Source: Pseudolabrys sp. FHR47 (GTDB lineage Bacteria; Pseudomonadota; Alphaproteobacteria; Rhizobiales; Xanthobacteraceae). Taken from it: a stretch of DNA of 64,000 bases. The stretch lies in assembly GCF_005153485.1 (NCBI RefSeq), contig NZ_CP039740.1, positions 1,305,001 through 1,369,000 on the forward strand, given 5' to 3'. Positions 1-64,000 of this stretch are shown one piece after another (the first letter of the stretch is position 1; every line of letters begins with the position of its first letter). A program made the translations under genes and the position numbers. Below the pieces are notes generated by a model. The model saw nothing but the letters and a program-made list of their open reading frames with translations. It did no database searches and was not told where the DNA came from.

Positions 1-2060
<2,060 letters not shown>

Positions 2061-2273
2061 CGTCATCCTACCCCTGCCGGACGATTCCGGCGCACCTGTC
2101 TTGACCCCCGACCCTTGTCGTCAGGCCGCATCATGCAGCCTTGAGCGGGCCCGCTGGCAAGCGTAACCGATCTAAAGAAGGCGCACGCCCCTTGCCCGAT
2201 TGCCGAGCGCGGCTGCTCCCGTTGGGCGCCCGCGATCCCCGCCCGCTTTCAATCAGCGGGTACCGCGGCGGCA

Positions 2274-2302
2274 CCATTAGGACAGCAATACTGTCCTAAT
2301 GG
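2274..2302. promoter_or_regulatory. Perfect 12-bp inverted repeat, candidate operator
   Basis: CCATTAGGACAG (2274-2285), spacer CAATA, then the exact reverse complement at 2291-2302. No T-run follows on either strand, so a terminator is less likely than a protein-binding dyad or an RNA hairpin. It lies 214 bp upstream of gltB and 257 bp upstream of the DoxX start. The regulator is not identified. Confidence 0.55.
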
Positions 2303-2533
2303 ACCATGCCAAATTTTGCCCTGCCGCACAAGGGCGGTCCATGCTGGAATCGCTCGAACCTTGCGATTTGTTGCGGCCGTGCCTCTGAGCGAAGCAAGAA
2401 CAGGACCACGACACCGCCCTTTCGCGCAATGCCATTGCGCCTCCGTTCATGACCGAGGGTCAGGAATCCGGCGATTAACCGTTTAATGGTGAAAACGGGA
2501 AACAGCGGCGCGTTTTGGGCGCCTCGATATGGT

Positions 2534-2553
2534 GTCTCCGGAAATCCGGAGAC
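2534..2553 (+). promoter_or_regulatory. Hairpin overlapping the Shine-Dalgarno of the DoxX gene
   Basis: GTCTCCGG (2534-2541), loop AAAT, CCGGAGAC (2546-2553): a perfect 8-bp stem. The GGAG at 2548-2551, which sits 7 nt before the ATG at 2559, is inside the 3' arm, so folding would hide the ribosome binding site. This is direct sequence observation; a regulatory role is inference. Confidence 0.5.
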
Positions 2554-2558
2554 CTCGC

Positions 2559-3290
2559 ATGTCCAAAGCCAATGCGCAGATGATGGCCGACCGCGCCGCG
2601 GGCGCCGCCGCCATGGAGCGTCTGGCGGACCGGCTGACGGCAATGGCGCCGGCTCCGCTCGATCTCTCCGCCAGCCATATCGTCCGGCAGTCCCCGGCGG
2701 TCGCCGCCGGGCTGTCCGCCAGCGCCGCGATTGCCCGCCGCGCCCATGAGCGCGCGCGCCGCTCGCAGCGTCCGCTGCTGGTCAATCTGGTAGAGAGTTT
2801 CGTTTCCGCCTGCGCCTCCCTGCCTTACGCCGCCGTGGCCTTTGTGCTGCGCCTGATGATGGCGCGGGTGTTCTTCCTCGACGGCCAGACCCGCATCGAC
2901 GGCATTCGCCTGCCGGTGAATGTGGCCGAACTGACCAACTACTATCTGGTTGGCTGGAATTTCTCCGTGACAGTGCCGACCCAGGTGCGCCCCGAGACCT
3001 TCTCGGCCTTCGCCACTCAATATCCGCTGGTGCCGGTGCCCTCCGCCATTGCGGCCTATCTGGTCAGCTACGCCGAGTTCATTTTGCCGATCATGCTGGC
3101 GATTGGATTGGGTACGCGCTTTGCCGCGCTCGGCCTGCTGGTCATCACGGCGATGATCCTGGCTTTCGTCGCGCCCGATCCACTGGCGACGGCGCAAATC
3201 TACTGGGCGGCCATTCTGCTGGTGCTGGTCTCGCAAGGCCCCGGCGCGGCATCGCTCGATCGCCTGATCCGTCGTTTTGTGGGGCGTTGA
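2559..3290 (+). CDS. DoxX family membrane protein
   Basis: About 243 residues. An N-terminal Ala/Arg-rich cytoplasmic stretch of about 85 residues is followed by the DoxX-type four-helix membrane region, including YAAVAFVLRLMMARVFFLDGQ and AEFILPIMLAIGLGTRFAA. DoxX proteins are integral membrane proteins often linked to redox or stress functions, but the activity of this one is unknown. I chose the ATG at 2559 because GGAG precedes it at 7 nt. An in-frame ATG at 2529 would put the 2534-2553 hairpin inside the coding region. The next gene starts right after the stop codon, so the two are probably co-transcribed. Confidence 0.85.
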   Translation: MSKANAQMMADRAAGAAAMERLADRLTAMAPAPLDLSASHIVRQSPAVAAGLSASAAIARRAHERARRSQRPLLVNLVESFVSACASLPYAAVAFVLRLMMARVFFLDGQTRIDGIRLPVNVAELTNYYLVGWNFSVTVPTQVRPETFSAFATQYPLVPVPSAIAAYLVSYAEFILPIMLAIGLGTRFAALGLLVITAMILAFVAPDPLATAQIYWAAILLVLVSQGPGAASLDRLIRRFVGR

Positions 3291-3291
3291 T

Positions 3292-3915
3292 TTGACAAAG
3301 GCGCTCACCAGCGTGCTGGCGGCGGCGGCTTTCGTGGCCGCAAGCGCGACGGCGTTGGCCGACACCTATTCGACGCTCAGCAATCCGCGCATCATTCATG
3401 TGCCGCAGCCGGGCGATGAATTGCATCGCACGCAGGCCAGCTTGCGCGCGCCTAATGAGGCCGATGACGACGAGATTGCGGTGCCGCAGCGTCTGCGGCG
3501 TGTCGACAGGCCCGCCGCGCCGCGCGCAAAGCCGCAAGCGAAAAAGACCGAATCTCGCGAGCGCCGCCGGCCGTTCACCGCGTCGCTGCCCGAGCCGCCG
3601 CCTCCGCCCGAGCCGGAGCCGACCGGACCGAAACGCGCGTTGTTAAGCGCGCCCCCGCCGCCGCCGATATCTTCCATTCACGACGGCCCGACGCCGCTGA
3701 AACCAACGCCCCGGTTCGGTCAACCACTGCCGGAGGCGCCGCCGCTTACGACCTTCACGCCGCCGCCACGGTCGGCGCCGGCCTCTAAGCCTGTCGCTGC
3801 CGTAGCGCCGGCAGCGGAGCCCGCGCTCGTCCTTCCATTGGCGGTCGATGATAGCGACGATCATTTGCCGCCGCCCGGTGATCCGAAGCTCGCGCCGCCG
3901 GAGCCGAAGGACTGA
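3292..3915 (+). CDS. Proline-rich secreted protein of unknown function
   Basis: Starts at TTG 3292, one base after the DoxX stop and 7 nt after GGGG; an in-frame TTG at 3277 would overlap doxX. The first ~24 residues form a signal peptide (SVLAAAAFVAASATALA|DT). The mature part has no recognisable fold. It is basic early, then dominated by proline runs (PEPPPPPEPEP, APPPPPP) and ends acidic and proline-rich. It could be a periplasmic spacer or envelope protein. Tight coupling to the DoxX gene suggests a shared membrane or envelope context. No family is recognised. Confidence 0.65.
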   Translation: MTKALTSVLAAAAFVAASATALADTYSTLSNPRIIHVPQPGDELHRTQASLRAPNEADDDEIAVPQRLRRVDRPAAPRAKPQAKKTESRERRRPFTASLPEPPPPPEPEPTGPKRALLSAPPPPPISSIHDGPTPLKPTPRFGQPLPEAPPLTTFTPPPRSAPASKPVAAVAPAAEPALVLPLAVDDSDDHLPPPGDPKLAPPEPKD

Positions 3916-3921
3916 TACGAA

Positions 3922-3938
3922 AAAGGGCTGAGCCCTTT
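3922..3938 (-). terminator. Intrinsic terminator for the Omp25-like gene at 4035-4691
   Basis: AAAGGGC-TGA-GCCCTTT is a perfect 7-bp stem. Read on the minus strand it is followed by a T5 run (A5 at 3920-3924 on plus), as expected for termination of the minus-strand gene. It lies between convergent genes and may work weakly in the other direction. Confidence 0.75.
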
Positions 3939-4034
3939 GCAGGACCCAGCCCCAAATTCCGTCATCCGATTGAGCTGTCCGGCTTATACGGCCGGTTCAG
4001 ACATGCGGCGACGTTTCTTTATGTTTGACGCCGC

Positions 4035-4691
4035 TTAGAAGCGGTAGTTGATGCCGCCGCGAACGATGTTGGACTTGAAGTCGGTCGACGAGCCGGACGG
4101 CGCGTTGGCGCTCTCCAGATCGACGTAGAGATATTCGACCTTGGCCGTCCACGGGCCGGCGATCGCAGCTTCCACGCCGCCACCGAGCGTCCAGCCTGCC
4201 TTGGTCGACGTCGCCGAACCGAGGCCGGTCGCCGAAGTCTTGACGTCACCGACGGCGAGACCACCGGTCACGTAAGGCAGGAAGCGATCGAAGGCATAGC
4301 CGATGCGGCCGCGCGCGGTGCCGAGCCAATTGTTCTTGGCTTCGCAGGTCACGCCGACGGCGCAGGTGGCCGAGCCCTTGAGGTTGGTCCAGTCGATGTC
4401 GCCTTCCAGACCGTAGACGAACTGACCCATCTGGTAGTTGAAGCCGAGGGTGCCGCCGACGAGGCCGCCCTTGGTGTCGAAATCGCCGCCGGTCGAGAGC
4501 GGGCCCGAGACCGAGGCATTGCCCCAGCCGCCGCCGCCGTTGATGCCGGCGTAGAAGCCCGACCAGTTGTAGATCGGGGCGACATAGACCGGCGCCTTGG
4601 TCGGCATCGCCGAGCGGCGCGCCATGTCGGCGGCATTGGCTGCGCCCATCGACATCGCGACAGCGGCAGCAGCAAGTACGAAACGCTTCAT
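4035..4691 (-). CDS. Omp25/RopB-type outer-membrane beta-barrel protein
   Basis: 218 residues. The ATG at 4691 is preceded by GGAG and followed by a signal peptide (MKRFVLAAAAVAMSMGAANA). The mature part has features of the porin-like OMP_b-brl family of Rhizobiales: YNWSGFYAGINGGGGWG at the start, repeated alternating strands, and terminal VRGGINYRF ending in Phe, the C-terminal signal for outer-membrane insertion. One cysteine pair (CAVGVTC) is visible in a loop. It is a paralogue of the next gene. Its own hairpin terminator follows. Role: probably envelope stability or host interaction; not known for this member. Confidence 0.92.
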   Translation of the reverse strand: MKRFVLAAAAVAMSMGAANAADMARRSAMPTKAPVYVAPIYNWSGFYAGINGGGGWGNASVSGPLSTGGDFDTKGGLVGGTLGFNYQMGQFVYGLEGDIDWTNLKGSATCAVGVTCEAKNNWLGTARGRIGYAFDRFLPYVTGGLAVGDVKTSATGLGSATSTKAGWTLGGGVEAAIAGPWTAKVEYLYVDLESANAPSGSSTDFKSNIVRGGINYRF

Positions 4692-5014
4692 CTCTAACTC
4701 TCCGTCATGTAGCCCCAAAACCTGGCGGGACAGTATTCGTTTTCAGAAAAGCGTCTAGTGCAAATAAGCAACACAGTTCAGGAAGTTATCGTGGAACAAA
4801 AGACATCGGCAGAACAATGAAATGACGTGATTTTGCCGCAATCTGGACGGACCGGTGCCGCTTTCTTTGTGAATGAATACTTAAAATCGTAGATTAATAC
4901 GTTTTTTACAATGGGTGATGGGACCGAATACATGCCAGGCACATAAAAGCCCCGGACCAGCGTGGTCCGGGGCTTTGCTCGTGCGGCCCATAGCAGGCCG
5001 CAGGGGGGCATCGG
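4692..5014. other. Promoter region of one omp gene and terminator of the other
   Basis: This 323-bp stretch between two co-directional minus-strand omp genes is visibly more AT-rich than the genes. It contains the terminator of the upstream gene (4946-4976) and must contain the promoter of the 4691 gene. I see no open reading frame that I would support. Confidence 0.6.
4946..4976 (-). terminator. Strong intrinsic terminator of the second Omp25-like gene
   Basis: A perfect 14-bp stem (4946-4959 / 4963-4976) with loop GCG and a GC-rich core. On the minus strand it is followed by T4 (A4 at 4945-4948). It lies 38 bp beyond the stop codon of the 5015-5632 gene. Confidence 0.85.
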
Positions 5015-5632
5015 TTAGAAACGGTAGTTCACGCCGACGCGGATCATGTTGGTCTCCAGGCCGTTATTGGTGCCCGTGATCGAGTAGGCGCGGTTGGAGA
5101 GGTCGGCATAGAGATATTCGATCTTCGCCGACCACTGTTGGGCCAGGCCGAATTCCACGCCGGTGCCGAGCGTCCAGCCGATGTGGGTCTTGGTTTCCGA
5201 CAGCGCGCCGCTTTCACCCTTGAGGCCGCCATAGGCAAGACCGCCCGTCACGTAAACCAGGATGTTGTTCCAGGCCATGCCGGCGCGGCCGCGCAGGGTA
5301 CCGAACCACGGGTTCGAGAACTTGTACGGCGCGAAGGTATCGTCGGCGCCCGAAATCTGCAGGTCGGTTTCGCCGCCGAACACGAACTGGCCGTTCTGCC
5401 AATTGTAGCCACCGGTCACGCCGCCGAGGATGCCGCTCGGCTTGGTGTTGGTGCCGGGAACGTCACCCCACTGATAGCCGACGATGGCGCCGGCATACCA
5501 GCCCGCCCAGTTGTAGTAGGAACCCGGCGCGGGCTGTGAGTAGTAATTGTTGCGCGGCAGATCGGCGGCGGAAGCGGCAGTCGCCGCGGCTGCGGCCGCC
5601 AGCATGGTCATCGCCAGGATTTGCTTTTTCAT
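5015..5632 (-). CDS. Omp25/RopB-type outer-membrane beta-barrel protein (paralogue)
   Basis: 205 residues. The ATG at 5632 has GGTGGAG six bases upstream; an ATG at 5644 is also in frame but has no better site. Signal peptide MKKQILAMTMLAAAAAATAASA, then YYNWAGWYAGAIVGYQWG and the terminal MIRVGVNYRF with C-terminal Phe, as in the neighbouring gene. The two proteins share overall strand pattern but differ in loops. Each has its own promoter region and terminator, so they can be regulated separately. Confidence 0.92.
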   Translation of the reverse strand: MKKQILAMTMLAAAAAATAASAADLPRNNYYSQPAPGSYYNWAGWYAGAIVGYQWGDVPGTNTKPSGILGGVTGGYNWQNGQFVFGGETDLQISGADDTFAPYKFSNPWFGTLRGRAGMAWNNILVYVTGGLAYGGLKGESGALSETKTHIGWTLGTGVEFGLAQQWSAKIEYLYADLSNRAYSITGTNNGLETNMIRVGVNYRF

Positions 5633-5872
5633 TTTACTCTCCACCTACTCACGCACTCCGCAATGCGCGGAAACGCTTCTTTGTCGTTGGCGTTTGGTTG
5701 CCAAACTTGGACAATATTTCGTGGACGAGTTATCGCGCTTTGTCAGTTAAGCGGTTATTACCCGCTAACCCTGACACCCCGTTATCCCTAAAGAACGGTT
5801 GCGCAATATGCTTTCCGCGGCGTTTACCATGTCGCTTGCGGATTTTCCGAAATCGAGTTCTGTTGAGCGGCG

Positions 5873-6637
5873 ATGGATTCAAAGGCAGAGCAACCACCGG
5901 CGGCCCTGATCACCGGCGCGGCGCGGCGCATTGGCGCCGCCATTGCGCGAGCCTTATCGCGTGCCGGCTACAATGTCGTGCTGCACGCCAATCATTCGCG
6001 CGTCGACGCCGAAGCCCTCGCACATGATATCGAGCGCGATGGCGGCCGTGCCGCCGTCGTGATCGGAGACCTCGCCGATGCGGAGGCGTTACGCCGCATC
6101 ATACCGGCGGCATCGGTGCATGCGCCGCTCAGCCTGCTTGTGAATAATGCCAGCCTGTTCGATGAAGACGACGCCTGGACAATGACCCGCGACGGCTTCG
6201 AGCGCACCATGGCCGTCAATCTCACCGCTCCGTTGTTCCTGGCGCAGGCCTTCGCCGCGCAGGCGCCTCGCGTCGCGGCATCTTCGATCGTCAATATCGT
6301 CGATCAGCGGGTGCTGCGGCCGACTCCGAAGTTCTTTTCGTATGCGCTGAGCAAGGCCTCGCTCCACGCGGCGACGACGACGCTGGCGCAAGCTTTTGCA
6401 CCGCTGCGCGTCAATGCGGTGGCGCCCGGGCCGACGCTGCCGAGCCCGCGGCAGAACGGCGACCAGTTCGCCGAACAGGCGGCTTTGGTGCCGCTGGGGA
6501 AGGGGCCTGCGCCGGAGGATATTGCCGCGGCGGTCGCCTACCTTGCCGGCGCGCAGAGTGTGACCGGCATGACGATTGCCGTGGATGGCGGCCAGCATCT
6601 GTCGTGGCGCACGCCCGATGCGGACATTACAGAGTAG
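5873..6637 (+). CDS. SDR-family reductase resembling pteridine/dihydromonapterin reductase (PTR1/FolM type)
   Basis: 254 residues, Rossmann fold, cytoplasmic. TGAARRIG is the cofactor loop; its Arg is typical of the NADPH-dependent TGXXXRXG branch that includes trypanosomatid PTR1 and bacterial FolM. NNAS follows in the middle. The catalytic Tyr-Lys is YALSK. An Asp in NIVDQ lies exactly 13 residues before that Tyr, as in PTR1 (Asp181/Tyr194), in place of the usual SDR serine. This suggests reduction of a pterin or dihydrofolate, but that is inference from motif spacing. It ends ~20 bp before uvrC and is probably in the same operon. Confidence 0.85.
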   Translation: MDSKAEQPPAALITGAARRIGAAIARALSRAGYNVVLHANHSRVDAEALAHDIERDGGRAAVVIGDLADAEALRRIIPAASVHAPLSLLVNNASLFDEDDAWTMTRDGFERTMAVNLTAPLFLAQAFAAQAPRVAASSIVNIVDQRVLRPTPKFFSYALSKASLHAATTTLAQAFAPLRVNAVAPGPTLPSPRQNGDQFAEQAALVPLGKGPAPEDIAAAVAYLAGAQSVTGMTIAVDGGQHLSWRTPDADITE

Positions 6638-6658
6638 GGCAGTGGCCAACGCCGCCGC

Positions 6659-8707
6659 GTGGCTTATATTCGCCCCATGAACGGCGGCAGAAAGGACATC
6701 GATCCGGATAGCGAGCTGCGCGAAGACGACGACGCGCCGACGCTTCCCGAACTCGATCTCACAGAACCCGAAGCGGAAGCCGGCACGCTCGCTCACGGCC
6801 GTGCGGCGATCGCGCGCGCCGTCAAGCACGCACCGGCGGGACCGGGCGTCTATCGCATGATCGACGCCAAGGGCGACGTCCTTTATGTCGGCAAAGCCAA
6901 GAGCATCAGGAAGCGCGTCGCCAACTACACACGCCCGGTTGCCTATGACGCACGCATCGCGCGGATGATATCGGCGACGGTGTCGATGGAGTTCGTCTCC
7001 ACCGCGACCGAGACCGAGGCGCTGCTGCTCGAGGCCAATCTGATCAAACGCCTGCGGCCGCGCTTCAACGTGCTGCTGCGTGACGACAAATCATTCCCGT
7101 ATATCCTGATCACGTCGGATCACTGGGCCCCGCAGATCCTCAAGCATCGTGGCGCGCGCACGCGGCCGGGCCGCTATTACGGACCCTTCGCCAATGCTGG
7201 CGCGGTGAACCGCACCATCAACGCGCTGCAGCGCGCCTTCCTCTTGCGAAACTGCTCGGACTCGTTCTTCGAGTCGCGGTCGCGGCCGTGTCTGCTGTAT
7301 CAGATCAAGCGCTGCTCCGGGCCGTGTACGCAGGAGATCGATTTCGCCGGCTATCAGGAGCTGGTGCGCGAGGCCAACGCCTTTCTCGACGGCAAGAGCC
7401 GCAATGTGCAGAAGCAACTCGCGGCGGAGATGGATCAGGCCTCGCAGGCGCTCGATTTCGAGCGCGCCGCGATCTACCGCGATCGTCTCGCCGCTTTATC
7501 GGCGATCACGACGACGCAAGGCATCAATCCGCGCACCATCGAGGAAGCCGACGTCTTCGCCGTGCATCAGGAAGGCGGCTACACTTGCGTCGAGGTGTTC
7601 TTCTTCCGCACCGGGCAGAACTGGGGCAATCGCGCTTATTTCCCGAAGGCGGATCGTGCGCTGGGACCGGGCGAGGTGCTCAGCGCCTTCCTCGCGCAGT
7701 TCTACGACGACAAGCCGCCGCCGCGCCTCGTCATCGCCTCCGACGATTTCGAAGAGCGCGAACTGCTCGCTGAGGCGCTGTCGGCCAAGAGCGAGCGCAA
7801 GGTCGAGGTCGCGGTGCCGCAGCGCGGCGAGCGCAAGGAACTGGTCATGCATGCGCTGGCCAATGCACGCGAGGCGCTCGGGCGCAAACTCGCCGAGACG
7901 GCATCGCAGCAGCGGCTGTTCAATGCGCTTGCGGAAGCCTTCGGTTTGCCGAAGCCGCCGCGGCGTATTGAGGTCTACGACAACAGCCACATCGCCGGCA
8001 CCAATGCCGTCGGCGGCATGATCGTCGCGGGGCCGGAAGGCTTCCGCAAGAACCAGTATCGGAAGTTCAACATCAAGTCGGCGGACATCACGCCCGGCGA
8101 CGACTTCGGCATGATGCGCGAGGTGTTGCAGCGGCGCTTCAAGCGGCTGCTGGAGGAAGCGCCGCGCGCGTCCATCGATGTGACGGCGGCCGCCGCGATG
8201 GCGGGTGCGGCGCCGATGGACGTCAGCGAGGAGCCCGCCGATTCACCCTGGCCCGACCTGTTGCTGATCGACGGCGGGCAGGGGCAGTTGAACGCGGCGC
8301 AAGAAACGCTCGCCGAGATGGGCGTCACCGATGTGCCGCTGGTCTCCATTGCCAAGGGCCGCGACCGCGAGGCCGGACGCGAGACCTTCTTCATGCCGGG
8401 GAAGAATCCGTTCAAGCTGCCGCCACGCGATCCGGTGCTGTATTTCGTCGAACGCCTGCGCGATGAGGCCCATCGTTTTGCCATCGGGTCGCACCGCACG
8501 CGGCGCAAGAAAGATATCCGCGAGGCCGGTCTGCAGGAGATCGAGGGGATCGGGCCCACCCGCAAGAGCGCGCTGCTGCGCCACTTCGGCACCTTGAAAG
8601 CGATCGGGCGCGCCAGCATCGCCGATCTCCAGCACGTGCCGGGAATCAATGCGGAGATGGCGCGAAAGATATATGAGTTCTTCCATGACAAGGCGCCGTC
8701 GCAATAG
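6659..8707 (+). CDS. uvrC: UvrABC excinuclease subunit C
   Basis: 682 residues from a GTG at 6659 (an in-frame ATG lies at 6677; neither has a clear Shine-Dalgarno). UvrC makes both incisions in nucleotide excision repair. An acidic N-terminal extension of ~45 residues precedes the GIY-YIG nuclease (GPGVYRM at 61-67, VLYVGKA at 74-80). A UVR motif follows around 248-280 ([13 protein letters not shown]), then the RNase H-like nuclease starting at [15 protein letters not shown] (~440). Tandem helix-hairpin-helix motifs form the last ~60 residues ([17 protein letters not shown]). All domains are present. A 30-residue acidic insert with MAGAAPMDV lies before the DGGQGQL motif. Confidence 0.97.
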
Positions 8708-8744
8708 CGCCTGACAAAAAAGAGCGGGCAGGAAACGAGCAACG

Positions 8745-9635
8745 ATGATTATCAAGAGCCAAGCCGACGTCACGCCCGCCGTTCTCGAGGCCTACAGCAA
8801 GATCGACGATCCGCGCTTGCGCGAGATTATCGCGGCGCTGGTCAAGCACCTGCACGCCTTCGCGCGCGAGGTGCACCTGACCGAAGAGGAGTTTCACAAG
8901 GGCGCGGCGATCGTCGCCAAACTCGGGCAACTGACCAACGCCTCGCACAACGAAGTCGTGCTGATGGCCGGCTCGCTCGGCTTCTCGGCGCTGGTGTGTC
9001 TCCTGAACAACGGCAACAACGGCCAGACCGAAACGACGGCCAATCTGCTCGGCCCGTTCTGGCGGCTGAATTCGCCGCGTACCGAAAGCGGCGGGTCGAT
9101 CGTGCGCTCGCCGACGCCGGGGCCGGTGCTGTTCGTCAACTGCACGGTGAAGGACACGCAGGGCAATCCCGTCGCTGGCGCCGAGGTCGACGTCTGGCAT
9201 TCCTCGCCGGAAGGCTTCTACGAGCAGCAGGACGAGAACCAGGCCGACATGAACCTGCGCGGCAAGTTCACGACCGACGCGCAGGGCCGCTTTTCGTTCC
9301 GCAGCGTCAAGCCAGCCGGCTATCCGATCCCGATCACCGGCCCGGTCGGCGACCTGTTGCGCCATGCTGGCCGCCACAATTACCGGCCGGCGCATCTGCA
9401 CTTCCTGATTTTCAAGGAAGGCTTCAAGACCCACATTTCGCAAATCTACGTCCAGGACGACGACAAACTCGAAACCGACGTGCAGTTCGGTGTCACCCGC
9501 GCGCTGATCGGCAATTTTGTGGTGCATGGCGGGCCGGCGCCAGCGGCGGACGTGACCGGCGAATGGTTCTCGCTCGATCAGACGTTCGTCGTCGAGCCGG
9601 GCGTCGCAAAATTGCCAAAAGCGCCGATCGAATAG
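8745..9635 (+). CDS. Intradiol ring-cleavage dioxygenase (catechol/hydroxyquinol 1,2-dioxygenase type)
   Basis: 296 residues. Non-haem Fe(III) enzyme that opens catechol-type rings between the two hydroxyls. The N-terminal helical dimerisation domain (~1-100) is followed by the catalytic beta-sandwich. The four iron ligands are visible: Tyr159 (EGFYEQ), Tyr193 (PAGYPIP), His217 and His219 (RPAHLHF). LLGPFWR at 101-107 and the length fit the catechol/hydroxyquinol 1,2-dioxygenase branch rather than protocatechuate 3,4-dioxygenase. No other ring-degradation gene lies in the window, so the substrate stays open. It is inserted between uvrC and pgsA. Confidence 0.92.
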   Translation: MIIKSQADVTPAVLEAYSKIDDPRLREIIAALVKHLHAFAREVHLTEEEFHKGAAIVAKLGQLTNASHNEVVLMAGSLGFSALVCLLNNGNNGQTETTANLLGPFWRLNSPRTESGGSIVRSPTPGPVLFVNCTVKDTQGNPVAGAEVDVWHSSPEGFYEQQDENQADMNLRGKFTTDAQGRFSFRSVKPAGYPIPITGPVGDLLRHAGRHNYRPAHLHFLIFKEGFKTHISQIYVQDDDKLETDVQFGVTRALIGNFVVHGGPAPAADVTGEWFSLDQTFVVEPGVAKLPKAPIE

Positions 9636-9733
9636 GGCGTTGATCGTATAACGGCCGGCGATCCGGTATTCCTATCGATCGGCGGCGCGCAGGCGGTTGA
9701 CCTGCGCCCGAGCGCCGTGTTCCTTGTGCTCGC

Positions 9734-10342
9734 ATGAATCCCGGACGCATCCCCCGTCTGCCGGCGCATCCGCTGGCGCTGCCGAACATCCTGACCTATG
9801 CCCGCATCGCCGCGGTGCCGGTCGTGGTCGGCCTGCTGTTCTGGCAAAGCATCTTCGCCGGGGAATTGTGGCTGCGCTGGGTGGCGCTCGCCGTCTTTAT
9901 TGCGGCGGCGGTGACTGACTTCTTCGATGGCTATCTGGCGAGGGCCTGGGGCCAGCAATCCTCGCTCGGGCGCATGCTCGATCCGATCGCCGACAAGCTC
10001 CTGGTGGCGGCCTGTCTCCTCATTCTGGCGGCGGGAACCACAATCCGCGGCTGGGCGCTGCTCGCCGCCGTCATTATATTGTGCCGCGAAGTGCTGGTGT
10101 CCGGCCTGCGCGAATATCTAGCGGAACTTCGCGTTGGCGTGCCGGTGACAACTTTGGCCAAGTGGAAGACGCTCGGCCAACTCGTCGCCATCGGCTTCCT
10201 GATTGCGGGCGAGGCGGGCGAGAAGGTGCTGCCCTATACGATTGAAATCGGCATCACGCTATTGTGGCTCGCCGCGCTGCTCACTTTGTACACCGGCTGG
10301 GACTATCTGCGCGCTGGGCTGCGCCATATGATTGACGAATGA
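9734..10342 (+). CDS. pgsA: CDP-diacylglycerol--glycerol-3-phosphate 3-phosphatidyltransferase
   Basis: 202 residues, inner-membrane enzyme committing CDP-diacylglycerol to phosphatidylglycerol. The CDP-alcohol phosphotransferase signature D-x2-DG-x2-AR-x8-G-x3-D-x3-D is complete: it starts at Asp62 (DFFDGYLAR) and ends LGRMLDPIAD. LPNILTYARI at 16-25 is the usual PgsA N-terminal motif. Four to five hydrophobic helices are visible. The uvrC-pgsA-moaD-moaE order is common in Rhizobiales; here the dioxygenase interrupts it. Confidence 0.96.
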   Translation: MNPGRIPRLPAHPLALPNILTYARIAAVPVVVGLLFWQSIFAGELWLRWVALAVFIAAAVTDFFDGYLARAWGQQSSLGRMLDPIADKLLVAACLLILAAGTTIRGWALLAAVIILCREVLVSGLREYLAELRVGVPVTTLAKWKTLGQLVAIGFLIAGEAGEKVLPYTIEIGITLLWLAALLTLYTGWDYLRAGLRHMIDE

Positions 10343-10343
10343 G

Positions 10344-10392
10344 GCGCATCATCCCGAAAAGTGGGAACCGGTTTTCGGATAAGATGATGCGC
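10344..10392. repeat. Palindromic intergenic repeat (rhizobial type) between pgsA and moaD
   Basis: GCGCATCAT (10344-10352) and ATGATGCGC (10384-10392) are perfect 9-bp arms. Between them lies a second stem, CCGAAAA...TTTTCGG, around GTGGGAACC. I recognise the core (TCCCGAAAAGTGGGAACCGG) as an abundant intergenic repeat of Bradyrhizobium and relatives; that is recall, not a search. The element ends 7 nt before the moaD start, so it overlaps the translation initiation region. Confidence 0.75.
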
Positions 10393-10399
10393 ATGGAAA

Positions 10400-10654
10400 A
10401 TGATTAAGCTCCGTTATTTCGCCTGGGTGCGCGAGCGCATCGGCAAACCCGAGGAAGATGTCGAGATTCCCGCGGGTGTCACCACCATCGCGGAGCTGAT
10501 GACATGGCTCTCGGGCCGCGGCGAGGAATACGCCTATGCCTTCGAGAATTCTAAGGTAATCCGCGCCGCCATCGACCGCAGCCACGTGAAGCCGCAGGCC
10601 GAAATTGCCGGTGCCCGCGAGATCGCCTTCTTCCCACCGATGACGGGGGGGTAA
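10400..10654 (+). CDS. moaD: Molybdopterin synthase small subunit (sulfur carrier)
   Basis: 84 residues, ubiquitin-like beta-grasp protein. It ends in FFPPMTGG: the C-terminal Gly-Gly is adenylated and thiocarboxylated, then gives sulfur to precursor Z in the MoaD-MoaE complex. WVRERIG and the C-terminal PPxxGG are typical. Only GGA at 4 nt precedes the ATG, right at the edge of the palindromic repeat. moaE follows after a second repeat element, so expression of the two subunits may be tuned by RNA structure. Confidence 0.95.
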   Translation: MIKLRYFAWVRERIGKPEEDVEIPAGVTTIAELMTWLSGRGEEYAYAFENSKVIRAAIDRSHVKPQAEIAGAREIAFFPPMTGG

Positions 10655-10667
10655 GCCCGTTTCTTTA

Positions 10668-10770
10668 CCCTCCCCCTTGTGGGGAGGGTCGAACCGCGAA
10701 GCGGTTCGGGGTGGGGGTAGAAGCCATCGCCCGGACCCCCACCCCCAACCCCTCCCCACAAGGGGGAGGG
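10668..10770. repeat. Long palindromic repeat element between moaD and moaE
   Basis: Perfect 20-bp inverted arms (10668-10687 and 10751-10770, CCCTCCCCCTTGTGGGGAGG). Nested inside are an 8-bp hairpin CGAACCGC-GAA-GCGGTTCG (10690-10708) and further GGGGTGGGGG/CCCCCACCCC pairing. The whole 103 bp can fold as one branched structure. I recognise the type as a dispersed rhizobial intergenic repeat. It sits inside the moa operon. Confidence 0.8.
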
Positions 10771-10819
10771 GAGATCAGCCGAGTGTGACGGCGCCAGTAA
10801 TCCGTATTACATTTGAACA

Positions 10820-11293
10820 ATGATTACAGTGCGCGTCCAAAGCGAACCCTTCGACGTCTCGGCCGAGGCGGCGGCGCTGTCGCGCGGCCGTACCGATGTC
10901 GGCGCGGTGGTGACCTTCACCGGCATCTGCCGCGGTGACGAGAACGGCGAGCCGATCGCCGCGCTTACCCTCGAGCACTACCCTGGCATGGCGGAGACCG
11001 AGATCGAGAGCCACGTCACCGAGGCGACGCAGCGCTGGCCGCTCACTGGCGTGGTGGTGATCCATCGCTTCGGCCGCATCGTGCCGGGCGAGGACATCAT
11101 GATGGTGGCGACGGCGTCGTCGCATCGTGCCGCGGCCTTCGAGGCCGCCGAATTCCTGATGGATTATCTCAAGACCCGCGCGCCGTTCTGGAAGCAGGTC
11201 GAGAAGGCGAGCGGTCCCACCTGGGTCGAAGCCAAGGCCGATGACGACAATGCGGCGGCGCGCTGGATCAAACCGCATCAGGCGGCGGAATAG
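10820..11293 (+). CDS. moaE: Molybdopterin synthase catalytic subunit
   Basis: 157 residues. MoaE binds two MoaD thiocarboxylates and makes the dithiolene of molybdopterin from cyclic pyranopterin monophosphate. GAVVTFTGICRG, LEHYPGMAE and HRFGRIVPGE are family motifs. Lys118 and Lys125 in LKTRAPFWKQ correspond to the catalytic lysines of E. coli MoaE (119 and 126). No Shine-Dalgarno is evident before ATG 10820. A small palindrome GTAAT-CCGT-ATTAC at 10797-10810 lies just upstream. Confidence 0.97.
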   Translation: MITVRVQSEPFDVSAEAAALSRGRTDVGAVVTFTGICRGDENGEPIAALTLEHYPGMAETEIESHVTEATQRWPLTGVVVIHRFGRIVPGEDIMMVATASSHRAAAFEAAEFLMDYLKTRAPFWKQVEKASGPTWVEAKADDDNAAARWIKPHQAAE

Positions 11294-11305
11294 CCGGAGA
11301 GCGAC

Positions 11306-12259
11306 ATGATCAACATCCTGGTGGCGGCGTTCGCGGTGGTGACAGTCGCGGCGGGACCGGTGACGGCCGCGCAGGTGTCCTACTACGATGTCGCCAAAGG
11401 CTCGCATCCGCACGATGTCGCGCCGGCGCCGGACGGCACCGTCTGGTACACCGCGCAGCATCAGGGCGCGCTCGGCATTCTCGATCCGAAGTCCGGCAGG
11501 GTGACGCAGGTGCAGCTCGGCGCCGACTCTGCGCCGCATGGCGTCATCGTTGGGCCCGATCGCGCCGCCTGGATCACCGATAGCGGCCAGAACGCCATCG
11601 TGCGCTACGATGCCGAGACCAAGGCGGTGAAGCTCTTTCCGCTGCCGAAGAATTTTCCCAACGCCAACCTCAACACCGCGACCTTCGATCGCAAGGGCAT
11701 CCTCTGGTTCACCGGACAGAACGGCGTGCATGGCCGCGTCGATCCGGCGACCGGCAAGGTCGAGGCGTGGAAGTCGCCGAAGGGCGTCGGGCCTTATGGC
11801 ATTACGACGACGCCGAACGGCGATGTGTGGTATGCGTCGCTTGCCGGCGATCACATCGCCAAGATCGACACCGTGTCGGGCGACGCGCTGATGATCCAGC
11901 CGCCGCGGCCGGGCGTCGGGCCGCGGCGTATCTGGTCGGACTCCAAGGGCGTGCTGTGGGTCAGCTTCTGGCGCACGGGCGAAGTCGGCCGTTACGATCC
12001 GATGGCGAGGATATGGCGCGTGTGGCAACTGCCCGATGCCGATAACGGGACCTATGCGGTGTTCGTCGACGATAAGGACAAGGTCTGGCTGTCCGACTGG
12101 AATTCGAATGCCATCGTGCGCTTTGATCCGGCGACGGAGAAGTTCGAGCGCTTTGTCAGCAACCGCCGCCGTGCCGACGTGCGGCAGATGCTCGGCCGGC
12201 CCGGTGAGATGTGGGGTGCCGAGTCCGGCACCGATCGTCTCGTCGTGGTACGCGACTAG
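11306..12259 (+). CDS. Secreted Vgb-like (virginiamycin B lyase family) beta-propeller protein
   Basis: 317 residues with an N-terminal signal peptide (VAAFAVVTVAAGPVTAAQ). The body repeats a pattern of ~42 residues with G..W(Y/F)T or VW(Y/L) blades: PDGTVWYTAQ, DRAAWITDSG, RKGILWFTGQ, PNGDVWYASL, SKGVLWVSFW, DKVWLSDW. This is the streptogramin lyase / SMP-30-like propeller family, COG4257 type. Most chromosomal members are not proven to act on antibiotics, so a general periplasmic lyase or binding role is safer. It starts 13 bp after moaE and is followed by a Tat-exported hydrolase. Confidence 0.82.
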   Translation: MINILVAAFAVVTVAAGPVTAAQVSYYDVAKGSHPHDVAPAPDGTVWYTAQHQGALGILDPKSGRVTQVQLGADSAPHGVIVGPDRAAWITDSGQNAIVRYDAETKAVKLFPLPKNFPNANLNTATFDRKGILWFTGQNGVHGRVDPATGKVEAWKSPKGVGPYGITTTPNGDVWYASLAGDHIAKIDTVSGDALMIQPPRPGVGPRRIWSDSKGVLWVSFWRTGEVGRYDPMARIWRVWQLPDADNGTYAVFVDDKDKVWLSDWNSNAIVRFDPATEKFERFVSNRRRADVRQMLGRPGEMWGAESGTDRLVVVRD

Positions 12260-12269
12260 CGAGCGGGCG

Positions 12270-13064
12270 ATGAGCGGCGCGATCACCCGGCGCAATTTTT
12301 TGGCCACCATGGCCGGCGGCGTGGCGGTGCTGGCCAGTGGCCCGGCCTGGGCCGGCAGGGCGCAACCGGCGCGTCAACGCATCGCGTCTTTGATCGGCGA
12401 AGCCGCTACGGTGCTGACGGTGGCACAGCGTATCGATGTCATCTCCAAGGCGCTCATCGGTTCGCCCTATCGCGGCCATACGCTCATCGGCAGCCCACGT
12501 CGCGCCGAGCGCTTTGTCTTGCGCGATGACGTCTTCGATTGCGTGACATTCTGCGAGACGGTGCTGGCGGCGGCCCTGGCGCGAGAGCCCGCGCAGTTCG
12601 AGACGCAACTTCGCCTCATCCGCTACAAGGACGGCGAGATCGATTGGCGCGCGCGCAATCATTACTTCTCCGACTGGTGCGCAAATAATGTCGCCAATCA
12701 CGTCTGCAGGAAGCTGCTGCTGCCGGGCAGCGAAACCATCGACAAGCGCCTGACCTTTATGCGCGGCCTGGGTCCGCGTCAGGTATCGATGACGGTGCTG
12801 TCGCGCGATGCGCTCATCGACAATCGCGCGCTGCTGGCGACCGGCGATATCATCGGTTTCTTGTCGCAGCGGCCGGGCCTTGATTATTTCCACACCGGCT
12901 TCGTGGTGGTGACCGGCGAAGGTCGCTTGATGTTACGCCATGCCGCGAAAAGCCGTGGCCGCGTCCTGGATCAGCCGTTGCCACGTTTCCTCGCCGACAA
13001 CCATGCGCAGGCCGTGACACTTCTGCGCGTCAAGGAACCGGCAACCATGGCCTCGGTTACCTGA
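12270..13064 (+). CDS. DUF1460 family periplasmic hydrolase (NlpC/P60-like amidase fold)
   Basis: 264 residues from the ATG at 12270. The twin-arginine signal is ITRRNFLATMAGGVAVLA. The DUF1460 signature is visible: FDCVTFCETVLA with candidate catalytic Cys91, RNHYFSDW around 130, and FHTGFVV with candidate catalytic His208. This family has a papain-like fold related to N-acetylmuramoyl-L-alanine amidases, and probably acts on peptidoglycan. It starts 11 bp after the propeller gene, so the two are likely exported together. Substrate unknown. Confidence 0.85.
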   Translation: MSGAITRRNFLATMAGGVAVLASGPAWAGRAQPARQRIASLIGEAATVLTVAQRIDVISKALIGSPYRGHTLIGSPRRAERFVLRDDVFDCVTFCETVLAAALAREPAQFETQLRLIRYKDGEIDWRARNHYFSDWCANNVANHVCRKLLLPGSETIDKRLTFMRGLGPRQVSMTVLSRDALIDNRALLATGDIIGFLSQRPGLDYFHTGFVVVTGEGRLMLRHAAKSRGRVLDQPLPRFLADNHAQAVTLLRVKEPATMASVT

Positions 13065-13150
13065 AAGATGCCGTATGGCCGATGGCCCATTGGCCGGCCT
13101 CTCCGGGCCATTTTCCCAATCCCGCCACGAAGATCGTTTCTTGAAACCAT

Positions 13151-14968
13151 ATGACGCTGCACATTGAAGATTACGCATTGATCGGCGACCTCGGCAGCGC
13201 CGCGCTGGTTGGCCGCAACGGCTCGATCGACTGGCTGTGCTGGCCGCGTTTCGATTCGGACGCCTGCTTTGCCGCGTTGCTCGGCACGCCGGAGAATGGC
13301 CGCTGGCTGATCGGGCCGAACGACCCCAATGCGGGGATCACGCGGCGTTACCGACCGAACACGTTGATCCTGGAGACCCGGTTCGAAACCGATACCGGCG
13401 TCGCCGTGCTGACCGACTTCATGCCGCCGCGTCACACCCATTCGCATCTCATGCGCATGATCACCTGCGAATACGGCCAGGTCGATCTGCACGGCGAGCT
13501 GATCCTGCGTTTCGGTTACGGCCAGACGGTGCCGTGGCTCACCCGTGTCGACCGCCACACCGCGCGCGCCATTGCCGGTCCGGACATGGTGGTGTTGCGC
13601 TCGTCGGTGCCGTTCCATGGCGAGGACTTCAAGACCGTCGGCGATTTCACCATCAAGGAAGGCGAGTGCTTCACCTTCAGCCTGACCTACGCGCCATCGC
13701 ACGACGAACTGCCGCATGCGCTCGATGTTTCGGCGAGCCTCGACAGCACCGAGCGCTACTGGCACGAGTGGGTCTCGCGCAATCAGATTGACGGGCCTTA
13801 CGACGATGCCGTGGTGCGTTCGCTGATCACGCTCAAGGCGCTCACTTACGCGCCGACCGGGGGTATGGTCGCGGCGCCGACGACGTCGCTGCCGGAATGG
13901 GTCGGAGGCGTGCGCAACTGGGACTATCGCTTCTGCTGGCTGCGTGACGCGACGCTGACGTTGCTCGCGCTGATGAATGCCGGCTATTACGATGAGGCGC
14001 GGGCCTGGCGCGACTGGCTGTTGCGCGCGGCGGCCGGCAGCCCCGGGCAAATCCAGATCATGTATGGCATCCAGGGTGAGCGGCGTCTCACCGAATGGAC
14101 GGTGCCGTGGCTCGGCGGTTACGAGAAATCGCAACCGGTGCGTATCGGCAATGCCGCTTATAGCCAGTTGCAGCTCGATATCTTCGGCGAGGTGATGGAC
14201 GCATTGCATCAGGCCCGCGTCGGCGGCCTCGGCCATCAGGAGGCCGGTTGGGATCTCGAGCGCGCCTTGCTCGTGCATCTGGAAAAAATCTGGACGTTGC
14301 CGGACGAAGGAATCTGGGAGGTGCGCGGCGAGCGCCAGCACTTCACCTATTCGAAGGTGATGGCCTGGGTCGCGTTCGACCGCGCCATCAAGAGCGCCGA
14401 GCTGCACAATCTTCCCGGGCCGCTCGAGCGCTGGCGTTCATTGCGCGACCGCATCCATCAGGATGTCTGCACCAATGGCTACGACGCCGAGCTCAATAGT
14501 TTCACGCAGTATTACGGCTCGCGCGAACTCGATGCCAGCCTGCTGCTCCTGCCGGAGGTTGGCTTTCTGCCGCCGGACGATCCGCGTATCCGCGGCACCG
14601 TTGAGGCGATCGAGCGCACATTGATGCGCGACGGCCTAGTGTTGCGTTACGACAGCACCAAGACCGACGACGGCCTGCCGCCGGGTGAAGGCGTGTTCCT
14701 GGCCTGCAGCTTCTGGCTGGTTGACGACTATTTGATGCTCGGCCGCGTCGGAGATGCCGAGAAGCTGTTCGAACGCCTGCTGGCGCTGCGCAACGATCTC
14801 GGTCTGCTCGCCGAGCAATACGAGCCGCGCTCGCGGCGCCAGGTCGGCAATTTCCCGCAAGCCTTCTCGCATCTGGCGCTGGTTAACACCGCGAGCAATC
14901 TGTCGCACTACCGCAAGCCGGCCGAGCAGCGCTCCGAATGGACCGCCGGCGTCAAGGCTGCGGAATAG
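13151..14968 (+). CDS. Glycoside hydrolase family 15 protein (glucoamylase/trehalase type)
   Basis: 605 residues, no signal peptide, cytoplasmic. IEDYALIGDLGSAALVGRNG and SIDWLCWPRFDS at the N-terminus begin the beta-sandwich domain. VRNWDYRFCWLRDATLTLLAL starts the (alpha/alpha)6 barrel, GIWEVRG is near the middle, and LAEQYEPRSRRQVGNFPQ near the end carries the second catalytic Glu. The length matches bacterial GH15 enzymes, some of which are trehalases and some glucan 1,4-alpha-glucosidases; sequence alone does not decide. No trehalose or glycogen genes are adjacent. Confidence 0.92.
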   Translation: MTLHIEDYALIGDLGSAALVGRNGSIDWLCWPRFDSDACFAALLGTPENGRWLIGPNDPNAGITRRYRPNTLILETRFETDTGVAVLTDFMPPRHTHSHLMRMITCEYGQVDLHGELILRFGYGQTVPWLTRVDRHTARAIAGPDMVVLRSSVPFHGEDFKTVGDFTIKEGECFTFSLTYAPSHDELPHALDVSASLDSTERYWHEWVSRNQIDGPYDDAVVRSLITLKALTYAPTGGMVAAPTTSLPEWVGGVRNWDYRFCWLRDATLTLLALMNAGYYDEARAWRDWLLRAAAGSPGQIQIMYGIQGERRLTEWTVPWLGGYEKSQPVRIGNAAYSQLQLDIFGEVMDALHQARVGGLGHQEAGWDLERALLVHLEKIWTLPDEGIWEVRGERQHFTYSKVMAWVAFDRAIKSAELHNLPGPLERWRSLRDRIHQDVCTNGYDAELNSFTQYYGSRELDASLLLLPEVGFLPPDDPRIRGTVEAIERTLMRDGLVLRYDSTKTDDGLPPGEGVFLACSFWLVDDYLMLGRVGDAEKLFERLLALRNDLGLLAEQYEPRSRRQVGNFPQAFSHLALVNTASNLSHYRKPAEQRSEWTAGVKAAE

Positions 14969-15061
14969 ACGAGGGGCCCTGCGCCGGGAGCTATTGACCT
15001 GCGGTCGCTTGCTGCGGACAGTGCGCGCCCATAACCAATAAAATGACCAGGGAGGCCTCGC

Positions 15062-15397
15062 GTGCTGCTCGACGTTCGAACCTACAAGATCAAGGCGGGG
15101 TGCATGGCGGCGCATCTCGAACTTTACGGCAAGCTCGGCTACCCGGTGCAGGTGAAATACCTGGGCGAGCCGCTGTGTTTTGCTCAGGCCGAAACCGGCG
15201 AACTCAACAGCATCGTTCACGTCTGGGTCTATGACAGTGCCGCCGACCGGGAGCAGAAGCGCGGCCGCATGATGCAGGATCCGGACTGGAAGGCCTATCT
15301 CGGCGAGAGCGCCAAAGCCGGCTACGTGCTCGAACAGAAGAACAGCCTGATGACGCCGGTTTCCTTCGCGCCGCCGATCGCCAAGCGCAACGTTTAA
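15062..15397 (+). CDS. NIPSNAP family protein
   Basis: 111 residues from a GTG at 15062, preceded by GGGAGG at about 7 nt. LDVRTYKIKAG at the N-terminus and LNSIVHVWVYDSAADRE are typical of the NIPSNAP alpha/beta ferredoxin-like barrel. The family has no settled biochemical role in bacteria. The ThDP enzyme that follows on the same strand is 205 bp away, with its own apparent leader. Confidence 0.88.
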   Translation: MLLDVRTYKIKAGCMAAHLELYGKLGYPVQVKYLGEPLCFAQAETGELNSIVHVWVYDSAADREQKRGRMMQDPDWKAYLGESAKAGYVLEQKNSLMTPVSFAPPIAKRNV

Positions 15398-15602
15398 CTG
15401 CGTGCCGTTTGCGTGAGGCCGACGAACAGGACGCACGGCGCCGCCGACCGGCGCGCATGTGCTGCCGGAATGATCTCATGACCGATTGTCATCGCGTGCG
15501 ATGCGAGGGGCCTCGCAAGCGGGCCAGCGATCGTTTATAGAATAGCGCGTTTTTTTTGCGACGGCGGACCGCCCGCCTGCGACCATACCGGAGCCTTTCA
15601 CG

Positions 15603-17282
15603 ATGCGTTCGAACGACGGCACTCGCACCGGTGGCGAAATTCTCATCGACCAGTTGGTCGCCCAGGGCGTTCGCCACGCTTTCTGTGTGCCGGGCGAAAG
15701 CTATCTTGCCGCGCTCGACGCACTGCACGATGCGCCGATCTCGCTGACCATCTGCCGCCACGAAGGCGCGGCCGCGATGATGGCCGAGGCGGTCGGCAAG
15801 GCCACCGGCAAACCCGGCATCTGTTTCGTCACGCGTGGACCCGGCGCAACCAACGGTTCCGCAGGAGTTCACATCGCGCGTCAGGACTCGGCGCCGATGA
15901 TCATGTTCGTTGGCCAGGTTGGCCGCGACATGCGCGAGCGCGAAGCCTTCCAGGAACTCGACTATCGCCAGGTGTTCGGCGGCATCGCCAAATGGGCGAC
16001 CGAGATCGACGATCCGGCGCGCATTCCGGAGATCGTGTCGCGCGCTTTCTTCACCGCTTGCAATGGCCGTCCCGGTCCGGTGGTGGTCGCGCTGCCGGAA
16101 GACATGCTGACTGAGCGCTGCGTGGTGCCGAATGCCTCCGCTGTCGAGCCGGTCGAGACCTGGCCCGGCCTCAACGACATGAGCCGGCTGCAGAAGATGC
16201 TGTGGGCGGCGAAAAAGCCGATCGCCATCATCGGCGGCTCGCGCTGGTCGGAAGCGGCGAGCGCGGCGATAATGCGCTTTGCCGAACGCTTCGCGCTGCC
16301 GGTGGCGACCACGTTCCGCTACCAGCATTTGTTCGATTCATCGCATTCCTGTTACGCGGGCGACTTCGGCATCGGGCCGAACCCGAAGCTGCTGGCGCGC
16401 ATCAAGGGCGCCGACCTTGTGCTGCTGATCGGCGATCGCATGAGCGAGATGTCGTCGCAAAGCTATACGGCTTTCAACATTCCCGAACCGCAGACGAAGC
16501 TGGTGCACGTGCATCCGGGCGCGGAAGAGCTTGGCCGCGTCTATCACCCGGCGCTGGCGATCAACGCCGCGCCGACCGCGTTCTGCGCCGCGCTTGAGGG
16601 CCTGCAGCCGCCGAATGACATCGCCTGGAAGGGCGAGGCCGACACCGCCCATGCCGATTTCCTGGCCTGGACGGAGAAGCCGTCGGCGCAGCCGGGGCCG
16701 ATCAATCTCGGCGAGATCATGGTTTGGCTGCGCGACAATCTCGGTCCCGAGGCGATCATCACCAATGGCGCCGGCAACTTCGCCACCTGGATCAACCGCT
16801 ATTACCGCTTCCGCCGCTACAACACCCTGATCGCACCGACCTCCGGCTCGATGGGTTACGGCCTGCCGGCGGCGCTGGCGATGAAGACGTTGTACCCGGA
16901 CCGGACGGTTGTCTGCGTCGCCGGCGACGGCGACTTCATGATGACGGGCAACGACTTCGCCACGGCCGTGCAGTACTCGCGTCCCATTATCGTCGTGCTG
17001 TGGGATAACGGCACATACGGCACCATCCGTATGCACCAGGAGCGCGAGTATCCGGGCCGCGTCGTGGGCACCGACCTCAAGAATCCGGACTTCGCCGCCT
17101 ATGCCAAAGCCTTCGGCGGCTTCGGCATCCGCATCGAGAAGACGGCGGATTTCCCGGCGGCCTTCGCCGCGGCGCAGAAGTCCGGCCTGCCGTCGATCAT
17201 TCATCTCAAGGTCGATGCCGAGCCGCTGACGCCGGGCATGTCGATGAGCGCCATCCGCGAAAAGGCGTTGTCGGGGAGGTAG
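15603..17282 (+). CDS. Thiamine diphosphate-dependent enzyme, acetolactate synthase-like
   Basis: 559 residues with the three-domain architecture of the ALS/benzoylformate decarboxylase superfamily. The N-terminal Pyr domain has VPGESYLAALDAL and the activating Glu54 (CRHEGAAAMMAEA). A central Rossmann-like domain follows. The C-terminal PP domain carries the Mg/ThDP motif starting GDGDFMMTG (~442) and ending WDNGTYG. Many such orphan proteins are annotated as acetolactate synthase large subunit without a regulatory partner. The substrate could be another 2-oxo acid. No ilvN is nearby. Confidence 0.85.
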   Translation: MRSNDGTRTGGEILIDQLVAQGVRHAFCVPGESYLAALDALHDAPISLTICRHEGAAAMMAEAVGKATGKPGICFVTRGPGATNGSAGVHIARQDSAPMIMFVGQVGRDMREREAFQELDYRQVFGGIAKWATEIDDPARIPEIVSRAFFTACNGRPGPVVVALPEDMLTERCVVPNASAVEPVETWPGLNDMSRLQKMLWAAKKPIAIIGGSRWSEAASAAIMRFAERFALPVATTFRYQHLFDSSHSCYAGDFGIGPNPKLLARIKGADLVLLIGDRMSEMSSQSYTAFNIPEPQTKLVHVHPGAEELGRVYHPALAINAAPTAFCAALEGLQPPNDIAWKGEADTAHADFLAWTEKPSAQPGPINLGEIMVWLRDNLGPEAIITNGAGNFATWINRYYRFRRYNTLIAPTSGSMGYGLPAALAMKTLYPDRTVVCVAGDGDFMMTGNDFATAVQYSRPIIVVLWDNGTYGTIRMHQEREYPGRVVGTDLKNPDFAAYAKAFGGFGIRIEKTADFPAAFAAAQKSGLPSIIHLKVDAEPLTPGMSMSAIREKALSGR

Positions 17283-17324
17283 TTTGGGGCGGACTTTAGC
17301 GTCGGAATCCGCTAACCTGACATC

Positions 17325-17558
17325 ATGACGAAGCTGTTCCAGGACGTGATCGACCGCGCCCGGCAGTGGCCGGACGATCGCCAGGATGAGGCGGCCCGCT
17401 TGCTTCTCGATTTCGAGGAGCAGCGAACGGCCTCGACCCGACTGAGCCCTGAGCAAGTGGCTGAGGTCGAACGCATCCAAAAGGAAATCCGCGCCGGGAC
17501 CGCGGCTTTCGCGACCGACGATCAGATGGCGGCGTTCTGGAAGAAGTGCGGCCTTTGA
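17325..17558 (+). CDS. Putative antitoxin of a RelE/ParE-type module
   Basis: 77 residues, mostly helical and charged, no named domain recognised. It overlaps the start of the RelE/ParE-like toxin by 13 bases and ends in a C-terminal region (DDQMAAFWKKCGL) of the kind that wraps toxins. The antitoxin role is inferred mainly from gene order and size. It lies 42 bp behind the ThDP enzyme on the same strand. Confidence 0.7.
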   Translation: MTKLFQDVIDRARQWPDDRQDEAARLLLDFEEQRTASTRLSPEQVAEVERIQKEIRAGTAAFATDDQMAAFWKKCGL

Positions 17559-17851
17559 GGCTGCGTTTCACCGCGCGTGCCCTCGATCAGCTCGAAGCTA
17601 TCCGGACTTATTTGGCCGAACGTAATCCGGCGGCAGCGCGACGCGTCATGGCCGAAATCCACGGCGCTGCGGGCCGGCTGCTTCGGTACCCCTTCATGGC
17701 GAGACCGGGTCGAGTGTTGGCAACACGAGAATGGGTGATCCGGGGAACGCCATATATCCTCGTCTATGAGGTCGACGAAGTAGCGGCAGAAATTGTCGTC
17801 ATGGCGGTCTTTCACGGGGCACAGGACCGAAATGAGGAACGCGGCACGTAA
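17546..17851 (+). CDS. RelE/ParE family toxin
   Basis: 101 residues from GTG 17546 (a TTG at 17555, overlapping the antitoxin stop as TTGA, is an alternative). The fold signature is clear: LRFTARALDQLEAIRTYLAERNPAAARRV helices, then the four-strand C-terminal sheet with R(P)GRVLATREWVIRGTPYILVYEV and IVVMAVFHGAQDR. RelE members cut mRNA on the ribosome, ParE members inhibit gyrase; the GxRxL...Y.(I/L)(V/Y)Y...V..I..V.H..Q.R pattern fits the ParE-like branch better. Confidence 0.88.
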   Translation: MRPLRLRFTARALDQLEAIRTYLAERNPAAARRVMAEIHGAAGRLLRYPFMARPGRVLATREWVIRGTPYILVYEVDEVAAEIVVMAVFHGAQDRNEERGT

Positions 17852-17878
17852 GAGCCGGCAGCATCTTGCGTACTTGGA

Positions 17879-17894
17879 GTGAATCGCTATTCAC
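17879..17894. promoter_or_regulatory. Candidate TetR-type operator
   Basis: GTGAAT-CGCT-ATTCAC is a perfect 6-bp-arm palindrome ending 7 bp before the regulator's ATG at 17902. Palindromes of the TGAAT-N4-ATTCA kind are common TetR-family sites. Its place suggests autorepression; not proven. Confidence 0.55.
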
Positions 17895-17901
17895 TCATTG
17901 A

Positions 17902-18552
17902 ATGCCGTATCGCCGGACCGACACTGTCATCCGCCGTCTCGCCGATCGCGAGAAAGCCATTCTCGAGGCCGCCATCGCATTGGCCGGGGAGGGCGGCATG
18001 GCCGCGGTGCAGGTTGCGGCTGTCGCCAAACGGGCCGGCATCGCCGCCGGCACCGTCTATCGTTATTTCCCGACCAAGAACGATCTGGTTGCCGAGTTGA
18101 TCGCAGCGGTGGCCGGGCGTGAGCTCGAGGCCATGCAGACGGCGGCCGACGCGGCACCGGGCCCGCTGTCGGCGCTGGCTTCCGGCATCGCCCGTTTCGC
18201 GGCGCGGGCGCTGGCCGAACGCAAGCTCGCCTGGGCTGTGATCGGCGAGGCTGTCGATGCCGAGGTCGACGTCATGCGCATCGACTTTCGCCAGTCGCTC
18301 GCCGGCGAACTGGAGCGGCGCATCAATATCGCCATCGGCCTGCGCTTCCTGCCGGAGCAGGACGCGCGCCTGGGGGCGCTGGCGATCGTCGGTGCGCTGA
18401 TGGAAGGGCTGCTTAGTCCGCTCGCGCCGGATTACCCGGACGCCGCGGCCACGCGCGAAGCGGTGCAGACCGTGACCTTGTTCTCGCTGCGCGCCCTCGG
18501 TGTCATCGACGCCCGAGCCCGCGGCATGGTGGCGCAGGTGGTGCTGACCTGA
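17902..18552 (+). CDS. TetR/AcrR family transcriptional regulator
   Basis: 216 residues. The N-terminal helix-turn-helix is canonical: AILEAAIALAGEGGMAAVQVAAVAKRAGIAAGTVYRYFPTKNDL is the pattern, with GTVYRYFPTK as recognition helix end. The C-terminal domain is helical and ligand-binding in this family. No Shine-Dalgarno is seen before the ATG, and a palindrome sits immediately upstream, so the message may be leaderless or short-leadered and self-repressed. No obvious structural target gene is adjacent downstream. Confidence 0.93.
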   Translation: MPYRRTDTVIRRLADREKAILEAAIALAGEGGMAAVQVAAVAKRAGIAAGTVYRYFPTKNDLVAELIAAVAGRELEAMQTAADAAPGPLSALASGIARFAARALAERKLAWAVIGEAVDAEVDVMRIDFRQSLAGELERRINIAIGLRFLPEQDARLGALAIVGALMEGLLSPLAPDYPDAAATREAVQTVTLFSLRALGVIDARARGMVAQVVLT

Positions 18553-18561
18553 TTTGGTCGG

Positions 18562-19089
18562 TCAAGCGACGGCTTCGGCCGGCACTTCGGCCAGTGGCAG
18601 CTCGACATGGTAGGTGCCCGGGTCGTCCGGGTCGTGACGGCTATGAAAGCCGAGTTCGCCGCACATCTGCAGCATCGTCGTGTTTTCCGCGAGCACCTGG
18701 CCGCGCACCGCTTTCAGCCCATGCTCCTTCGCATAGGCGATCATGTGCTTCATCATCAGCCAGCCGAGCCCGCGGCCTTTGAGGTGCGAGCGCAAGAGGA
18801 TGGCGAACTCGCCGTTTTCGTGTTTCTCGTCGTCGTGCAGGCGGACGACGCCGAGTAGTTTGCCGTCGGCATCGAGCGCGACGAAGGCCATCGCGTTGTT
18901 CGGGTCGTAATGGACCAGCTTGTCGATCATCTCCGGCGATAATTCCCGGATCGCCGAGAAGAACCGCAGACGCAGATCGAAGCTCGTCACCTTGGAGAGA
19001 AAGTCGGGATAGAGCGCGGCGTCCTCCGGCCGAAGCGGACGGAGGATCACCATTTCGCCATTGAGCAATTTGACGTGACGGCTGAGCAT
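18562..19089 (-). CDS. GNAT family N-acetyltransferase
   Basis: 175 residues. ILRPLRPEDAALYPDFLSKVT at the N-terminus and RSHLKGRGLGWLMMKHMIAYA carry the GNAT fold; (K/R)GRGLG is the acetyl-CoA pyrophosphate loop. Overall it resembles the stand-alone acetyltransferase domain of Pat/PatZ-type protein acetylases. GGAGG precedes the ATG at 19089 by 4 nt. It follows the universal stress gene by ~58 bp on the same strand and may be co-transcribed with it. Confidence 0.88.
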   Translation of the reverse strand: MLSRHVKLLNGEMVILRPLRPEDAALYPDFLSKVTSFDLRLRFFSAIRELSPEMIDKLVHYDPNNAMAFVALDADGKLLGVVRLHDDEKHENGEFAILLRSHLKGRGLGWLMMKHMIAYAKEHGLKAVRGQVLAENTTMLQMCGELGFHSRHDPDDPGTYHVELPLAEVPAEAVA

Positions 19090-19147
19090 GTCGCCTCCGC
19101 ATGTTCCCGTTTCAACGCGGGAACAAAGCCGACGTTCAAATTGACGC

Positions 19148-19975
19148 TTAATGCGACATCAGGACCGGAACCGTCATGCTCTCGAGGATGCCGCGCGTGG
19201 CACCGCCGAGGATGAACTCGCGCAGGCGCGAATGGCCGTAGCCGCCCATCACGATCATGTCGGCGCTGGAATCCGCCGCATAGGACAGGATGGTCGAGGC
19301 GACGTCGATGTCCGGCGAGGTGATGCGCTTGACGTCGACCTTGAGGCCGTGACGGGCCAGATGCTGGCCAAGATCGGCACCGGCGATCTCGTCGCCCTTG
19401 GCCGACTTGCTGGCGATCATGACGATCTCGACCTGCTTGGCCTTCTTGAGCAACGGCATGCTGTCGGCAATGGCGCGGGTGGCCGCGCGGCCGCCATCCC
19501 AGCACACCATGACGCGATCGAGCTTTACCCCGCCTTTCTGGATGAACGGCACGAACACCACCGGACGTCCGGATTCGAACAGCGCGGTCTCGTCCACGAC
19601 TTCATCCTGGATGCCCTGATCGGGATCGGCCTGCCCGACCACGACGAGGTCGAAGCGGCGCCCGATGCGGGCGAACTGATCCGCGGCAGCCGCAACGCTC
19701 GCGGAGATGATGCGCGATTCAGCCGACAGACCGGCGCGCTTGGCCGCGGCTTCGAAGCGGGCGATGGCATCCTTGGCCTTCTTGTCGGCCTCGGTGCGCT
19801 GCGTTTCGATGAATTCCGGCGGAATGCCGCCCATCACCGCGCCCGGGATGACCGGCTCGTAGGCAAAGGCGACGCCCGCGACATGGGCTTCCAAAGCCTC
19901 GCCGAGCGCAACGGCGTAATCGCCGGCGGGGTCCTTCGCGCCCAGCCCGAGATTGACGACGATATCCTTGATCAT
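19148..19975 (-). CDS. Universal stress protein with two UspA domains
   Basis: 275 residues built of two Usp repeats, ~1-145 and ~150-275. The C-terminal half holds the ATP-binding motif G-x2-G-x9-G-x-(S/T)-like: MGGYGHSRLREFILGGATRG, then VPVLMSH. The first half has the degenerate VVVGQADPDQG and no full loop. GGGAGG is 7 nt upstream of the ATG. A FixK/FNR-like box and a matching -10 lie upstream (20042-20055), suggesting induction at low oxygen. Confidence 0.93.
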   Translation of the reverse strand: MIKDIVVNLGLGAKDPAGDYAVALGEALEAHVAGVAFAYEPVIPGAVMGGIPPEFIETQRTEADKKAKDAIARFEAAAKRAGLSAESRIISASVAAAADQFARIGRRFDLVVVGQADPDQGIQDEVVDETALFESGRPVVFVPFIQKGGVKLDRVMVCWDGGRAATRAIADSMPLLKKAKQVEIVMIASKSAKGDEIAGADLGQHLARHGLKVDVKRITSPDIDVASTILSYAADSSADMIVMGGYGHSRLREFILGGATRGILESMTVPVLMSH

Positions 19976-20041
19976 AGTGCAGCCTCCCTTGGGGCGTTGG
20001 GTGCCCGGTATTCTTATAGTGGCTTTTTGCGTGCGGCGACC

Positions 20042-20055
20042 TTGACCGAGGTCAA
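20042..20055 (-). promoter_or_regulatory. FixK/FNR-type box upstream of the universal stress gene
   Basis: TTGACCGAGGTCAA fits TTGA-N6-TCAA, the FixK/FNR-family consensus form. On the minus strand a TATAAG (20018-20013) follows. With a start point near 20006 the box would be centred about 42 bp upstream, the class II activator position. Sequence match and spacing are seen; the regulator is inferred. Confidence 0.65.
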
Positions 20056-20110
20056 ATGCGCCGCGCGCGTGATCAATATCGCTTGCGGCTCGGCGCCCGA
20101 TGCCGCCCGG

Positions 20111-20509
20111 CTACTTCTTCTTGCCGCTGGCGTCGAATTGCTTGAGATAGGCCCAGAGGTTTTTGGCCTCGGTTTCGTTCTTGATGCCCGGGAAGATCAT
20201 CTTGGTGCCTTTGATCTTGGCGCGCGGGTCCTTGATGTAGTCGAGGAACTCCGCCTCAGTCCAGGAAATGCCCGAGTTCTTATTGGCGTCCGTGTAGGAA
20301 TATCCCGGAATGCTGCCGGAGTGACGACCTTCGAGGCCATTGAGAATGGGGCCGACCTTGTTCTTGGCGTCTTCGCCGACGGCGTGACACGGCAGGCACT
20401 TCTTGAACGAGTTTTCGCCGGCCGCCAGATCCTGGGCTTCGGCATTGTGCGCCGCCACACCCAACAGCGCGGCTGCGCAGAGCGCACTCCGGAACAAGGT
20501 CTTCATCAT
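20111..20509 (-). CDS. Class I cytochrome c (c2/mitochondrial-like)
   Basis: 132 residues from ATG 20509 (20506 is an equally possible ATG; AAGGA lies 5 or 8 nt upstream). Signal peptide FRSALCAAALLGVAAHNAEA exports it to the periplasm. Haem attaches at CLPCH (Cys38, Cys41, His42); Met104 in GTKMIFPGI is the sixth ligand. TKMIFPGIK and GRHSGSIPGYSYTDANKNSG closely follow mitochondrial cytochrome c and cytochrome c2. It likely carries electrons between the bc1 complex and oxidases. A lysine-rich tail (SGKKK) follows. Confidence 0.94.
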   Translation of the reverse strand: MMKTLFRSALCAAALLGVAAHNAEAQDLAAGENSFKKCLPCHAVGEDAKNKVGPILNGLEGRHSGSIPGYSYTDANKNSGISWTEAEFLDYIKDPRAKIKGTKMIFPGIKNETEAKNLWAYLKQFDASGKKK

Positions 20510-20667
20510 CTTTTTCCTTTCGTCGTGCCGGGGCACCGGCGCCCCAATTCAATTATATTCGAACTTTGGAATGCTTTCCAGAAGGCGGCGGTGTCAACCT
20601 GTTCGGTTGGCTGATATCGTCGCGGAAACTGGTGGCTGGGATATAACGCGGTCCGGGAGAATTGTTG

Positions 20668-22161
20668 ATGTCGGTCAAAATGCCCGATGCGGATCAGGTG
20701 ATCCTCAGTCGCCGTGCCGAAATCGTCAAGGCGCTGCGCACCATCGTGCCGGGCGAAGGCGTGATCGACCGCGAACGGGAGATGAAACCGTTCGAATCGG
20801 ACGGGCTGACGGCTTACCGCCAAATGCCGATGGTGGTCGTGCTGCCGGAAACCACGCAGCAGGTCGCCGAGGTCCTCAAATACTGCCACGCTGAGGGCAT
20901 CAAGGTGGTGCCACGCGGCGCCGGGACCTCCCTGTCCGGCGGCGCGCTGCCGCTGGCCGACGGCGTGCTGCTCGGCATGGCCAAGTTCAACAAGATACGC
21001 GAGATCGACTTCGACAATCGCATCGCCGTGGTCGAGCCCGGCGTCACCAATCTGGCAGTCACGAACGCGGTCTCCCATGCCGGCTTCTATTACGCGCCCG
21101 ATCCGTCGTCGCAGATCGCCTGCACGATCGGCGGCAATGTCGCGGAAAACTCGGGCGGTGTGCATTGCCTTAAATACGGCATGACCACCAACAATGTGCT
21201 CGGCTGCGAGATCGTGCTGATGACCGGCGAGGTGCTGCGGCTCGGCGGCAAGCATCTTGACTCGGAAGGTTACGATCTGCTCGGCCTCGTCGTCGGCTCC
21301 GAAGGCTTGCTCGGCGTCGTCACCGAAGTGACGGTGCGCATTCTCAAGAAGCCGGAGACTGCGCGGGCGGTGCTGATCGGCTTTCCGACGTCGGAACAGG
21401 GTGGCGCCTGCGTCTCCAAGATCATCGCCGCCGGCATCATTCCCGGCGGCATGGAGATGATGGACAGGCCAGCGATCCATGCGGTCGAGGAGTTCGTCCA
21501 TGCCGGCTATCCGCTCGATGTCGAGGCTTTGCTCATCGTGGAACTCGACGGGCCGTCGCGCGAGGTCGATCATCTGATCGAGCGCGTCGAGTCCATCGCC
21601 CGAGACTGCGGCGCCGTATCGTGCCAGGCATCGACGTCGGAACAACAGCGGCTCTTGTTCTGGGCCGGGCGCAAGGCGGCGTTCCCGGCGGCGGGCCGCA
21701 TCTCGCCTGACTATTACTGCATGGACGGCACCATCCCGCGCGCCAAGCTGCCATTGGTGCTGGCGCGCATGAAGGAACTGTCGGAGAAGTATCAACTCGG
21801 GGTCGCCAACGTGTTCCACGCCGGCGACGGCAACCTGCACCCGCTGATCCTCTATGATTCAAACAAGCCCGGCGAACTCGACCGTGCCGAGGAATTCGGC
21901 GCCGATATCCTGCGGCTCTGCGTCGAGGTCGGCGGCGTGCTGACTGGTGAACACGGCGTCGGCATCGAGAAGCGCGACCTGATGCCGGCGATGTTCTCCG
22001 AAATCGACCTCAACGCGCAGCAGCGCGTCAAATGCGCCTTCGACGCCAAGGGTCTGCTCAATCCCGGCAAGGTTTTCCCGCAACTGCACCGCTGTGCCGA
22101 ACTCGGCCGTATGCATATATCGGGCGGGCAGATGCCGTTCCCGGATTTGCCGCGATTCTGA
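20668..22161 (+). CDS. glcD: Glycolate oxidase FAD-binding subunit GlcD
   Basis: 497 residues. Catalytic flavoprotein subunit of glycolate dehydrogenase (glycolate to glyoxylate, electrons to the membrane). The FAD_binding_4 domain has VPRGAGTSLSGGALP and DPSSQIACTIGGNVAENSGG; the C-terminal FAD-oxidase domain has NVFHAGDGNLHP and GGVLTGEHGVGIEKR. ATG 20668 is preceded by GGGAGA at 7 nt and is better than the TTG at 20662. glcE follows after 37 bp. Confidence 0.96.
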   Translation: MSVKMPDADQVILSRRAEIVKALRTIVPGEGVIDREREMKPFESDGLTAYRQMPMVVVLPETTQQVAEVLKYCHAEGIKVVPRGAGTSLSGGALPLADGVLLGMAKFNKIREIDFDNRIAVVEPGVTNLAVTNAVSHAGFYYAPDPSSQIACTIGGNVAENSGGVHCLKYGMTTNNVLGCEIVLMTGEVLRLGGKHLDSEGYDLLGLVVGSEGLLGVVTEVTVRILKKPETARAVLIGFPTSEQGGACVSKIIAAGIIPGGMEMMDRPAIHAVEEFVHAGYPLDVEALLIVELDGPSREVDHLIERVESIARDCGAVSCQASTSEQQRLLFWAGRKAAFPAAGRISPDYYCMDGTIPRAKLPLVLARMKELSEKYQLGVANVFHAGDGNLHPLILYDSNKPGELDRAEEFGADILRLCVEVGGVLTGEHGVGIEKRDLMPAMFSEIDLNAQQRVKCAFDAKGLLNPGKVFPQLHRCAELGRMHISGGQMPFPDLPRF

Positions 22162-22198
22162 TAGCGGTCATGTTCCTCATCGCTAATCGAGCCAGTTC

Positions 22199-23413
22199 GT
22201 GACCGACACCCTCAAACCCACCGACACCGCCCACGTCGAAGAAGCCGTCCGCTGGGCTGTCTCCAACGAAAAGTCGTTCGAGCTTGTCGGCTCGGGCTCC
22301 AAGCGGGCGCTGGGGCGGCCGAGCCAGACGGACATGACTCTCGATCTGTCGGCACTTACAGGCGTCACCCTGTACGAACCGGAGGAACTCATCCTCTCGG
22401 CGCGGGCCGGCACGCCTTTGGCGGAGATCGAAAAGCTGCTCCACGACAACAATCAGCAGCTCGATTTCGAACCGATGGATTACGGGCCATTGCTCGGCCA
22501 GGAAGCCAGGCAGGGGACCATTGGCGGAACGCTGGCGGTCAATCTCTCCGGGCCGCGCCGCATCAAGGCCGGCGCCGCGCGCGATCACTTTCTCGGCGCC
22601 ACGATGGTGACCGGCCGCGGCGAAACCGTGAAGACCGGTGGCCGGGTGGTGAAGAACGTTACCGGCTACGATCTTTGCAAGGTCCTGGCCGGGTCCTGGG
22701 GGACCTTGGCAGCGATGACCGAGGTCACCGTCAAGGTGCTGCCGAAGCCGGAAACCGAGGCGACCGTCGTGGTCGAAGGCCTTGACGACGCGCAGGCCTG
22801 CGCGGCTATGGCGGCGGCGATAGGCTCGTCCTGCGACGTCTCTGCGGCGGCGCATCTGCCGGACCATGTCGCCTCGTATTTCGACGGCCTGCCGAACCCC
22901 GAAGCCTCGACTGTTCTGCGGCTCGAAGGGGTGGCGCCGTCGGTGACGCACCGCACCGAGATGCTGATCAAGTTGATGCAGCCTTTCGGCCCCGCGGTGG
23001 CGCTTGGCGGCGCCGACTCCCAGGCGCTGTGGCGCACGGTGCGCGAAGTCGCTCCGTTCGCCACCGAGACGGCGCGCGCCCGGCCGCTGTGGCGCATCTC
23101 CACCGCGCCGGCGTCGGCGCATCGGCTCGTCGATCTCATCACGCCGGCGGCGCAGATGTTCTACGACTGGGGCGGCGGGCTGGTCTGGGTGGCAATGCCA
23201 TTCGAAAACGAGGCCGATCCCGGTTCCATCCGCCGCGCCGTTGCCGAGATCGGCGGCCATGCCACGCTCGTTCGTGCCCCCGTGGCGCTGCGGGCGTCCG
23301 TCGACGTCTTCCAGCCGCAGGAGCCGGCCCTCGCGGCCTTGACCAAGCGCGTGAAGGATAGTTTCGACCCCAAGGGCGTATTTAATCCCGGCCGCATGTG
23401 GGCGGGGGTGTAA
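22199..23413 (+). CDS. glcE: Glycolate oxidase subunit GlcE
   Basis: 404 residues from a GTG at 22199. Second FAD-linked subunit of glycolate oxidase, homologous to the N-terminal part of GlcD but with its own C-terminal region. PLLGQEARQGTIGGTLAVNLSGPRRI, KTGGRVVKNVTGYDLCK and GTLAAMTEVTVKVLPKPE are GlcE signatures. The gene ends only ~45 bp before a TPP riboswitch, so the third subunit gene glcF is separated from it by thiM. Confidence 0.95.
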   Translation: MTDTLKPTDTAHVEEAVRWAVSNEKSFELVGSGSKRALGRPSQTDMTLDLSALTGVTLYEPEELILSARAGTPLAEIEKLLHDNNQQLDFEPMDYGPLLGQEARQGTIGGTLAVNLSGPRRIKAGAARDHFLGATMVTGRGETVKTGGRVVKNVTGYDLCKVLAGSWGTLAAMTEVTVKVLPKPETEATVVVEGLDDAQACAAMAAAIGSSCDVSAAAHLPDHVASYFDGLPNPEASTVLRLEGVAPSVTHRTEMLIKLMQPFGPAVALGGADSQALWRTVREVAPFATETARARPLWRISTAPASAHRLVDLITPAAQMFYDWGGGLVWVAMPFENEADPGSIRRAVAEIGGHATLVRAPVALRASVDVFQPQEPALAALTKRVKDSFDPKGVFNPGRMWAGV

Positions 23414-23454
23414 TGGTTGCGCCTTCAATCGGGACCGCCTAGCTTCCTTTTCAT

Positions 23455-23545
23455 CTCAATCGGGGTGCCCCGCGCGGGGCTGAGAGGCGGCGTGCCGCCA
23501 ACCCGTAGAACCTGATCCGGGTCGTGCCGGCGGAGGGAAGTGGGA
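23455..23545 (+). ncRNA. TPP riboswitch (THI element)
   Basis: All conserved blocks are present in order: GGGGTGCCC, CTGAGA (23480-23485), ACCCGTAGAACCTGATCC (to 23518), GGGT, then GGAGGGAAG (23532-23540). These form the pyrimidine-sensing and pyrophosphate-sensing helices of the aptamer. It precedes thiM by ~73 nt. No terminator hairpin with a T-run lies between aptamer and start codon, so control of translation is more likely than attenuation. Boundaries are approximate. Confidence 0.95.
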
Positions 23546-23599
23546 TGGCTCGATCTCCATCGCAGCATTCTCCATTGCAACATTGCGCTCCGCTCGCCG

Positions 23600-23612
23600 C
23601 CCTCCAAGGAGG
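23600..23612 (+). promoter_or_regulatory. thiM: thiM Shine-Dalgarno with adjacent anti-SD
   Basis: AAGGAGG (23606-23612) is a near-perfect ribosome binding site 5 nt before ATG 23618. CCCTCC (23600-23605) directly precedes it. CCCTCC can pair either with the SD region or with GGAGGG at 23532-23537 in the last aptamer strand. This offers a switch in which TPP binding releases CCCTCC to block the SD. Pairing is seen; the mechanism is inference, and the local hairpin is short. Confidence 0.45.
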
Positions 23613-23617
23613 TTGCG

Positions 23618-24406
23618 ATGAACGGAAGAATGCCTGCTGACGACGTCTGGTCCGCGCTGCAGGACCTGCGGGCGCGGCGGCCCCTCGTGCACAACATCAC
23701 CAACTATGTGGCCATGACCGTTTCCGCCAACGTGCTTCTGGCGCTTGGCGCTTCGCCGGCGATGGTGCACGCCGCCGAGGAAGTCGAGGACTTCGCCGGC
23801 ATTTCGGATGCGCTGTGCGTCAATATCGGCACCCTGTCGCCGCCCTGGGTCGAGGCGATGCGCAAGGCCGTTGCCCGAATGAACGCACTCGGTAAGCCCT
23901 GGGTGCTTGATCCGGTCGGCTGCGGTGCGACGCCCTACCGCACCCGCGTATCGGAGGAACTGGCGGCCCTCCGCCCGGCCGTCATCCGCGCAAATGCCGG
24001 GGAAGTGCAGAGCCTGGCCGGTGCCGCGCCGGGCGGCAGCAAGGGCGTCGACTCGCTGGTTGACACCGGTGACGCCGCGGTCGCCGCCGCGATGCTATCG
24101 CGTCGCACACGTGCCGTCGTCGCCATGACCGGTGCCACAGACTTCGTTGCCGACGGGCAGGGCGGTACGTCTATCGACGGTGGTCATGCGCTCATGCCGC
24201 TATCGACCGCGCTGGGCTGCGCCTTGAGCGCAGTCGTTGCCGCCTTTACCGCGGTGCGTCCGCCGTGTGACGCGGCCATTGCGGCTCTGACCGTCTACGG
24301 CGTCGCAGGCGCGGCAGCGGCGCGGAACTGTCGCGGACCGGGGCATTTACCGGCCGAACTATGCGACGCTCTCCATTTGATGAGTCGGGACATGCTGACG
24401 GCCTGA
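23618..24406 (+). CDS. thiM: Hydroxyethylthiazole kinase
   Basis: 262 residues. ThiM phosphorylates 4-methyl-5-(2-hydroxyethyl)thiazole in thiamine salvage. VHNITNYVAMTVSANVLLALGASPAM is the family N-terminal pattern; DPVGCGAT, RANAGEVQSLAG and VAMTGATD follow. Cys201 in LGCALSAVVAAF sits where the catalytic Cys of ThiM is found, though the usual GTGC reads TALGC here. A TPP riboswitch controls it. No other thiamine gene is near; instead it stands between glcE and glcF. Confidence 0.95.
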   Translation: MNGRMPADDVWSALQDLRARRPLVHNITNYVAMTVSANVLLALGASPAMVHAAEEVEDFAGISDALCVNIGTLSPPWVEAMRKAVARMNALGKPWVLDPVGCGATPYRTRVSEELAALRPAVIRANAGEVQSLAGAAPGGSKGVDSLVDTGDAAVAAAMLSRRTRAVVAMTGATDFVADGQGGTSIDGGHALMPLSTALGCALSAVVAAFTAVRPPCDAAIAALTVYGVAGAAAARNCRGPGHLPAELCDALHLMSRDMLTA

Positions 24407-24503
24407 GCCGGCTCACAAGCGGACCGGGAGGATTGACCGACGCGCCGAAAGCGCGCTTCGATCTGCCCGCCTCACCGCGCCGCAAGTCCGGGTTCAATCG
24501 TCG

Positions 24504-25835
24504 ATGCAAACCAACTTTACGCTCGCTCAGCTCGCCAATCCTCAGATCGCTGAGGCGGACAAGATCCTGCGCGCCTGCGTGCATTGCGGTTTCTGCACCG
24601 CGACCTGCCCGACCTATGTGCTCCTCGGCGACGAGCTCGATTCACCGCGCGGCCGCATCTACCTCATCAAGGACATGCTGGAGAACAACCGCCCGGCGAG
24701 CCGCGAGGTGGTCAAACACATTGACCGCTGTCTGTCCTGTCTGTCCTGCATGACAACCTGTCCGTCCGGCGTGCATTACATGCACCTGGTCGATCACGGC
24801 CGCGATCACATCGAGAAGACCTACAAACGCCCGCTGCACGACCGGGTCATCCGCGCCATGCTGGCCCATGTGCTAACCAACCGGTCGCTGTTCCGCATGG
24901 CGGCCGTCGGCGGCTGGCTGGGGCGTCCCTTGGCGCCGGTCTTCGCGGCCATCGGTCTGACGCGGATCGCCGCGATGCTGCGGTTGACGCCGTCCAGTAT
25001 CCCGGCGCCGACCTCCGACCGCGGTCGCAAGGTCTATCCGGCAGCCGGCGAGCGACGCGGCCGGGTGGCGCTTTTGGGGGGCTGCATCGGACCGGTGCTG
25101 CGGCCCTCCACCAACGAGGCCACCATCCGCCTCCTCAACCGTCATGGCATTGAGGTTGTCGTGACCGAAGAGGGCTGCTGCGGCTCGTTGACCCATCACA
25201 TGGGGCGGGAGGAACAGGCGTACGCGCAGGCCAAAGGCACCATCGATGCCTGGACAGCCGAGATCGAACGCGAATCGCTCGACGCCATCCTGGTCACCGT
25301 GTCGGGCTGCGGGACCACGATCAAAGACTATGGCTTCATGTTCAGGAACGACCCGGCCTATGCCGATAAGGCCACCCGCGTATCGGCCCTGGCCCGGGAC
25401 GTCAGCGAGTATCTGGCCACGCTCGCGTTATCACCTAAGGCGGCAGCGCCGCTCAACGTCGCCTATCATGCGGCCTGTTCGCTGCAACATGGTCAGAAGA
25501 TAGTGCATGCTCCGAAAGAATTGCTTTCCAAGTTGGGCTTTGTCGTCAAAGATATCGCCGAGGGGCATCTGTGTTGCGGCTCAGCAGGCACCTACAACAT
25601 TCTTCAGCCTGAGATCGCGGCGAAGCTGCGGGACCGCAAGGTCGGTAACATCGAAAAGCTCCAGCCGGATGTGATCGCGGCCGGCAATATCGGCTGCATG
25701 ACTCAGATCGCATCCGGAACGGCGATACCGGTGGTCCACACGGTCGAACTGATCGACTGGGCGACCGGGGGGCCGATACCGGAGCAACTCGCCCGTCTTG
25801 AGGGTCTCAGCCCGGGCGACGGGCGCGCCGGTTAG
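24504..25835 (+). CDS. glcF: Glycolate oxidase iron-sulfur subunit GlcF
   Basis: 443 residues. Electron-transfer subunit with two [4Fe-4S] ferredoxin motifs, CVHCGFCTATCP (Cys25, 28, 31, 35) and CLSCLSCMTTCP (Cys76, 79, 82, 86), then two CCG domains (EEGCCGSLTHHMG and GHLCCGSAGTYN). FTLAQLANPQIAEAD at the N-terminus is typical. It starts 97 bp after thiM with no clear Shine-Dalgarno. No separate promoter is obvious, so transcription may depend on reading through the riboswitch and thiM. Confidence 0.95.
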   Translation: MQTNFTLAQLANPQIAEADKILRACVHCGFCTATCPTYVLLGDELDSPRGRIYLIKDMLENNRPASREVVKHIDRCLSCLSCMTTCPSGVHYMHLVDHGRDHIEKTYKRPLHDRVIRAMLAHVLTNRSLFRMAAVGGWLGRPLAPVFAAIGLTRIAAMLRLTPSSIPAPTSDRGRKVYPAAGERRGRVALLGGCIGPVLRPSTNEATIRLLNRHGIEVVVTEEGCCGSLTHHMGREEQAYAQAKGTIDAWTAEIERESLDAILVTVSGCGTTIKDYGFMFRNDPAYADKATRVSALARDVSEYLATLALSPKAAAPLNVAYHAACSLQHGQKIVHAPKELLSKLGFVVKDIAEGHLCCGSAGTYNILQPEIAAKLRDRKVGNIEKLQPDVIAAGNIGCMTQIASGTAIPVVHTVELIDWATGGPIPEQLARLEGLSPGDGRAG

Positions 25836-25987
25836 TCGGCGGTTCGTGAGGCGTGGAATTAAGGCCAGGCGCGAGCCAGGCCGATGCGTCTGGCGAAGGC
25901 GGTCATTTGTACGAGCCTTGCGTAAGGGCCGCGCGCCAAGCCGCGGCTGCTGACTCGAATCTGTTCAAACACGACCGGAGGTCGATC

Positions 25988-26245
25988 ATGGCGAAGAAGC
26001 GTAAGAAGGCGGCCAAGAAAGCTGCCAAGAAGTCCGTCAAGAAAGCAAAGACCAAGAAGACGAAGAAAGTCGTAGCGGCCAAGAAGAAATCGGCCAAGAA
26101 GACGACAAAGTCCGCGAAGAAAGCCAAGAAGGCTGCGCCAAAGAAGAAAGCTGCGCCAAAACCCGCGCCCGCTCCGGCCGTTCCGCCGCCGGCAGGTCCG
26201 GGTCCGTCGACGCCAAGCTTCGGCGGCATGGGCGACGGGCAATAG
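25988..26245 (+). CDS. Lysine/alanine-rich histone H1-like protein
   Basis: 85 residues. All 29 lysines fall in the first 58 residues, in AKK/KKAAKK repeats like the tails of histone H1 and bacterial Hc1/AlgP proteins. The last ~27 residues are Pro/Gly-rich and nearly uncharged, ending GGMGDGQ. GGAGG precedes the ATG by 6 nt and is held partly in a small hairpin CGACC-GGA-GGTCG (25972-25984). A DNA- or RNA-compacting role is likely from composition alone. Low-complexity coding means the family cannot be assigned firmly. Confidence 0.8.
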   Translation: MAKKRKKAAKKAAKKSVKKAKTKKTKKVVAAKKKSAKKTTKSAKKAKKAAPKKKAAPKPAPAPAVPPPAGPGPSTPSFGGMGDGQ

Positions 26246-26295
26246 TCGGTCGGAGCCGGTTCTTACGACCGGCTGTCGGTAAGGCGTTTCAAACG

Positions 26296-26338
26296 GGGCG
26301 GCTGGGCGACGTAAGCGCGCAGCCGCCCGTCTTGTTTT
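26296..26338 (+). terminator. Probable terminator after the histone-like gene
   Basis: GGGCGGCTG (26296-26304) and CAGCCGCCC (26320-26328) form a 9-bp stem with a 15-nt loop, followed by GTCTTGTTTT. It lies ~50 bp beyond the stop at 26245 and ~27 bp before the next start. Confidence 0.6.
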
Positions 26339-26364
26339 GCGCAAGCGCTTGCCGCGGCCCGAGC

Positions 26365-27066
26365 ATGTCCCTGAGAGAGTTCATCAAACAGGTCATTGGT
26401 CCGCGGCTGACGCATCTCGTTCGTCAGGCCCGGATGCCGCGCTTCGATACCGACCACGCCAAGACGTGGTGGCGCACCCGTGACCAGACCGATCCGGGGC
26501 TCGTCGAATTCTATTGGCAGTCCCGCCATGCACCGGCCCGCCGCGCCATCGCCGAAGTCGTCAAAGATCTCGACGGACGTTCCCTGCTGGAGATCGGATG
26601 TCACGCCGGAGCCAATCTGTGGGCCATTAGCCAGGTTCGATCGTTCGAGCGTCTCACCGGCACCGATCTGTCGCCAACGGTGCTGGCCGAGGCGCGCCGC
26701 CGGTTGGCCGCCGAGGGCCAGGCCGCCGAGCTTGTGCTCGCCTCTACCGATGCCTTGCCCTTTGCCGATAAGAGCGTCGACATCGCGCTGACCAGCGTCA
26801 TGCTGGTATGCGTCGGGCCGGAAGCGATTGATGCGAGCCTCGACGAGATTCTTCGCGTCACCAGGCGGTGGCTTGTCTTGTGTGAGCCGTGGAGCGAGCG
26901 TAAGGGCGAGCATCCGGATCGTCATCCGGAAACGACCTACTGGATCAGGAACTATCGCGAGCGGCTCGAAGGGCGTGCCGAAATGACGAGCGTACGCCAT
27001 CTGCCCCCGGAACACCGGATCGGCCATCTCGATAGCATTGCTGTATTCCGGCTGCGGGCCGGATAG
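26365..27066 (+). CDS. Class I SAM-dependent methyltransferase
   Basis: 233 residues from ATG 26365. Motif I is LLEIGCHAGANLWA (~76-89), motif II-like LTGTDLSPTVLAEARRRL, then STDALPFADKSVDIALTS (motif III/IV region). This is a Methyltransf_11-type Rossmann fold. The N-terminal ~60 residues are basic and aromatic and unlike simple family members. The substrate is not indicated. No strong Shine-Dalgarno is visible. An 11-bp hairpin (27067-27077 / 27081-27091) directly follows the stop but lacks a T-run. Confidence 0.85.
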   Translation: MSLREFIKQVIGPRLTHLVRQARMPRFDTDHAKTWWRTRDQTDPGLVEFYWQSRHAPARRAIAEVVKDLDGRSLLEIGCHAGANLWAISQVRSFERLTGTDLSPTVLAEARRRLAAEGQAAELVLASTDALPFADKSVDIALTSVMLVCVGPEAIDASLDEILRVTRRWLVLCEPWSERKGEHPDRHPETTYWIRNYRERLEGRAEMTSVRHLPPEHRIGHLDSIAVFRLRAG

Positions 27067-27200
27067 GGCGGGGCGATTGCATCGCCCCGCCGGGACGCCT
27101 AGCATCCCGACGACTTGGCCTTACCCGGCCGCCGCCCCTTGGCCGGCCGGTAACAACATTCTCAAAAGTCACCAGAAAAGAAGCGAGGGAGCCTTCCACC

Positions 27201-28268
27201 ATGCCGTACAACATCCTTCTCATGGGCGCGTCATACGGATCGCTGCTGGCCTCCAAGCTGCTGTTTGGCGGACACTCGATTCATCTGGTGTGCCTGCCGG
27301 CCGAGGCCGACCTGATCAACGCGGAAGGCTTCAAGGTCACGCTACCGGTGCGCGGCCGCAAGGATCCGGTGCTGCTCGAATCGCGCAAGCTGCCGGGCAA
27401 GGTCACGGCCGGTCCCGCGACCGGCGTCGATCCGTCGAAATACGATCTTGTCGGCCTGTGCATGCAGGAGCCGCAGTACCGCTCGGACGGCGTGCGCCAA
27501 TTGCTCGACGCGGTCGGCAAATCGCGGGTGCCGTGCATGTCGATCATGAACATGCCGCCGCTGCCCTATATCAAGCGCATCCCCGGTCTCGATTACGCGG
27601 CGCTCGAAGCTGCCTATACCGACCCGCGCGTCTGGGATTCCATCGATCCGAAGAAGATCACTCTCAACAGCCCCGACCCGCAGGCGATCCGCCCGCCGGA
27701 TGGCAAGGCGAACGAACTCCTCGTGACTCTGCCGACCAATTTCAAATGCGCGCGCTTCGACGACGAGAAGGACACGCAGATCATCCGCAACCTCGAGAAG
27801 GACGTGGACGCCGCGCGTTTCGACGCGCCCGAGGGCAAGATCGAATTGCCGGTGAAACTGAAGGCCTACGATTCGATCTGGGTGCCGCTCGCCAAGTGGT
27901 CGATGCTGCTCGCCGGCAACTACCGTTGCATCACCAAGGACGGTATGCGCACCGCGCAGGAGGCGGTGTGGACCGACATTGAGGAATCGAAGTCGGTCTA
28001 CAACTTCGTGTTCGACCTCTGTGTCAAGCTCGGCGCCTCACCGAACGACCTCGTGCCGTTCGAGAAATATGCCGCCGCGGCGCAGTCGCTGTCGCGTCCG
28101 GCGTCGGCCGCGCGGGCGCTCAATAACGGGGCACCGAATATCGAGCGCGCCGACAAGCTGGTGCAGCTTATCGCCAAGCAGAAGGGCCTCAGCCATCCGG
28201 CGATCGACGCCCAGGTGGCGCTGGTCGATGAGCGACTCGCCGCCAACCGCAAGAAGGCGGCGGCCTGA
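27201..28268 (+). CDS. Ketopantoate reductase (ApbA/PanE) family protein
   Basis: 355 residues. The N-terminal Rossmann domain starts NILLMGASYGSLLASKLLFGGHSIHLVC, where the usual GxGxxG is GASYGS. A conserved NMPPLPYIKRIPGLD block and a helical C-terminal domain follow. The pattern resembles the PanE family, but the glycine motif and length (PanE ~300) differ, so true ketopantoate reduction is doubtful. A 2-hydroxy acid or opine-type dehydrogenase is possible. A good intrinsic terminator follows. Confidence 0.7.
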   Translation: MPYNILLMGASYGSLLASKLLFGGHSIHLVCLPAEADLINAEGFKVTLPVRGRKDPVLLESRKLPGKVTAGPATGVDPSKYDLVGLCMQEPQYRSDGVRQLLDAVGKSRVPCMSIMNMPPLPYIKRIPGLDYAALEAAYTDPRVWDSIDPKKITLNSPDPQAIRPPDGKANELLVTLPTNFKCARFDDEKDTQIIRNLEKDVDAARFDAPEGKIELPVKLKAYDSIWVPLAKWSMLLAGNYRCITKDGMRTAQEAVWTDIEESKSVYNFVFDLCVKLGASPNDLVPFEKYAAAAQSLSRPASAARALNNGAPNIERADKLVQLIAKQKGLSHPAIDAQVALVDERLAANRKKAAA

Positions 28269-28705
28269 GCGCCTCCCCCGGTGGGGTGAAGTACGGCCGG
28301 CTTGTCCACGCGGCAGGCCGGCCTTTTTTGTGACGCGAGGACTGCGATACCGCGTCAGTTTGCCGATACAACCGGCGTATGAATAAACAATGGTGATGGT
28401 CAAAAAGCCCCCGCAAATAAAAGGATTTTCCATCTTGCGCCTGTCCATTTTCGCCCCCTGGTCCCGAATGTGACATTGCTGCAACAACGGTCTTGAATCT
28501 TTGGAAAGAACCCCCAGACGCCTAATAAGGCAGCAATTGCTACTGTTTTTGGCTTGCTGATTTGCATGACTCCGGACGAAAAATGACGGTAATGCACGCC
28601 CTGTTGCGTAGGGGACGTACCGCGGCTTTTCGCAATGCGAACTGCGCAACCGGGACGGGCGGGTGGATCGGCAAACGCTGATCGGAAAGTAAGGGGCAGG
28701 GTCCT
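28269..28705. other. Intergenic region between the ApbA-like gene and the TorF porin
   Basis: 437 bp with no gene I can support. It holds the terminator at 28295-28329 and then ~375 bp of more AT-rich leader that should contain the porin promoter. Open frames here have no recognisable similarity. A sigma54-like TGG...TGC pair near 28550 has the wrong spacing. Confidence 0.6.
28295..28329 (+). terminator. Intrinsic terminator after the ApbA-like gene
   Basis: GGCCGGC (28295-28301) pairs with GCCGGCC (28317-28323) around a 15-nt loop, followed directly by T6 (28324-28329). Confidence 0.85.
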
Positions 28706-29638
28706 ATGAAGAAGGTTTTGATGTCAGCAGTCGCCGCGGTCGCTTTGTCCGCCGCGCCCGCGTTTGCCGCGGATATGCCGGTGAAGGCCAAGAAGGTCGT
28801 CGCGGCTCCGGCGCCGACCATTTTCGATATCGCTTTCGGCGGCGTCGTGATGAGCGACTACAATTTCCGCGGCGTTTCGCAGTCGAACCGCGGCTGGTCG
28901 GGCGGCGCCTACTTCGAGCCGCAGCTTTCGATCGGTTTCGGCACGCTCTACGCCGGTATCGCGGCCTACGGCATCGACTGGCCGGGCACCGCGCCGCAGT
29001 ATGGTTTCACCAATCCGTCGGCTGAAGTCGATCTCTACGGCGGCTGGCGCAACACCTTCGGCGCGTTCTCGGTCGACCTCGGCTTGATCTACTACTACTA
29101 CCCGCGTGAAACCTGGAACGGCTTCACCAGCCAGAGCGATTTCTACGAAATCTACGGCAAGTTCGGCTACGCCATCACCCCGGATCTGAGCGTCGGTGCC
29201 AACGTCTTCTGGACGCCGGACCTCCTGCACTACAGCACGACCTTCGCCAACTCGGGTGTCGGCAGCCAGAAGGCCGGCGCGACCTACGGTTCGTTGACCG
29301 CCAAGTGGGTGCTGCCGTGGACCACGAACGGCATCGGCGCCTTCGTATCGGGCGAACTCGGTCACTGGTGGATCAAGGATAGCGGCTTCGTCGCTTCGGG
29401 CGCCGGCACCGGCGTCGCCGGCGCGGGCGTCAACCCGAGCTACACCTACTGGAACGCTGGTATCGCCTTCACCTACAAGGCGCTCACCCTCGACCTGCGC
29501 TACCACGACACCGACCAGAGCACGACGGACTGCTTGGCGTTCCTGGCGGTTGCGCCGGGCAACCAGGCGGGCAGCTGGTGCAAGGGCACGTTCGTCGCGT
29601 CGCTCAAGTTCGACACCATGCTCTCGGCTCTCAAGTAA
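28706..29638 (+). CDS. TorF family putative porin (outer membrane)
   Basis: 310 residues. Signal peptide MKKVLMSAVAAVALSAAPAFA|AD. The mature protein has the TorF/Gcw_chp pattern: VVMSDYNFRGVSQSNRGWSGGAYFEP early, then repeated beta-strands such as DLYGGWRNTFGAFSVDLGLIYYYYP, and a C-terminal strand FVASLKFDTMLSALK. This family forms small outer-membrane channels in alphaproteobacteria. The long upstream leader and a strong terminator show it is monocistronic. Confidence 0.92.
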   Translation: MKKVLMSAVAAVALSAAPAFAADMPVKAKKVVAAPAPTIFDIAFGGVVMSDYNFRGVSQSNRGWSGGAYFEPQLSIGFGTLYAGIAAYGIDWPGTAPQYGFTNPSAEVDLYGGWRNTFGAFSVDLGLIYYYYPRETWNGFTSQSDFYEIYGKFGYAITPDLSVGANVFWTPDLLHYSTTFANSGVGSQKAGATYGSLTAKWVLPWTTNGIGAFVSGELGHWWIKDSGFVASGAGTGVAGAGVNPSYTYWNAGIAFTYKALTLDLRYHDTDQSTTDCLAFLAVAPGNQAGSWCKGTFVASLKFDTMLSALK

Positions 29639-29670
29639 GCCGAATCTGATCGGCCTCTCCGGCCAAAGAG

Positions 29671-29702
29671 AAACGGCGGTCCCGCAAGGACCGCCGTTTT
29701 TT
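29671..29702 (+). terminator. Strong intrinsic terminator after the TorF porin gene
   Basis: AAACGGCGGTCC (29671-29682), loop CGCAA, GGACCGCCGTTT (29688-29699), with T6 to 29702. It lies between convergent genes. Confidence 0.92.
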
Positions 29703-29723
29703 ATTGCCGGTTGCGCCGGCCGA

Positions 29724-31445
29724 TCATCCGGTCGCGGCCTCTTCGCGCAGGTGCGCGCCTTCGGTCTGGCGTTCCAGGTTGAGGCGGCGGCCGTGGAAGG
29801 CATGCAACGTCGAGCGATGGCCGATCGAGACGATGGTCGTGCCCGGCAATCGCTCCGCCAACAGCCGGTACACGGCCGCCTCCGCGGCCTCATCGAGCGA
29901 AGCGGTCGCTTCATCGAGGAACAGATAGTCCGGCTTCAGCAGCAGCGCCCGCGCAATGCCGAGGCGCTGCTGTTCGCCCAGCGACAGCATCCGGTTCCAA
30001 TGCGCTTCCTCGTCGAGACGCTCCGCGAGCGCCGGCAGCCCGACCGCGGCGACGAGACCGGGAATGTCGGCAGCTTCGTAAGTGCCCGGCTCGGCCGGAT
30101 AGGCGATCGCGTCGGTCAGCGACGCGATCGGGAAGTAGGGCCGCTGCGGCAGGATCATGACCTTGGCGCCCTTCGGCACGCGGATAACGCCCGACCCGAA
30201 CGGCCAGATGCCGGCCAAAGCGCGGAACAGCGTCGATTTGCCCGAGCCGGACGGCCCCGTGACCAGCACCTTGTCGCCAGCCGCGATGGTGAGTTCTTGC
30301 GCGCTCACCAGCGGCGTGCCGTTCGGCAGCTTGACCGCCAAGTCCCTGATTTCGACCGCGGCGCTATCGCCCGGGCCGACGGCGATGACCGGCGGCGTCG
30401 CGGCGACCTGGCGGGCCGTCTGGATCGAGCGGTCGAAGCCGTCCAGACGCTCGATGACCGCGCTCCATTCAGCCAGCCGCCTGTAGGCATCGACGAAGAA
30501 CGACAGCGCTCCCTGCACGCTGCTGAAAGCGGAGGCGGTCTGCGTCAGCCCGCCGAGCTGCACCGCGCCGGCGAAATAGGCCGGGCTGATGACGACGATC
30601 GGGAAAACGGATGCGATCTGACCATACCCGGCCGTCAGGAAGGTCAGGCGCTTGGTGCGGGACATGATCGCCATCCAGTTGTCGGCGAGCCGCGCGAAGC
30701 GGCCGAGCAACTGATCGCGCTCCGCCTTCTCGCCTTCGAGCAGCGCGATCTGCTCGGCGTTCTCGCGCACGCGCACGAGGCTGAAGCGGAAGTCGGCTTC
30801 ATAACGCTGTTGCTGGAAATTGAGCGCGACCAGCGGCCGACCGATCCAGTGCGTCAGCGCCGTGCCGAGGATGGCGTAGAGCAGCGCCGCCCAGAACAGG
30901 TAGCCGGGTATGTGCCAGGCTGTGCCGAATACATGCAGCGGTGCAGCCGCCGACAGCGACCAGAGAATGACGCTGAACGAAACGAGGGTCACGACCGAAT
31001 TCAACAGGCCGAGGCCGAGCGGCAGGATGCCGCCCTCGATGAACAATCTGATGTCTTCGGCGATGCGCTGGTCCGGGTTGTCGGCGGCGTCGCCGAGCAA
31101 CTGCATTCTGTAATGATTGGAGCCCTCGAGCCAGTGGCCGAGATAAGCCTGCGTCATCCAACGCCGCCAGCGGATTTGCAGCCACTGGTTTAGATAGAGC
31201 TGATAGACCGCCGCGACGATGAAAATCGCAGCGAGGACACAGAAGTAGCCGAGTTCGTAGACGAAGCTGTCCCAGTTTCGATCTTGCAGCGCATTATAAA
31301 AGCGCGCGTTCCATTGATTGATTAGCACGGTGATCGCCACGATGCCGAGTTCGATGGCAATGATGGCGGCAAGCAGCAGGCGTCCGGCCCATCGGTCGTC
31401 GGAACGGAAGTATGGGCTTGCGATACGCCACACAGTGGCGAGCAT
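29724..31445 (-). CDS. SbmA/BacA-like ABC transporter (fused permease and ATPase)
   Basis: 573 residues from ATG 31445, which has AGAGGA 9 nt upstream (an in-frame TTG at 31463 is less likely). The N-terminal ~330 residues have six membrane helices of the ABC_membrane_2/SbmA-BacA type (INQWNARFYNALQDRNWDSF, QRYEADFRFSLVRVRENAE). The ATPase domain has Walker A GPSGSGKST, signature LSLGEQQR and Walker B YLFLDEATAS. It is a half-transporter expected to dimerise. Members such as BclA in Bradyrhizobium and YddA-type proteins import peptides; the substrate here is unknown. Confidence 0.9.
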   Translation of the reverse strand: MLATVWRIASPYFRSDDRWAGRLLLAAIIAIELGIVAITVLINQWNARFYNALQDRNWDSFVYELGYFCVLAAIFIVAAVYQLYLNQWLQIRWRRWMTQAYLGHWLEGSNHYRMQLLGDAADNPDQRIAEDIRLFIEGGILPLGLGLLNSVVTLVSFSVILWSLSAAAPLHVFGTAWHIPGYLFWAALLYAILGTALTHWIGRPLVALNFQQQRYEADFRFSLVRVRENAEQIALLEGEKAERDQLLGRFARLADNWMAIMSRTKRLTFLTAGYGQIASVFPIVVISPAYFAGAVQLGGLTQTASAFSSVQGALSFFVDAYRRLAEWSAVIERLDGFDRSIQTARQVAATPPVIAVGPGDSAAVEIRDLAVKLPNGTPLVSAQELTIAAGDKVLVTGPSGSGKSTLFRALAGIWPFGSGVIRVPKGAKVMILPQRPYFPIASLTDAIAYPAEPGTYEAADIPGLVAAVGLPALAERLDEEAHWNRMLSLGEQQRLGIARALLLKPDYLFLDEATASLDEAAEAAVYRLLAERLPGTTIVSIGHRSTLHAFHGRRLNLERQTEGAHLREEAATG

Positions 31446-31639
31446 TGCGATAATTCCTCTCAAGGGAGGTCTCCTTTAACGGCCGGACCGGAAAGTCAGC
31501 ACAAGCCAGCGACAGCTTCGCACATGCGAAACAATGTCGCTGTTTCTCAATATGGGAAAAAGGGCTTTCGGTGGGCAGGCCCACCCGGCCAAGGTTGCGT
31601 CCATTCGCAGACGCCTCTACGATAATTCTTCAAGGGTTG

Positions 31640-31669
31640 CTTGGTCTTGAGGCTCGTGCACAGACCAAG
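31640..31669 (+). promoter_or_regulatory. Inverted repeat in the leader of the TRAP operon
   Basis: CTTGGTCT (31640-31647) and AGACCAAG (31662-31669) are perfect 8-bp arms with a 14-nt spacer, about 76 bp before the first TRAP gene. It may be an operator or an RNA hairpin. No T-run follows. Confidence 0.35.
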
Positions 31670-31744
31670 GAATAAGACCCGATGAAAAATGTTTTATACA
31701 AAAAAGAACACTGAGGAAACAATCACCCAAGGGAGGGTTTCAGA

Positions 31745-32872
31745 ATGGCTAAATCCACGGCTACGTCCCGTCGCCGGTTTCTCGGCGGCGCCGCGGTCGC
31801 CGGCGTCGCAACGATTGCAATGCCGCAGGTTTCGCGCGCGCAAACCGTAACCCTGAAGATGCAGAGCGGCTTCGGCCCGACCGACATCCTCAGCGATTAC
31901 GGTCGTGACTACGTGTCCAAGGTCAACGCCATGGGCGGCGGCCGCCTCAAGATCGACTTCCTGAACTCGGGCGCGGTTGTGAAGCCGTTCTCGGTGATGG
32001 ACGCGACCTCGACCGGCGTGCTCGATGCGAACTGGAGCGTCCCGGCCTATTGGTATGGCAAGCACCGCGCCGCCTCGCTGTTCGGCACCGGTCCGGTCTA
32101 CGGCACCAATGCCGATCAGTTCATGAGCTGGTTCTATTATGGCGGCGGCGACAAGCTGTATCGTGAGCTCACTCAGGACACCCTGAAGCTCAACGTCGTC
32201 GGCTTCTTCTCCTTCGCGATGCCGACCCAGCCGCTCGGCTGGTTCAAGAAGCCAATCAATGGCCCGGAAGATCTCAAGGGCCTCAAGTATCGCACCGTCG
32301 GTCTAGCCTCGAACGTGATGCAGGCCATGGGCGCCAGCGTTGCGCAGTTGCCGGGGCCGGAAATCCTGCCGGCGATGGAAAAGGGCGTCATCGATGCGTT
32401 CGAGTTCAACAACCCGACCTCGGACAGCCGCTTCGGCGCGCAGGACGTCGCCAAGAACTACTATCTCGGCTCGTATCACCAGGCTTCGGAAGCCATTGAA
32501 GTGGTCTTCAACAAGGGCAAGTACGACGGTCTGGCCAAGGAGCAGCAGGAGCTTCTCAGGATCGCCGTGCAGGCGACGTCGGCCGACGGCGGCTGGAAGG
32601 CTTCCGACATCTACTCGAACGATCTGCAGACCCTGATCACGAAGCACGGCGTGCAGGTCAAGCGCACGCCGGTGTCGGTGTTCAAGGCGCAGCTCGCGGC
32701 CTGGGACAAGGTCATCGGGGAGATCTCCGGCGATTCCGCCCAGGGGCCGATGATCAAGAAGATCCTCGAGAGCCAGAAGGCCTACGCCAAGCGCGTTGCC
32801 TTCTATTCGATCAACAACGAGGCTGACTTCAAGTCCGCCTACGAGCACTACTTTGGACCGATGAAGGTCTGA
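31745..32872 (+). CDS. TRAP transporter substrate-binding protein (DctP family)
   Basis: 375 residues. Periplasmic receptor of a TRAP transporter, exported by Tat (TSRRRFLGGAAVAGVATIA). Family features: DFLNSGAVVKPFSVMDATSTGVLDA, GLKYRTVGLASNVMQAMGAS (the Arg that binds the substrate carboxylate) and KGVIDAFEFNNPTSD. It resembles the TakP-like branch that binds 2-oxo acids or similar carboxylates. GGGAGGG precedes the ATG by 7 nt. It is the first gene of dctP-dctQ-dctM-amidase. Confidence 0.92.
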   Translation: MAKSTATSRRRFLGGAAVAGVATIAMPQVSRAQTVTLKMQSGFGPTDILSDYGRDYVSKVNAMGGGRLKIDFLNSGAVVKPFSVMDATSTGVLDANWSVPAYWYGKHRAASLFGTGPVYGTNADQFMSWFYYGGGDKLYRELTQDTLKLNVVGFFSFAMPTQPLGWFKKPINGPEDLKGLKYRTVGLASNVMQAMGASVAQLPGPEILPAMEKGVIDAFEFNNPTSDSRFGAQDVAKNYYLGSYHQASEAIEVVFNKGKYDGLAKEQQELLRIAVQATSADGGWKASDIYSNDLQTLITKHGVQVKRTPVSVFKAQLAAWDKVIGEISGDSAQGPMIKKILESQKAYAKRVAFYSINNEADFKSAYEHYFGPMKV

Positions 32873-32948
32873 ACCTTCACGATGCCGATCGCCGGGGCGG
32901 CCATCCGCCCCGGCGATATTTTGCGCCACTACACTCGCGAGATTTTCC

Positions 32949-33554
32949 GTGGAAAAAGTCCTGCTCTTCATCGACCGGCTCAGCGCCGGGGTCGGCAAGG
33001 CCTTCGGCTGGTGCATCATCGTCATGACACTCGGCACTTGCTACGAGGTGTTCGTGCGCTACGTGCTGCGGGCGCCGACCAATTGGGCCTTCGACCTTTC
33101 CTATTTCATGTATGGCGCGCTTTTCATGATGGCCGGCGCCTACACCTTGTCGCGCAACGGTCATGTCCGCGGCGACGTGCTCTACCGCATGATGCCTGTG
33201 AAGGTACAGGCTTCCATCGATCTCGTTCTCTACATCATCTTCTTCATTCCCGGTTTCGGCGCGCTGCTTTGGTATGGCATTCCGTATGCCCAGGTATCCT
33301 GGCAGATCCATGAAGTCAGCATCTACAGCCCGACCGGGGCCCCGGTTTATCCGCACAAGACGCTGATCCCGATCGCCGCCTTCTTCATGCTGTTGCAGGG
33401 CTTCGCCGAGATCGTTCGCTGTATCGTATGTATTCGCGATGGCGCTTGGCCGTCGCGTTTGCACGACGTCGAGGAAATGGAATCGGCGATTCTGCATGAG
33501 GCGGAGGATCGCCGCCGTATCGAAGAAGAACTGCACGTTGGGGCCAAGCAATGA
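32949..33554 (+). CDS. TRAP transporter small permease (DctQ family)
   Basis: 201 residues from a GTG at 32949. Four hydrophobic helices and the FVRYVLRAPTNWAFDLSYFMYG motif identify the DctQ small subunit. It has an unusually long charged C-terminal tail (~35 residues, EEMESAILHEAEDRRRIEEELHV region) that is probably coiled coil and cytoplasmic. Its stop overlaps the start of the large permease (ATGA). Confidence 0.92.
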   Translation: MEKVLLFIDRLSAGVGKAFGWCIIVMTLGTCYEVFVRYVLRAPTNWAFDLSYFMYGALFMMAGAYTLSRNGHVRGDVLYRMMPVKVQASIDLVLYIIFFIPGFGALLWYGIPYAQVSWQIHEVSIYSPTGAPVYPHKTLIPIAAFFMLLQGFAEIVRCIVCIRDGAWPSRLHDVEEMESAILHEAEDRRRIEEELHVGAKQ

Positions 33555-34879
33555 TGTCCTTCACCAATCCGGAAGTCGGCATCATCCAGCTCGCCGGCTT
33601 CATCGTCATTATCCTGCTCGGCTTCCCCATCACCTTCACACTCATCGCGATGGGCGTGATCTTCGGCTATTACGCGATGGGACCGCGTATCTTCGACCTG
33701 CTCGTCACGAACACCTACGACGTCATGTCGAACGACGTGCTGACCGCGGTGCCGCTGTTCCTGTTCATGGGCTACATGGTCGAGCGGTCCAATATTCTCG
33801 ATCGGCTGTTCTATTCCATTCAGATGGCGGCCCGGAATGTGCCAGGATCGCTCGCGGTGGCGACGCTCGTTACTTGTGCGCTGTTCGCGACCGCGACCGG
33901 CATCGTCGGTGCCGTGGTGACGCTGATGGGACTGCTGGCATTCCCGGCCATGCTGAAGGCCGGCTACGACACCAAGCTGTCCGCAGGTGTGATTTGCGCC
34001 GGCGGCTGTCTCGGTATTCTCATTCCGCCGAGCGTGTTGCTCATTCTTTATGGCGCGACGACGTCGGTCTCGGTGGTGCAGCTTTACGCCGCCGCGTTCA
34101 TCCCTGGCTTCATGCTGGCGGGCTTCTACATCCTTTATGTGATCGCCCGCGTGATGATTAATCCGAAGCTGGCGCCGCGGCCGCCGGAGTTCGACAAGCC
34201 GATCCCGTTCGCCGAGGTTGCCTGGGCGCTGATGACTTCGTTTTTTCCGCTCGCAATTCTGATCCTGTCGGTGCTCGGCGCCATCCTGCTTGGTCTGGCG
34301 ACTCCGTCGGAGGCTGCGGCCGTCGGCGCCGGCGGCTCGATCGTGCTGGCGGCGGCATATGGATCGCTGACCTTCCAGCGCCTGAAGGAGGCGGTGTATC
34401 TCACCGCCCGTACTTCGGCGATGGTTTGCTACCTGTTCATCGGGTCGTGGACCTTCTCCTCGGTGTTCTCCTATCTCGGCGGTCATGAGGTCATCGAGCA
34501 CTGGGTGCTGGCGGCCAACCTGTCCTCGACCGGCTTCCTGATCCTCACCCAGTTCATCATCTTCCTGCTCGGCTGGCCGCTGGAGTGGACCGAAATCATC
34601 ATCATCTTCGTGCCGATCTTCCTGCCGCTGCTGAAGACCTTCAGCGTCGACCCGTTGATGTTCGGCATTCTGGTCGCGCTCAACATCCAGACCTCGTTCA
34701 ACACGCCCCCCATGGCGATGGCGGCCTATTACCTGAAGGGCGTGTCACCGCCGCACGTCAAATTGACGGACATCTTCTCCGGCGCCTTGCCGTTCGTTTT
34801 CCTGGTGTTCCTGTCCATGACGCTGGTCTATATATTCCCGGACATTGCGTTGTGGCTGCCGCGCACGCTGTACAAGTGA
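33551..34879 (+). CDS. TRAP transporter large permease (DctM family)
   Basis: 442 residues, about 12 hydrophobic helices. FLFMGYMVERSNILDRLFYSIQ, ATGIVGAVVTLMGLLAFPAML and GGCLGILIPPSVLLILYG are DctM signatures. DctM carries out Na+-coupled transport with DctP and DctQ. It overlaps dctQ by 4 bases, showing translational coupling. The amidase gene follows after 22 bp. Confidence 0.95.
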   Translation: MMSFTNPEVGIIQLAGFIVIILLGFPITFTLIAMGVIFGYYAMGPRIFDLLVTNTYDVMSNDVLTAVPLFLFMGYMVERSNILDRLFYSIQMAARNVPGSLAVATLVTCALFATATGIVGAVVTLMGLLAFPAMLKAGYDTKLSAGVICAGGCLGILIPPSVLLILYGATTSVSVVQLYAAAFIPGFMLAGFYILYVIARVMINPKLAPRPPEFDKPIPFAEVAWALMTSFFPLAILILSVLGAILLGLATPSEAAAVGAGGSIVLAAAYGSLTFQRLKEAVYLTARTSAMVCYLFIGSWTFSSVFSYLGGHEVIEHWVLAANLSSTGFLILTQFIIFLLGWPLEWTEIIIIFVPIFLPLLKTFSVDPLMFGILVALNIQTSFNTPPMAMAAYYLKGVSPPHVKLTDIFSGALPFVFLVFLSMTLVYIFPDIALWLPRTLYK

Positions 34880-34901
34880 GCGGCTTACAGGTGAGACGAG
34901 C

Positions 34902-36233
34902 GTGACGGACGAGGAATTGACGGGCCTGACCGCCATCGAGGCGGCCGAGCATATTGCCAATGGTGACTTCAGCTCGGAGGAGTATGTCGGCGCCTGTCTC
35001 GACCGCATCGCCGCGATCGACGGCGAGGTGCGGGCCTTCGTGCATCTCGACCCGGATGCGGCGCTGGCCCAGGCCCGGGAAGTCGACGAGCGGCGGCGCA
35101 ACGGGCTGTCGATCGGCCTGCTGCACGGCCTTCCCGTCGCCATCAAGGACCTGTTCGACACCGCCGACTACAAGACCGAGTACGGCACGGCGCTGTTCAG
35201 GGGCCGGCAGCCGACACGCGATTCCGCGGTGGTTGCCCGGCTGCGCGAGGCCGGCGCTGTCATCATCGGCAAGACGGTGACGACTGAACTCGCTTATTTC
35301 TCGCCGGGGCCGACGCGCAACCCGCACGATCTCACCCGCACGCCCGGCGGCTCCTCGTCGGGCTCGGCGGCGGCGGTGGCGGCGGCGATGGTACCGCTCG
35401 CGGTCGGGTCCCAGACCAATGGCTCGATGATCCGTCCGGCCTCGTTCTGCGGCGTCTATGGCGTCAAGCCAACGCATGGGCTGATCTCGCGCCATGGCGC
35501 GCTCGAATTATCGCGCTCGCTCGATCATGTCGGCGTGTTCGCCCGCTCGCTGGCCGATGCGGCGCTCATCCTCGAAGTGCTGGCCGGTTACGATCCGAAC
35601 GACCCGGACACGAAGCCCGTGGCCGCGCCGGATTTTCTCGGGCTGGTGGCCGAAGAGCCGCCACTGCCGCCGCGGCTCGCCTTCGTGCGCACGCCCGTCT
35701 GGGACAAGGCCGACGCCCAGGCCCATGCCGCCTTCGAGGAACTGGTGGCGGCGCTCGGCGACCGGATTGTCGAGGTTGCCTTGCCTGACGCCTATGCCGT
35801 CGCCTGGGACGACCAGCGTGTCATCATGGCGGCGGACATGGCGCACAATTTCGATCCGCTGCTCAAGCGCGGCGGCGATGTGCTGAGCCAGCAGATGCGT
35901 GACCTGCTTGCCGACGGCCGCGCCGTGCCGGCGGTGCGCTATCTCGACGCGCAGCGCAACGCGCGCGGTTACGCAGCGGGCTTGATGAAGGTGTTTGACG
36001 AATACGACGCGATCCTGACGCCGGCAACGCCCGGTGTCGCGCCGGTGGGTGAGGCAACCGGCAGTCCGGTGTTCAATTCGTTGTGGAGCCTGACCGGGTT
36101 GCCGGCGCTGACGCTGCCGCTCCTGTCGGGCGAGGGCGGCATGCCGCTCGGCGTGCAGCTGGTCGGCGCCAAAGGCGACGACGCACGGCTGTTGCGCACG
36201 GCGAACTGGCTGGTCGAGCAGTTGGAAGAGTAA
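34902..36233 (+). CDS. Amidase signature family hydrolase
   Basis: 443 residues from the GTG at 34902 (GGTGAG upstream). The Ser-cisSer-Lys triad is placed as in malonamidase E2: Lys82 (AIKDLFDT), Ser151 (PGGSSSGS) and Ser175 (QTNGSMIRPASFCG), with the same spacing of 69 and 24. Cytoplasmic; cleaves an amide or related bond. It sits in a TRAP-transporter operon, so the imported substrate may be an amide-bearing carboxylate. Which amide cannot be told. Confidence 0.93.
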   Translation: MTDEELTGLTAIEAAEHIANGDFSSEEYVGACLDRIAAIDGEVRAFVHLDPDAALAQAREVDERRRNGLSIGLLHGLPVAIKDLFDTADYKTEYGTALFRGRQPTRDSAVVARLREAGAVIIGKTVTTELAYFSPGPTRNPHDLTRTPGGSSSGSAAAVAAAMVPLAVGSQTNGSMIRPASFCGVYGVKPTHGLISRHGALELSRSLDHVGVFARSLADAALILEVLAGYDPNDPDTKPVAAPDFLGLVAEEPPLPPRLAFVRTPVWDKADAQAHAAFEELVAALGDRIVEVALPDAYAVAWDDQRVIMAADMAHNFDPLLKRGGDVLSQQMRDLLADGRAVPAVRYLDAQRNARGYAAGLMKVFDEYDAILTPATPGVAPVGEATGSPVFNSLWSLTGLPALTLPLLSGEGGMPLGVQLVGAKGDDARLLRTANWLVEQLEE

Positions 36234-36272
36234 CGGTTTGCGGCAAGGTCGCGCGGCGGCGCGCTGACGTCG

Positions 36273-36452
36273 CTATTTCTTGTTGCGGACGAACAGCGGC
36301 TTCCAGTCGTCGCCCCAGAACGCCCACAGCATCAGGGCGAGGCCGATCAGCGTGCAGATCCACAGCGGCAGCGCTGCGAGCTTGCCGGCGACCAGCACCA
36401 TATAGCCAATCATGATGACGGCCCCGATCAGGGCGGTGATTGCATCTGCCAT
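36273..36452 (-). CDS. Small two-helix membrane protein, 59 residues
   Basis: ATG 36452 preceded by GAGG at 6 nt, TAG at 36273. Translation begins MADAITALIGAVIMIGYMVL and ends DDWKPLFVRNKK. Two hydrophobic segments (about 4-22 and 25-43) are separated by GKLA; the tail is basic. Good start signal, GC-rich codon use and the membrane layout support a real gene. It is below common length cut-offs and could be missed. No family recognised. It lies convergent to the amidase gene and 90 bp upstream-side of the dienelactone hydrolase stop. Confidence 0.7.
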   Translation of the reverse strand: MADAITALIGAVIMIGYMVLVAGKLAALPLWICTLIGLALMLWAFWGDDWKPLFVRNKK

Positions 36453-36543
36453 GAGGAGCCTCGACCTGTCGTTTCCCGTGCGATGTTATTTGGCGATAGT
36501 TTAACGCCTGCGGCGCGCCGCGCACTACAATTTTTGCGGGCTG

Positions 36544-37428
36544 TCATGCGCCTTTCGGCGGTGCACCGAGGTGCTCGGTGAAGAAGGCGATGGTGCGGCT
36601 CCAGGCCAGTTCCGCCGCCGCCTTGTCGTAGCGGTTGCCGGTATCGTTGTTGAAGGCGTGGTTGACGTCCGGATAGACGTGAATCGTAAAGCGTTTGCCG
36701 GCGGCCTTCAGCGCCTCCTCATAGGCCGGGATGCCTGCGTTGATACGGCTGTCGAGGCCGGCATAGTGCAGCAGGAGCGCGGCCTGGATTTTCGGCGCGT
36801 CCGCGGCGGGTGCTTGGGAGCCGTAATAGGCAACGCCGGCTTTCAGCTCCGGCGACAGCACGGCGATGCGGTTCACCATCCCACCGCCCCAGCAGAAGCC
36901 GACGGCACCTACGGCACCGGTTGAACCTTCGTGTTTGGCGAGAAACGGCACCGCGGCGGCGATACGCTGCGCCGTCTCCGCGGTGTTGAGCGAGCCGATC
37001 ATCTCGCGGCCCTTGTCCTCGTCGGCCGGCGTGCCGCCGAGCGGTGACAATGCGTCGACGCCGAAGGCGAGAAAGCCGGCCAGCGCCAGCCGGCGCGTCA
37101 CGTCCTCGATATGCGGATTGAGGCCGCGATTTTCGTGGATGACGAGGACCGCCGGCCTTTTCGCGTCGCCCTTAAGGCGCGCCAACGTGCCGGACATCCG
37201 GGTGCCGCTCGCGTCGTAGGACGCCTTCTCGATCGCGAGGCGCGGATCGTCGGCGGCCACGATGGCGGCGCGGGCATAGTCGTTCTGCAACAGCGGGAGC
37301 ATTGCCGTGGCGGCGGCAACCGAGCCCGCGATCGCGGTCAGCCGCTCTATGAAGGTGCGGCGATCGATAAGGCCGTGCGTAAAGCTGTCGTAAAGGTCGA
37401 CGACCTTCTGATCGATGCGCGGTTCCAT
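36544..37428 (-). CDS. Dienelactone hydrolase family protein
   Basis: 294 residues from ATG 37428 (GGGAGA upstream). The alpha/beta-hydrolase has VGFCWGGG with the nucleophilic Cys of DLH enzymes, GVDALSPLGGTPADEDK and VYPDVNHAFNNDT with the catalytic His. The N-terminal ~70 residues (YDSFTHGLIDRRTFIERLTAIAGSVAAATAML) look like a helical leader with a Tat-like or transmembrane hydrophobic stretch, as in many YghX-type members, so it may be exported. Substrate unknown. Confidence 0.88.
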   Translation of the reverse strand: MEPRIDQKVVDLYDSFTHGLIDRRTFIERLTAIAGSVAAATAMLPLLQNDYARAAIVAADDPRLAIEKASYDASGTRMSGTLARLKGDAKRPAVLVIHENRGLNPHIEDVTRRLALAGFLAFGVDALSPLGGTPADEDKGREMIGSLNTAETAQRIAAAVPFLAKHEGSTGAVGAVGFCWGGGMVNRIAVLSPELKAGVAYYGSQAPAADAPKIQAALLLHYAGLDSRINAGIPAYEEALKAAGKRFTIHVYPDVNHAFNNDTGNRYDKAAAELAWSRTIAFFTEHLGAPPKGA

Positions 37429-37651
37429 GAACGTCTCCCGGTTGCGGCTGGGTTTCATATTATGGCGCGCCTGCCGCGCCGGGATGCGCGAAAGCGCCGC
37501 AGCGTCGTCAAATATCCGTCATGCTGTGGGCAGCGGCGCGCGACGGGGCGATGCGCCATCAAGGCGTCTTGACCCTGCCGTGGCGAGGCTTCATGTCACC
37601 GGTATTCCAAAACCCGGCCGCGTCCGCGTCCCGGTCTGTCCGGAGCCGATT

Positions 37652-38101
37652 ATGATGTTCATGCGCCCGTTTGCGCGGCGATCGATGATGGCGGCTGCCT
37701 TGTCTCTGCTGACCTTGGGTCTTGGCGGCGGCGCGGCGCTGGCCCAGCAATTTCCGTTTGACCAGGTGCTGGTGCTCGATGCTCCGCGTATCGGACAGGT
37801 GAAACGCGTGCCAGTGCTCACCATCGGCGCGGACGGCCGCACCACCGTCGATTTGTGGTGCAAGACCGTGCCGGCTTTGTTCGAGGTGAATGGTGCGGAA
37901 ATCAGAGTCCAGACCGCGCCGCTGCCCGAGGCGTTGCCGCTCTATATGAGCACGGGGCAATGCAGCCCGGAGCGCATGCAGGCCGACATCGAGCTGCTCG
38001 ATCAACTGACGCAAGCAAGCGAATGGCAGCGTCAGGGCGACCGCGTAATCCTGAGCGCGCCAGGGGGGACGCCGCTGCGCTTCAGGCTGTCAAGCCACTG
38101 A
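37652..38101 (+). CDS. Secreted META/HslJ-like small protein
   Basis: 149 residues from ATG 37652, GGAG at 7 nt. Signal peptide RRSMMAAALSLLTLGLGGGAALA|QQ. The mature ~118 residues have two cysteines (LWCKTV and GQCSPER) and end GDRVILSAPGGTPLRFRLSSH, a pattern close to META/HslJ domain proteins (C-x-n-C and a final beta strand). This assignment is tentative. A shared terminator separates it from groL, which converges on it. Confidence 0.6.
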   Translation: MMFMRPFARRSMMAAALSLLTLGLGGGAALAQQFPFDQVLVLDAPRIGQVKRVPVLTIGADGRTTVDLWCKTVPALFEVNGAEIRVQTAPLPEALPLYMSTGQCSPERMQADIELLDQLTQASEWQRQGDRVILSAPGGTPLRFRLSSH

Positions 38102-38130
38102 CTCCGTCGTCGTAGCGGCGGCACAAACAA

Positions 38131-38156
38131 AAAGGCCCGGCTTTCGCCGGGCCTTT
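38131..38156. terminator. Bidirectional terminator between the META-like gene and groL
   Basis: AAAGGCCCGGC-TTTC-GCCGGGCCTTT is a perfect 11-bp stem. It has A-rich sequence on the left (T5 on the minus strand) and TTT on the right, so it can serve both convergent genes; it is stronger on the minus strand (groL). Confidence 0.85.
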
Positions 38157-38180
38157 CATATTTGTCGTGAGGCAGGCGCC

Positions 38181-39827
<1,647 letters not shown>

Positions 39828-39857
39828 TTACTCCAATTGATTGGTGCTGGCGGGCGC

Positions 39858-40154
39858 TTAGCCGACGATGCCCATGATGTCGCTCTCCTTCATGATGAGG
39901 AGATCTTCACCGTCGATCTTCACTTCGGTGCCGGACCACTTGCCGAACAGCACGCGGTCGCCGGCCTTGATGTCGAGCGGGATGAGCTTGCCGGTCTCGT
40001 CGCGGCCGCCAGGGCCGACGGCGATCACTTCGCCTTCCGACGGCTTTTCCTGCGCGGTGTCGGGAATGATGATGCCGCCCTTGGTCTTCTCGGAGGCGGT
40101 GATGCGGCGCACGACGACGCGGTCGTGCAGGGGACGAAACTTGGTTTTGGCCAT
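39858..40154 (-). CDS. groS: Co-chaperonin GroES (10 kDa)
   Basis: 98 residues, standard length. [14 protein letters not shown] and [22 protein letters not shown] (mobile loop) are canonical, as is [23 protein letters not shown]. It lies 36 bp upstream of groL and caps the GroEL ring. A CIRCE element lies ~118 bp upstream. Confidence 0.99.
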
Positions 40155-40467
40155 GGGGACTTTCCTGGGGCTTCTTCGTGGACTGGATCGCGACGGACGA
40201 GACGGGCTGAGCCCGGACTTCTAGCGCCGAAGTTCCGGCGCTATGACGGAAAATGCAGGGATCATAACCCCTTAGCACTCATGGAAAGAGAGTGCCAATT
40301 GCGCCAGCGGAGATATTGCCTTAAGGGTTGGGTGTCAAGCTGCGGTTGTTCCGCGAATGTGGCCGCATTCAGGGCACAAGTCGTGGGTACCGAGCGTTAA
40401 GGCTTTTGCTTGCACCGCCTGACAATGCCCCCCAATGTCGCACGCCTAACTGTTTCCAGGAGTCCCG
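40155..40467. other. Divergent regulatory region of groES and the lipoprotein gene
   Basis: 313 bp without a gene. It contains the CIRCE element at 40272-40298 and the groES leader. The plus-strand lipoprotein gene has its SD (AGGAG) at its 3' end. No other element is recognised. Confidence 0.6.
40272..40298 (-). promoter_or_regulatory. CIRCE element (HrcA operator)
   Basis: TTAGCACTC-N9-GAGTGCCAA on plus; on the transcribed minus strand this is TTGGCACTC-N9-GAGTGCTAA. It matches the CIRCE consensus with one arm mismatch. HrcA binds it to repress groESL until heat shock. Confidence 0.95.
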
Positions 40468-41064
40468 ATGAGCTTTGCTAGCCGCCAAGGTCTGCCCGGC
40501 GCCCGCCTGCGGACCGCTCTGGTTCTCGGTGTCATGGCGCTCGGGATCGCAGGCTGCTCGACGACGCCGTCGGCGCCGCCGGAGCCGCCGCCGCCGCCGG
40601 TCGTGCCGACCTTGCCGCCCGGCTTCCCGCCGCAGGACATCGTCGGAAGCTGGGGCCTTGCCGCCTATCACCGCGAGGAAGATCGCGTGCGCACCGAGGC
40701 AAACGCCGCGGGCCAGTGCAAACAGCCTTATGTCATCACCCTCGGCCCGACCGGCGGCGTCATGATGCATCTGGCCGACCAGTCGACGCCGACCGAGTTG
40801 CGCCTCAAGGGCGCGCCGGGCGGCAAGACCTTTATCGGCCCCGATGGCGATCCGCCGGGTAGCCAGCAGGATCGCGAGGTGGTGCAGTTCGATGGCCGCG
40901 TCCTCATCCTGCGCTGGATGGATCCCGAGGTTCAGGGCCGCTACGGCAACATGATCTATGTGCGGTGTGCGCCGGAAGGCGCCAAAAAGAAGCCGGCCGC
41001 CAAGCCGCGCAAGCCGGCGGCCAAGCCCAAGCCGGCTGCCGCGCCGAAGCCGGCGGCGCGCTAG
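40468..41064 (+). CDS. Outer-membrane or periplasmic lipoprotein with Lys/Pro/Ala-rich tail
   Basis: 198 residues from ATG 40468 (AGGAG at 6 nt). Lipobox LGIAGC gives the lipidated Cys near residue 30, followed by a proline-rich stretch (PPEPPPPPVVP). A compact domain follows with IVGSWGLAAYHREEDR, QCKQPYVITLGPTGG and MIYVRCAPEG. The last ~35 residues are repeated KPAAKP units, likely a flexible peptidoglycan- or membrane-reaching tail. No named family recognised. It diverges from groES. Confidence 0.8.
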   Translation: MSFASRQGLPGARLRTALVLGVMALGIAGCSTTPSAPPEPPPPPVVPTLPPGFPPQDIVGSWGLAAYHREEDRVRTEANAAGQCKQPYVITLGPTGGVMMHLADQSTPTELRLKGAPGGKTFIGPDGDPPGSQQDREVVQFDGRVLILRWMDPEVQGRYGNMIYVRCAPEGAKKKPAAKPRKPAAKPKPAAAPKPAAR

Positions 41065-41091
41065 TTAGTCAATCGCGCATATACTATCGTC

Positions 41092-41178
41092 GTCATGGCC
41101 GGGCTTGTCCCGGCCATCTCGCTTAGGAGGGCATGGTGCCCCACTTGTCGGGATGCCCGGGACAAGCCCGGGCATGAC
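41092..41178. repeat. Dispersed rhizobial palindromic repeat
   Basis: Arms 41092-41118 and 41152-41178 are 27-bp inverted repeats with 25 of 27 matching; the two differences keep each arm self-complementary (TGGCCGGG-CTTG-TCCCGGCCA and TGCCCGGG-ACAA-GCCCGGGCA). Read as protein it gives MAGLVPAIS and DKPGHD, strings I know as translated repeats in many Bradyrhizobium annotations. It directly precedes the MFS gene. Confidence 0.85.
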
Positions 41179-41199
41179 AGTATCTGGTACTGCGCGCTC

Positions 41200-42399
41200 A
41201 TGACATTCTCCCACAACTTCCTCACCGGCCCCTGGCGCGCGGTGCCGGTGCTCGGCGTCACGCAAATCCTGGCGTGGGGCGGCATCTACTACACGCCGGT
41301 TCTGATCGTGCCGATGATCGCGCGCGAGCACGGCTGGTCGATGTCGTTCGCCATGGGCGGCTTTTCCTTCGCGTTGCTCGCCGCCGGATTGTCGGCGCCT
41401 TACATCGGCCGCGCCATTGATCGCTTTGGCGGCCATGTAGTGATGACGGCCGGCTCGCTTACTGGCGCGCTCGGCCTTGTTCTGATCACGATCGCCGAAC
41501 ATCGCGTCGCCTATGTCGCGGTGTGGATCCTGCTCGGCGTGGCATTGTCGGCGAGTCTCTACGACGCGGCCTTCTCCTCGCTCGGCCGCATCTTCGGCGC
41601 CGCGGCGCGCCGGCCAATCACGGCGCTCACTCTCGCTGGCGGTTTCGCCTCGACGGTCGGCTGGCCGGCAACGCATTATCTCACCGAGCTGGTCGGCTGG
41701 CGCGGCACCTATGTCATCTATGCCGCGCTGCTTGTCGTCATCGCCGCGCCGCTGCATGCGTTCCTCTTGCCGCGCCACCGGTTCGCAGTCGAGGCGCCGC
41801 CATCCGACGGCATCAAGGCGCCCGATAAAGTTCTGCCGGCGCGCGGCTGGCCGTTCATGCTCGTCGCCGGCGGCTTTGCGGTTTATGCCTTCGTGCCGTC
41901 GGGGCTCGCTGCGCACCTCCTGGCGATCTTCGCGCGCTCCGGTATCGACAGCGACACCGTGGTGTGGATCGGCGCGCTGTTCGGTCCCGCCCAGGTCGGC
42001 GCGCGCGTCATCGAATTCGCCTTCGGGCGCAACCTGCACCCGCTTTGGATCGCGCGCATTGCGCTGACGACCCTGTTCGCCGGCTTCGTCATGATTGCGG
42101 TCTTCGGCTTTTCGGCCCCGGCTGCGGCGGCCTTCGCCATCATCTTCGGCGGCTCGAACGGCCTCATCACCATCGCGCGGGGTGCGGTGCCGCTGGCGCT
42201 GTTCGGCGCCTCCGGTTACGGCCGGCTGATGGGCCGGCTCGCCTTTCCGTTCCTGCTGGTGCAGTCGGCAGCGCCGCTCGTCATGGCCGTGGTAATCGAT
42301 GGCGCGTCGGACAAGGCGGCCCTTACTTTGGCCTGCGCCTTCGGCACGGCGGCGCTCGTCTGCTTTTATGTGATCAGGCGGCCGGACCGGACGGCGTAG
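41200..42399 (+). CDS. Major facilitator superfamily transporter
   Basis: 399 residues from ATG 41200; the longer frame from 41095 is just the translated repeat. About 12 hydrophobic helices with VLGVTQILAWGGIYYTPVLIVPMIA in helix 1, RAIDRFGGHVVMTAG (the MFS loop 2-3 motif) and a repeat of it after helix 6. It looks like the aromatic-acid or oxalate-like MFS branch by its first helices, but the substrate cannot be assigned. It stands alone next to cheZ, which is convergent with a 3-bp gap. Confidence 0.9.
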   Translation: MTFSHNFLTGPWRAVPVLGVTQILAWGGIYYTPVLIVPMIAREHGWSMSFAMGGFSFALLAAGLSAPYIGRAIDRFGGHVVMTAGSLTGALGLVLITIAEHRVAYVAVWILLGVALSASLYDAAFSSLGRIFGAAARRPITALTLAGGFASTVGWPATHYLTELVGWRGTYVIYAALLVVIAAPLHAFLLPRHRFAVEAPPSDGIKAPDKVLPARGWPFMLVAGGFAVYAFVPSGLAAHLLAIFARSGIDSDTVVWIGALFGPAQVGARVIEFAFGRNLHPLWIARIALTTLFAGFVMIAVFGFSAPAAAAFAIIFGGSNGLITIARGAVPLALFGASGYGRLMGRLAFPFLLVQSAAPLVMAVVIDGASDKAALTLACAFGTAALVCFYVIRRPDRTA

Positions 42400-42402
42400 C
42401 CG

Positions 42403-43008
42403 TCAGGCGAACATCCGGTCGATATCGCTCTGGGTGGCGTGGCCGGCATCGCCGGATAGTTTGGGACCGTTGAGAAGGTTGCTGCTCTTCGTCGGCGCAT
42501 CCTGCGGCTCGGCGGCGGCATGGACACTGTCGCATCGCGCAAGGATGACCTCGAGCTGGCTTTCCACCGAGGCCAGCATACCAATCACCTTGCCAATGTG
42601 CTGGCCGGCGATGTCCTGGAAATTGCAGGCTTCGTAGATTTTGACGATCTGCTCCTGAATGTCCTGGGCGAGGCCGCGCTTGAAGTCGTCCGTGAGGCTG
42701 GCGGCGAGGGTGCGGGCGCTGTCGTCGGCGGCTTCGGCGGTGCCGAGAATGGTGTCGGTGGCACCGCGCATCGCCGCGACCGCCGCGCTCAGTTCGTCAC
42801 CGGCACGGACCAGACGGCGTTCCTTCTCATCGCCGATCAGCGCGGAAAGCTCTCGTTTGTTGCGCGCGATCGAGTCCTGGATGACGGCAAGTTCGGCCTT
42901 GAGCCCGATCAGCGTTTCGACATTGTCGCTCGCCGACGATGTTGTCGCATGAGACGACGGATTGCGCATGGCAAGGCCGGCGCCCGGCTGCCGCCGCGGC
43001 GCGAGCAT
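42403..43008 (-). CDS. cheZ: Chemotaxis protein phosphatase CheZ
   Basis: 201 residues from ATG 43008 (AGGA 8 nt upstream; ATG 42969 and a TTG at 43116 are alternatives). CheZ dephosphorylates CheY-P to reset flagellar switching. The active-site region is present: ACNFQDIAGQHIGKV includes the essential Gln of the (F)QD(L/I)xGQ motif. The C-terminal QSDIDRMFA is the CheY-binding peptide. The middle is a long helical hairpin. No other che gene is in the window, though a TipF-like protein lies at the right end. Confidence 0.9.
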   Translation of the reverse strand: MLAPRRQPGAGLAMRNPSSHATTSSASDNVETLIGLKAELAVIQDSIARNKRELSALIGDEKERRLVRAGDELSAAVAAMRGATDTILGTAEAADDSARTLAASLTDDFKRGLAQDIQEQIVKIYEACNFQDIAGQHIGKVIGMLASVESQLEVILARCDSVHAAAEPQDAPTKSSNLLNGPKLSGDAGHATQSDIDRMFA

Positions 43009-43291
43009 CGCCTCGATCCTGAACGCCTTGCGTTGCACTTTTTTCGCCCCGTCTGCCGTGTTCAGGTCTACCGCATGGTGAATTAACGCCGCGTTGCAAC
43101 GCGACAATAAGATCAAACCGGAGCGGAGTTCAGAAACCAGCGGTTAACCAAGGCCGTCCGCATTTTACTCAAAATAAACGCTGGCGCGACGAAGTCCGCT
43201 CGCGACCGCGCGGCGCATGGTCCGATTTACCAATCAATGCTTGATTGGGAGTGTGAGCGGACGACGCTTGTCTTGTTGTGTGAGTTGCGTG

Positions 43292-44146
43292 ATGCGTCAG
43301 CGTTCAATCATCTTCGTCGTGGCAGTGCTGGTCTGTGCCGGACCGGCGCATGCGCAATACTACGCGCAGCCGCAGCAGTATTATTACGCGCCGCCGGCGC
43401 AGGGCCGCGCCGCGCCGCGTGCGCAGATGCAGGCCGCGACGCCGCCGATGGTGGTGGTGGCGCAGCCGCAGCGCATGGAGCGCGATCTCGGCGGCGGCTT
43501 CATCGAGGCGATCTTCGGTGGCGGTGGCGGCAGCGACCGCATGCGCGGCTACGCACCATTGCCGCATGAGCAGCAGCGATATCAGCAGCAATACGCGGCG
43601 CCGCCGCAGGGTTATTACGGCCCACCGGGGCCGGCTCAGCAGGTCTACGCCAGCACCGGGCCGATCGTCGGTGAGCCGCTGCCGCCGCGCGACTATCCGA
43701 TCAATCCGATCTACGAGAAGCAGGAAGTCGTCTACACCGGCAGCGAAGAGCCGGGCACGATCGTCATCGATACGCCGAACAAGTTTCTCTATCTGGTGCA
43801 GCCGGGCGGCCGCGCGCTGCGCTACGGCATCGGCGTCGGCCGGCCGGGCTTCACCTGGGCCGGTACGCATCTCGTTTCGGCGAAGAAGGAATGGCCGGAC
43901 TGGACGCCGCCGAAGGAAATGCTGGAGCGTCAGCCCTATCTGCCGCGCCACATGGAGGGCGGGCCGAACAATCCGTTAGGCGCACGCGCGCTTTATCTGG
44001 GCTCGACATTGTATCGCATCCACGGCTCGAACGAACCGTGGACCATCGGGCAGAACGTGTCGTCGGGCTGCATCCGCATGCGCAACGCCGACGTCGAGGA
44101 CCTTTATGAGCGCGTCAAGGTCGGCGCCAAGGTCAAGGTGATGTGA
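43292..44146 (+). CDS. L,D-transpeptidase (YkuD domain), secreted
   Basis: 284 residues from ATG 43292. Signal peptide SIIFVVAVLVCAGPAHA|Q, then a Tyr/Gln/Pro-rich linker of ~110 residues (QQYYYAPPAQ and similar). The YkuD domain starts near GTIVIDTPNKFLYLVQ and carries the active site HGSNEPWTIGQNVSSGCIRM with nucleophile Cys260. It makes 3-3 cross-links in peptidoglycan or attaches proteins to it. Divergent from cheZ, with ~280 bp between. The stop is followed by AT-rich sequence without a clean terminator. Confidence 0.93.
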   Translation: MRQRSIIFVVAVLVCAGPAHAQYYAQPQQYYYAPPAQGRAAPRAQMQAATPPMVVVAQPQRMERDLGGGFIEAIFGGGGGSDRMRGYAPLPHEQQRYQQQYAAPPQGYYGPPGPAQQVYASTGPIVGEPLPPRDYPINPIYEKQEVVYTGSEEPGTIVIDTPNKFLYLVQPGGRALRYGIGVGRPGFTWAGTHLVSAKKEWPDWTPPKEMLERQPYLPRHMEGGPNNPLGARALYLGSTLYRIHGSNEPWTIGQNVSSGCIRMRNADVEDLYERVKVGAKVKVM

Positions 44147-44212
44147 GCTGCGTTTTTCCGTTCGACGCGTTTTCTTAACGCGAACCGGCATCCACTTCGC
44201 TTGAAAACGCTT

Positions 44213-44935
44213 TCAAACGTCACCGTCGAAATCGCCGCCCATGTCATCGCCGAAATCTCCATTGTCGGCGGTGTCGTATTGATCGGCGTCGTCGAACAAG
44301 CCGGCACGCCGGTCGCTGCCGACATCGTTGACTCCGGCCTCGCGCGATAGGTCGCTGCCGGCGGCATTGTCGTTACCGCCCCACGGGCTGCCTGAGCCGT
44401 GATCGCGCGGCACGTCGGCCATCGTACTGGCGCTGGCGCTGCCGCTGTGATGGCCGCCGAACAGGCCGCCCAGCGCGTTGAACAGCAGCGAGCCGCCGAT
44501 GACGCCGGCGGCGGTTGCCGCCGCAGTGCCGAGGAAGGACGGGCCGCCGGCTTGGCCTTGCGGCTGCGCGTTGAACGGCGAGGTCGGCTGCTGCACTTGC
44601 GACAAAGCGCCACCGGTGTTCCAACGTGAATCCGGGGTGCCGGCGCGCACGCTTGGCACTGAGCCGCGGCCGCTCATCGCGTTGCGCATGGAATCGAGGA
44701 AGCCTCCGCCGGCGGGCGCCTCGCCTTCACCGCTCAGTTCGCGGATGCGCGCTTCGGCCTGCTTCAAAGCCTCGTCCTGCACCAGCACGGTTTGCACCAG
44801 CGCGTACACGGCGTGCGGCGCGCGTTGCGACGCTTCGGCGATGGCGCGCTCGGCTCCGGCATCGCGCGGCGTCGCCTCGACCTTGGCGAGCTTGTCGAAC
44901 AGGTCGTCGATCAACTGGCGTTCCTGCGGCGTCAT
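44213..44935 (-). CDS. DUF2076 domain protein
   Basis: 240 residues from ATG 44935; GGGAGG lies 6 nt upstream, which rules out the ATG at 44941 directly beside it. MTPQERQLIDDLFDKLAKVEATPRD, PHAVYALVQTVLVQDEALKQAEARI and SFLGTAAATAAGVIGGSLLFNALGGLF (split across the middle) are the DUF2076 pattern. The last ~70 residues are acidic and Gly/Asp-rich with no hydrophobic segment. Function unknown; the Gly/Ala-rich hydrophobic stretch may be membrane-inserting. Confidence 0.88.
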   Translation of the reverse strand: MTPQERQLIDDLFDKLAKVEATPRDAGAERAIAEASQRAPHAVYALVQTVLVQDEALKQAEARIRELSGEGEAPAGGGFLDSMRNAMSGRGSVPSVRAGTPDSRWNTGGALSQVQQPTSPFNAQPQGQAGGPSFLGTAAATAAGVIGGSLLFNALGGLFGGHHSGSASASTMADVPRDHGSGSPWGGNDNAAGSDLSREAGVNDVGSDRRAGLFDDADQYDTADNGDFGDDMGGDFDGDV

Positions 44936-44989
44936 GGACATCCTCCCAAAGCGTGCAAGCTCCCAAAACCTGCCACACGCCACCAGAAT

Positions 44990-45868
44990 CTAGGAAGCGC
45001 TGCCGCCAGTACCAGAGGGCTGCGCCTGCGTGGCACTCGCCAGTTCGACATGATGCGCGGCGAGCACGGCCGGGAAAGCATCCGAATTGAAAAAGGCGAA
45101 TTCGTGCTCGCGCAAGGTCGTCAGGCTGTCGAGCGAGCGTAGCTCGGCATCGACGAAGCCCGGATGACACATGATCAGGCCACCATCGGGCAGGCCCTTG
45201 AGGAAGCGCGGGAATATCTTGCGGAAATCGGCCTTCGGTTTGAACGAATAGGCCCCGGCGAAGGCCGGGTTGGTGGCAACGCCGAGGCGACCGGCTTTGG
45301 TGCGGAAACCGAGATTGAGGATGTCGATCACCAGCGCCTTGGGCTCGTGCAGCGGGCGGGCGTTGCGCGGCCGGCCGCACTGGCGCACCCAGGCGCCAGG
45401 TACGGCTTCGGCGGTTACTTTCAGGAACGCATCGCGCACCTGCGGCAGCAACTGCACATGCTGGTGGCCGTCCAGATAATCGGGCAGGCGGCCGAACAAG
45501 CCGACAAAGGCCTCGACCTGGGTCGCGATCTCGATGGTCAGCATCTCGACATTGAGCCGCCGCATCATGGCGAGCCGCATGAGTTCGGTTTGCGGCAGGA
45601 ACGCACCGTCGCGCAGCGGCGCAAAGCCGGCGCTCAGCGGCCTGAACGGCGCGGTGAGCGTAACGTGGAGACCGATTGCCGCCTGTCCGTCGACGTTGGC
45701 GTCAACCAGTGCGTCGGCATCGGCGCGGTCGAGATGCGTTGCCGCCGTCATTACCGAGGTGGCGTTGAGCCGCCGCCGTGCGATCAACTGGCGGATGGCG
45801 TCATTGACGCCGGGCGCCATGCCGTAATCGTCGGCGCACAGCCAGATGCGGCGGGTCCTCACAGGCAC
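44990..45868 (-). CDS. ChbG/HpnK family deacetylase (polysaccharide/hopanoid type)
   Basis: 292 residues from GTG 45868; CGGAG is 5 nt upstream, inside the end of the preceding GT2 gene. The carbohydrate deacetylase features are RIWLCADDYGMAPGVNDAI (metal-binding Asp pair), GLHVTLTAPFRPLS, DGHQHVQLLPQV (metal-binding His) and LIMCHPGF. HpnK removes acetyl from hopanoid-linked sugars and ChbG from chitobiose. Being 2 bp behind a GT2 gene points to deacetylation of a lipid-linked sugar. A longer open frame reaching 46414 overlaps GT2 and is not coding. Confidence 0.87.
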   Translation of the reverse strand: MPVRTRRIWLCADDYGMAPGVNDAIRQLIARRRLNATSVMTAATHLDRADADALVDANVDGQAAIGLHVTLTAPFRPLSAGFAPLRDGAFLPQTELMRLAMMRRLNVEMLTIEIATQVEAFVGLFGRLPDYLDGHQHVQLLPQVRDAFLKVTAEAVPGAWVRQCGRPRNARPLHEPKALVIDILNLGFRTKAGRLGVATNPAFAGAYSFKPKADFRKIFPRFLKGLPDGGLIMCHPGFVDAELRSLDSLTTLREHEFAFFNSDAFPAVLAAHHVELASATQAQPSGTGGSAS

Positions 45869-45870
45869 GT

Positions 45871-46926
45871 CTACTCCGCATCCGCGGTAGCGGGGCGTGG
45901 CACGTTTTCCCTGGTCTCTTTCAGGCTGTGTTCGGCAACGACATAGACCGGCCGGCCTTTGACCTCGGAGAGCAGCTTGCCGATGTATTCGCCGAGCACG
46001 CCGATCATTAGCAGTTGTACGGCGCCGATGAACATGATGCTGACCACCAGCGACGGATAGCCTGGCACGTCCTTGCCGAACAACAAGGTCTCGAGCAGGA
46101 TCCAGAGGCCGAATAATAGCGCGGATGCCGCGAGCAAAACGCCAAGCAGGCTGGCGACGCGCAGCGGCGCAACCGAGAACGACGTCAGTCCTTCGATCGA
46201 AAGCCCGATCAGCGACCAGACGTTCCAGCTCGTCACGCCGTGCTCGCGCTCGGCCGGCTCGTAATCGACGCGCACCTGACGGAAGCCGATCCAGGTCGAC
46301 AGGCCCTTGAAGAAGCGATTGCGCTCGGGAAGCTGGCGCAGCGCGTCGGCCGCGCGCGGTGACAAGAGGCGGAAGTCGCCGGCGTCTTCCGGAATTTTCA
46401 GGCGCGCGCGCCAATTGAGCAGCCAGTAAAATCCGGCGACGCCCTGACGGCGCAGGAACGGCTCGTTCTCGCGATGCGCCTTGGCGGTATAGACGACGTC
46501 GTAACCGTCATCGAGCCAGCGCGACACCAAGGTGCCGATCAGGCTCGGCGGATGCTGGCCATCGCCATCCATGAACAGCACGGCGCCGTGCCGGCAATGG
46601 TCGAGGCCGGCGAGGAGGGCGGCTTCCTTGCCGAAATTGCGCGACAGCGCGATCGCCTGGACGTCGAGCGACAGAGCGGACAGTGCCAGCGCCACGCGGA
46701 AGGAATCGTCACGGCTGCCGTCGTCGACATAGACCACCTCGACGGCGAGTCCGTATTTGCTGGTCAGCGAGCGCGCGACTTCGGCAATCCGCTCGTGCAG
46801 GGCCGGCAGGCCCTTGGCCTCGTTGTAGACCGGGACGACGATCGACAGGCCCGCCGGCGCGCTGTGCGCGAGGGCCTTGTCGGTCCGACTGGCAGGTTTC
46901 CGGGGTTTTGCCGGCGATTTAGGCAC
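45871..46926 (-). CDS. Family 2 glycosyltransferase with C-terminal membrane helices (GtrB/ArnC type)
   Basis: 351 residues from GTG 46926, GGAGG at 5 nt. The GT-A catalytic domain has LSIVVPVYNEAKGLPALHERI, YVDDGSRDDS and MDGDGQHPP (DxD). PEDAGDFRLLSPRAADALRQLPERNRF is typical of polyprenyl-phosphate glycosyltransferases. Two C-terminal transmembrane helices (~240-265 and ~278-302, ASLLGVLLAASALLFGLWI) anchor it. It likely moves a sugar from a nucleotide donor to undecaprenyl phosphate. It pairs with the downstream deacetylase and the divergent GtrA. Confidence 0.92.
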   Translation of the reverse strand: MPKSPAKPRKPASRTDKALAHSAPAGLSIVVPVYNEAKGLPALHERIAEVARSLTSKYGLAVEVVYVDDGSRDDSFRVALALSALSLDVQAIALSRNFGKEAALLAGLDHCRHGAVLFMDGDGQHPPSLIGTLVSRWLDDGYDVVYTAKAHRENEPFLRRQGVAGFYWLLNWRARLKIPEDAGDFRLLSPRAADALRQLPERNRFFKGLSTWIGFRQVRVDYEPAEREHGVTSWNVWSLIGLSIEGLTSFSVAPLRVASLLGVLLAASALLFGLWILLETLLFGKDVPGYPSLVVSIMFIGAVQLLMIGVLGEYIGKLLSEVKGRPVYVVAEHSLKETRENVPRPATADAE

Positions 46927-47047
46927 GTAATCCTCCGTTTAGGCGCCGATCTATAGCGCATGGCCGCGGCCTTGTCGCCATGCCGGTCGGCCCCTGCGCA
47001 TCCGGGGAACCTCCTTTTCGGACAAGACCTTGGCGAACGGGGATGAT

Positions 47048-47524
47048 ATGGAAACCGACATGATCGAAACGCTGCAAAATCTCGTCAATCGGCTCAAGGT
47101 GGCCTGGGCCGAACGGGCCATTGCGCTCAAGGCGCTCAGCTTTGCCATGATCGGCGTGGTCAACACGGCGATCGACTTTTCCATTTTCTGGACCGCGAAC
47201 CAACTGCTCGGCTGGCGGCTGGTGCCGGCCAACGTCATCGCCTGGGTCACGGCGGTGTCGTTCTCCTACGCGATGAATTCGTTCATCACCTTCGGCCCCG
47301 AGTCCGGCCGGGTGCTGCGCTGGCGCGATTATGCGACCTTCGTCGCTTCCGGCATTGCTGGCATGGTCGCCTCAACAACTACGTTGGTGCTGCTCTCCTA
47401 TGTGATGCCGGTACTGGCCGCAAAGCTCATCTCGATTCTGGTCAGCTTCGTGGTCAATTTTTCGCTGTCGCACTTCGTGGTGTTCCGGAAGCGCGAAAAA
47501 CCGAGCGAGAATCCGACGGCGTAG
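47048..47524 (+). CDS. GtrA family membrane protein (candidate lipid-linked sugar flippase)
   Basis: 158 residues from ATG 47048 (an in-frame TTG lies at 47030). Four hydrophobic helices with [35 protein letters not shown] and the last [10 protein letters not shown] identify GtrA. The family is thought to flip undecaprenyl-linked sugars. It is divergent from the GT2 gene, so the trio GtrA, GT2 and deacetylase looks like one envelope-glycan pathway. Confidence 0.9.
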
Positions 47525-47624
47525 AACGCAGCTTTCCGCCAGGCCGCGGCGGTCTGGACGCAAAATTCTGCTAGATTTTCGGCAACGACACCGTCGTCGC
47601 AATTTGCGCAGAAAGGACGTCGTC

Positions 47625-48905
47625 ATGACCGCGCCACGCCCGTCCAAGAGGCAGATCGGCAATCATCTGCTCAAGCCCGAGACCCTGATGCTCGGCTATG
47701 GCTACGATCCCATGCTGTCGGAGGGGGCGGTGAAGCCGCCGGTGTTCCTGACCTCGACCTTCGTGTTCGGTTCGGCGGAGGAGGGGCGCGATTTCTTCGA
47801 CTATGTGTCGGGGCGCAAGACGCCGCCGGCCGGCACCGGCGCTGGGCTCGTCTATTCGCGCTTCAATCATCCCAACAGTGAGATCGTCGAGGATCGTCTC
47901 GCCGTCTATGAAGGCGCGGAATCCGCCATCCTGTTCTCGTCGGGCATGTCGGCGATCTCGACCTCGCTGATGGCCTATACGCGGCCCGGCGATGTCATCG
48001 TGCATTCGCAGCCGCTCTATGGCGGCACCGAGACGCTGCTCACCAAAACCTTCGCGCAGTTCGGCATCAAGGCGGTGCCGTTCGACGACGGCGTCAGCGA
48101 AGCCGCCATTCGCGCGGCGTTGACGCAGGCGCAGAAGCTCGGCCGCGTCGCCGTGGTGCTGATCGAGACGCCGTCCAACCCCACCAATACGCTGGTCGAT
48201 GTCGCGCTGGTGCGCCGTCTCGCCGACGAGGTTGGCGCGGCGCAAGGCCACCGGCCGATCGTCGCCTGTGACAACACATTGCTCGGTCCGGTGTTTCAGC
48301 GCCCGCTGGATTTCGGCGCTGATCTCTCGCTCTATTCGCTGACCAAATATGTCGGCGGCCATTCCGACCTGATCGCGGGCGCTGCGCTCGGAAGCCAAGC
48401 GGTGATCGGCCCGGTGAAGGCGCTGCGCAGCGCTATCGGCACGCAGCTCGATCCGCATTCGTGCTGGATGCTCGGCCGCTCGCTGGAAACACTGTCGCTG
48501 CGCATGGAGAAGGCCAACGCCAATGCGAAAGTCGTTGCCGAATTCCTGCGCGATCATCCGCGTGTCGCCAAGGTTCATTATCTGCCGCTCCTCGGCGACG
48601 GCGCCGCGCGCGACACCTATGAGCGGCAGTGCACCGGCGCGGGTTCGACCTTCTCATTCGATATCAAAGGCGGGCAGGCGGAAGCCTTCGCCTTCCTCAA
48701 TGCGCTGCAGGTGTTCAAGTTGGCCGTCAGTCTCGGCGGCACCGAGTCGCTCGCCAGCCATCCGGCGGCCATGACGCATTCCGGTGTGCCGGCCGATGTT
48801 CGCGCCCGGATCGGCGTGCTCGACACCACGATCCGCCTGTCGGTCGGCATTGAGCACCCGGACGATCTGATCGCCGATATCGCGCAGGCGCTGGCGCAGG
48901 GCTGA
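47625..48905 (+). CDS. Cys/Met metabolism PLP-dependent enzyme (cystathionine gamma-synthase family)
   Basis: 426 residues from ATG 47625 (AAAGGA upstream). [35 protein letters not shown] and [16 protein letters not shown] with the PLP-binding Lys are the family motifs, together with DLIAGAALG. The insertion [10 protein letters not shown] before the substrate loop and the overall length fit the methionine gamma-lyase / O-acetylhomoserine-like group. Function within the group is not resolved. No Met biosynthesis gene is adjacent; the phn genes follow downstream on the same strand. Confidence 0.88.
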
Positions 48906-48994
48906 GCGGTTCGCGATAGCCTGCCCTTGTGTGTTGGGTGCCCGATGCTAAGCTTCCCCCAAATTCCGGTTCACGGAACAAAATGGGGGGAACC

Positions 48995-49960
48995 ATGGCA
49001 CGGCCTATCACGACGCTCGCGGCATTGTTCGCGGCCTGTGTATTCAGCGCGGCAACGGCGCAGGCCCAGGATTGCCCGCGCGGCGATCTCGACAAGATGT
49101 ATTGCGACAGCAATGGCGACATGGTGGCGGATACGCCGGCCGATCCAAAGCAGCGCGTGAACCCGTCCGTCCTGGTTTTCGCCTACACGCCGGTCGAAGA
49201 TCCCGCCGTTTACGGCAAGGTCTGGGATGGCTTCATCAAGCACATGGAGAAGCTGACCGGAAAGAAGGTCGTGTTCTTCCCCGTGCAGTCCAACGCCGCG
49301 GAGATCGAGGCGATGCGCTCGGGCCGGCTGCACGTCGCGGGGTTCAACACCGGCTCGAATCCGATCGCGGTCAATTGCGCGGGCTTCGTGCCGCTCGCCA
49401 TCATGGGTGGCAAGAACGGCGAGTTCGGCTACGAGATGGAGATCATCGTTCCCGCCGACAGCGCGATCAAGTCGCCGGCCGATCTCAAAGGCAAGAAGAT
49501 TGCTTTCACCGAGCCGACCTCCAATTCCGGCTTCAAGGCGCCATCGGCGATCCTGAAAGCCGATTTCAATCTGGAGAAGGACCGCGACTACACCGCCGTG
49601 TTCTCCGGCAAGCATGACAACTCGGTGATTGGCGTCGCCAACAAGGATTATGAAGCGGCCGCGATCGCCAACGAGGTGATGTTCCGCATGTTCGCCCGCA
49701 ACGTGGTCGACAAGGCGAAAATCCGGACGATTTACAAATCCGATACCTTCCCGACGACCGGCTACGGCGTCGCGCATAATCTCGATCCGGCACTGACCGA
49801 GAAGATCAAGGAGGCCTTCTTCACCTTCCCGTGGGAAGGCTCGGCGCTCAAGGCCGAGTTCAAGGGGCAGGACCGGTTCGTGCCGATCACCTACAAGAAG
49901 GACTGGAACGTCATTCGCAAGATCGATGCGGCGAATGGCGTGAAGTATTCCTGCAAGTAG
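48995..49960 (+). CDS. phnD: Phosphonate/phosphite ABC transporter substrate-binding protein
   Basis: 321 residues from ATG 48995, GGGGGGAA just upstream. Signal peptide [45 protein letters not shown] and [18 protein letters not shown], with the T-S-x-S-G binding-loop, mark the PhnD family. [17 protein letters not shown] is the C-terminal feature. First gene of phnD-phnC-phnE-phnE, with only 13 bp to phnC. No phn catabolic gene follows, so import of phosphonate, phosphite or phosphate is all that can be said. Confidence 0.92.
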
Positions 49961-49973
49961 CCTGGCCCAGGCC

Positions 49974-50828
49974 ATGCTGCGTATCCGCGGGCTGACGAAG
50001 CGCTACCGCACCGGCGATCTCGCGCTCGACCGCGTCGATCTCGACGTGGCGCAAGGCGAGGTCGTGGCGCTGATCGGGCCTTCGGGCGCCGGCAAGTCGA
50101 CGCTGATCCGCTGCATCAACCGGCTCGTCGAACCGACTGCCGGCACCATCGCGCTCAACGGCGTCGAGATCACCACCCTGGGCACGAGCGCGCTGCGGCG
50201 CGCCCGGCGCAAGCTCGGGATGATCTTCCAAGAATATGCTTTGGTCGAGCGGCTGTCGGTGATGGAGAACGTGCTGAGCGGCCGGCTCGGTTATGTCGGC
50301 TTCTGGCGCAGCTATATGCGGAAATTTCCGCAAGCCGACATCGACGAAGCCTTCCGGCTCTTGGCGCGGGTCGGTCTCGATCACATGGTCGACAAGCGCG
50401 CCGATGCGCTGTCCGGCGGCCAGCGCCAGCGCGTCGGCATTTGTCGCGCGCTGATCCAGAACCCCGACCTGCTGCTGGTCGATGAGCCGACCGCCTCGCT
50501 CGATCCGAAGACATCGCGGCAGATCATGCGGCTGATCACCGAACTGTGCCGCGAGCGCAATTTGTCGGCCATCGTCAATATTCACGACGTCCAGCTTGCG
50601 CAGATGTTCGCCACGCGCATCGTCGGCCTGCGGCAAGGCACGATCGTGTATGACGGCCCGCCCGACGGCCTGACGCCGGACGTATTGACCCGCATCTACG
50701 GCGAAGAGGACTGGTCGGCGACGACGAAGCGGTCGCCGGACGCGGACGATGAAGAGGAAGCGCCGGAGGCGTTCGGTGGGCTGGAGCCGGCACCGCTCGA
50801 CCGCGATCGCATGGCGGGGCTGAGGTGA
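49974..50828 (+). CDS. phnC: Phosphonate ABC transporter ATP-binding protein
   Basis: 284 residues. [20 protein letters not shown] at the N-terminus; Walker [10 protein letters not shown] (35-43), signature [15 protein letters not shown], Walker [32 protein letters not shown] is typical of PhnC. A C-terminal acidic extension ([12 protein letters not shown]) of ~35 residues is unusual for PhnC. It is followed by the first permease gene after 1 bp. Confidence 0.95.
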
Positions 50829-50829
50829 G

Positions 50830-51645
50830 ATGAGCATCGCCAGTTCAGCGCCTGCCGTTAAGCGGGTCTGGCGCAAGCCGCCGCTGATCAAGAGCGCGGC
50901 ATTGCGCTGGGGCATTGGCGTCGCCGCGGCGCTCTACCTCGCCGCAGCCCTCGGCACCACCGAGATCAACTGGGCGCGCGTCTGGGAAGGGCTGCCACGC
51001 GGCGCACGCTTCTTCGCCTCGTTCTTTCCGCCGGATTTCACCACCCGCTCGTCCGAGATATTCGACGGCATTCTGGAAAGCATCTGGATGACTCTGGTCG
51101 CCACGGCGATCGGCATCGTGCTATCGATTCCCATCGGGCTTGGCGCGGCCAAGAACATTGCGCCGGCGCCGGTCTATTATGTCTGCCGCGGCTTTCTTGC
51201 TGTCTCGCGCAGCTTCCAGGAGATCATCCTCGCGATCTTCTTCGTCAAACTGTTCGGCTTCGGTCCGTTCGCCGGAGTCGTGACGCTCGCCTTCGCCACC
51301 ATCGGCTTCTACGGCAAGCTGCTCGCCGAGGACATTGAGGACATGGACCCCAGCCAGGCGGAAGCCGTGCGCGCAACCGGCGCGAGCTGGCTGCAATGGG
51401 TCAATTTCGGCATTCAGCCGCAGGTGTTGCCGCGTATGCTGGGCCTTGCCCTCTACCGCGTCGACATCAATTTCCGCGAGTCGGCGGTGGTCGGCATTGT
51501 CGGCGCCGGCGGCATCGGCGCCACGCTCGACACCGCCTTCAACCGCTACGAATTCGATTCAGCCGCCGCCATCCTGCTGGTCATCATCGGCATCGTGATG
51601 CTGATGGAGTACCTCTCCGGCTACGTCCGGCGCTGGGTGCAGTGA
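50830..51645 (+). CDS. phnE: Phosphonate ABC transporter permease, first copy
   Basis: 271 residues. Six or so hydrophobic helices; the ABC permease EAA-like loop is EAVRATGASWLQWVNFGIQPQVLP, and RVDINFRESAVVGIVGAGGIG is a PhnE signature. The stop codon is followed immediately by a second phnE (ATG at 51645). Confidence 0.94.
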   Translation: MSIASSAPAVKRVWRKPPLIKSAALRWGIGVAAALYLAAALGTTEINWARVWEGLPRGARFFASFFPPDFTTRSSEIFDGILESIWMTLVATAIGIVLSIPIGLGAAKNIAPAPVYYVCRGFLAVSRSFQEIILAIFFVKLFGFGPFAGVVTLAFATIGFYGKLLAEDIEDMDPSQAEAVRATGASWLQWVNFGIQPQVLPRMLGLALYRVDINFRESAVVGIVGAGGIGATLDTAFNRYEFDSAAAILLVIIGIVMLMEYLSGYVRRWVQ

Positions 51646-52460
51646 TGGCGGTCTCGGTCCGGCAAGGTACGAAAATCTGGCAGCGCCGCGAGCGCGCCGT
51701 GCAGTTTTCGATCTGGGCCGCGTGGTTCGTCGCTGCCGTCGTCCTCGTCGTAAGCTGGAGCTTCATCAGCGAGAAGACGATCTGGCCCTTCGTGCTCGAC
51801 GCGCCGCAACAGGCCGCCGATCTCGGCGTCCGCATGGTGCCGCCCGACTGGGGATTTATCGGCGCGCTGTGGCGGCCGATGTGGGACACGATCAACATGG
51901 CGACGCTCGGCACGCTGATGGGCATCGCGATCGCTGTGCCGGTTGCATACTGCGCGGCGCGCAACACCACGCCGAGCGTCGCTGTGCTGCGGCCGCTCGC
52001 GCTGTTCGTGATCGTGTCGTCGCGCTCGATCAATTCTCTGATCTGGGCGCTGATGCTGGTCACGATCATCGGCCCCGGCGTGTTCGCCGGCATCTTGGCG
52101 ATCGGGTTTCGCTCGATCGGCTTCTGCGCGAAGCTGTTGTACGAGGCGATCGAGGAGATCGATGAGTCCCAGGTCGAGGCGGTGCGCGCGACAGGGGCGA
52201 GTTCGGCGCAGGTGACGTCTTACGGAGTCGTGCCGCAGGTCATGCCGGCCTTCGCCGGCATTTCCGTGTTCCGCTGGGACATCAACATCCGCGAATCGAC
52301 GGTGCTTGGGCTGGTCGGGGCGGGCGGCATCGGCCTGCCGCTGAACTCGGCGATCACGACATTGGCCTGGACCAAGGTGTCGCTGATCCTGCTGGTGATC
52401 ATCGCCAGCGTCGTTCTCAGCGAATGGATCTCGGCCAAGGTGCGCCAGGCGATTATCTGA
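51645..52460 (+). CDS. phnE: Phosphonate ABC transporter permease, second copy
   Basis: 271 residues from ATG 51645, which overlaps the first phnE stop by one base. EAVRATGASSAQVTSYGVVPQVMPAF and RWDINIRESTVLGLVGAGGIG parallel the first copy; the two probably form a heterodimeric channel. The stop lies 12 bp before the stop codon of the orphan hisG tail on the opposite strand. Confidence 0.94.
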   Translation: MAVSVRQGTKIWQRRERAVQFSIWAAWFVAAVVLVVSWSFISEKTIWPFVLDAPQQAADLGVRMVPPDWGFIGALWRPMWDTINMATLGTLMGIAIAVPVAYCAARNTTPSVAVLRPLALFVIVSSRSINSLIWALMLVTIIGPGVFAGILAIGFRSIGFCAKLLYEAIEEIDESQVEAVRATGASSAQVTSYGVVPQVMPAFAGISVFRWDINIRESTVLGLVGAGGIGLPLNSAITTLAWTKVSLILLVIIASVVLSEWISAKVRQAII

Positions 52461-52472
52461 CGCGGCGAGCTG

Positions 52473-52632
52473 CTACAAAGCCGCTTCCAGCTTGGCGTAC
52501 AGCGGGTTCTCTTTCGAAAACACGTAATCGAGGTCGGCCACCGCGACCGCTTCGGCGCCGCGTTCGCGCAGGAAGGCCGTCAGCGCATAGACCTCGCCCG
52601 GCGGGCAGTGCAGCGTCAGCATGCCCGAGGAG
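52473..52632 (-). pseudogene. hisG: Orphan duplicate of the hisG 3' end
   Basis: These 160 bp align without gaps to 53857-54016, the last 160 bp of intact hisG, with 16 mismatches (90%). Both start exactly at the TAG stop. Read in frame, the tail encodes [16 protein letters not shown] through [12 protein letters not shown]; only one residue differs in the shared 48 (Y for F). Homology ends at SSGM; beyond it the sequence is unrelated. There is no start codon of its own for HisG. The pattern fits a displaced gene end, not an independent gene. Confidence 0.9.
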
Positions 52633-52708
52633 CCACGTCCGGAGGGGGGCAAAGGCAGAAATCTGGGGACGACTCCCGCCATACCAGCCGACGGTCAGAC
52701 CGACTTAG

Positions 52709-53686
52709 TCAGAGGGTGACCTTCGATCGAACGACGCGAATAGTAGGGTAGCCGTGCTTTTTGAGGAAAAGTCGGGCTTTCACTTCGGCGTCTTTGGGGG
52801 CGAGCGGCCCGATCAGAATTTCCTTGATGTTGCCGCGCTCTTTAAGAGGTAAATCCGCCTCGACATAATGCTTGATGCGGTCGCCGATTTTTAATTGCTT
52901 ACGGATGTCGTCGAATTTGCCCGGCAGGTTCATGATGACATAGCGAACCTCGCGCTCGTTTGCGTACTTGATATCCTTCGCGGTCAGGCAATTCCAGACA
53001 AGTTGCGAAGCGATAAATTCCGTCTCTATGGCGTGGATGAATTGCAGTAAAACTTCCTTGTCTCTTGGCATCTTGATGTGCGCCTTGCCGTAGCGGCTGA
53101 CGACTTCGGCGGCCTTTTCAATCCCGCACCTGTGCCGCGCACGCGTGGCAGGTTCACCATAGATCACGCGACCGACATGCAGGTTCTCGCTCGCCTTATC
53201 GCTCAGTGTGTCTTTGTCGGGTTGAAACAGCGGCGGTGCGAAGCCGATAGCGAAACCGCGTCCTGCGTCTCCGTATTCCAACCATTGTTGATGATCGTCG
53301 CGGTGCTTGCTGAGGCTGAACAAGTAGAATTCGAAGGTATCGACCAACGAATTCGCTTCGAGCATGTCGTCTAGACCGCAGCAAATAGAGCGTTGGAAAG
53401 GATTTTTCGACCAGCCGACCGACCTCATCTCCTCGCGAGCAATCTGGAGCGAATATTCGAACTCGGTTTCGTCCCGCTGATGCAAATGGCGAAAGCACCA
53501 AATCTGTTGCTTCTTCAAAATGCTACGGAACGGGACACCACTCGTATAATGATAGAGCGCATCGACGGGCGTGGTCGCATTCTGCTCTTTGAGCAATTGC
53601 TTTTGTGACCAATTGACGAACCCAGACACTGCGGCGCGGGCTTTGCGCGGCAAATGGTCGTATCGCGTATTGTAGGGGTCGGTCAT
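52709..53686 (-). CDS. DUF2971 family protein in an accessory insertion
   Basis: 325 residues from ATG 53686 (a TTG at 53737 is an alternative). DUF2971 features: ALYHYTSGVPFRSILKKQQIW, FEYSLQIAREEM, YLFSLSKHRDDHQQWLEYG, GRGFAIGF and KYANEREVRYV. The family is common in accessory DNA; I know of no established biochemical activity. Three 60-base stretches I counted (from 53041, 53281 and 53461) are 47-50% GC, against 78% in a hisG stretch at 54121. Two direct repeats GCTAAGGGTC (53766 and 53811) lie upstream. Horizontal origin is likely. Confidence 0.85.
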   Translation of the reverse strand: MTDPYNTRYDHLPRKARAAVSGFVNWSQKQLLKEQNATTPVDALYHYTSGVPFRSILKKQQIWCFRHLHQRDETEFEYSLQIAREEMRSVGWSKNPFQRSICCGLDDMLEANSLVDTFEFYLFSLSKHRDDHQQWLEYGDAGRGFAIGFAPPLFQPDKDTLSDKASENLHVGRVIYGEPATRARHRCGIEKAAEVVSRYGKAHIKMPRDKEVLLQFIHAIETEFIASQLVWNCLTAKDIKYANEREVRYVIMNLPGKFDDIRKQLKIGDRIKHYVEADLPLKERGNIKEILIGPLAPKDAEVKARLFLKKHGYPTIRVVRSKVTL

Positions 53687-53856
53687 CAGGTTTGGAGCCA
53701 ATGCTCCATTGAGCAACGGGCTGAGCGATCGGGTCAAGGCCTAAAATGAATGGTCCGGCAGGTCCGCTAAGGGTCGGCGCTGATCTAAAAGACCCTGCTC
53801 GATCACGTCGGCTAAGGGTCACTAAGTGACATGGCAGTCGGCTGTGCGCAACCGCC

Positions 53857-54828
53857 CTACAACGCCGCTTCCAGCTTCGCGAACAGCGGGTTCTCCTTCG
53901 AGAACACGTAATCGAGGTCGGCCACCGCGACGGCTTCCGCGCCGCGCTCGCGCAGGAACGCGGTGAGGGCGTAGACCTCGCCCGGCGGGCAATGCAGCGT
54001 CAGCATGCCGGACGAGGTCGGCCCGCCGAACGGCGTTGCCACGCCGAATTTCGTTTTGGCGTCTTCGACCAGTTTGGCGTCGCAGGCGGCAAAGCGCGAG
54101 CGCACCTCGCGATAGGCGCGGGCGCGCGCCTGCGCGGCGATGCGGTCGAGGATGACGCGCGCGGTCTCGCGCGTGCCGTTCTCCCAGTTCGCGGTGCGCG
54201 CGGCGACGAGATTGGCCTGCGAACGCAGCATGACGCCGTCGTCGACGATCTTCAGCGCATTGGCGGCGAGCGTCGTGCCGGTGGTGGTGATGTCGACGAT
54301 GAGTTCGGCGGTGCCGGCGGCCGGTGCGCCTTCGGTCGCGCCCGCGCTCTCGACGATGCGATAGTCGATGATGCCATGCGCCGAGAAGAACTCGCGCGTC
54401 AGGTTGATGTATTTGGTCGCGACCCGCATCTTGCGGCCGTGATGCTGACGGAAGCCGGTGGCGACGTCGTCGATGTCGGCCATGGTGCGCACGTCGATCC
54501 AGGCCTGCGGCACTGCGACCACGACATTGGCGAAACCGAAGCCGAGCGGCTCGATGAGCACGACCTTGTCGTCGGCATCGGCGATCTGCTCGCGGATCAG
54601 ATCCTCGCCGGTCACGCCCATGTGGACGGCGCCGGCGGCGAGCTGTGCCGTGATCTCGCTCGCCGAGAGATAGGCGACCTCGACGCCGTCGAGCCCGGCG
54701 ACGGCGCCGCGATAGTCGCGGGCGCCGCGCGGCTTGACGAGTTGCAGGCCGGAGCGCGCGAAGAAGGCTTCGGCGTTTTCCTGCAGGCGGCCCTTGGCGG
54801 GCACGGCGAGAACCAGCGGCGCGCTCAT
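53857..54828 (-). CDS. hisG: ATP phosphoribosyltransferase (histidine biosynthesis step 1)
   Basis: 323 residues from ATG 54828; GGAGG lies 6 nt upstream, and the ATGA overlaps the hisZ stop. [34 protein letters not shown] and [23 protein letters not shown] (PRPP loop) are canonical. At 323 residues it exceeds the ~210-230 of the short HisG form that needs HisZ. It includes a C-terminal domain of which the last 53 residues ([10 protein letters not shown]...KLEAAL) are the duplicated part. Its final 160 bp may be foreign. Confidence 0.96.
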
Positions 54829-55988
54829 GCAGCGCCTCCATAGACGGCGAGGCGTTCGATCCACACTGCAAAGCCAATCGCCGGGATCGGTTCGGCGGCG
54901 CCGAGTCGTGTCAGCAGGCCGTCATAGCGCCCGCCCGAGACCAGCGGATCGCCGGTGCGCGAGGGGTCGGTGAGCTCGAAGACGAAGCCAGTGTAGTAGT
55001 CGAAGCCGCGGCCGAAGGCGGTCGAGAAATGCACGCGCTTCAAGTCGATGTCGCGCGCGGCGAGGAAGCCGTTGCGGCTCTCCAAAAGGTCGAGAGCGGG
55101 CGCGAGTTCAGTCGCGAGATTGGCGTCGGCCGCGAGCGCGCGCAGTTCCGCGGCGGCCTCGTCCGGGTCGCCGGCGATGGCGAGGAAGCGCTCGATCAGC
55201 CCGCGGATGTCGCGCGGCAGTTTGGTCGAGGCGCCCAGCGCCGATTGCTCGAGGAAGCGATCGGCGATCTCAGCGACCGAGCGGCCGCCGACGGCGGAGA
55301 TGCCGGCGATGGAGAGGAGGTCGGTGACCAGCGCGTGCGCGCCTTTCGGATCGGAGCCGGCGAGCGCGGCGAGCACGCCCTGATATTCCGGGCGGCCGTT
55401 CGTGCCGCCCAGCGCCAGACGATCGAGGTCCTGGGCGAGGTTGGCCTTGCGGTTGAAGTCCTTGACCAGGCGCCGCTTCCACGCCGGAGCGAGGTCGAGC
55501 GCGGCGACCAGCGCCGCGAACAGCGCGACGTCGCCCGTCTTCATGTCGGGGGCAGGCAAGCCGTAGCTCGCGGTGGTCTCGAGCCCCAGAGCGAGCATCT
55601 CCGCATCGGAGGCCGCCGTGTCGGTACGGCCGAAACTCTCGACGCCGCCTTGCTGGAATTCGGCGTTGCCTTCGGCGCGGTGGCGGAAGACGGGTCCGAG
55701 GTAGCAGTAGCTCGCCGGCTTGCCCGCGAGCGGCGAGGCGAGATAGTCGCGCGACACCGGAATGGTGAGGTCCGGCCGCAGGCACAATTCCGCGCCGCCG
55801 GGCGCCGTGGTGAGGAACATGCGGCGGCGAATATCCTCGCCGGACAGGTCGAGGAAGGGCTCGGCCGGCTGCAGGATCGGCGGCGACACGCGCGCATAGC
55901 CGGCGCGCTCATAGGAGGCGAGCAGCGCTTCCGCGCGCGCATCCAAAATGCCCAAAAGTGCCGCCGATTGTGCAGCCGTCCCGTCCAT
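54825..55988 (-). CDS. hisZ: ATP phosphoribosyltransferase regulatory subunit HisZ
   Basis: 387 residues, a HisRS paralogue that lacks tRNA-synthetase activity. It keeps [37 protein letters not shown] and [11 protein letters not shown], and [20 protein letters not shown]; the anticodon domain is absent. It overlaps hisG by 4 bases. In other organisms HisZ activates short-form HisG; here HisG looks longer, which is noted as unusual. Confidence 0.95.
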
Positions 55989-56229
55989 TATCGTCCATTA
56001 CCCCGGTTCTGTGCGGCGCTTTAGCACGTCAGGTTTAAGGTTTCGACGACGAATGCCTGACAAGGTGACCGCAAATCGGGCTTAAATCACTGGCGTCGTT
56101 AACGAATTTTGTCCTGCCCACGCCGAAGGCATTTTGTGCGGCGCGGCATGGGTGGTGCCGACAAGTATCTGACAAGTAAGGAAATTTCAACATTACAGCG
56201 GTTCACTGGTCGCAGGAGGCTCGCGCCCG

Positions 56230-56694
56230 ATGACCGAGGCGGTGACCGAAGAAATGGTGGACGCCTTCTATGAGGCGTTCCTCAACGCGGATTGCGAACG
56301 GCTCGCCGGGATGATCCACGACGACGTGGTGTGGTCCACGAGGGGGCCGGTTGCCGTGCTGCGCTTTTGCGGCGAGCGCCGCGGCAAGGCCGCTATCCTC
56401 GAACTGAGCCGGAAAACGCTTCCTGAGGTCTTCAGCCGCATCCATCTCAAGCGGGAGTCGCTAGTCATCGACGGCGACCGCGCCGCGGTGCTGAACTTGC
56501 AGACGGCACAGCGCCGCAAGGATGGACGCACCACCACTTACCGCTATGCGCACTTTTTCCGTTTCAAGGACGGCAAGATCATCGAAACCACGGCGATCAT
56601 CGACAGTTTCAACGCCGCGGAACAGATGCTGGGCCAGGTTCTGCAAGTCCCGGAACGCGAGCCTGCCGAAGCCGGAATGATGGTGGTTCTATGA
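56230..56694 (+). CDS. NTF2/SnoaL-like protein, first of a tandem pair
   Basis: 154 residues. EEMVDAFYEAFLNADCERLAGMIHDDVVWSTRGP and YRYAHFFRFKDGKIIETTAIIDSFNAAEQMLG are the cone-shaped NTF2-like fold pattern. AGGAGG lies ~11 nt upstream of the ATG. Its stop overlaps the start of the next paralogue (ATGA), so the two are translationally coupled. No ligand or reaction can be assigned. Confidence 0.87.
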   Translation: MTEAVTEEMVDAFYEAFLNADCERLAGMIHDDVVWSTRGPVAVLRFCGERRGKAAILELSRKTLPEVFSRIHLKRESLVIDGDRAAVLNLQTAQRRKDGRTTTYRYAHFFRFKDGKIIETTAIIDSFNAAEQMLGQVLQVPEREPAEAGMMVVL

Positions 56695-57179
56695 CAGTGG
56701 CCGTCGAGCGCCCGTCCGATCCGGTCGTCGACCGTTCTTATGTCGAGGCCTATTTCGACGCCTTCGCGGCACGCGACACCAAGGCTTTCGCCGCCTTCCT
56801 GCATGATGACGTCTGCTGGACGATCAGCGGGCCGATCGACCTCATTCCGTATTGCGGCGTCTATCGTGGCAAGGCGGCCGTCCTCGACGTCATGGAGCGC
56901 CGGGCGCGCAACGTCCTCAGCGTCGTCCGGATCAGCCGCGAGAATTTCCTGGTGCAGGGCAACCGCGGCGCGGCGCTGACGCGGCTGACCGCCTGTCTTG
57001 CCAACGATGGCCGCACGGTGAGCTACCGGGTCGCCAATTTTTTCCGATTCGAAGACGGCAAGCTCATCGAGAACATGTCGCTGATGGACAGTTTCGATGC
57101 CGCCGAGCAAATGCTCGGCCATGCCATCGACGTCGGCGACGCGCCGCCGCTGGCCGACGACAATATCTTCGTCCTTTAG
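56691..57179 (+). CDS. NTF2/SnoaL-like protein, second of a tandem pair
   Basis: 162 residues, paralogue of the preceding gene: SYVEAYFDAFAARDTKAFAAFLHDDVCWTISGP and YRVANFFRFEDGKLIENMSLMDSFDAAEQMLG match it position for position. Both end in a short tail with hydrophobic terminus (NIFVL / MMVVL). Coupled paralogues may form a heterodimer. Function unknown. Confidence 0.87.
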   Translation: MTVAVERPSDPVVDRSYVEAYFDAFAARDTKAFAAFLHDDVCWTISGPIDLIPYCGVYRGKAAVLDVMERRARNVLSVVRISRENFLVQGNRGAALTRLTACLANDGRTVSYRVANFFRFEDGKLIENMSLMDSFDAAEQMLGHAIDVGDAPPLADDNIFVL

Positions 57180-57303
57180 GCCTGCGATCCGGCCGACGCT
57201 CCGCCGCAACGGAAGGGAGTGTGACAGGCATCACGCCATGGCCTGCATGGATGCTTTAGTTCTCTGGCACGCGCTGTTTCTTTGCGCGAACGGAGACCGA
57301 GCC

Positions 57304-57831
57304 ATGCGCCGACTTTTTGTTGCAGCCGCCACCTGTCTTGCTGTCAGTTCTGCCGCCGGTCCGTCCCTCGCGCTGGACATGCCGCAGCGCAAGGCCGGGC
57401 TCTGGGAACTCAAGATGGAGTTCGTCGGTGGCAACATACCGGGCCAGACCATGAAGCAATGCGTGGATGCGGCGACCGACAAGTTGATGAACCAGGCCTA
57501 TGGCGGCGCCTCGGGCGAGGCGTGCTCGAAGCAGGACGTCTCGAAGTCCGGCAACACCATGACCATCGATTCCGTCTGCAAATTCGGTCCGGCGACGATG
57601 ACGTCGCACGCCGTGGTCACGGGCAGTTTCGACAGCGCTTACACGGTTGACGTTCAGTCGAGCCGCGCCGGCGGCCCGCCGATGCCGGGCGGCGCCGATA
57701 CCCATATGCGGATTTCCGCAACATGGCTCGGTGCTTGCGCCGCGGGGCAAAAACCCGGCGACATTGTCATGCCCAACGGAATGACAATGAATGTGCTCGA
57801 TATGCCGCGTCCCGGCATGCCGCGCCGCTGA
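57304..57831 (+). CDS. DUF3617 family secreted protein
   Basis: 175 residues from ATG 57304, GGAG 8 nt upstream. Signal peptide FVAAATCLAVSSAAGPSLA|LD. The DUF3617 pattern is MPQRKAGLWELKMEF, MKQCVDAATDKLMNQ, CSKQDVSKSGNTMTIDSVCKFG and ATWLGACAAGQKPGD; four cysteines are in the typical places for two disulfides. Periplasmic; function unknown. Confidence 0.88.
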   Translation: MRRLFVAAATCLAVSSAAGPSLALDMPQRKAGLWELKMEFVGGNIPGQTMKQCVDAATDKLMNQAYGGASGEACSKQDVSKSGNTMTIDSVCKFGPATMTSHAVVTGSFDSAYTVDVQSSRAGGPPMPGGADTHMRISATWLGACAAGQKPGDIVMPNGMTMNVLDMPRPGMPRR

Positions 57832-58170
57832 AGCCCTCAGTCATCGAACGGGGCTTCGGCCTCGCTGGTGCTTTCGGCGGTAGCGGCATGAGCGGTTTCG
57901 CGGGCCGCGACATCGTCAGCGGCCGCGCCGGGACAAACCGGCGGGCTTTTGACGGCGCGCGGCGCCGGTGCCGAACCGGCCTGCCGCTGCATGCGCATGG
58001 GAGTTGGGAAAGCCCAACGGTCGTCCACTGCCGTCCCCGTCATGGTTGTTATCGGATTTGGCGCCATAATGCGCCAGAACCGATTTCGTTCCGAGGACGT
58101 TAGTGTTTTTGGGTTTATGGCCGGTAACCGGTTTATGACGCGGCGATGAAATCGCACAACGCGATGCCGG
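57832..58170. other. Region between the DUF3617 gene and hisS
   Basis: 339 bp. A minus-strand open frame (57837-58217, inner ATG about 58067) would give a short acidic-tailed peptide ending AEAPFDD. It has no recognisable similarity and no clear ribosome binding site, and is left unannotated. Nothing else is supported. Confidence 0.4.
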
Positions 58171-59685
58171 TCACGCCTTGTTGTGTCGCGCCAGCACCTT
58201 GCGCACTTCGGCAACAAGGTCAGCTTCGCTGACCGGATACTGCGCTTCGGCCTGCTTCTTCAGGTAATCCTCGCGGTCGCCGGCATTCTCGGCGGCGAGT
58301 TCGGCGCCAAGGATCAGGTCCTTGATGACGATTTCGCCGCGCGCCTTCTCGTCCGAGCCCTGGATGATGGCGCAGGGCGACGAGCGCTTGTCGGCATATT
58401 TCAACTGCTGGCCGACATTGTTCTTCGGATTGCCAAGATAGAGTTCGGCGCGGATGCCGGCATTGCGCAATTCGCTGACCATGCGCTGATAGGCCGCGAC
58501 ATTGTCGCGGTCCATGATAGTGACGACGACCGGGCCGGGTTCCGGCTTCGACGACAATGTGCCGAGCGCGGTGAGCGCCGCCTGCAAGCGCGACACGCCG
58601 ATGGAGAAGCCGGTCGCCGGAACGGGCTGGCCCATGAAGCGCGACACGAGGCCGTCATAGCGCCCGCCGCCGCCGACCGAGCCGAAGCGTACCGGACGGC
58701 CTTTCTCGTCTTTCACCTCGAAGGTGAGTTCAACTTCGTAGACGGGACCGGTGTAATATTCGAGCCCGCGGACGACGGAGGGATCGATGCGAACGCGGCC
58801 GTCATCGTAGCCCGCCGCGGCAATAAGGTCGGCAATGGCGCGCAGTTCTGCGACGCCATCGACGCCGGCATTGGAGCCGGACACCAGAGCCTCCTGGCGG
58901 TCGAGCATTTCGGAAACGTTGTAGGTGCTGACGCGCAGGAAGCCGAGCACGGCATCGCAAGCCGTTTCACCGAGCCCGGCGCCTTTGGTGAAGTCGCCGC
59001 TCTCGTCCTTGCGGCCGGGACCGAGCAATTCTCGCACGGCGTCGAAACCGAGACGGTCGAGCTTGTCGATCGCGCGCAACACGGTCAGGCGGCGTCCGGC
59101 ATTGGCATCGCCGCCGAGCTCGATCGCTTCGAGGATGCCGTCGAGCACCTTGCGGTTGGAAACCTTCACCACATAGTCGCCGCGCTTGATGCCGAGCGCT
59201 TCCATGGTGTCGGCGGCGAGCATGCACATCTCGGCATCCGCGGCCATCGATGGCGAACCGACTGTGTCGGCGTCGAACTGCATGAACTGGCGGAAGCGCC
59301 CCGGGCCGGGCTTCTCGTTGCGATAGACGTAACCGTGGCGGTAGCTGCGATAGGGCAGCGCGAGGTGCTGGTAGTTCTCGGCGACATAGCGCGCGAGCGG
59401 CGCGGTCAGGTCATAGCGCAGCGAGATCCACTGCTCGTCGTCGTCCTGAAACGAGAACACGCCTTCGTTCGGCCGATCCTGGTCGGGCAGGAATTTGCCC
59501 AGCGCGTCGGTGTACTCGAAGGTCGGCGTTTCCACCGGGTCGAAGCCGTATCGTTCGAAAGTCCGGCGGATGGTCTCGACCATCGCCCGCGTCGCGGCGA
59601 TTTCGGCGGGGCCGCGGTCGGCCAGGCCCCGCGGCATGCGGGCCTTCAGTTTCTGCGGTTTCTTGCCAGATTTTGTGTCGGCCAT
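58171..59685 (-). CDS. hisS: Histidyl-tRNA synthetase
   Basis: 504 residues, class II synthetase. Motif 1 region [16 protein letters not shown], motif 2 [18 protein letters not shown], the HisRS-specific [13 protein letters not shown] (HisA) and motif 3 GFSIGVSRL are all present, followed by the anticodon-binding domain ([17 protein letters not shown] onward). In many alphaproteobacteria hisS, hisZ and hisG are contiguous; here three plus-strand genes separate hisS from hisZ. Confidence 0.98.
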
Positions 59686-59822
59686 AGGTGCAAAATAAGC
59701 TGAAAGTTATAGGTGATCGCGTCCTAGCAGCCGTTTCCTGCTTTGTCATTATCGGCGAAAGCGGATATTCCATGGGCTTAACCGATCATCCGCCGCGCCC
59801 GCGGCAGGAAAGCGAGTGTCCC

Positions 59823-61166
59823 ATGGCCCTGGCCCCCAAAACCGCATCGACCTCCGTCCCCAACGACCTTGCGCCGTTCTGGATGCCCTTCACGTCCAAC
59901 CGCTCCTTCAAGGCGCGGCCCCGCATGATCGCCAGCGCCAAGGATATGCACTACTTCACGCCCGAGGGCCGAAAGATCATCGACGCCTCGGCCGGCTTGT
60001 GGTGCACCAATGCCGGCCATAACCGCGACCAGATCGTCGCCGCGATCCAGAAGCAGGCGGCCGAACTCGATTTCTCGCCGACCTTCCAGTTCGGCCATCC
60101 CAAGGCCTTCGAACTCGCTTCGCGCATCGCCGCGCTGGCGCCGGGCGATCTCGACCATGTGTTCTTCTGCAATTCGGGTTCGGAAGCCGACGACACCGCG
60201 ATGAAGATCGCGCTCGCCTATCACCGTGCCCGGGGCGAGGCCTCGCGGGTACGCTTCATCGGCCGCGAGCGCGGCTATCACGGCGTCGGCTTCGGCGGCA
60301 CCTCGATCGGCGGCATGGTCGCCAACCGCAAGCAGTTCGGCACGCTGCTCGCAGGCGTCGATCACTTGTCTTCGACCTACAACAGAGCCGAGCAGGCGTT
60401 CTCGATCGGCGAGCCGGACTGGGGCGAGCATCTCGCCGATGAACTCGACCGTCTGGTGGCGCTGCACGATGCCTCGACCATCGCCGCCGTGTTCGTCGAG
60501 CCGGTGTCCGGTTCGACCGCGGTGCTGCCGCCGCCGAAGGGCTATCTCAAGCGCCTGCGTCAGATCTGCGACAAGCACGGCATCCTGCTAGTGTTTGACG
60601 AAGTCATCACCGGTTACGGCCGTCTCGGCCACGCCTTCGCCGCTGAGCGTTACGGCGTGGTGCCGGACATGATTGCCTTCGCCAAGGGTATCACCTCGGG
60701 CTCGGTGCCCATGGGCGGCGTCATCGCGCGCAAGGGCATCCATGACGCCTTCATGACCGGGCCGGACCATGTCATCGAGCTGTTCCACGGCTACACCTAT
60801 TCGGCGCATCCTCTGGCCTGCGCCGCCGGCCTCGCCACGCTCGATCTTTATCGCGATGAAAAGTTGTTCGAACGCGCCAAGAAGCTGGAGCCGGTCTGGG
60901 CCGATGCGGTGATGAGCCTCAAGGGCCTGCCGGGCGTGCTCGACATCCGCGTCGTCGGCCTGATGGCGGGCATCGATCTCGCTTCGAAGCCCGACGCTGT
61001 CGGCAAGCGCGGTTATGAGGCGCTGGAAAACGGCTTCCACGAGCACGGCATCATGTTCCGCACCGCGGGCGACGCCATCGCGATGTCGCCGCCGCTCATT
61101 GTGACGGAAGACCAGATCGACGAGATCATCTCCAAGGTCGCGGCCGTCATCAAGCAGGGGGCGTAA
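59823..61166 (+). CDS. Class III aminotransferase, omega-amino acid--pyruvate (beta-alanine) type
   Basis: 447 residues from ATG 59823. FWMPFTSNRSFKARPRMIASAKDMHY at the start, then DASAGLWCTNAGHNRDQIVAAI, FCNSGSEADDTAMKIAL, RERGYHGVGFGGTSIGGM and FDEVITGYGRLG. The PLP Lys is in AFAKGITSGSVPMGGV. This pattern fits beta-alanine--pyruvate transaminase (Pseudomonas-type). It transfers the amino group of an omega-amino acid to pyruvate. Alternative ATGs lie further upstream, but the family N-terminus agrees with 59823. Confidence 0.93.
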   Translation: MALAPKTASTSVPNDLAPFWMPFTSNRSFKARPRMIASAKDMHYFTPEGRKIIDASAGLWCTNAGHNRDQIVAAIQKQAAELDFSPTFQFGHPKAFELASRIAALAPGDLDHVFFCNSGSEADDTAMKIALAYHRARGEASRVRFIGRERGYHGVGFGGTSIGGMVANRKQFGTLLAGVDHLSSTYNRAEQAFSIGEPDWGEHLADELDRLVALHDASTIAAVFVEPVSGSTAVLPPPKGYLKRLRQICDKHGILLVFDEVITGYGRLGHAFAAERYGVVPDMIAFAKGITSGSVPMGGVIARKGIHDAFMTGPDHVIELFHGYTYSAHPLACAAGLATLDLYRDEKLFERAKKLEPVWADAVMSLKGLPGVLDIRVVGLMAGIDLASKPDAVGKRGYEALENGFHEHGIMFRTAGDAIAMSPPLIVTEDQIDEIISKVAAVIKQGA

Positions 61167-61170
61167 GCTT

Positions 61171-61240
61171 GTAGCCCGCATGAAGCGAAGCGGAATGCGG
61201 GGACGCCGTTCCCGGATTTCGCTGCGCTCATCCGGGCTAC
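61171..61240. repeat. Imperfect palindromic repeat after the transaminase gene
   Basis: GTAGCCCGCATGAAGCGAAG... (from 61171) and CCCGGATTTCGCTGCGCTCATCCGGGCTAC (to 61240) are inexact inverted repeats of ~30 bp around GACGCCGTT. I recognise the GTAGCCCGGATGAGCGCAGC type as a dispersed repeat of Bradyrhizobium and other rhizobia. It lies between convergent genes and could act as a terminator. Confidence 0.7.
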
Positions 61241-61246
61241 GAAGCC

Positions 61247-62767
61247 TCACTTCATCGCAAACGACGGCTTCGGCAGCAGGATCGCCCAGCCGATCTCGAC
61301 GCGGCCCGGCCCACGGCGATAGGGCAGCGTGAAAGACGGCTGCACGGCGGCGTCGGGCGCGACGGTGCGGTACATCGGCGGCACGACGGTGGTGTCGGCA
61401 TCGGTCCAGACGATGACGGCGCCGCGGGCACGCAGGTCGTTGAGGTCGATCCACGGCGCGCGCTCCGGCTTGCCGTCGATCAGGACGCGCGGCCGGCTCC
61501 TCGCGTAGTGCCCGATATTGCCGCCATCCCACATCGAGCCGATGACGTAGACCGGCGCCTGACCGGTGATGGCGCGGGTGCGCGCCGTGATCTCGCGCGC
61601 CAGCGCTTCGCCGGGGAAGAACACCGCGCGATAGCGGTGGTCGAAGCGCGGCAGGATTTCGTAATTGACGATAAAGGCGCCGGCCAGCGCGGCAAAGACG
61701 ATGGTCCAGGTGATGACGATGCGCGCCAGGCGTTCGTCCGCGATCATGCGCCGCGCATACAGCACCAGCCACAGGCCGAGGAACAGCCACAGCGGATAGC
61801 CCCACATCGCAATGGCGCCGCGGCCGCTGATGACGCCGAGCAGCAGCACGGTGGCGATCGGGCCGAAGGCGAGCCAGGCGACGATGCGGCGGTCGAAATC
61901 GTCAGCCGGCGTGGCCAGCGGTGTTTCGCCGTCCGTCTTGCGCGGCCAGAACAAGGGCAGCGCGATAATCAGCGCCGGGATCATGAAGCCGAGTTGGCCG
62001 ACGGCGAATTTGAGTGGATGCCAGAGGTGGTCGTACCAGCCGCGCGGCAGCACCGCGCGGTGCTCCGCATAGGCGAAGGGCAGGAAGTCGTTTTTGACGA
62101 GCCAGATGAGATGCGGCGTAGCGATGACGAGCGCGACAATGGCGGCCGCATAGGGACCCGGCGTCATCAGCGCCTTGCGCGCGTCCTTGTCGATCAGCGC
62201 GAAGGCGACCATCGGCGCCACGAGCACGACGACGAAGTATTTCGCCCAGAGCGACAGACCGACGGCGAGACCGAGCAGCAGCCAGTAGGTGAGGCGGCCG
62301 TGGCGCAGGCCGCGATGCAGGGCGTAGCCGGCCAACGCCCAGAACGGCAGTTGGATCACGTCATGGTTGAATTTGGCGGCGGTGTAATTGAGATAGTGCA
62401 GACCGTCGACGATCAGTACCGCGGCGAGCGCGCCGGCGGTCCCCACGACAGGCCGGGCGGCGGCGTAGACGAAGGCCAGCGCCGTGACGACCGCGATCTG
62501 GGCGAGGAGGTAATAGGCGAAGTCATGACCGGCCATGCGCCAGGCGATCTCGACCAGCCACCACGGTAACGGAGGGAGCTTGTCATAACCGAGTTGCCAT
62601 TCGCGGCCATAGGTCAGGGCTTCGATCAGGTCGAGCGGCAGGTTCGGGTAGAGAAGGGTCGGCAGTGCTGTCCACACCAGCACGTGCAGGGCCAGGACCG
62701 CCACCAGCGCGCGGCGAGGTGCCGTTTCGATGGCGGCCGACAGTGAGGCGAGGCGGGATGCCGTCAT
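61247..62767 (-). CDS. Glycosyltransferase family 39-like integral membrane protein
   Basis: 506 residues from ATG 62767 (an in-frame TTG reaches 62839). About 10-12 hydrophobic helices. DLIEALTYGREWQLGYDKLPPLPWWL near residue 45 matches the first periplasmic loop of ArnT/PMT enzymes, where an acidic residue is catalytic, and YLNYTAAKFNHDVIQLPFWALAGYA is typical of bacterial GT39/DUF2029-like members. It ends in a ~140-residue soluble periplasmic domain. It probably transfers a sugar from a polyprenyl lipid. Confidence 0.85.
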   Translation of the reverse strand: MTASRLASLSAAIETAPRRALVAVLALHVLVWTALPTLLYPNLPLDLIEALTYGREWQLGYDKLPPLPWWLVEIAWRMAGHDFAYYLLAQIAVVTALAFVYAAARPVVGTAGALAAVLIVDGLHYLNYTAAKFNHDVIQLPFWALAGYALHRGLRHGRLTYWLLLGLAVGLSLWAKYFVVVLVAPMVAFALIDKDARKALMTPGPYAAAIVALVIATPHLIWLVKNDFLPFAYAEHRAVLPRGWYDHLWHPLKFAVGQLGFMIPALIIALPLFWPRKTDGETPLATPADDFDRRIVAWLAFGPIATVLLLGVISGRGAIAMWGYPLWLFLGLWLVLYARRMIADERLARIVITWTIVFAALAGAFIVNYEILPRFDHRYRAVFFPGEALAREITARTRAITGQAPVYVIGSMWDGGNIGHYARSRPRVLIDGKPERAPWIDLNDLRARGAVIVWTDADTTVVPPMYRTVAPDAAVQPSFTLPYRRGPGRVEIGWAILLPKPSFAMK

Positions 62768-62949
62768 GGGGAGGCGGAGTTCCGATGCGAGGCTTGCAAG
62801 GCGCCGGGCAGGAATGGCGAAGTGGCGGTAGAATAGCAAGAATTCCCGGTTGCGCGGGCGCGCCTACTCAGGGAGATTGGTGCCGACGGGCGCGAATCAG
62901 TCACGGCCGCCCGAGACCCGGGCTCGAAAGGCTCCCAGGACCCGATTTG

Positions 62950-64000
62950 ATGCTTCGTCTCAGCGCCATTTTCATTTCGATCTGCATGGTGCTCATCGCC
63001 GGCTCGCTCGGCGCGCTCTTGTATTTCGGCCTCAAGGTCGACCCGCGTACCGCGACGATCGTCGCGCTGGCCGCGCTCGTGGCGATGGCGATCTACAACA
63101 TGGTGGACAACCGCCTGCGCGACCGCGCCGTGCTCGGCGACCAGATCGCCGATCTGTCGCGCGGCACCGCCGACCTGTCGCGGCAGATGGCCGAGATGTC
63201 GCGGCGCATTGCCGCGGTGGAAAGCCGCGTCGAACAGACCGTGAGCCGCGCCCGCGGCGCCGTCGATCCGATCGCGGCGGAGATCGGCGAACTCGGCGGT
63301 CTCATGCGCCAACTGGCCGAGACCGTCGCCGCGCATGAGACCATGTTGGGCGCTCCGACCGGAATGCCGCAGCCGGCGGCATCTTCGCCTTCGTCTTATT
63401 ACCCCGCCGAAGAAGCCGCTCCGAGCCGGCCGGAGCCGGAGCCCGAACAGGCGCCGCTGGCGCTGAGCGAGACCGACGCGGTGAGCGGCGCCTCGCGCTT
63501 CAAAGGCATGAGCCGCGAGCAGATCAGCGCCATGATCGCGCAGGCGGCCGACGCCAACCGCATCGATCTTTATCTGCAGCCGGTCGTGACCCTGCCGCAG
63601 CGCAAGGTGCGCTTCTACGAGGCGCTGTCGCGGCTGCGCACCGAAGACGGCGAGATCGTGCCGGCTGTCGATTTCGTCGACATCGCGGAAAGCGCCGGGC
63701 TGATGCCGAAGATCGACAACATGCTGGTGTTCCGCTGCGTGCAGGTGGTGCGCCGGCTGCAGCTCAAAAGCCGCGACGTCGGTCTGTTCTGCAACGTCAA
63801 TGCGACGACGTTGACCGACGGTTTCTATTTCAAGCAGTTCCTCGAGTTCATGGAGGCGAACAAGGCGCTGGCCGGCTCGCTGACCTTCGAATTCACGCAA
63901 GCCGCCTATCGCTCGTTCGGGCCGATCGAATTCGAAAGCCTCGCGGCGCTGGCCGATAGCGGCTTCCGCTTCTCGATGGATCACGTCACTGATTTGCGCA
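62950..64000 (+). CDS. TipF-like EAL-domain protein, 3' end outside the window
   Basis: 350 residues visible from ATG 62950 (AGGA upstream). Two N-terminal transmembrane helices (~1-27 and ~34-50) are followed by a coiled coil (~57-125), a Pro/Glu/Ser-rich linker (~135-185) and the start of an EAL domain. The signature EALSR is at 223-227 and NVNATTL follows. The usual DDFG motif reads SMDHVTD, so the second Asp of the metal site is His. This layout resembles Caulobacter TipF, which binds c-di-GMP but lacks phosphodiesterase activity and positions the flagellum. The rest of the domain is off the right edge. Confidence 0.8.
   Translation, partial: MLRLSAIFISICMVLIAGSLGALLYFGLKVDPRTATIVALAALVAMAIYNMVDNRLRDRAVLGDQIADLSRGTADLSRQMAEMSRRIAAVESRVEQTVSRARGAVDPIAAEIGELGGLMRQLAETVAAHETMLGAPTGMPQPAASSPSSYYPAEEAAPSRPEPEPEQAPLALSETDAVSGASRFKGMSREQISAMIAQAADANRIDLYLQPVVTLPQRKVRFYEALSRLRTEDGEIVPAVDFVDIAESAGLMPKIDNMLVFRCVQVVRRLQLKSRDVGLFCNVNATTLTDGFYFKQFLEFMEANKALAGSLTFEFTQAAYRSFGPIEFESLAALADSGFRFSMDHVTDLR

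Follow-up and report, generated by a model that had tools for sequence, protein, structure and literature searches.

The two copies of the hisG 3' end that flank a DUF2971 gene in the window, by which we mean the whole 64,000-nucleotide stretch of DNA analysed, are probably what a one-sided (homology-facilitated illegitimate) recombination left behind in a hotspot that starts at the hisG stop codon. The event is recent, and it is an unusually readable case of a known kind of gene gain, one rarely seen so plainly. The host, a soil-type bacterium, falls with Pseudolabrys, the genus named on many of its best HisG matches in named genomes and represented by 43 genomes in our collection.

Self-comparison of the window showed that the last 160 bp of hisG are present twice, with 90% identity and no gaps, once at the end of the intact gene and once as an orphan beside phnE (Table 1). 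The original prediction had described this duplication, with its 16 mismatches and its single Tyr/Phe replacement, and the gapless alignment confirmed the description. Fifteen of the mismatches fall at codon position 3 and the remaining one, responsible for Tyr/Phe, at position 2; the 52-residue peptides encoded by the two tails are otherwise identical. If changes were spread evenly over codon positions, at least 15 third-position mismatches out of 16 would arise with P = 7.7e-7. The Tyr of the orphan is also found in G026, G009, G029, G022 and G027, and comparison of both tails with those of relatives left no replacement change attributable to the orphan. The window tails differ by 10%, and the hisG tails of the compared species differ from one another by 7-16%. 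The concentration of differences at third positions, together with the lack of replacement changes in the orphan, indicates that the orphan belonged to a working gene until recently, which backs the earlier claim that the tails diverged as working genes. The intact gene lies beside hisZ and encodes a HisG of 323 aa, of which TIGR00070 and PF01634 cover approximately the first two thirds, the rest matching no other reported family.

Table 1. Features around the duplicated hisG end, with positions in the window
Feature	Position	Strand	Basis
phnE, closing gene of phnD-C-E-E (operon at 48992-52460) and convergent with hisG	51645..52460	+	Profile matches; adjacent to hisG in four genomes (window, G026, G028, G009)
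Orphan 3' tail of hisG, reading in frame up to its stop codon, with the phnE stop 12 bp away	52473..52632	-	Colinear with hisG end and phnE of G026 and G028
Joint between orphan tail and DUF2971 side (putative illegitimate joint)	52632..52633	.	End of the orphan's hisG homology
Spacer of 76 bp, from the joint to the DUF2971 stop	52633..52708	.	blastn: self only in 30 loci; none in the G033, G032, G009 and G026 stretches
DUF2971 gene (ATG at 53686, protein of 325 aa); frame open as far as 53737	52709..53686	-	PF11185; closest homologues
Spacer from DUF2971 start to hisG stop; imperfect 17-bp repeat with copies at 53759 and 53804	53687..53856	.	Self-comparison
3' tail of intact hisG, a diverged copy of the orphan	53857..54016	-	Self-comparison and alignment
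Intact hisG, start ATG placed at 54828 from the sequence	53857..54828	-	TIGR00070 over cut-off
hisZ (ATP phosphoribosyltransferase regulatory subunit), over which the homologous arm may have extended	54825..55988	-	NF008953 over cut-off

The one recognised coding frame between the tails matches PF11185 (DUF2971) with E 1.1e-6, and its closest homologues, mostly 320-330 aa long, favour the start given in Table 1 over the one at 53737. It had been described as a gene of about 50% GC in a chromosome above 65%; the low GC content holds, but the exact figures are 53.2% for the gene and 64.2% for the whole window. No other part of the window is as poor in GC, since only 0.16% of 978-bp segments taken in 50-bp steps are as low and all of them overlap the DUF2971 gene itself. 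The best homologue in the protein database, P0001, is 90% identical over 95% and is a sequence record without genomic context. Within the genus, where several of the 43 genomes are incomplete, DUF2971 was found in the host and, weakly, in G034 (33% identity, E 1.5e-8), and a match was therefore absent from 41 of the other 42 genomes. Nine of 296 family genomes gave a match, the best besides the host being G299 with 31%, and at E 1e-25 the host was the only one of 397 order genomes to do so. These family, genus and order searches returned no donor carrying hisG followed by DUF2971. A plasmid search retrieved two Vibrio records at 22%, and the insert gave no blastn match in the compared stretches of G033, G032, G009 and G026. 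Two further roles considered for the non-coding parts were discarded: the spacer at 53738-53860 is single-copy in the host genome and thus not a dispersed repeat, and a terminator or promoter role received 3 terminator-like sites against 2.5 in shuffled sequences and 1 promoter-like site against 0.4. The protein from the longer frame (52709-53737) matches weakly the PADLOC candidate defence models PDC-S31 (E 2.4e-5, residues 137-168).

Relatives with an empty site do exist. In G026 and G028 phnE lies directly against hisG, and in G026 their stop codons are 12 bp apart, the same distance that separates the phnE and orphan stops in the window and that the original prediction had reported. Colinearity with G026 and G028 extends from the orphan tail through the phn operon into the gene that follows it (window 52632 to approximately 47610, 87%). 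The empty sites, together with the lack of DUF2971 in nearly all other genomes of the genus, support its gain as an insertion by horizontal transfer. A phn match is present in 19 of the 43 genus genomes, four times beside hisG (window, G026, G028 and G009) and 15 times on another contig than hisG; the hisG-adjacent phnD-C-E-E arrangement thus belongs to 4 genomes of a seven-genome clade, and a phn match is absent in G029, G032 and G033. The window operon is 88.3-88.8% identical to the three other hisG-side copies, compared with 90.0-90.7% among those three. Its PhnD protein scores below the PhnD equivalog cut-off and above that of a wider binding-protein subfamily.

We then compared both tails and their surroundings with the relatives. 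In most segments of a distant part of the window, G032 and G033 are closest at the DNA level, followed by G028, G026, G009 and G029. The hisG body groups with G032 (98/96 support) and hisZ agrees weakly, with 84.6-84.8% identity to G032 and G033 versus 82.2-84.1% to the three others compared. The homology is long on this side of the insert, where five relatives share 89-93% identity with the window in the hisG body and 82-85% in hisZ. The intact tail is 93.1% identical to that of G033, 91.2% to G028 and 90.0% to both G032 and the orphan, and the orphan is 89.4% identical to G033 and G026 and 88.1% to G032. Two sites are fixed between the pair G032 and G033 and the group of G028, G026, G009 and G029, and at both the intact tail carries the state of the pair and the orphan that of the group. 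At sites 51, 84 and 138 the orphan also has derived states in common with this group (G028 excepted at 84), but these conflict with sites 3, 45 and 69, where its derived states are those of G032 (and also of G026 at 45 and of G029 at 69). Approximately unbiased (AU) tests on the 160 bp rejected none of seven placements, giving p 0.325 to the tails as sisters and the lowest p, 0.087, to the intact tail with G026, G009 and G029; in the best tree the two tails are not sisters, but at a length of 160 bp the tree test is not decisive. The fixed sites favour the proposal that the tails come from different lineages, the derived sites conflict, and the AU tests reject no placement. The adjacency of the orphan to phnE and its colinearity with G026 and G028 fit the proposal that it is the original gene end, but either tail may be the native one. 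The codon-position pattern is a stronger argument than the tail trees, given that a free copy so diverged should carry replacement changes.

Sliding identity along hisG revealed no clear upstream crossover within the gene. The flanks are mosaic: hisZ, the hisG body and the intact tail together have 18 fixed sites like G032 and G033 and 6 like G028, G026, G009 and G029, versus 20 and 44, respectively, in the SnoaL pair beyond hisZ (Fisher p 0.0003, with sites treated as independent), although the SnoaL alignment is just 67-71% identical and may therefore mix paralogues. In the gene beyond phnD the fixed sites split 8 to 9. The SnoaL pair consists of two tandem SnoaL-like genes at 56230-57179, the second named from its 41% match to the first.

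We propose that the donor DNA was a linear piece from a sister lineage within Pseudolabrys, on which hisG, or at least its end, preceded DUF2971. This piece would have paired by homology with hisG and hisZ of the recipient, and its non-homologous end would have been joined into the recipient hisG around 160 bp before the stop codon. The old tail of the recipient, next to phnE, would then have been left behind as the orphan. Such an event would leave hisG whole, and the hisG 3' end would accordingly be a tolerant place for joints of this kind. The structure calls for a joint between two haplotypes within hisG that leaves the gene whole, and a single one-sided event suffices to produce it without a recombinase. 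The fragment may have been delivered by a gene transfer agent (GTA) or by natural transformation. The host genome contains a GTA-like row of genes (L190, G000:C1:3270500-3288500) comprising terminase, HK97-type capsid, connector, tail tube, DUF2460, BR0599, NlpC/P60 and GTA_TIM, in the usual GTA order. GTA particles hold approximately 4 kb, and the RcGTA-like cluster of the host is a possible carrier of linear DNA. GTA_TIM is present in 20 of the 43 genus genomes, and this search did not find it in G329, G009 or G032.

The same mechanism is also conceivable with the roles swapped, a reading that we consider unlikely. hisG, DUF2971 and the Cys/Met gene would then be native, and the phn operon would have been imported with the last 160 bp of a relative's hisG, anchored in the downstream gene and joined by its hisG end beside DUF2971, which would make the orphan a passenger of the operon. 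Such an import would fit the proximity of the host to G032 and G033 in most segments of that distant part of the window, as neither has a phn match, and also the colinearity of orphan and operon with G026 and G028 and the derived states at sites 51, 84 and 138, which the orphan shares with phn-bearing relatives. However, the window operon lies outside the other hisG-side copies, as vertical descent would give, the orphan shares its three other derived sites with G032, and a separate, earlier gain of DUF2971 would be required.

A hotspot of gene gain starts at the hisG stop codon. We compared 23 genomes at this place, namely that of the window, 20 genus genomes with long contigs around hisG, G329 and G071. 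hisZ adjoins hisG in all 23, GtrA is reached in 19, and GT2 lies within approximately 0.2 kb of GtrA in every one of these 19, among which the distance from hisG to GtrA ranges from 8 bp (G025) to 6.9 kb (G026). The cargo varies, with an outer-membrane barrel protein in G032, an FAD enzyme plus an ArsR-type regulator in G033, MFS transporters, TctC receptors, a hybrid sensor kinase, an L,D-transpeptidase in G329, and a DUF4118 kinase plus response regulator, which we read as KdpDE-like, in G071. The FAD-ArsR module recurs as 89% identical DNA in G009, its two copies lying 1225-3055 bp (L169) and 12-1844 bp (L167) past the hisG stop, and only in G009 does phn follow beyond it. Relatives with other cargo at the hisG end, G009, G032 and G033 among them, were thus found as anticipated. 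Of 44 open frames listed, 28 proteins from 13 loci were scanned, leaving out 16 frames: those of approximately 400 aa adjoining GtrA, the FAD and ArsR genes as they occur in G009, two from G018 and small ones. No integrase or transposase was detected among the 28, so that no relative retaining an integrase came to light in these loci; nine of these proteins have no Pfam match, and for this reason a novel recombinase remains conceivable. A literature search retrieved no report joining hisG as an integration site with an integrase or a genomic island.

Orphan hisG tails are rare. Among 391 family genomes, 374 have a match to the tail at E 1e-6 and five have two matches, but orphans were established in three only (window, G329 and G071). 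The 397 order genomes, which overlap with the family set, gave 153 matches at E 1e-4, with two matches in the host genome only. G060 and G393 were rejected as orphan cases because both of their matches sit in frames of at least 343 aa, that is, in second hisG-like genes. These second genes lie on other contigs (G060:C38:28820-28975, G060:C128:27204-27359 and G393:C78:1571-1687) and may represent a paralogue or contamination. Weak hisG-like matches past hisG were also set aside: a self-comparison of 98 further loci, which includes some genomes twice, gave 39 at E 0.05 on the real strand against 44 in the reverse-complement control, and a protein search of these 98 loci gave none in either.

In G329 the L,D-transpeptidase gene lies between two tails. 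Counted from ATGCTGACG, these agree over 128 bp, and the final 22 positions then include 6 differences, each of them synonymous or a TAG/TGA change of stop codon. This pattern of identity followed by differences near the end is what would be expected if a homologous crossover fell near the stop. G071 has three orphan tails of approximately 96 bp (95.8, 94.8 and 90.4% identical), which lie around the kinase and regulator genes and next to a palindromic repeat, and this case looks more like local copying. Its locus (G071:C66, L160:10000-13350) contains tandem units that combine a hisG end of approximately 96 bp with a REP- or MITE-like palindromic repeat of approximately 110 bp (TAGGGCGCAATAAGC ... 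GCGCCCTACG), and a RelE-like gene lies beyond. Measured from the stop, the orphans start at 150-160 bp in the window, at 150 bp in G329 and at approximately 96 bp in G071. By our rough estimate, the coincidence of the first two within approximately 10 bp has a chance of 2% for one pair and of 6% for any pair of the three.

These joints bear on the integrating element that the original prediction had invoked. The hisG 3' end would in this case be an attachment site, and a small element carrying a replacement tail would have entered through a recombinase that acted in trans or was later lost. An intact gene with a displaced tail is the anatomy expected of such an integration, and the near-coincidence of the window and G329 joints, in the same codons, keeps the idea alive at low probability. 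We nevertheless judge it highly improbable: the 28 scanned proteins include no known integrase or transposase (with nine lacking a Pfam family), and the G071 orphans begin elsewhere and adjoin a palindromic repeat, leaving no common att core, while the 128 bp of identity followed by six differences in G329 is unlike a short core. Searches of limited reach found the hisG tail in none of 151 pattern-matched viral stretches and in a single plasmid match, 40% identical, on a 2.8-Mb Methylobacterium record. The integrating element is thus not supported, and of the broader idea that hisG is a landing site for accessory cargo, the varied cargo and the two further genomes with orphan tails stand, but not the integrase or a common joint. 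To the related reading that the hisG 3' end is, across the family, a sequence-specific landing site for a recombinase in trans or a break-prone sequence we give very little credence; it would take the window and G329 as two independent insertions at the SSGMLTLHC codons that captured unrelated single genes. Least credible of all is that the hisG end was duplicated locally in tandem, with subsequent decay and insertion, since, even if the AU test leaves the tails free to be sisters and the G071 repeats look like local tandem copies, a free copy should have changed at codon positions 1 and 2 over 10% of divergence and the intact tail is nearer to G033 and G028 than to the orphan.

One-sided recombination is favoured by the empty sites, the working-gene divergence of the tails, the mosaic flanks, the varied cargo without a known integrase or transposase, the G329 pattern and the RcGTA-like cluster. 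Against it count the missing donor, the lack of a visible crossover in hisG, the conflicting derived sites, AU tests that reject nothing and the near-coincident joint of G329. The entry of single cargo segments into hotspots has so far been mostly inferred, and a duplicated gene end with synonymous divergence pinpoints a single event and marks it as recent. Synonymously diverged tails could be sought at other core genes beside hotspots and, if frequent, would provide a direct measure of natural one-sided recombination and of the share that gene transfer agents have in it.

The window resembles integrative islands that occupy gene 3' ends and carry a replacement gene end in its intact gene, its cargo and its displaced old tail, but differs in that an integrase was not found and the three cases have no common joint. 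According to a study of 80 species, hotspots without element genes, with recombination at flanking core genes, are common (PMC5635113). The hisG locus is like them in that accessory cargo varies between conserved genes and often lacks genes of mobile elements, but the one-sided joint left a duplicated gene end here in place of a clean two-sided replacement. Homology-facilitated illegitimate recombination has been reported in three competent species and, at low frequency, in E. coli conjugation (PMC3240628), and a one-sided model has also been proposed for small variable segments (PMC2884548), which share with our insert the kilobase scale and the lack of element genes, but not the duplicated gene end that records the joint. 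The orphan immunity arrays of the Vibrio cholerae T6SS offer a further parallel, as their growth by this same type of recombination has been proposed (PMC5361080); the model for them, like ours, combines a homologous anchor on one side with an illegitimate joint opposite and with older material displaced downstream and kept, and there is no evidence of an integrase. The piece kept in those arrays is a useful immunity gene, whereas in the window a housekeeping biosynthetic gene has left 160 bp behind, and cargo and anchor gene are unrelated.
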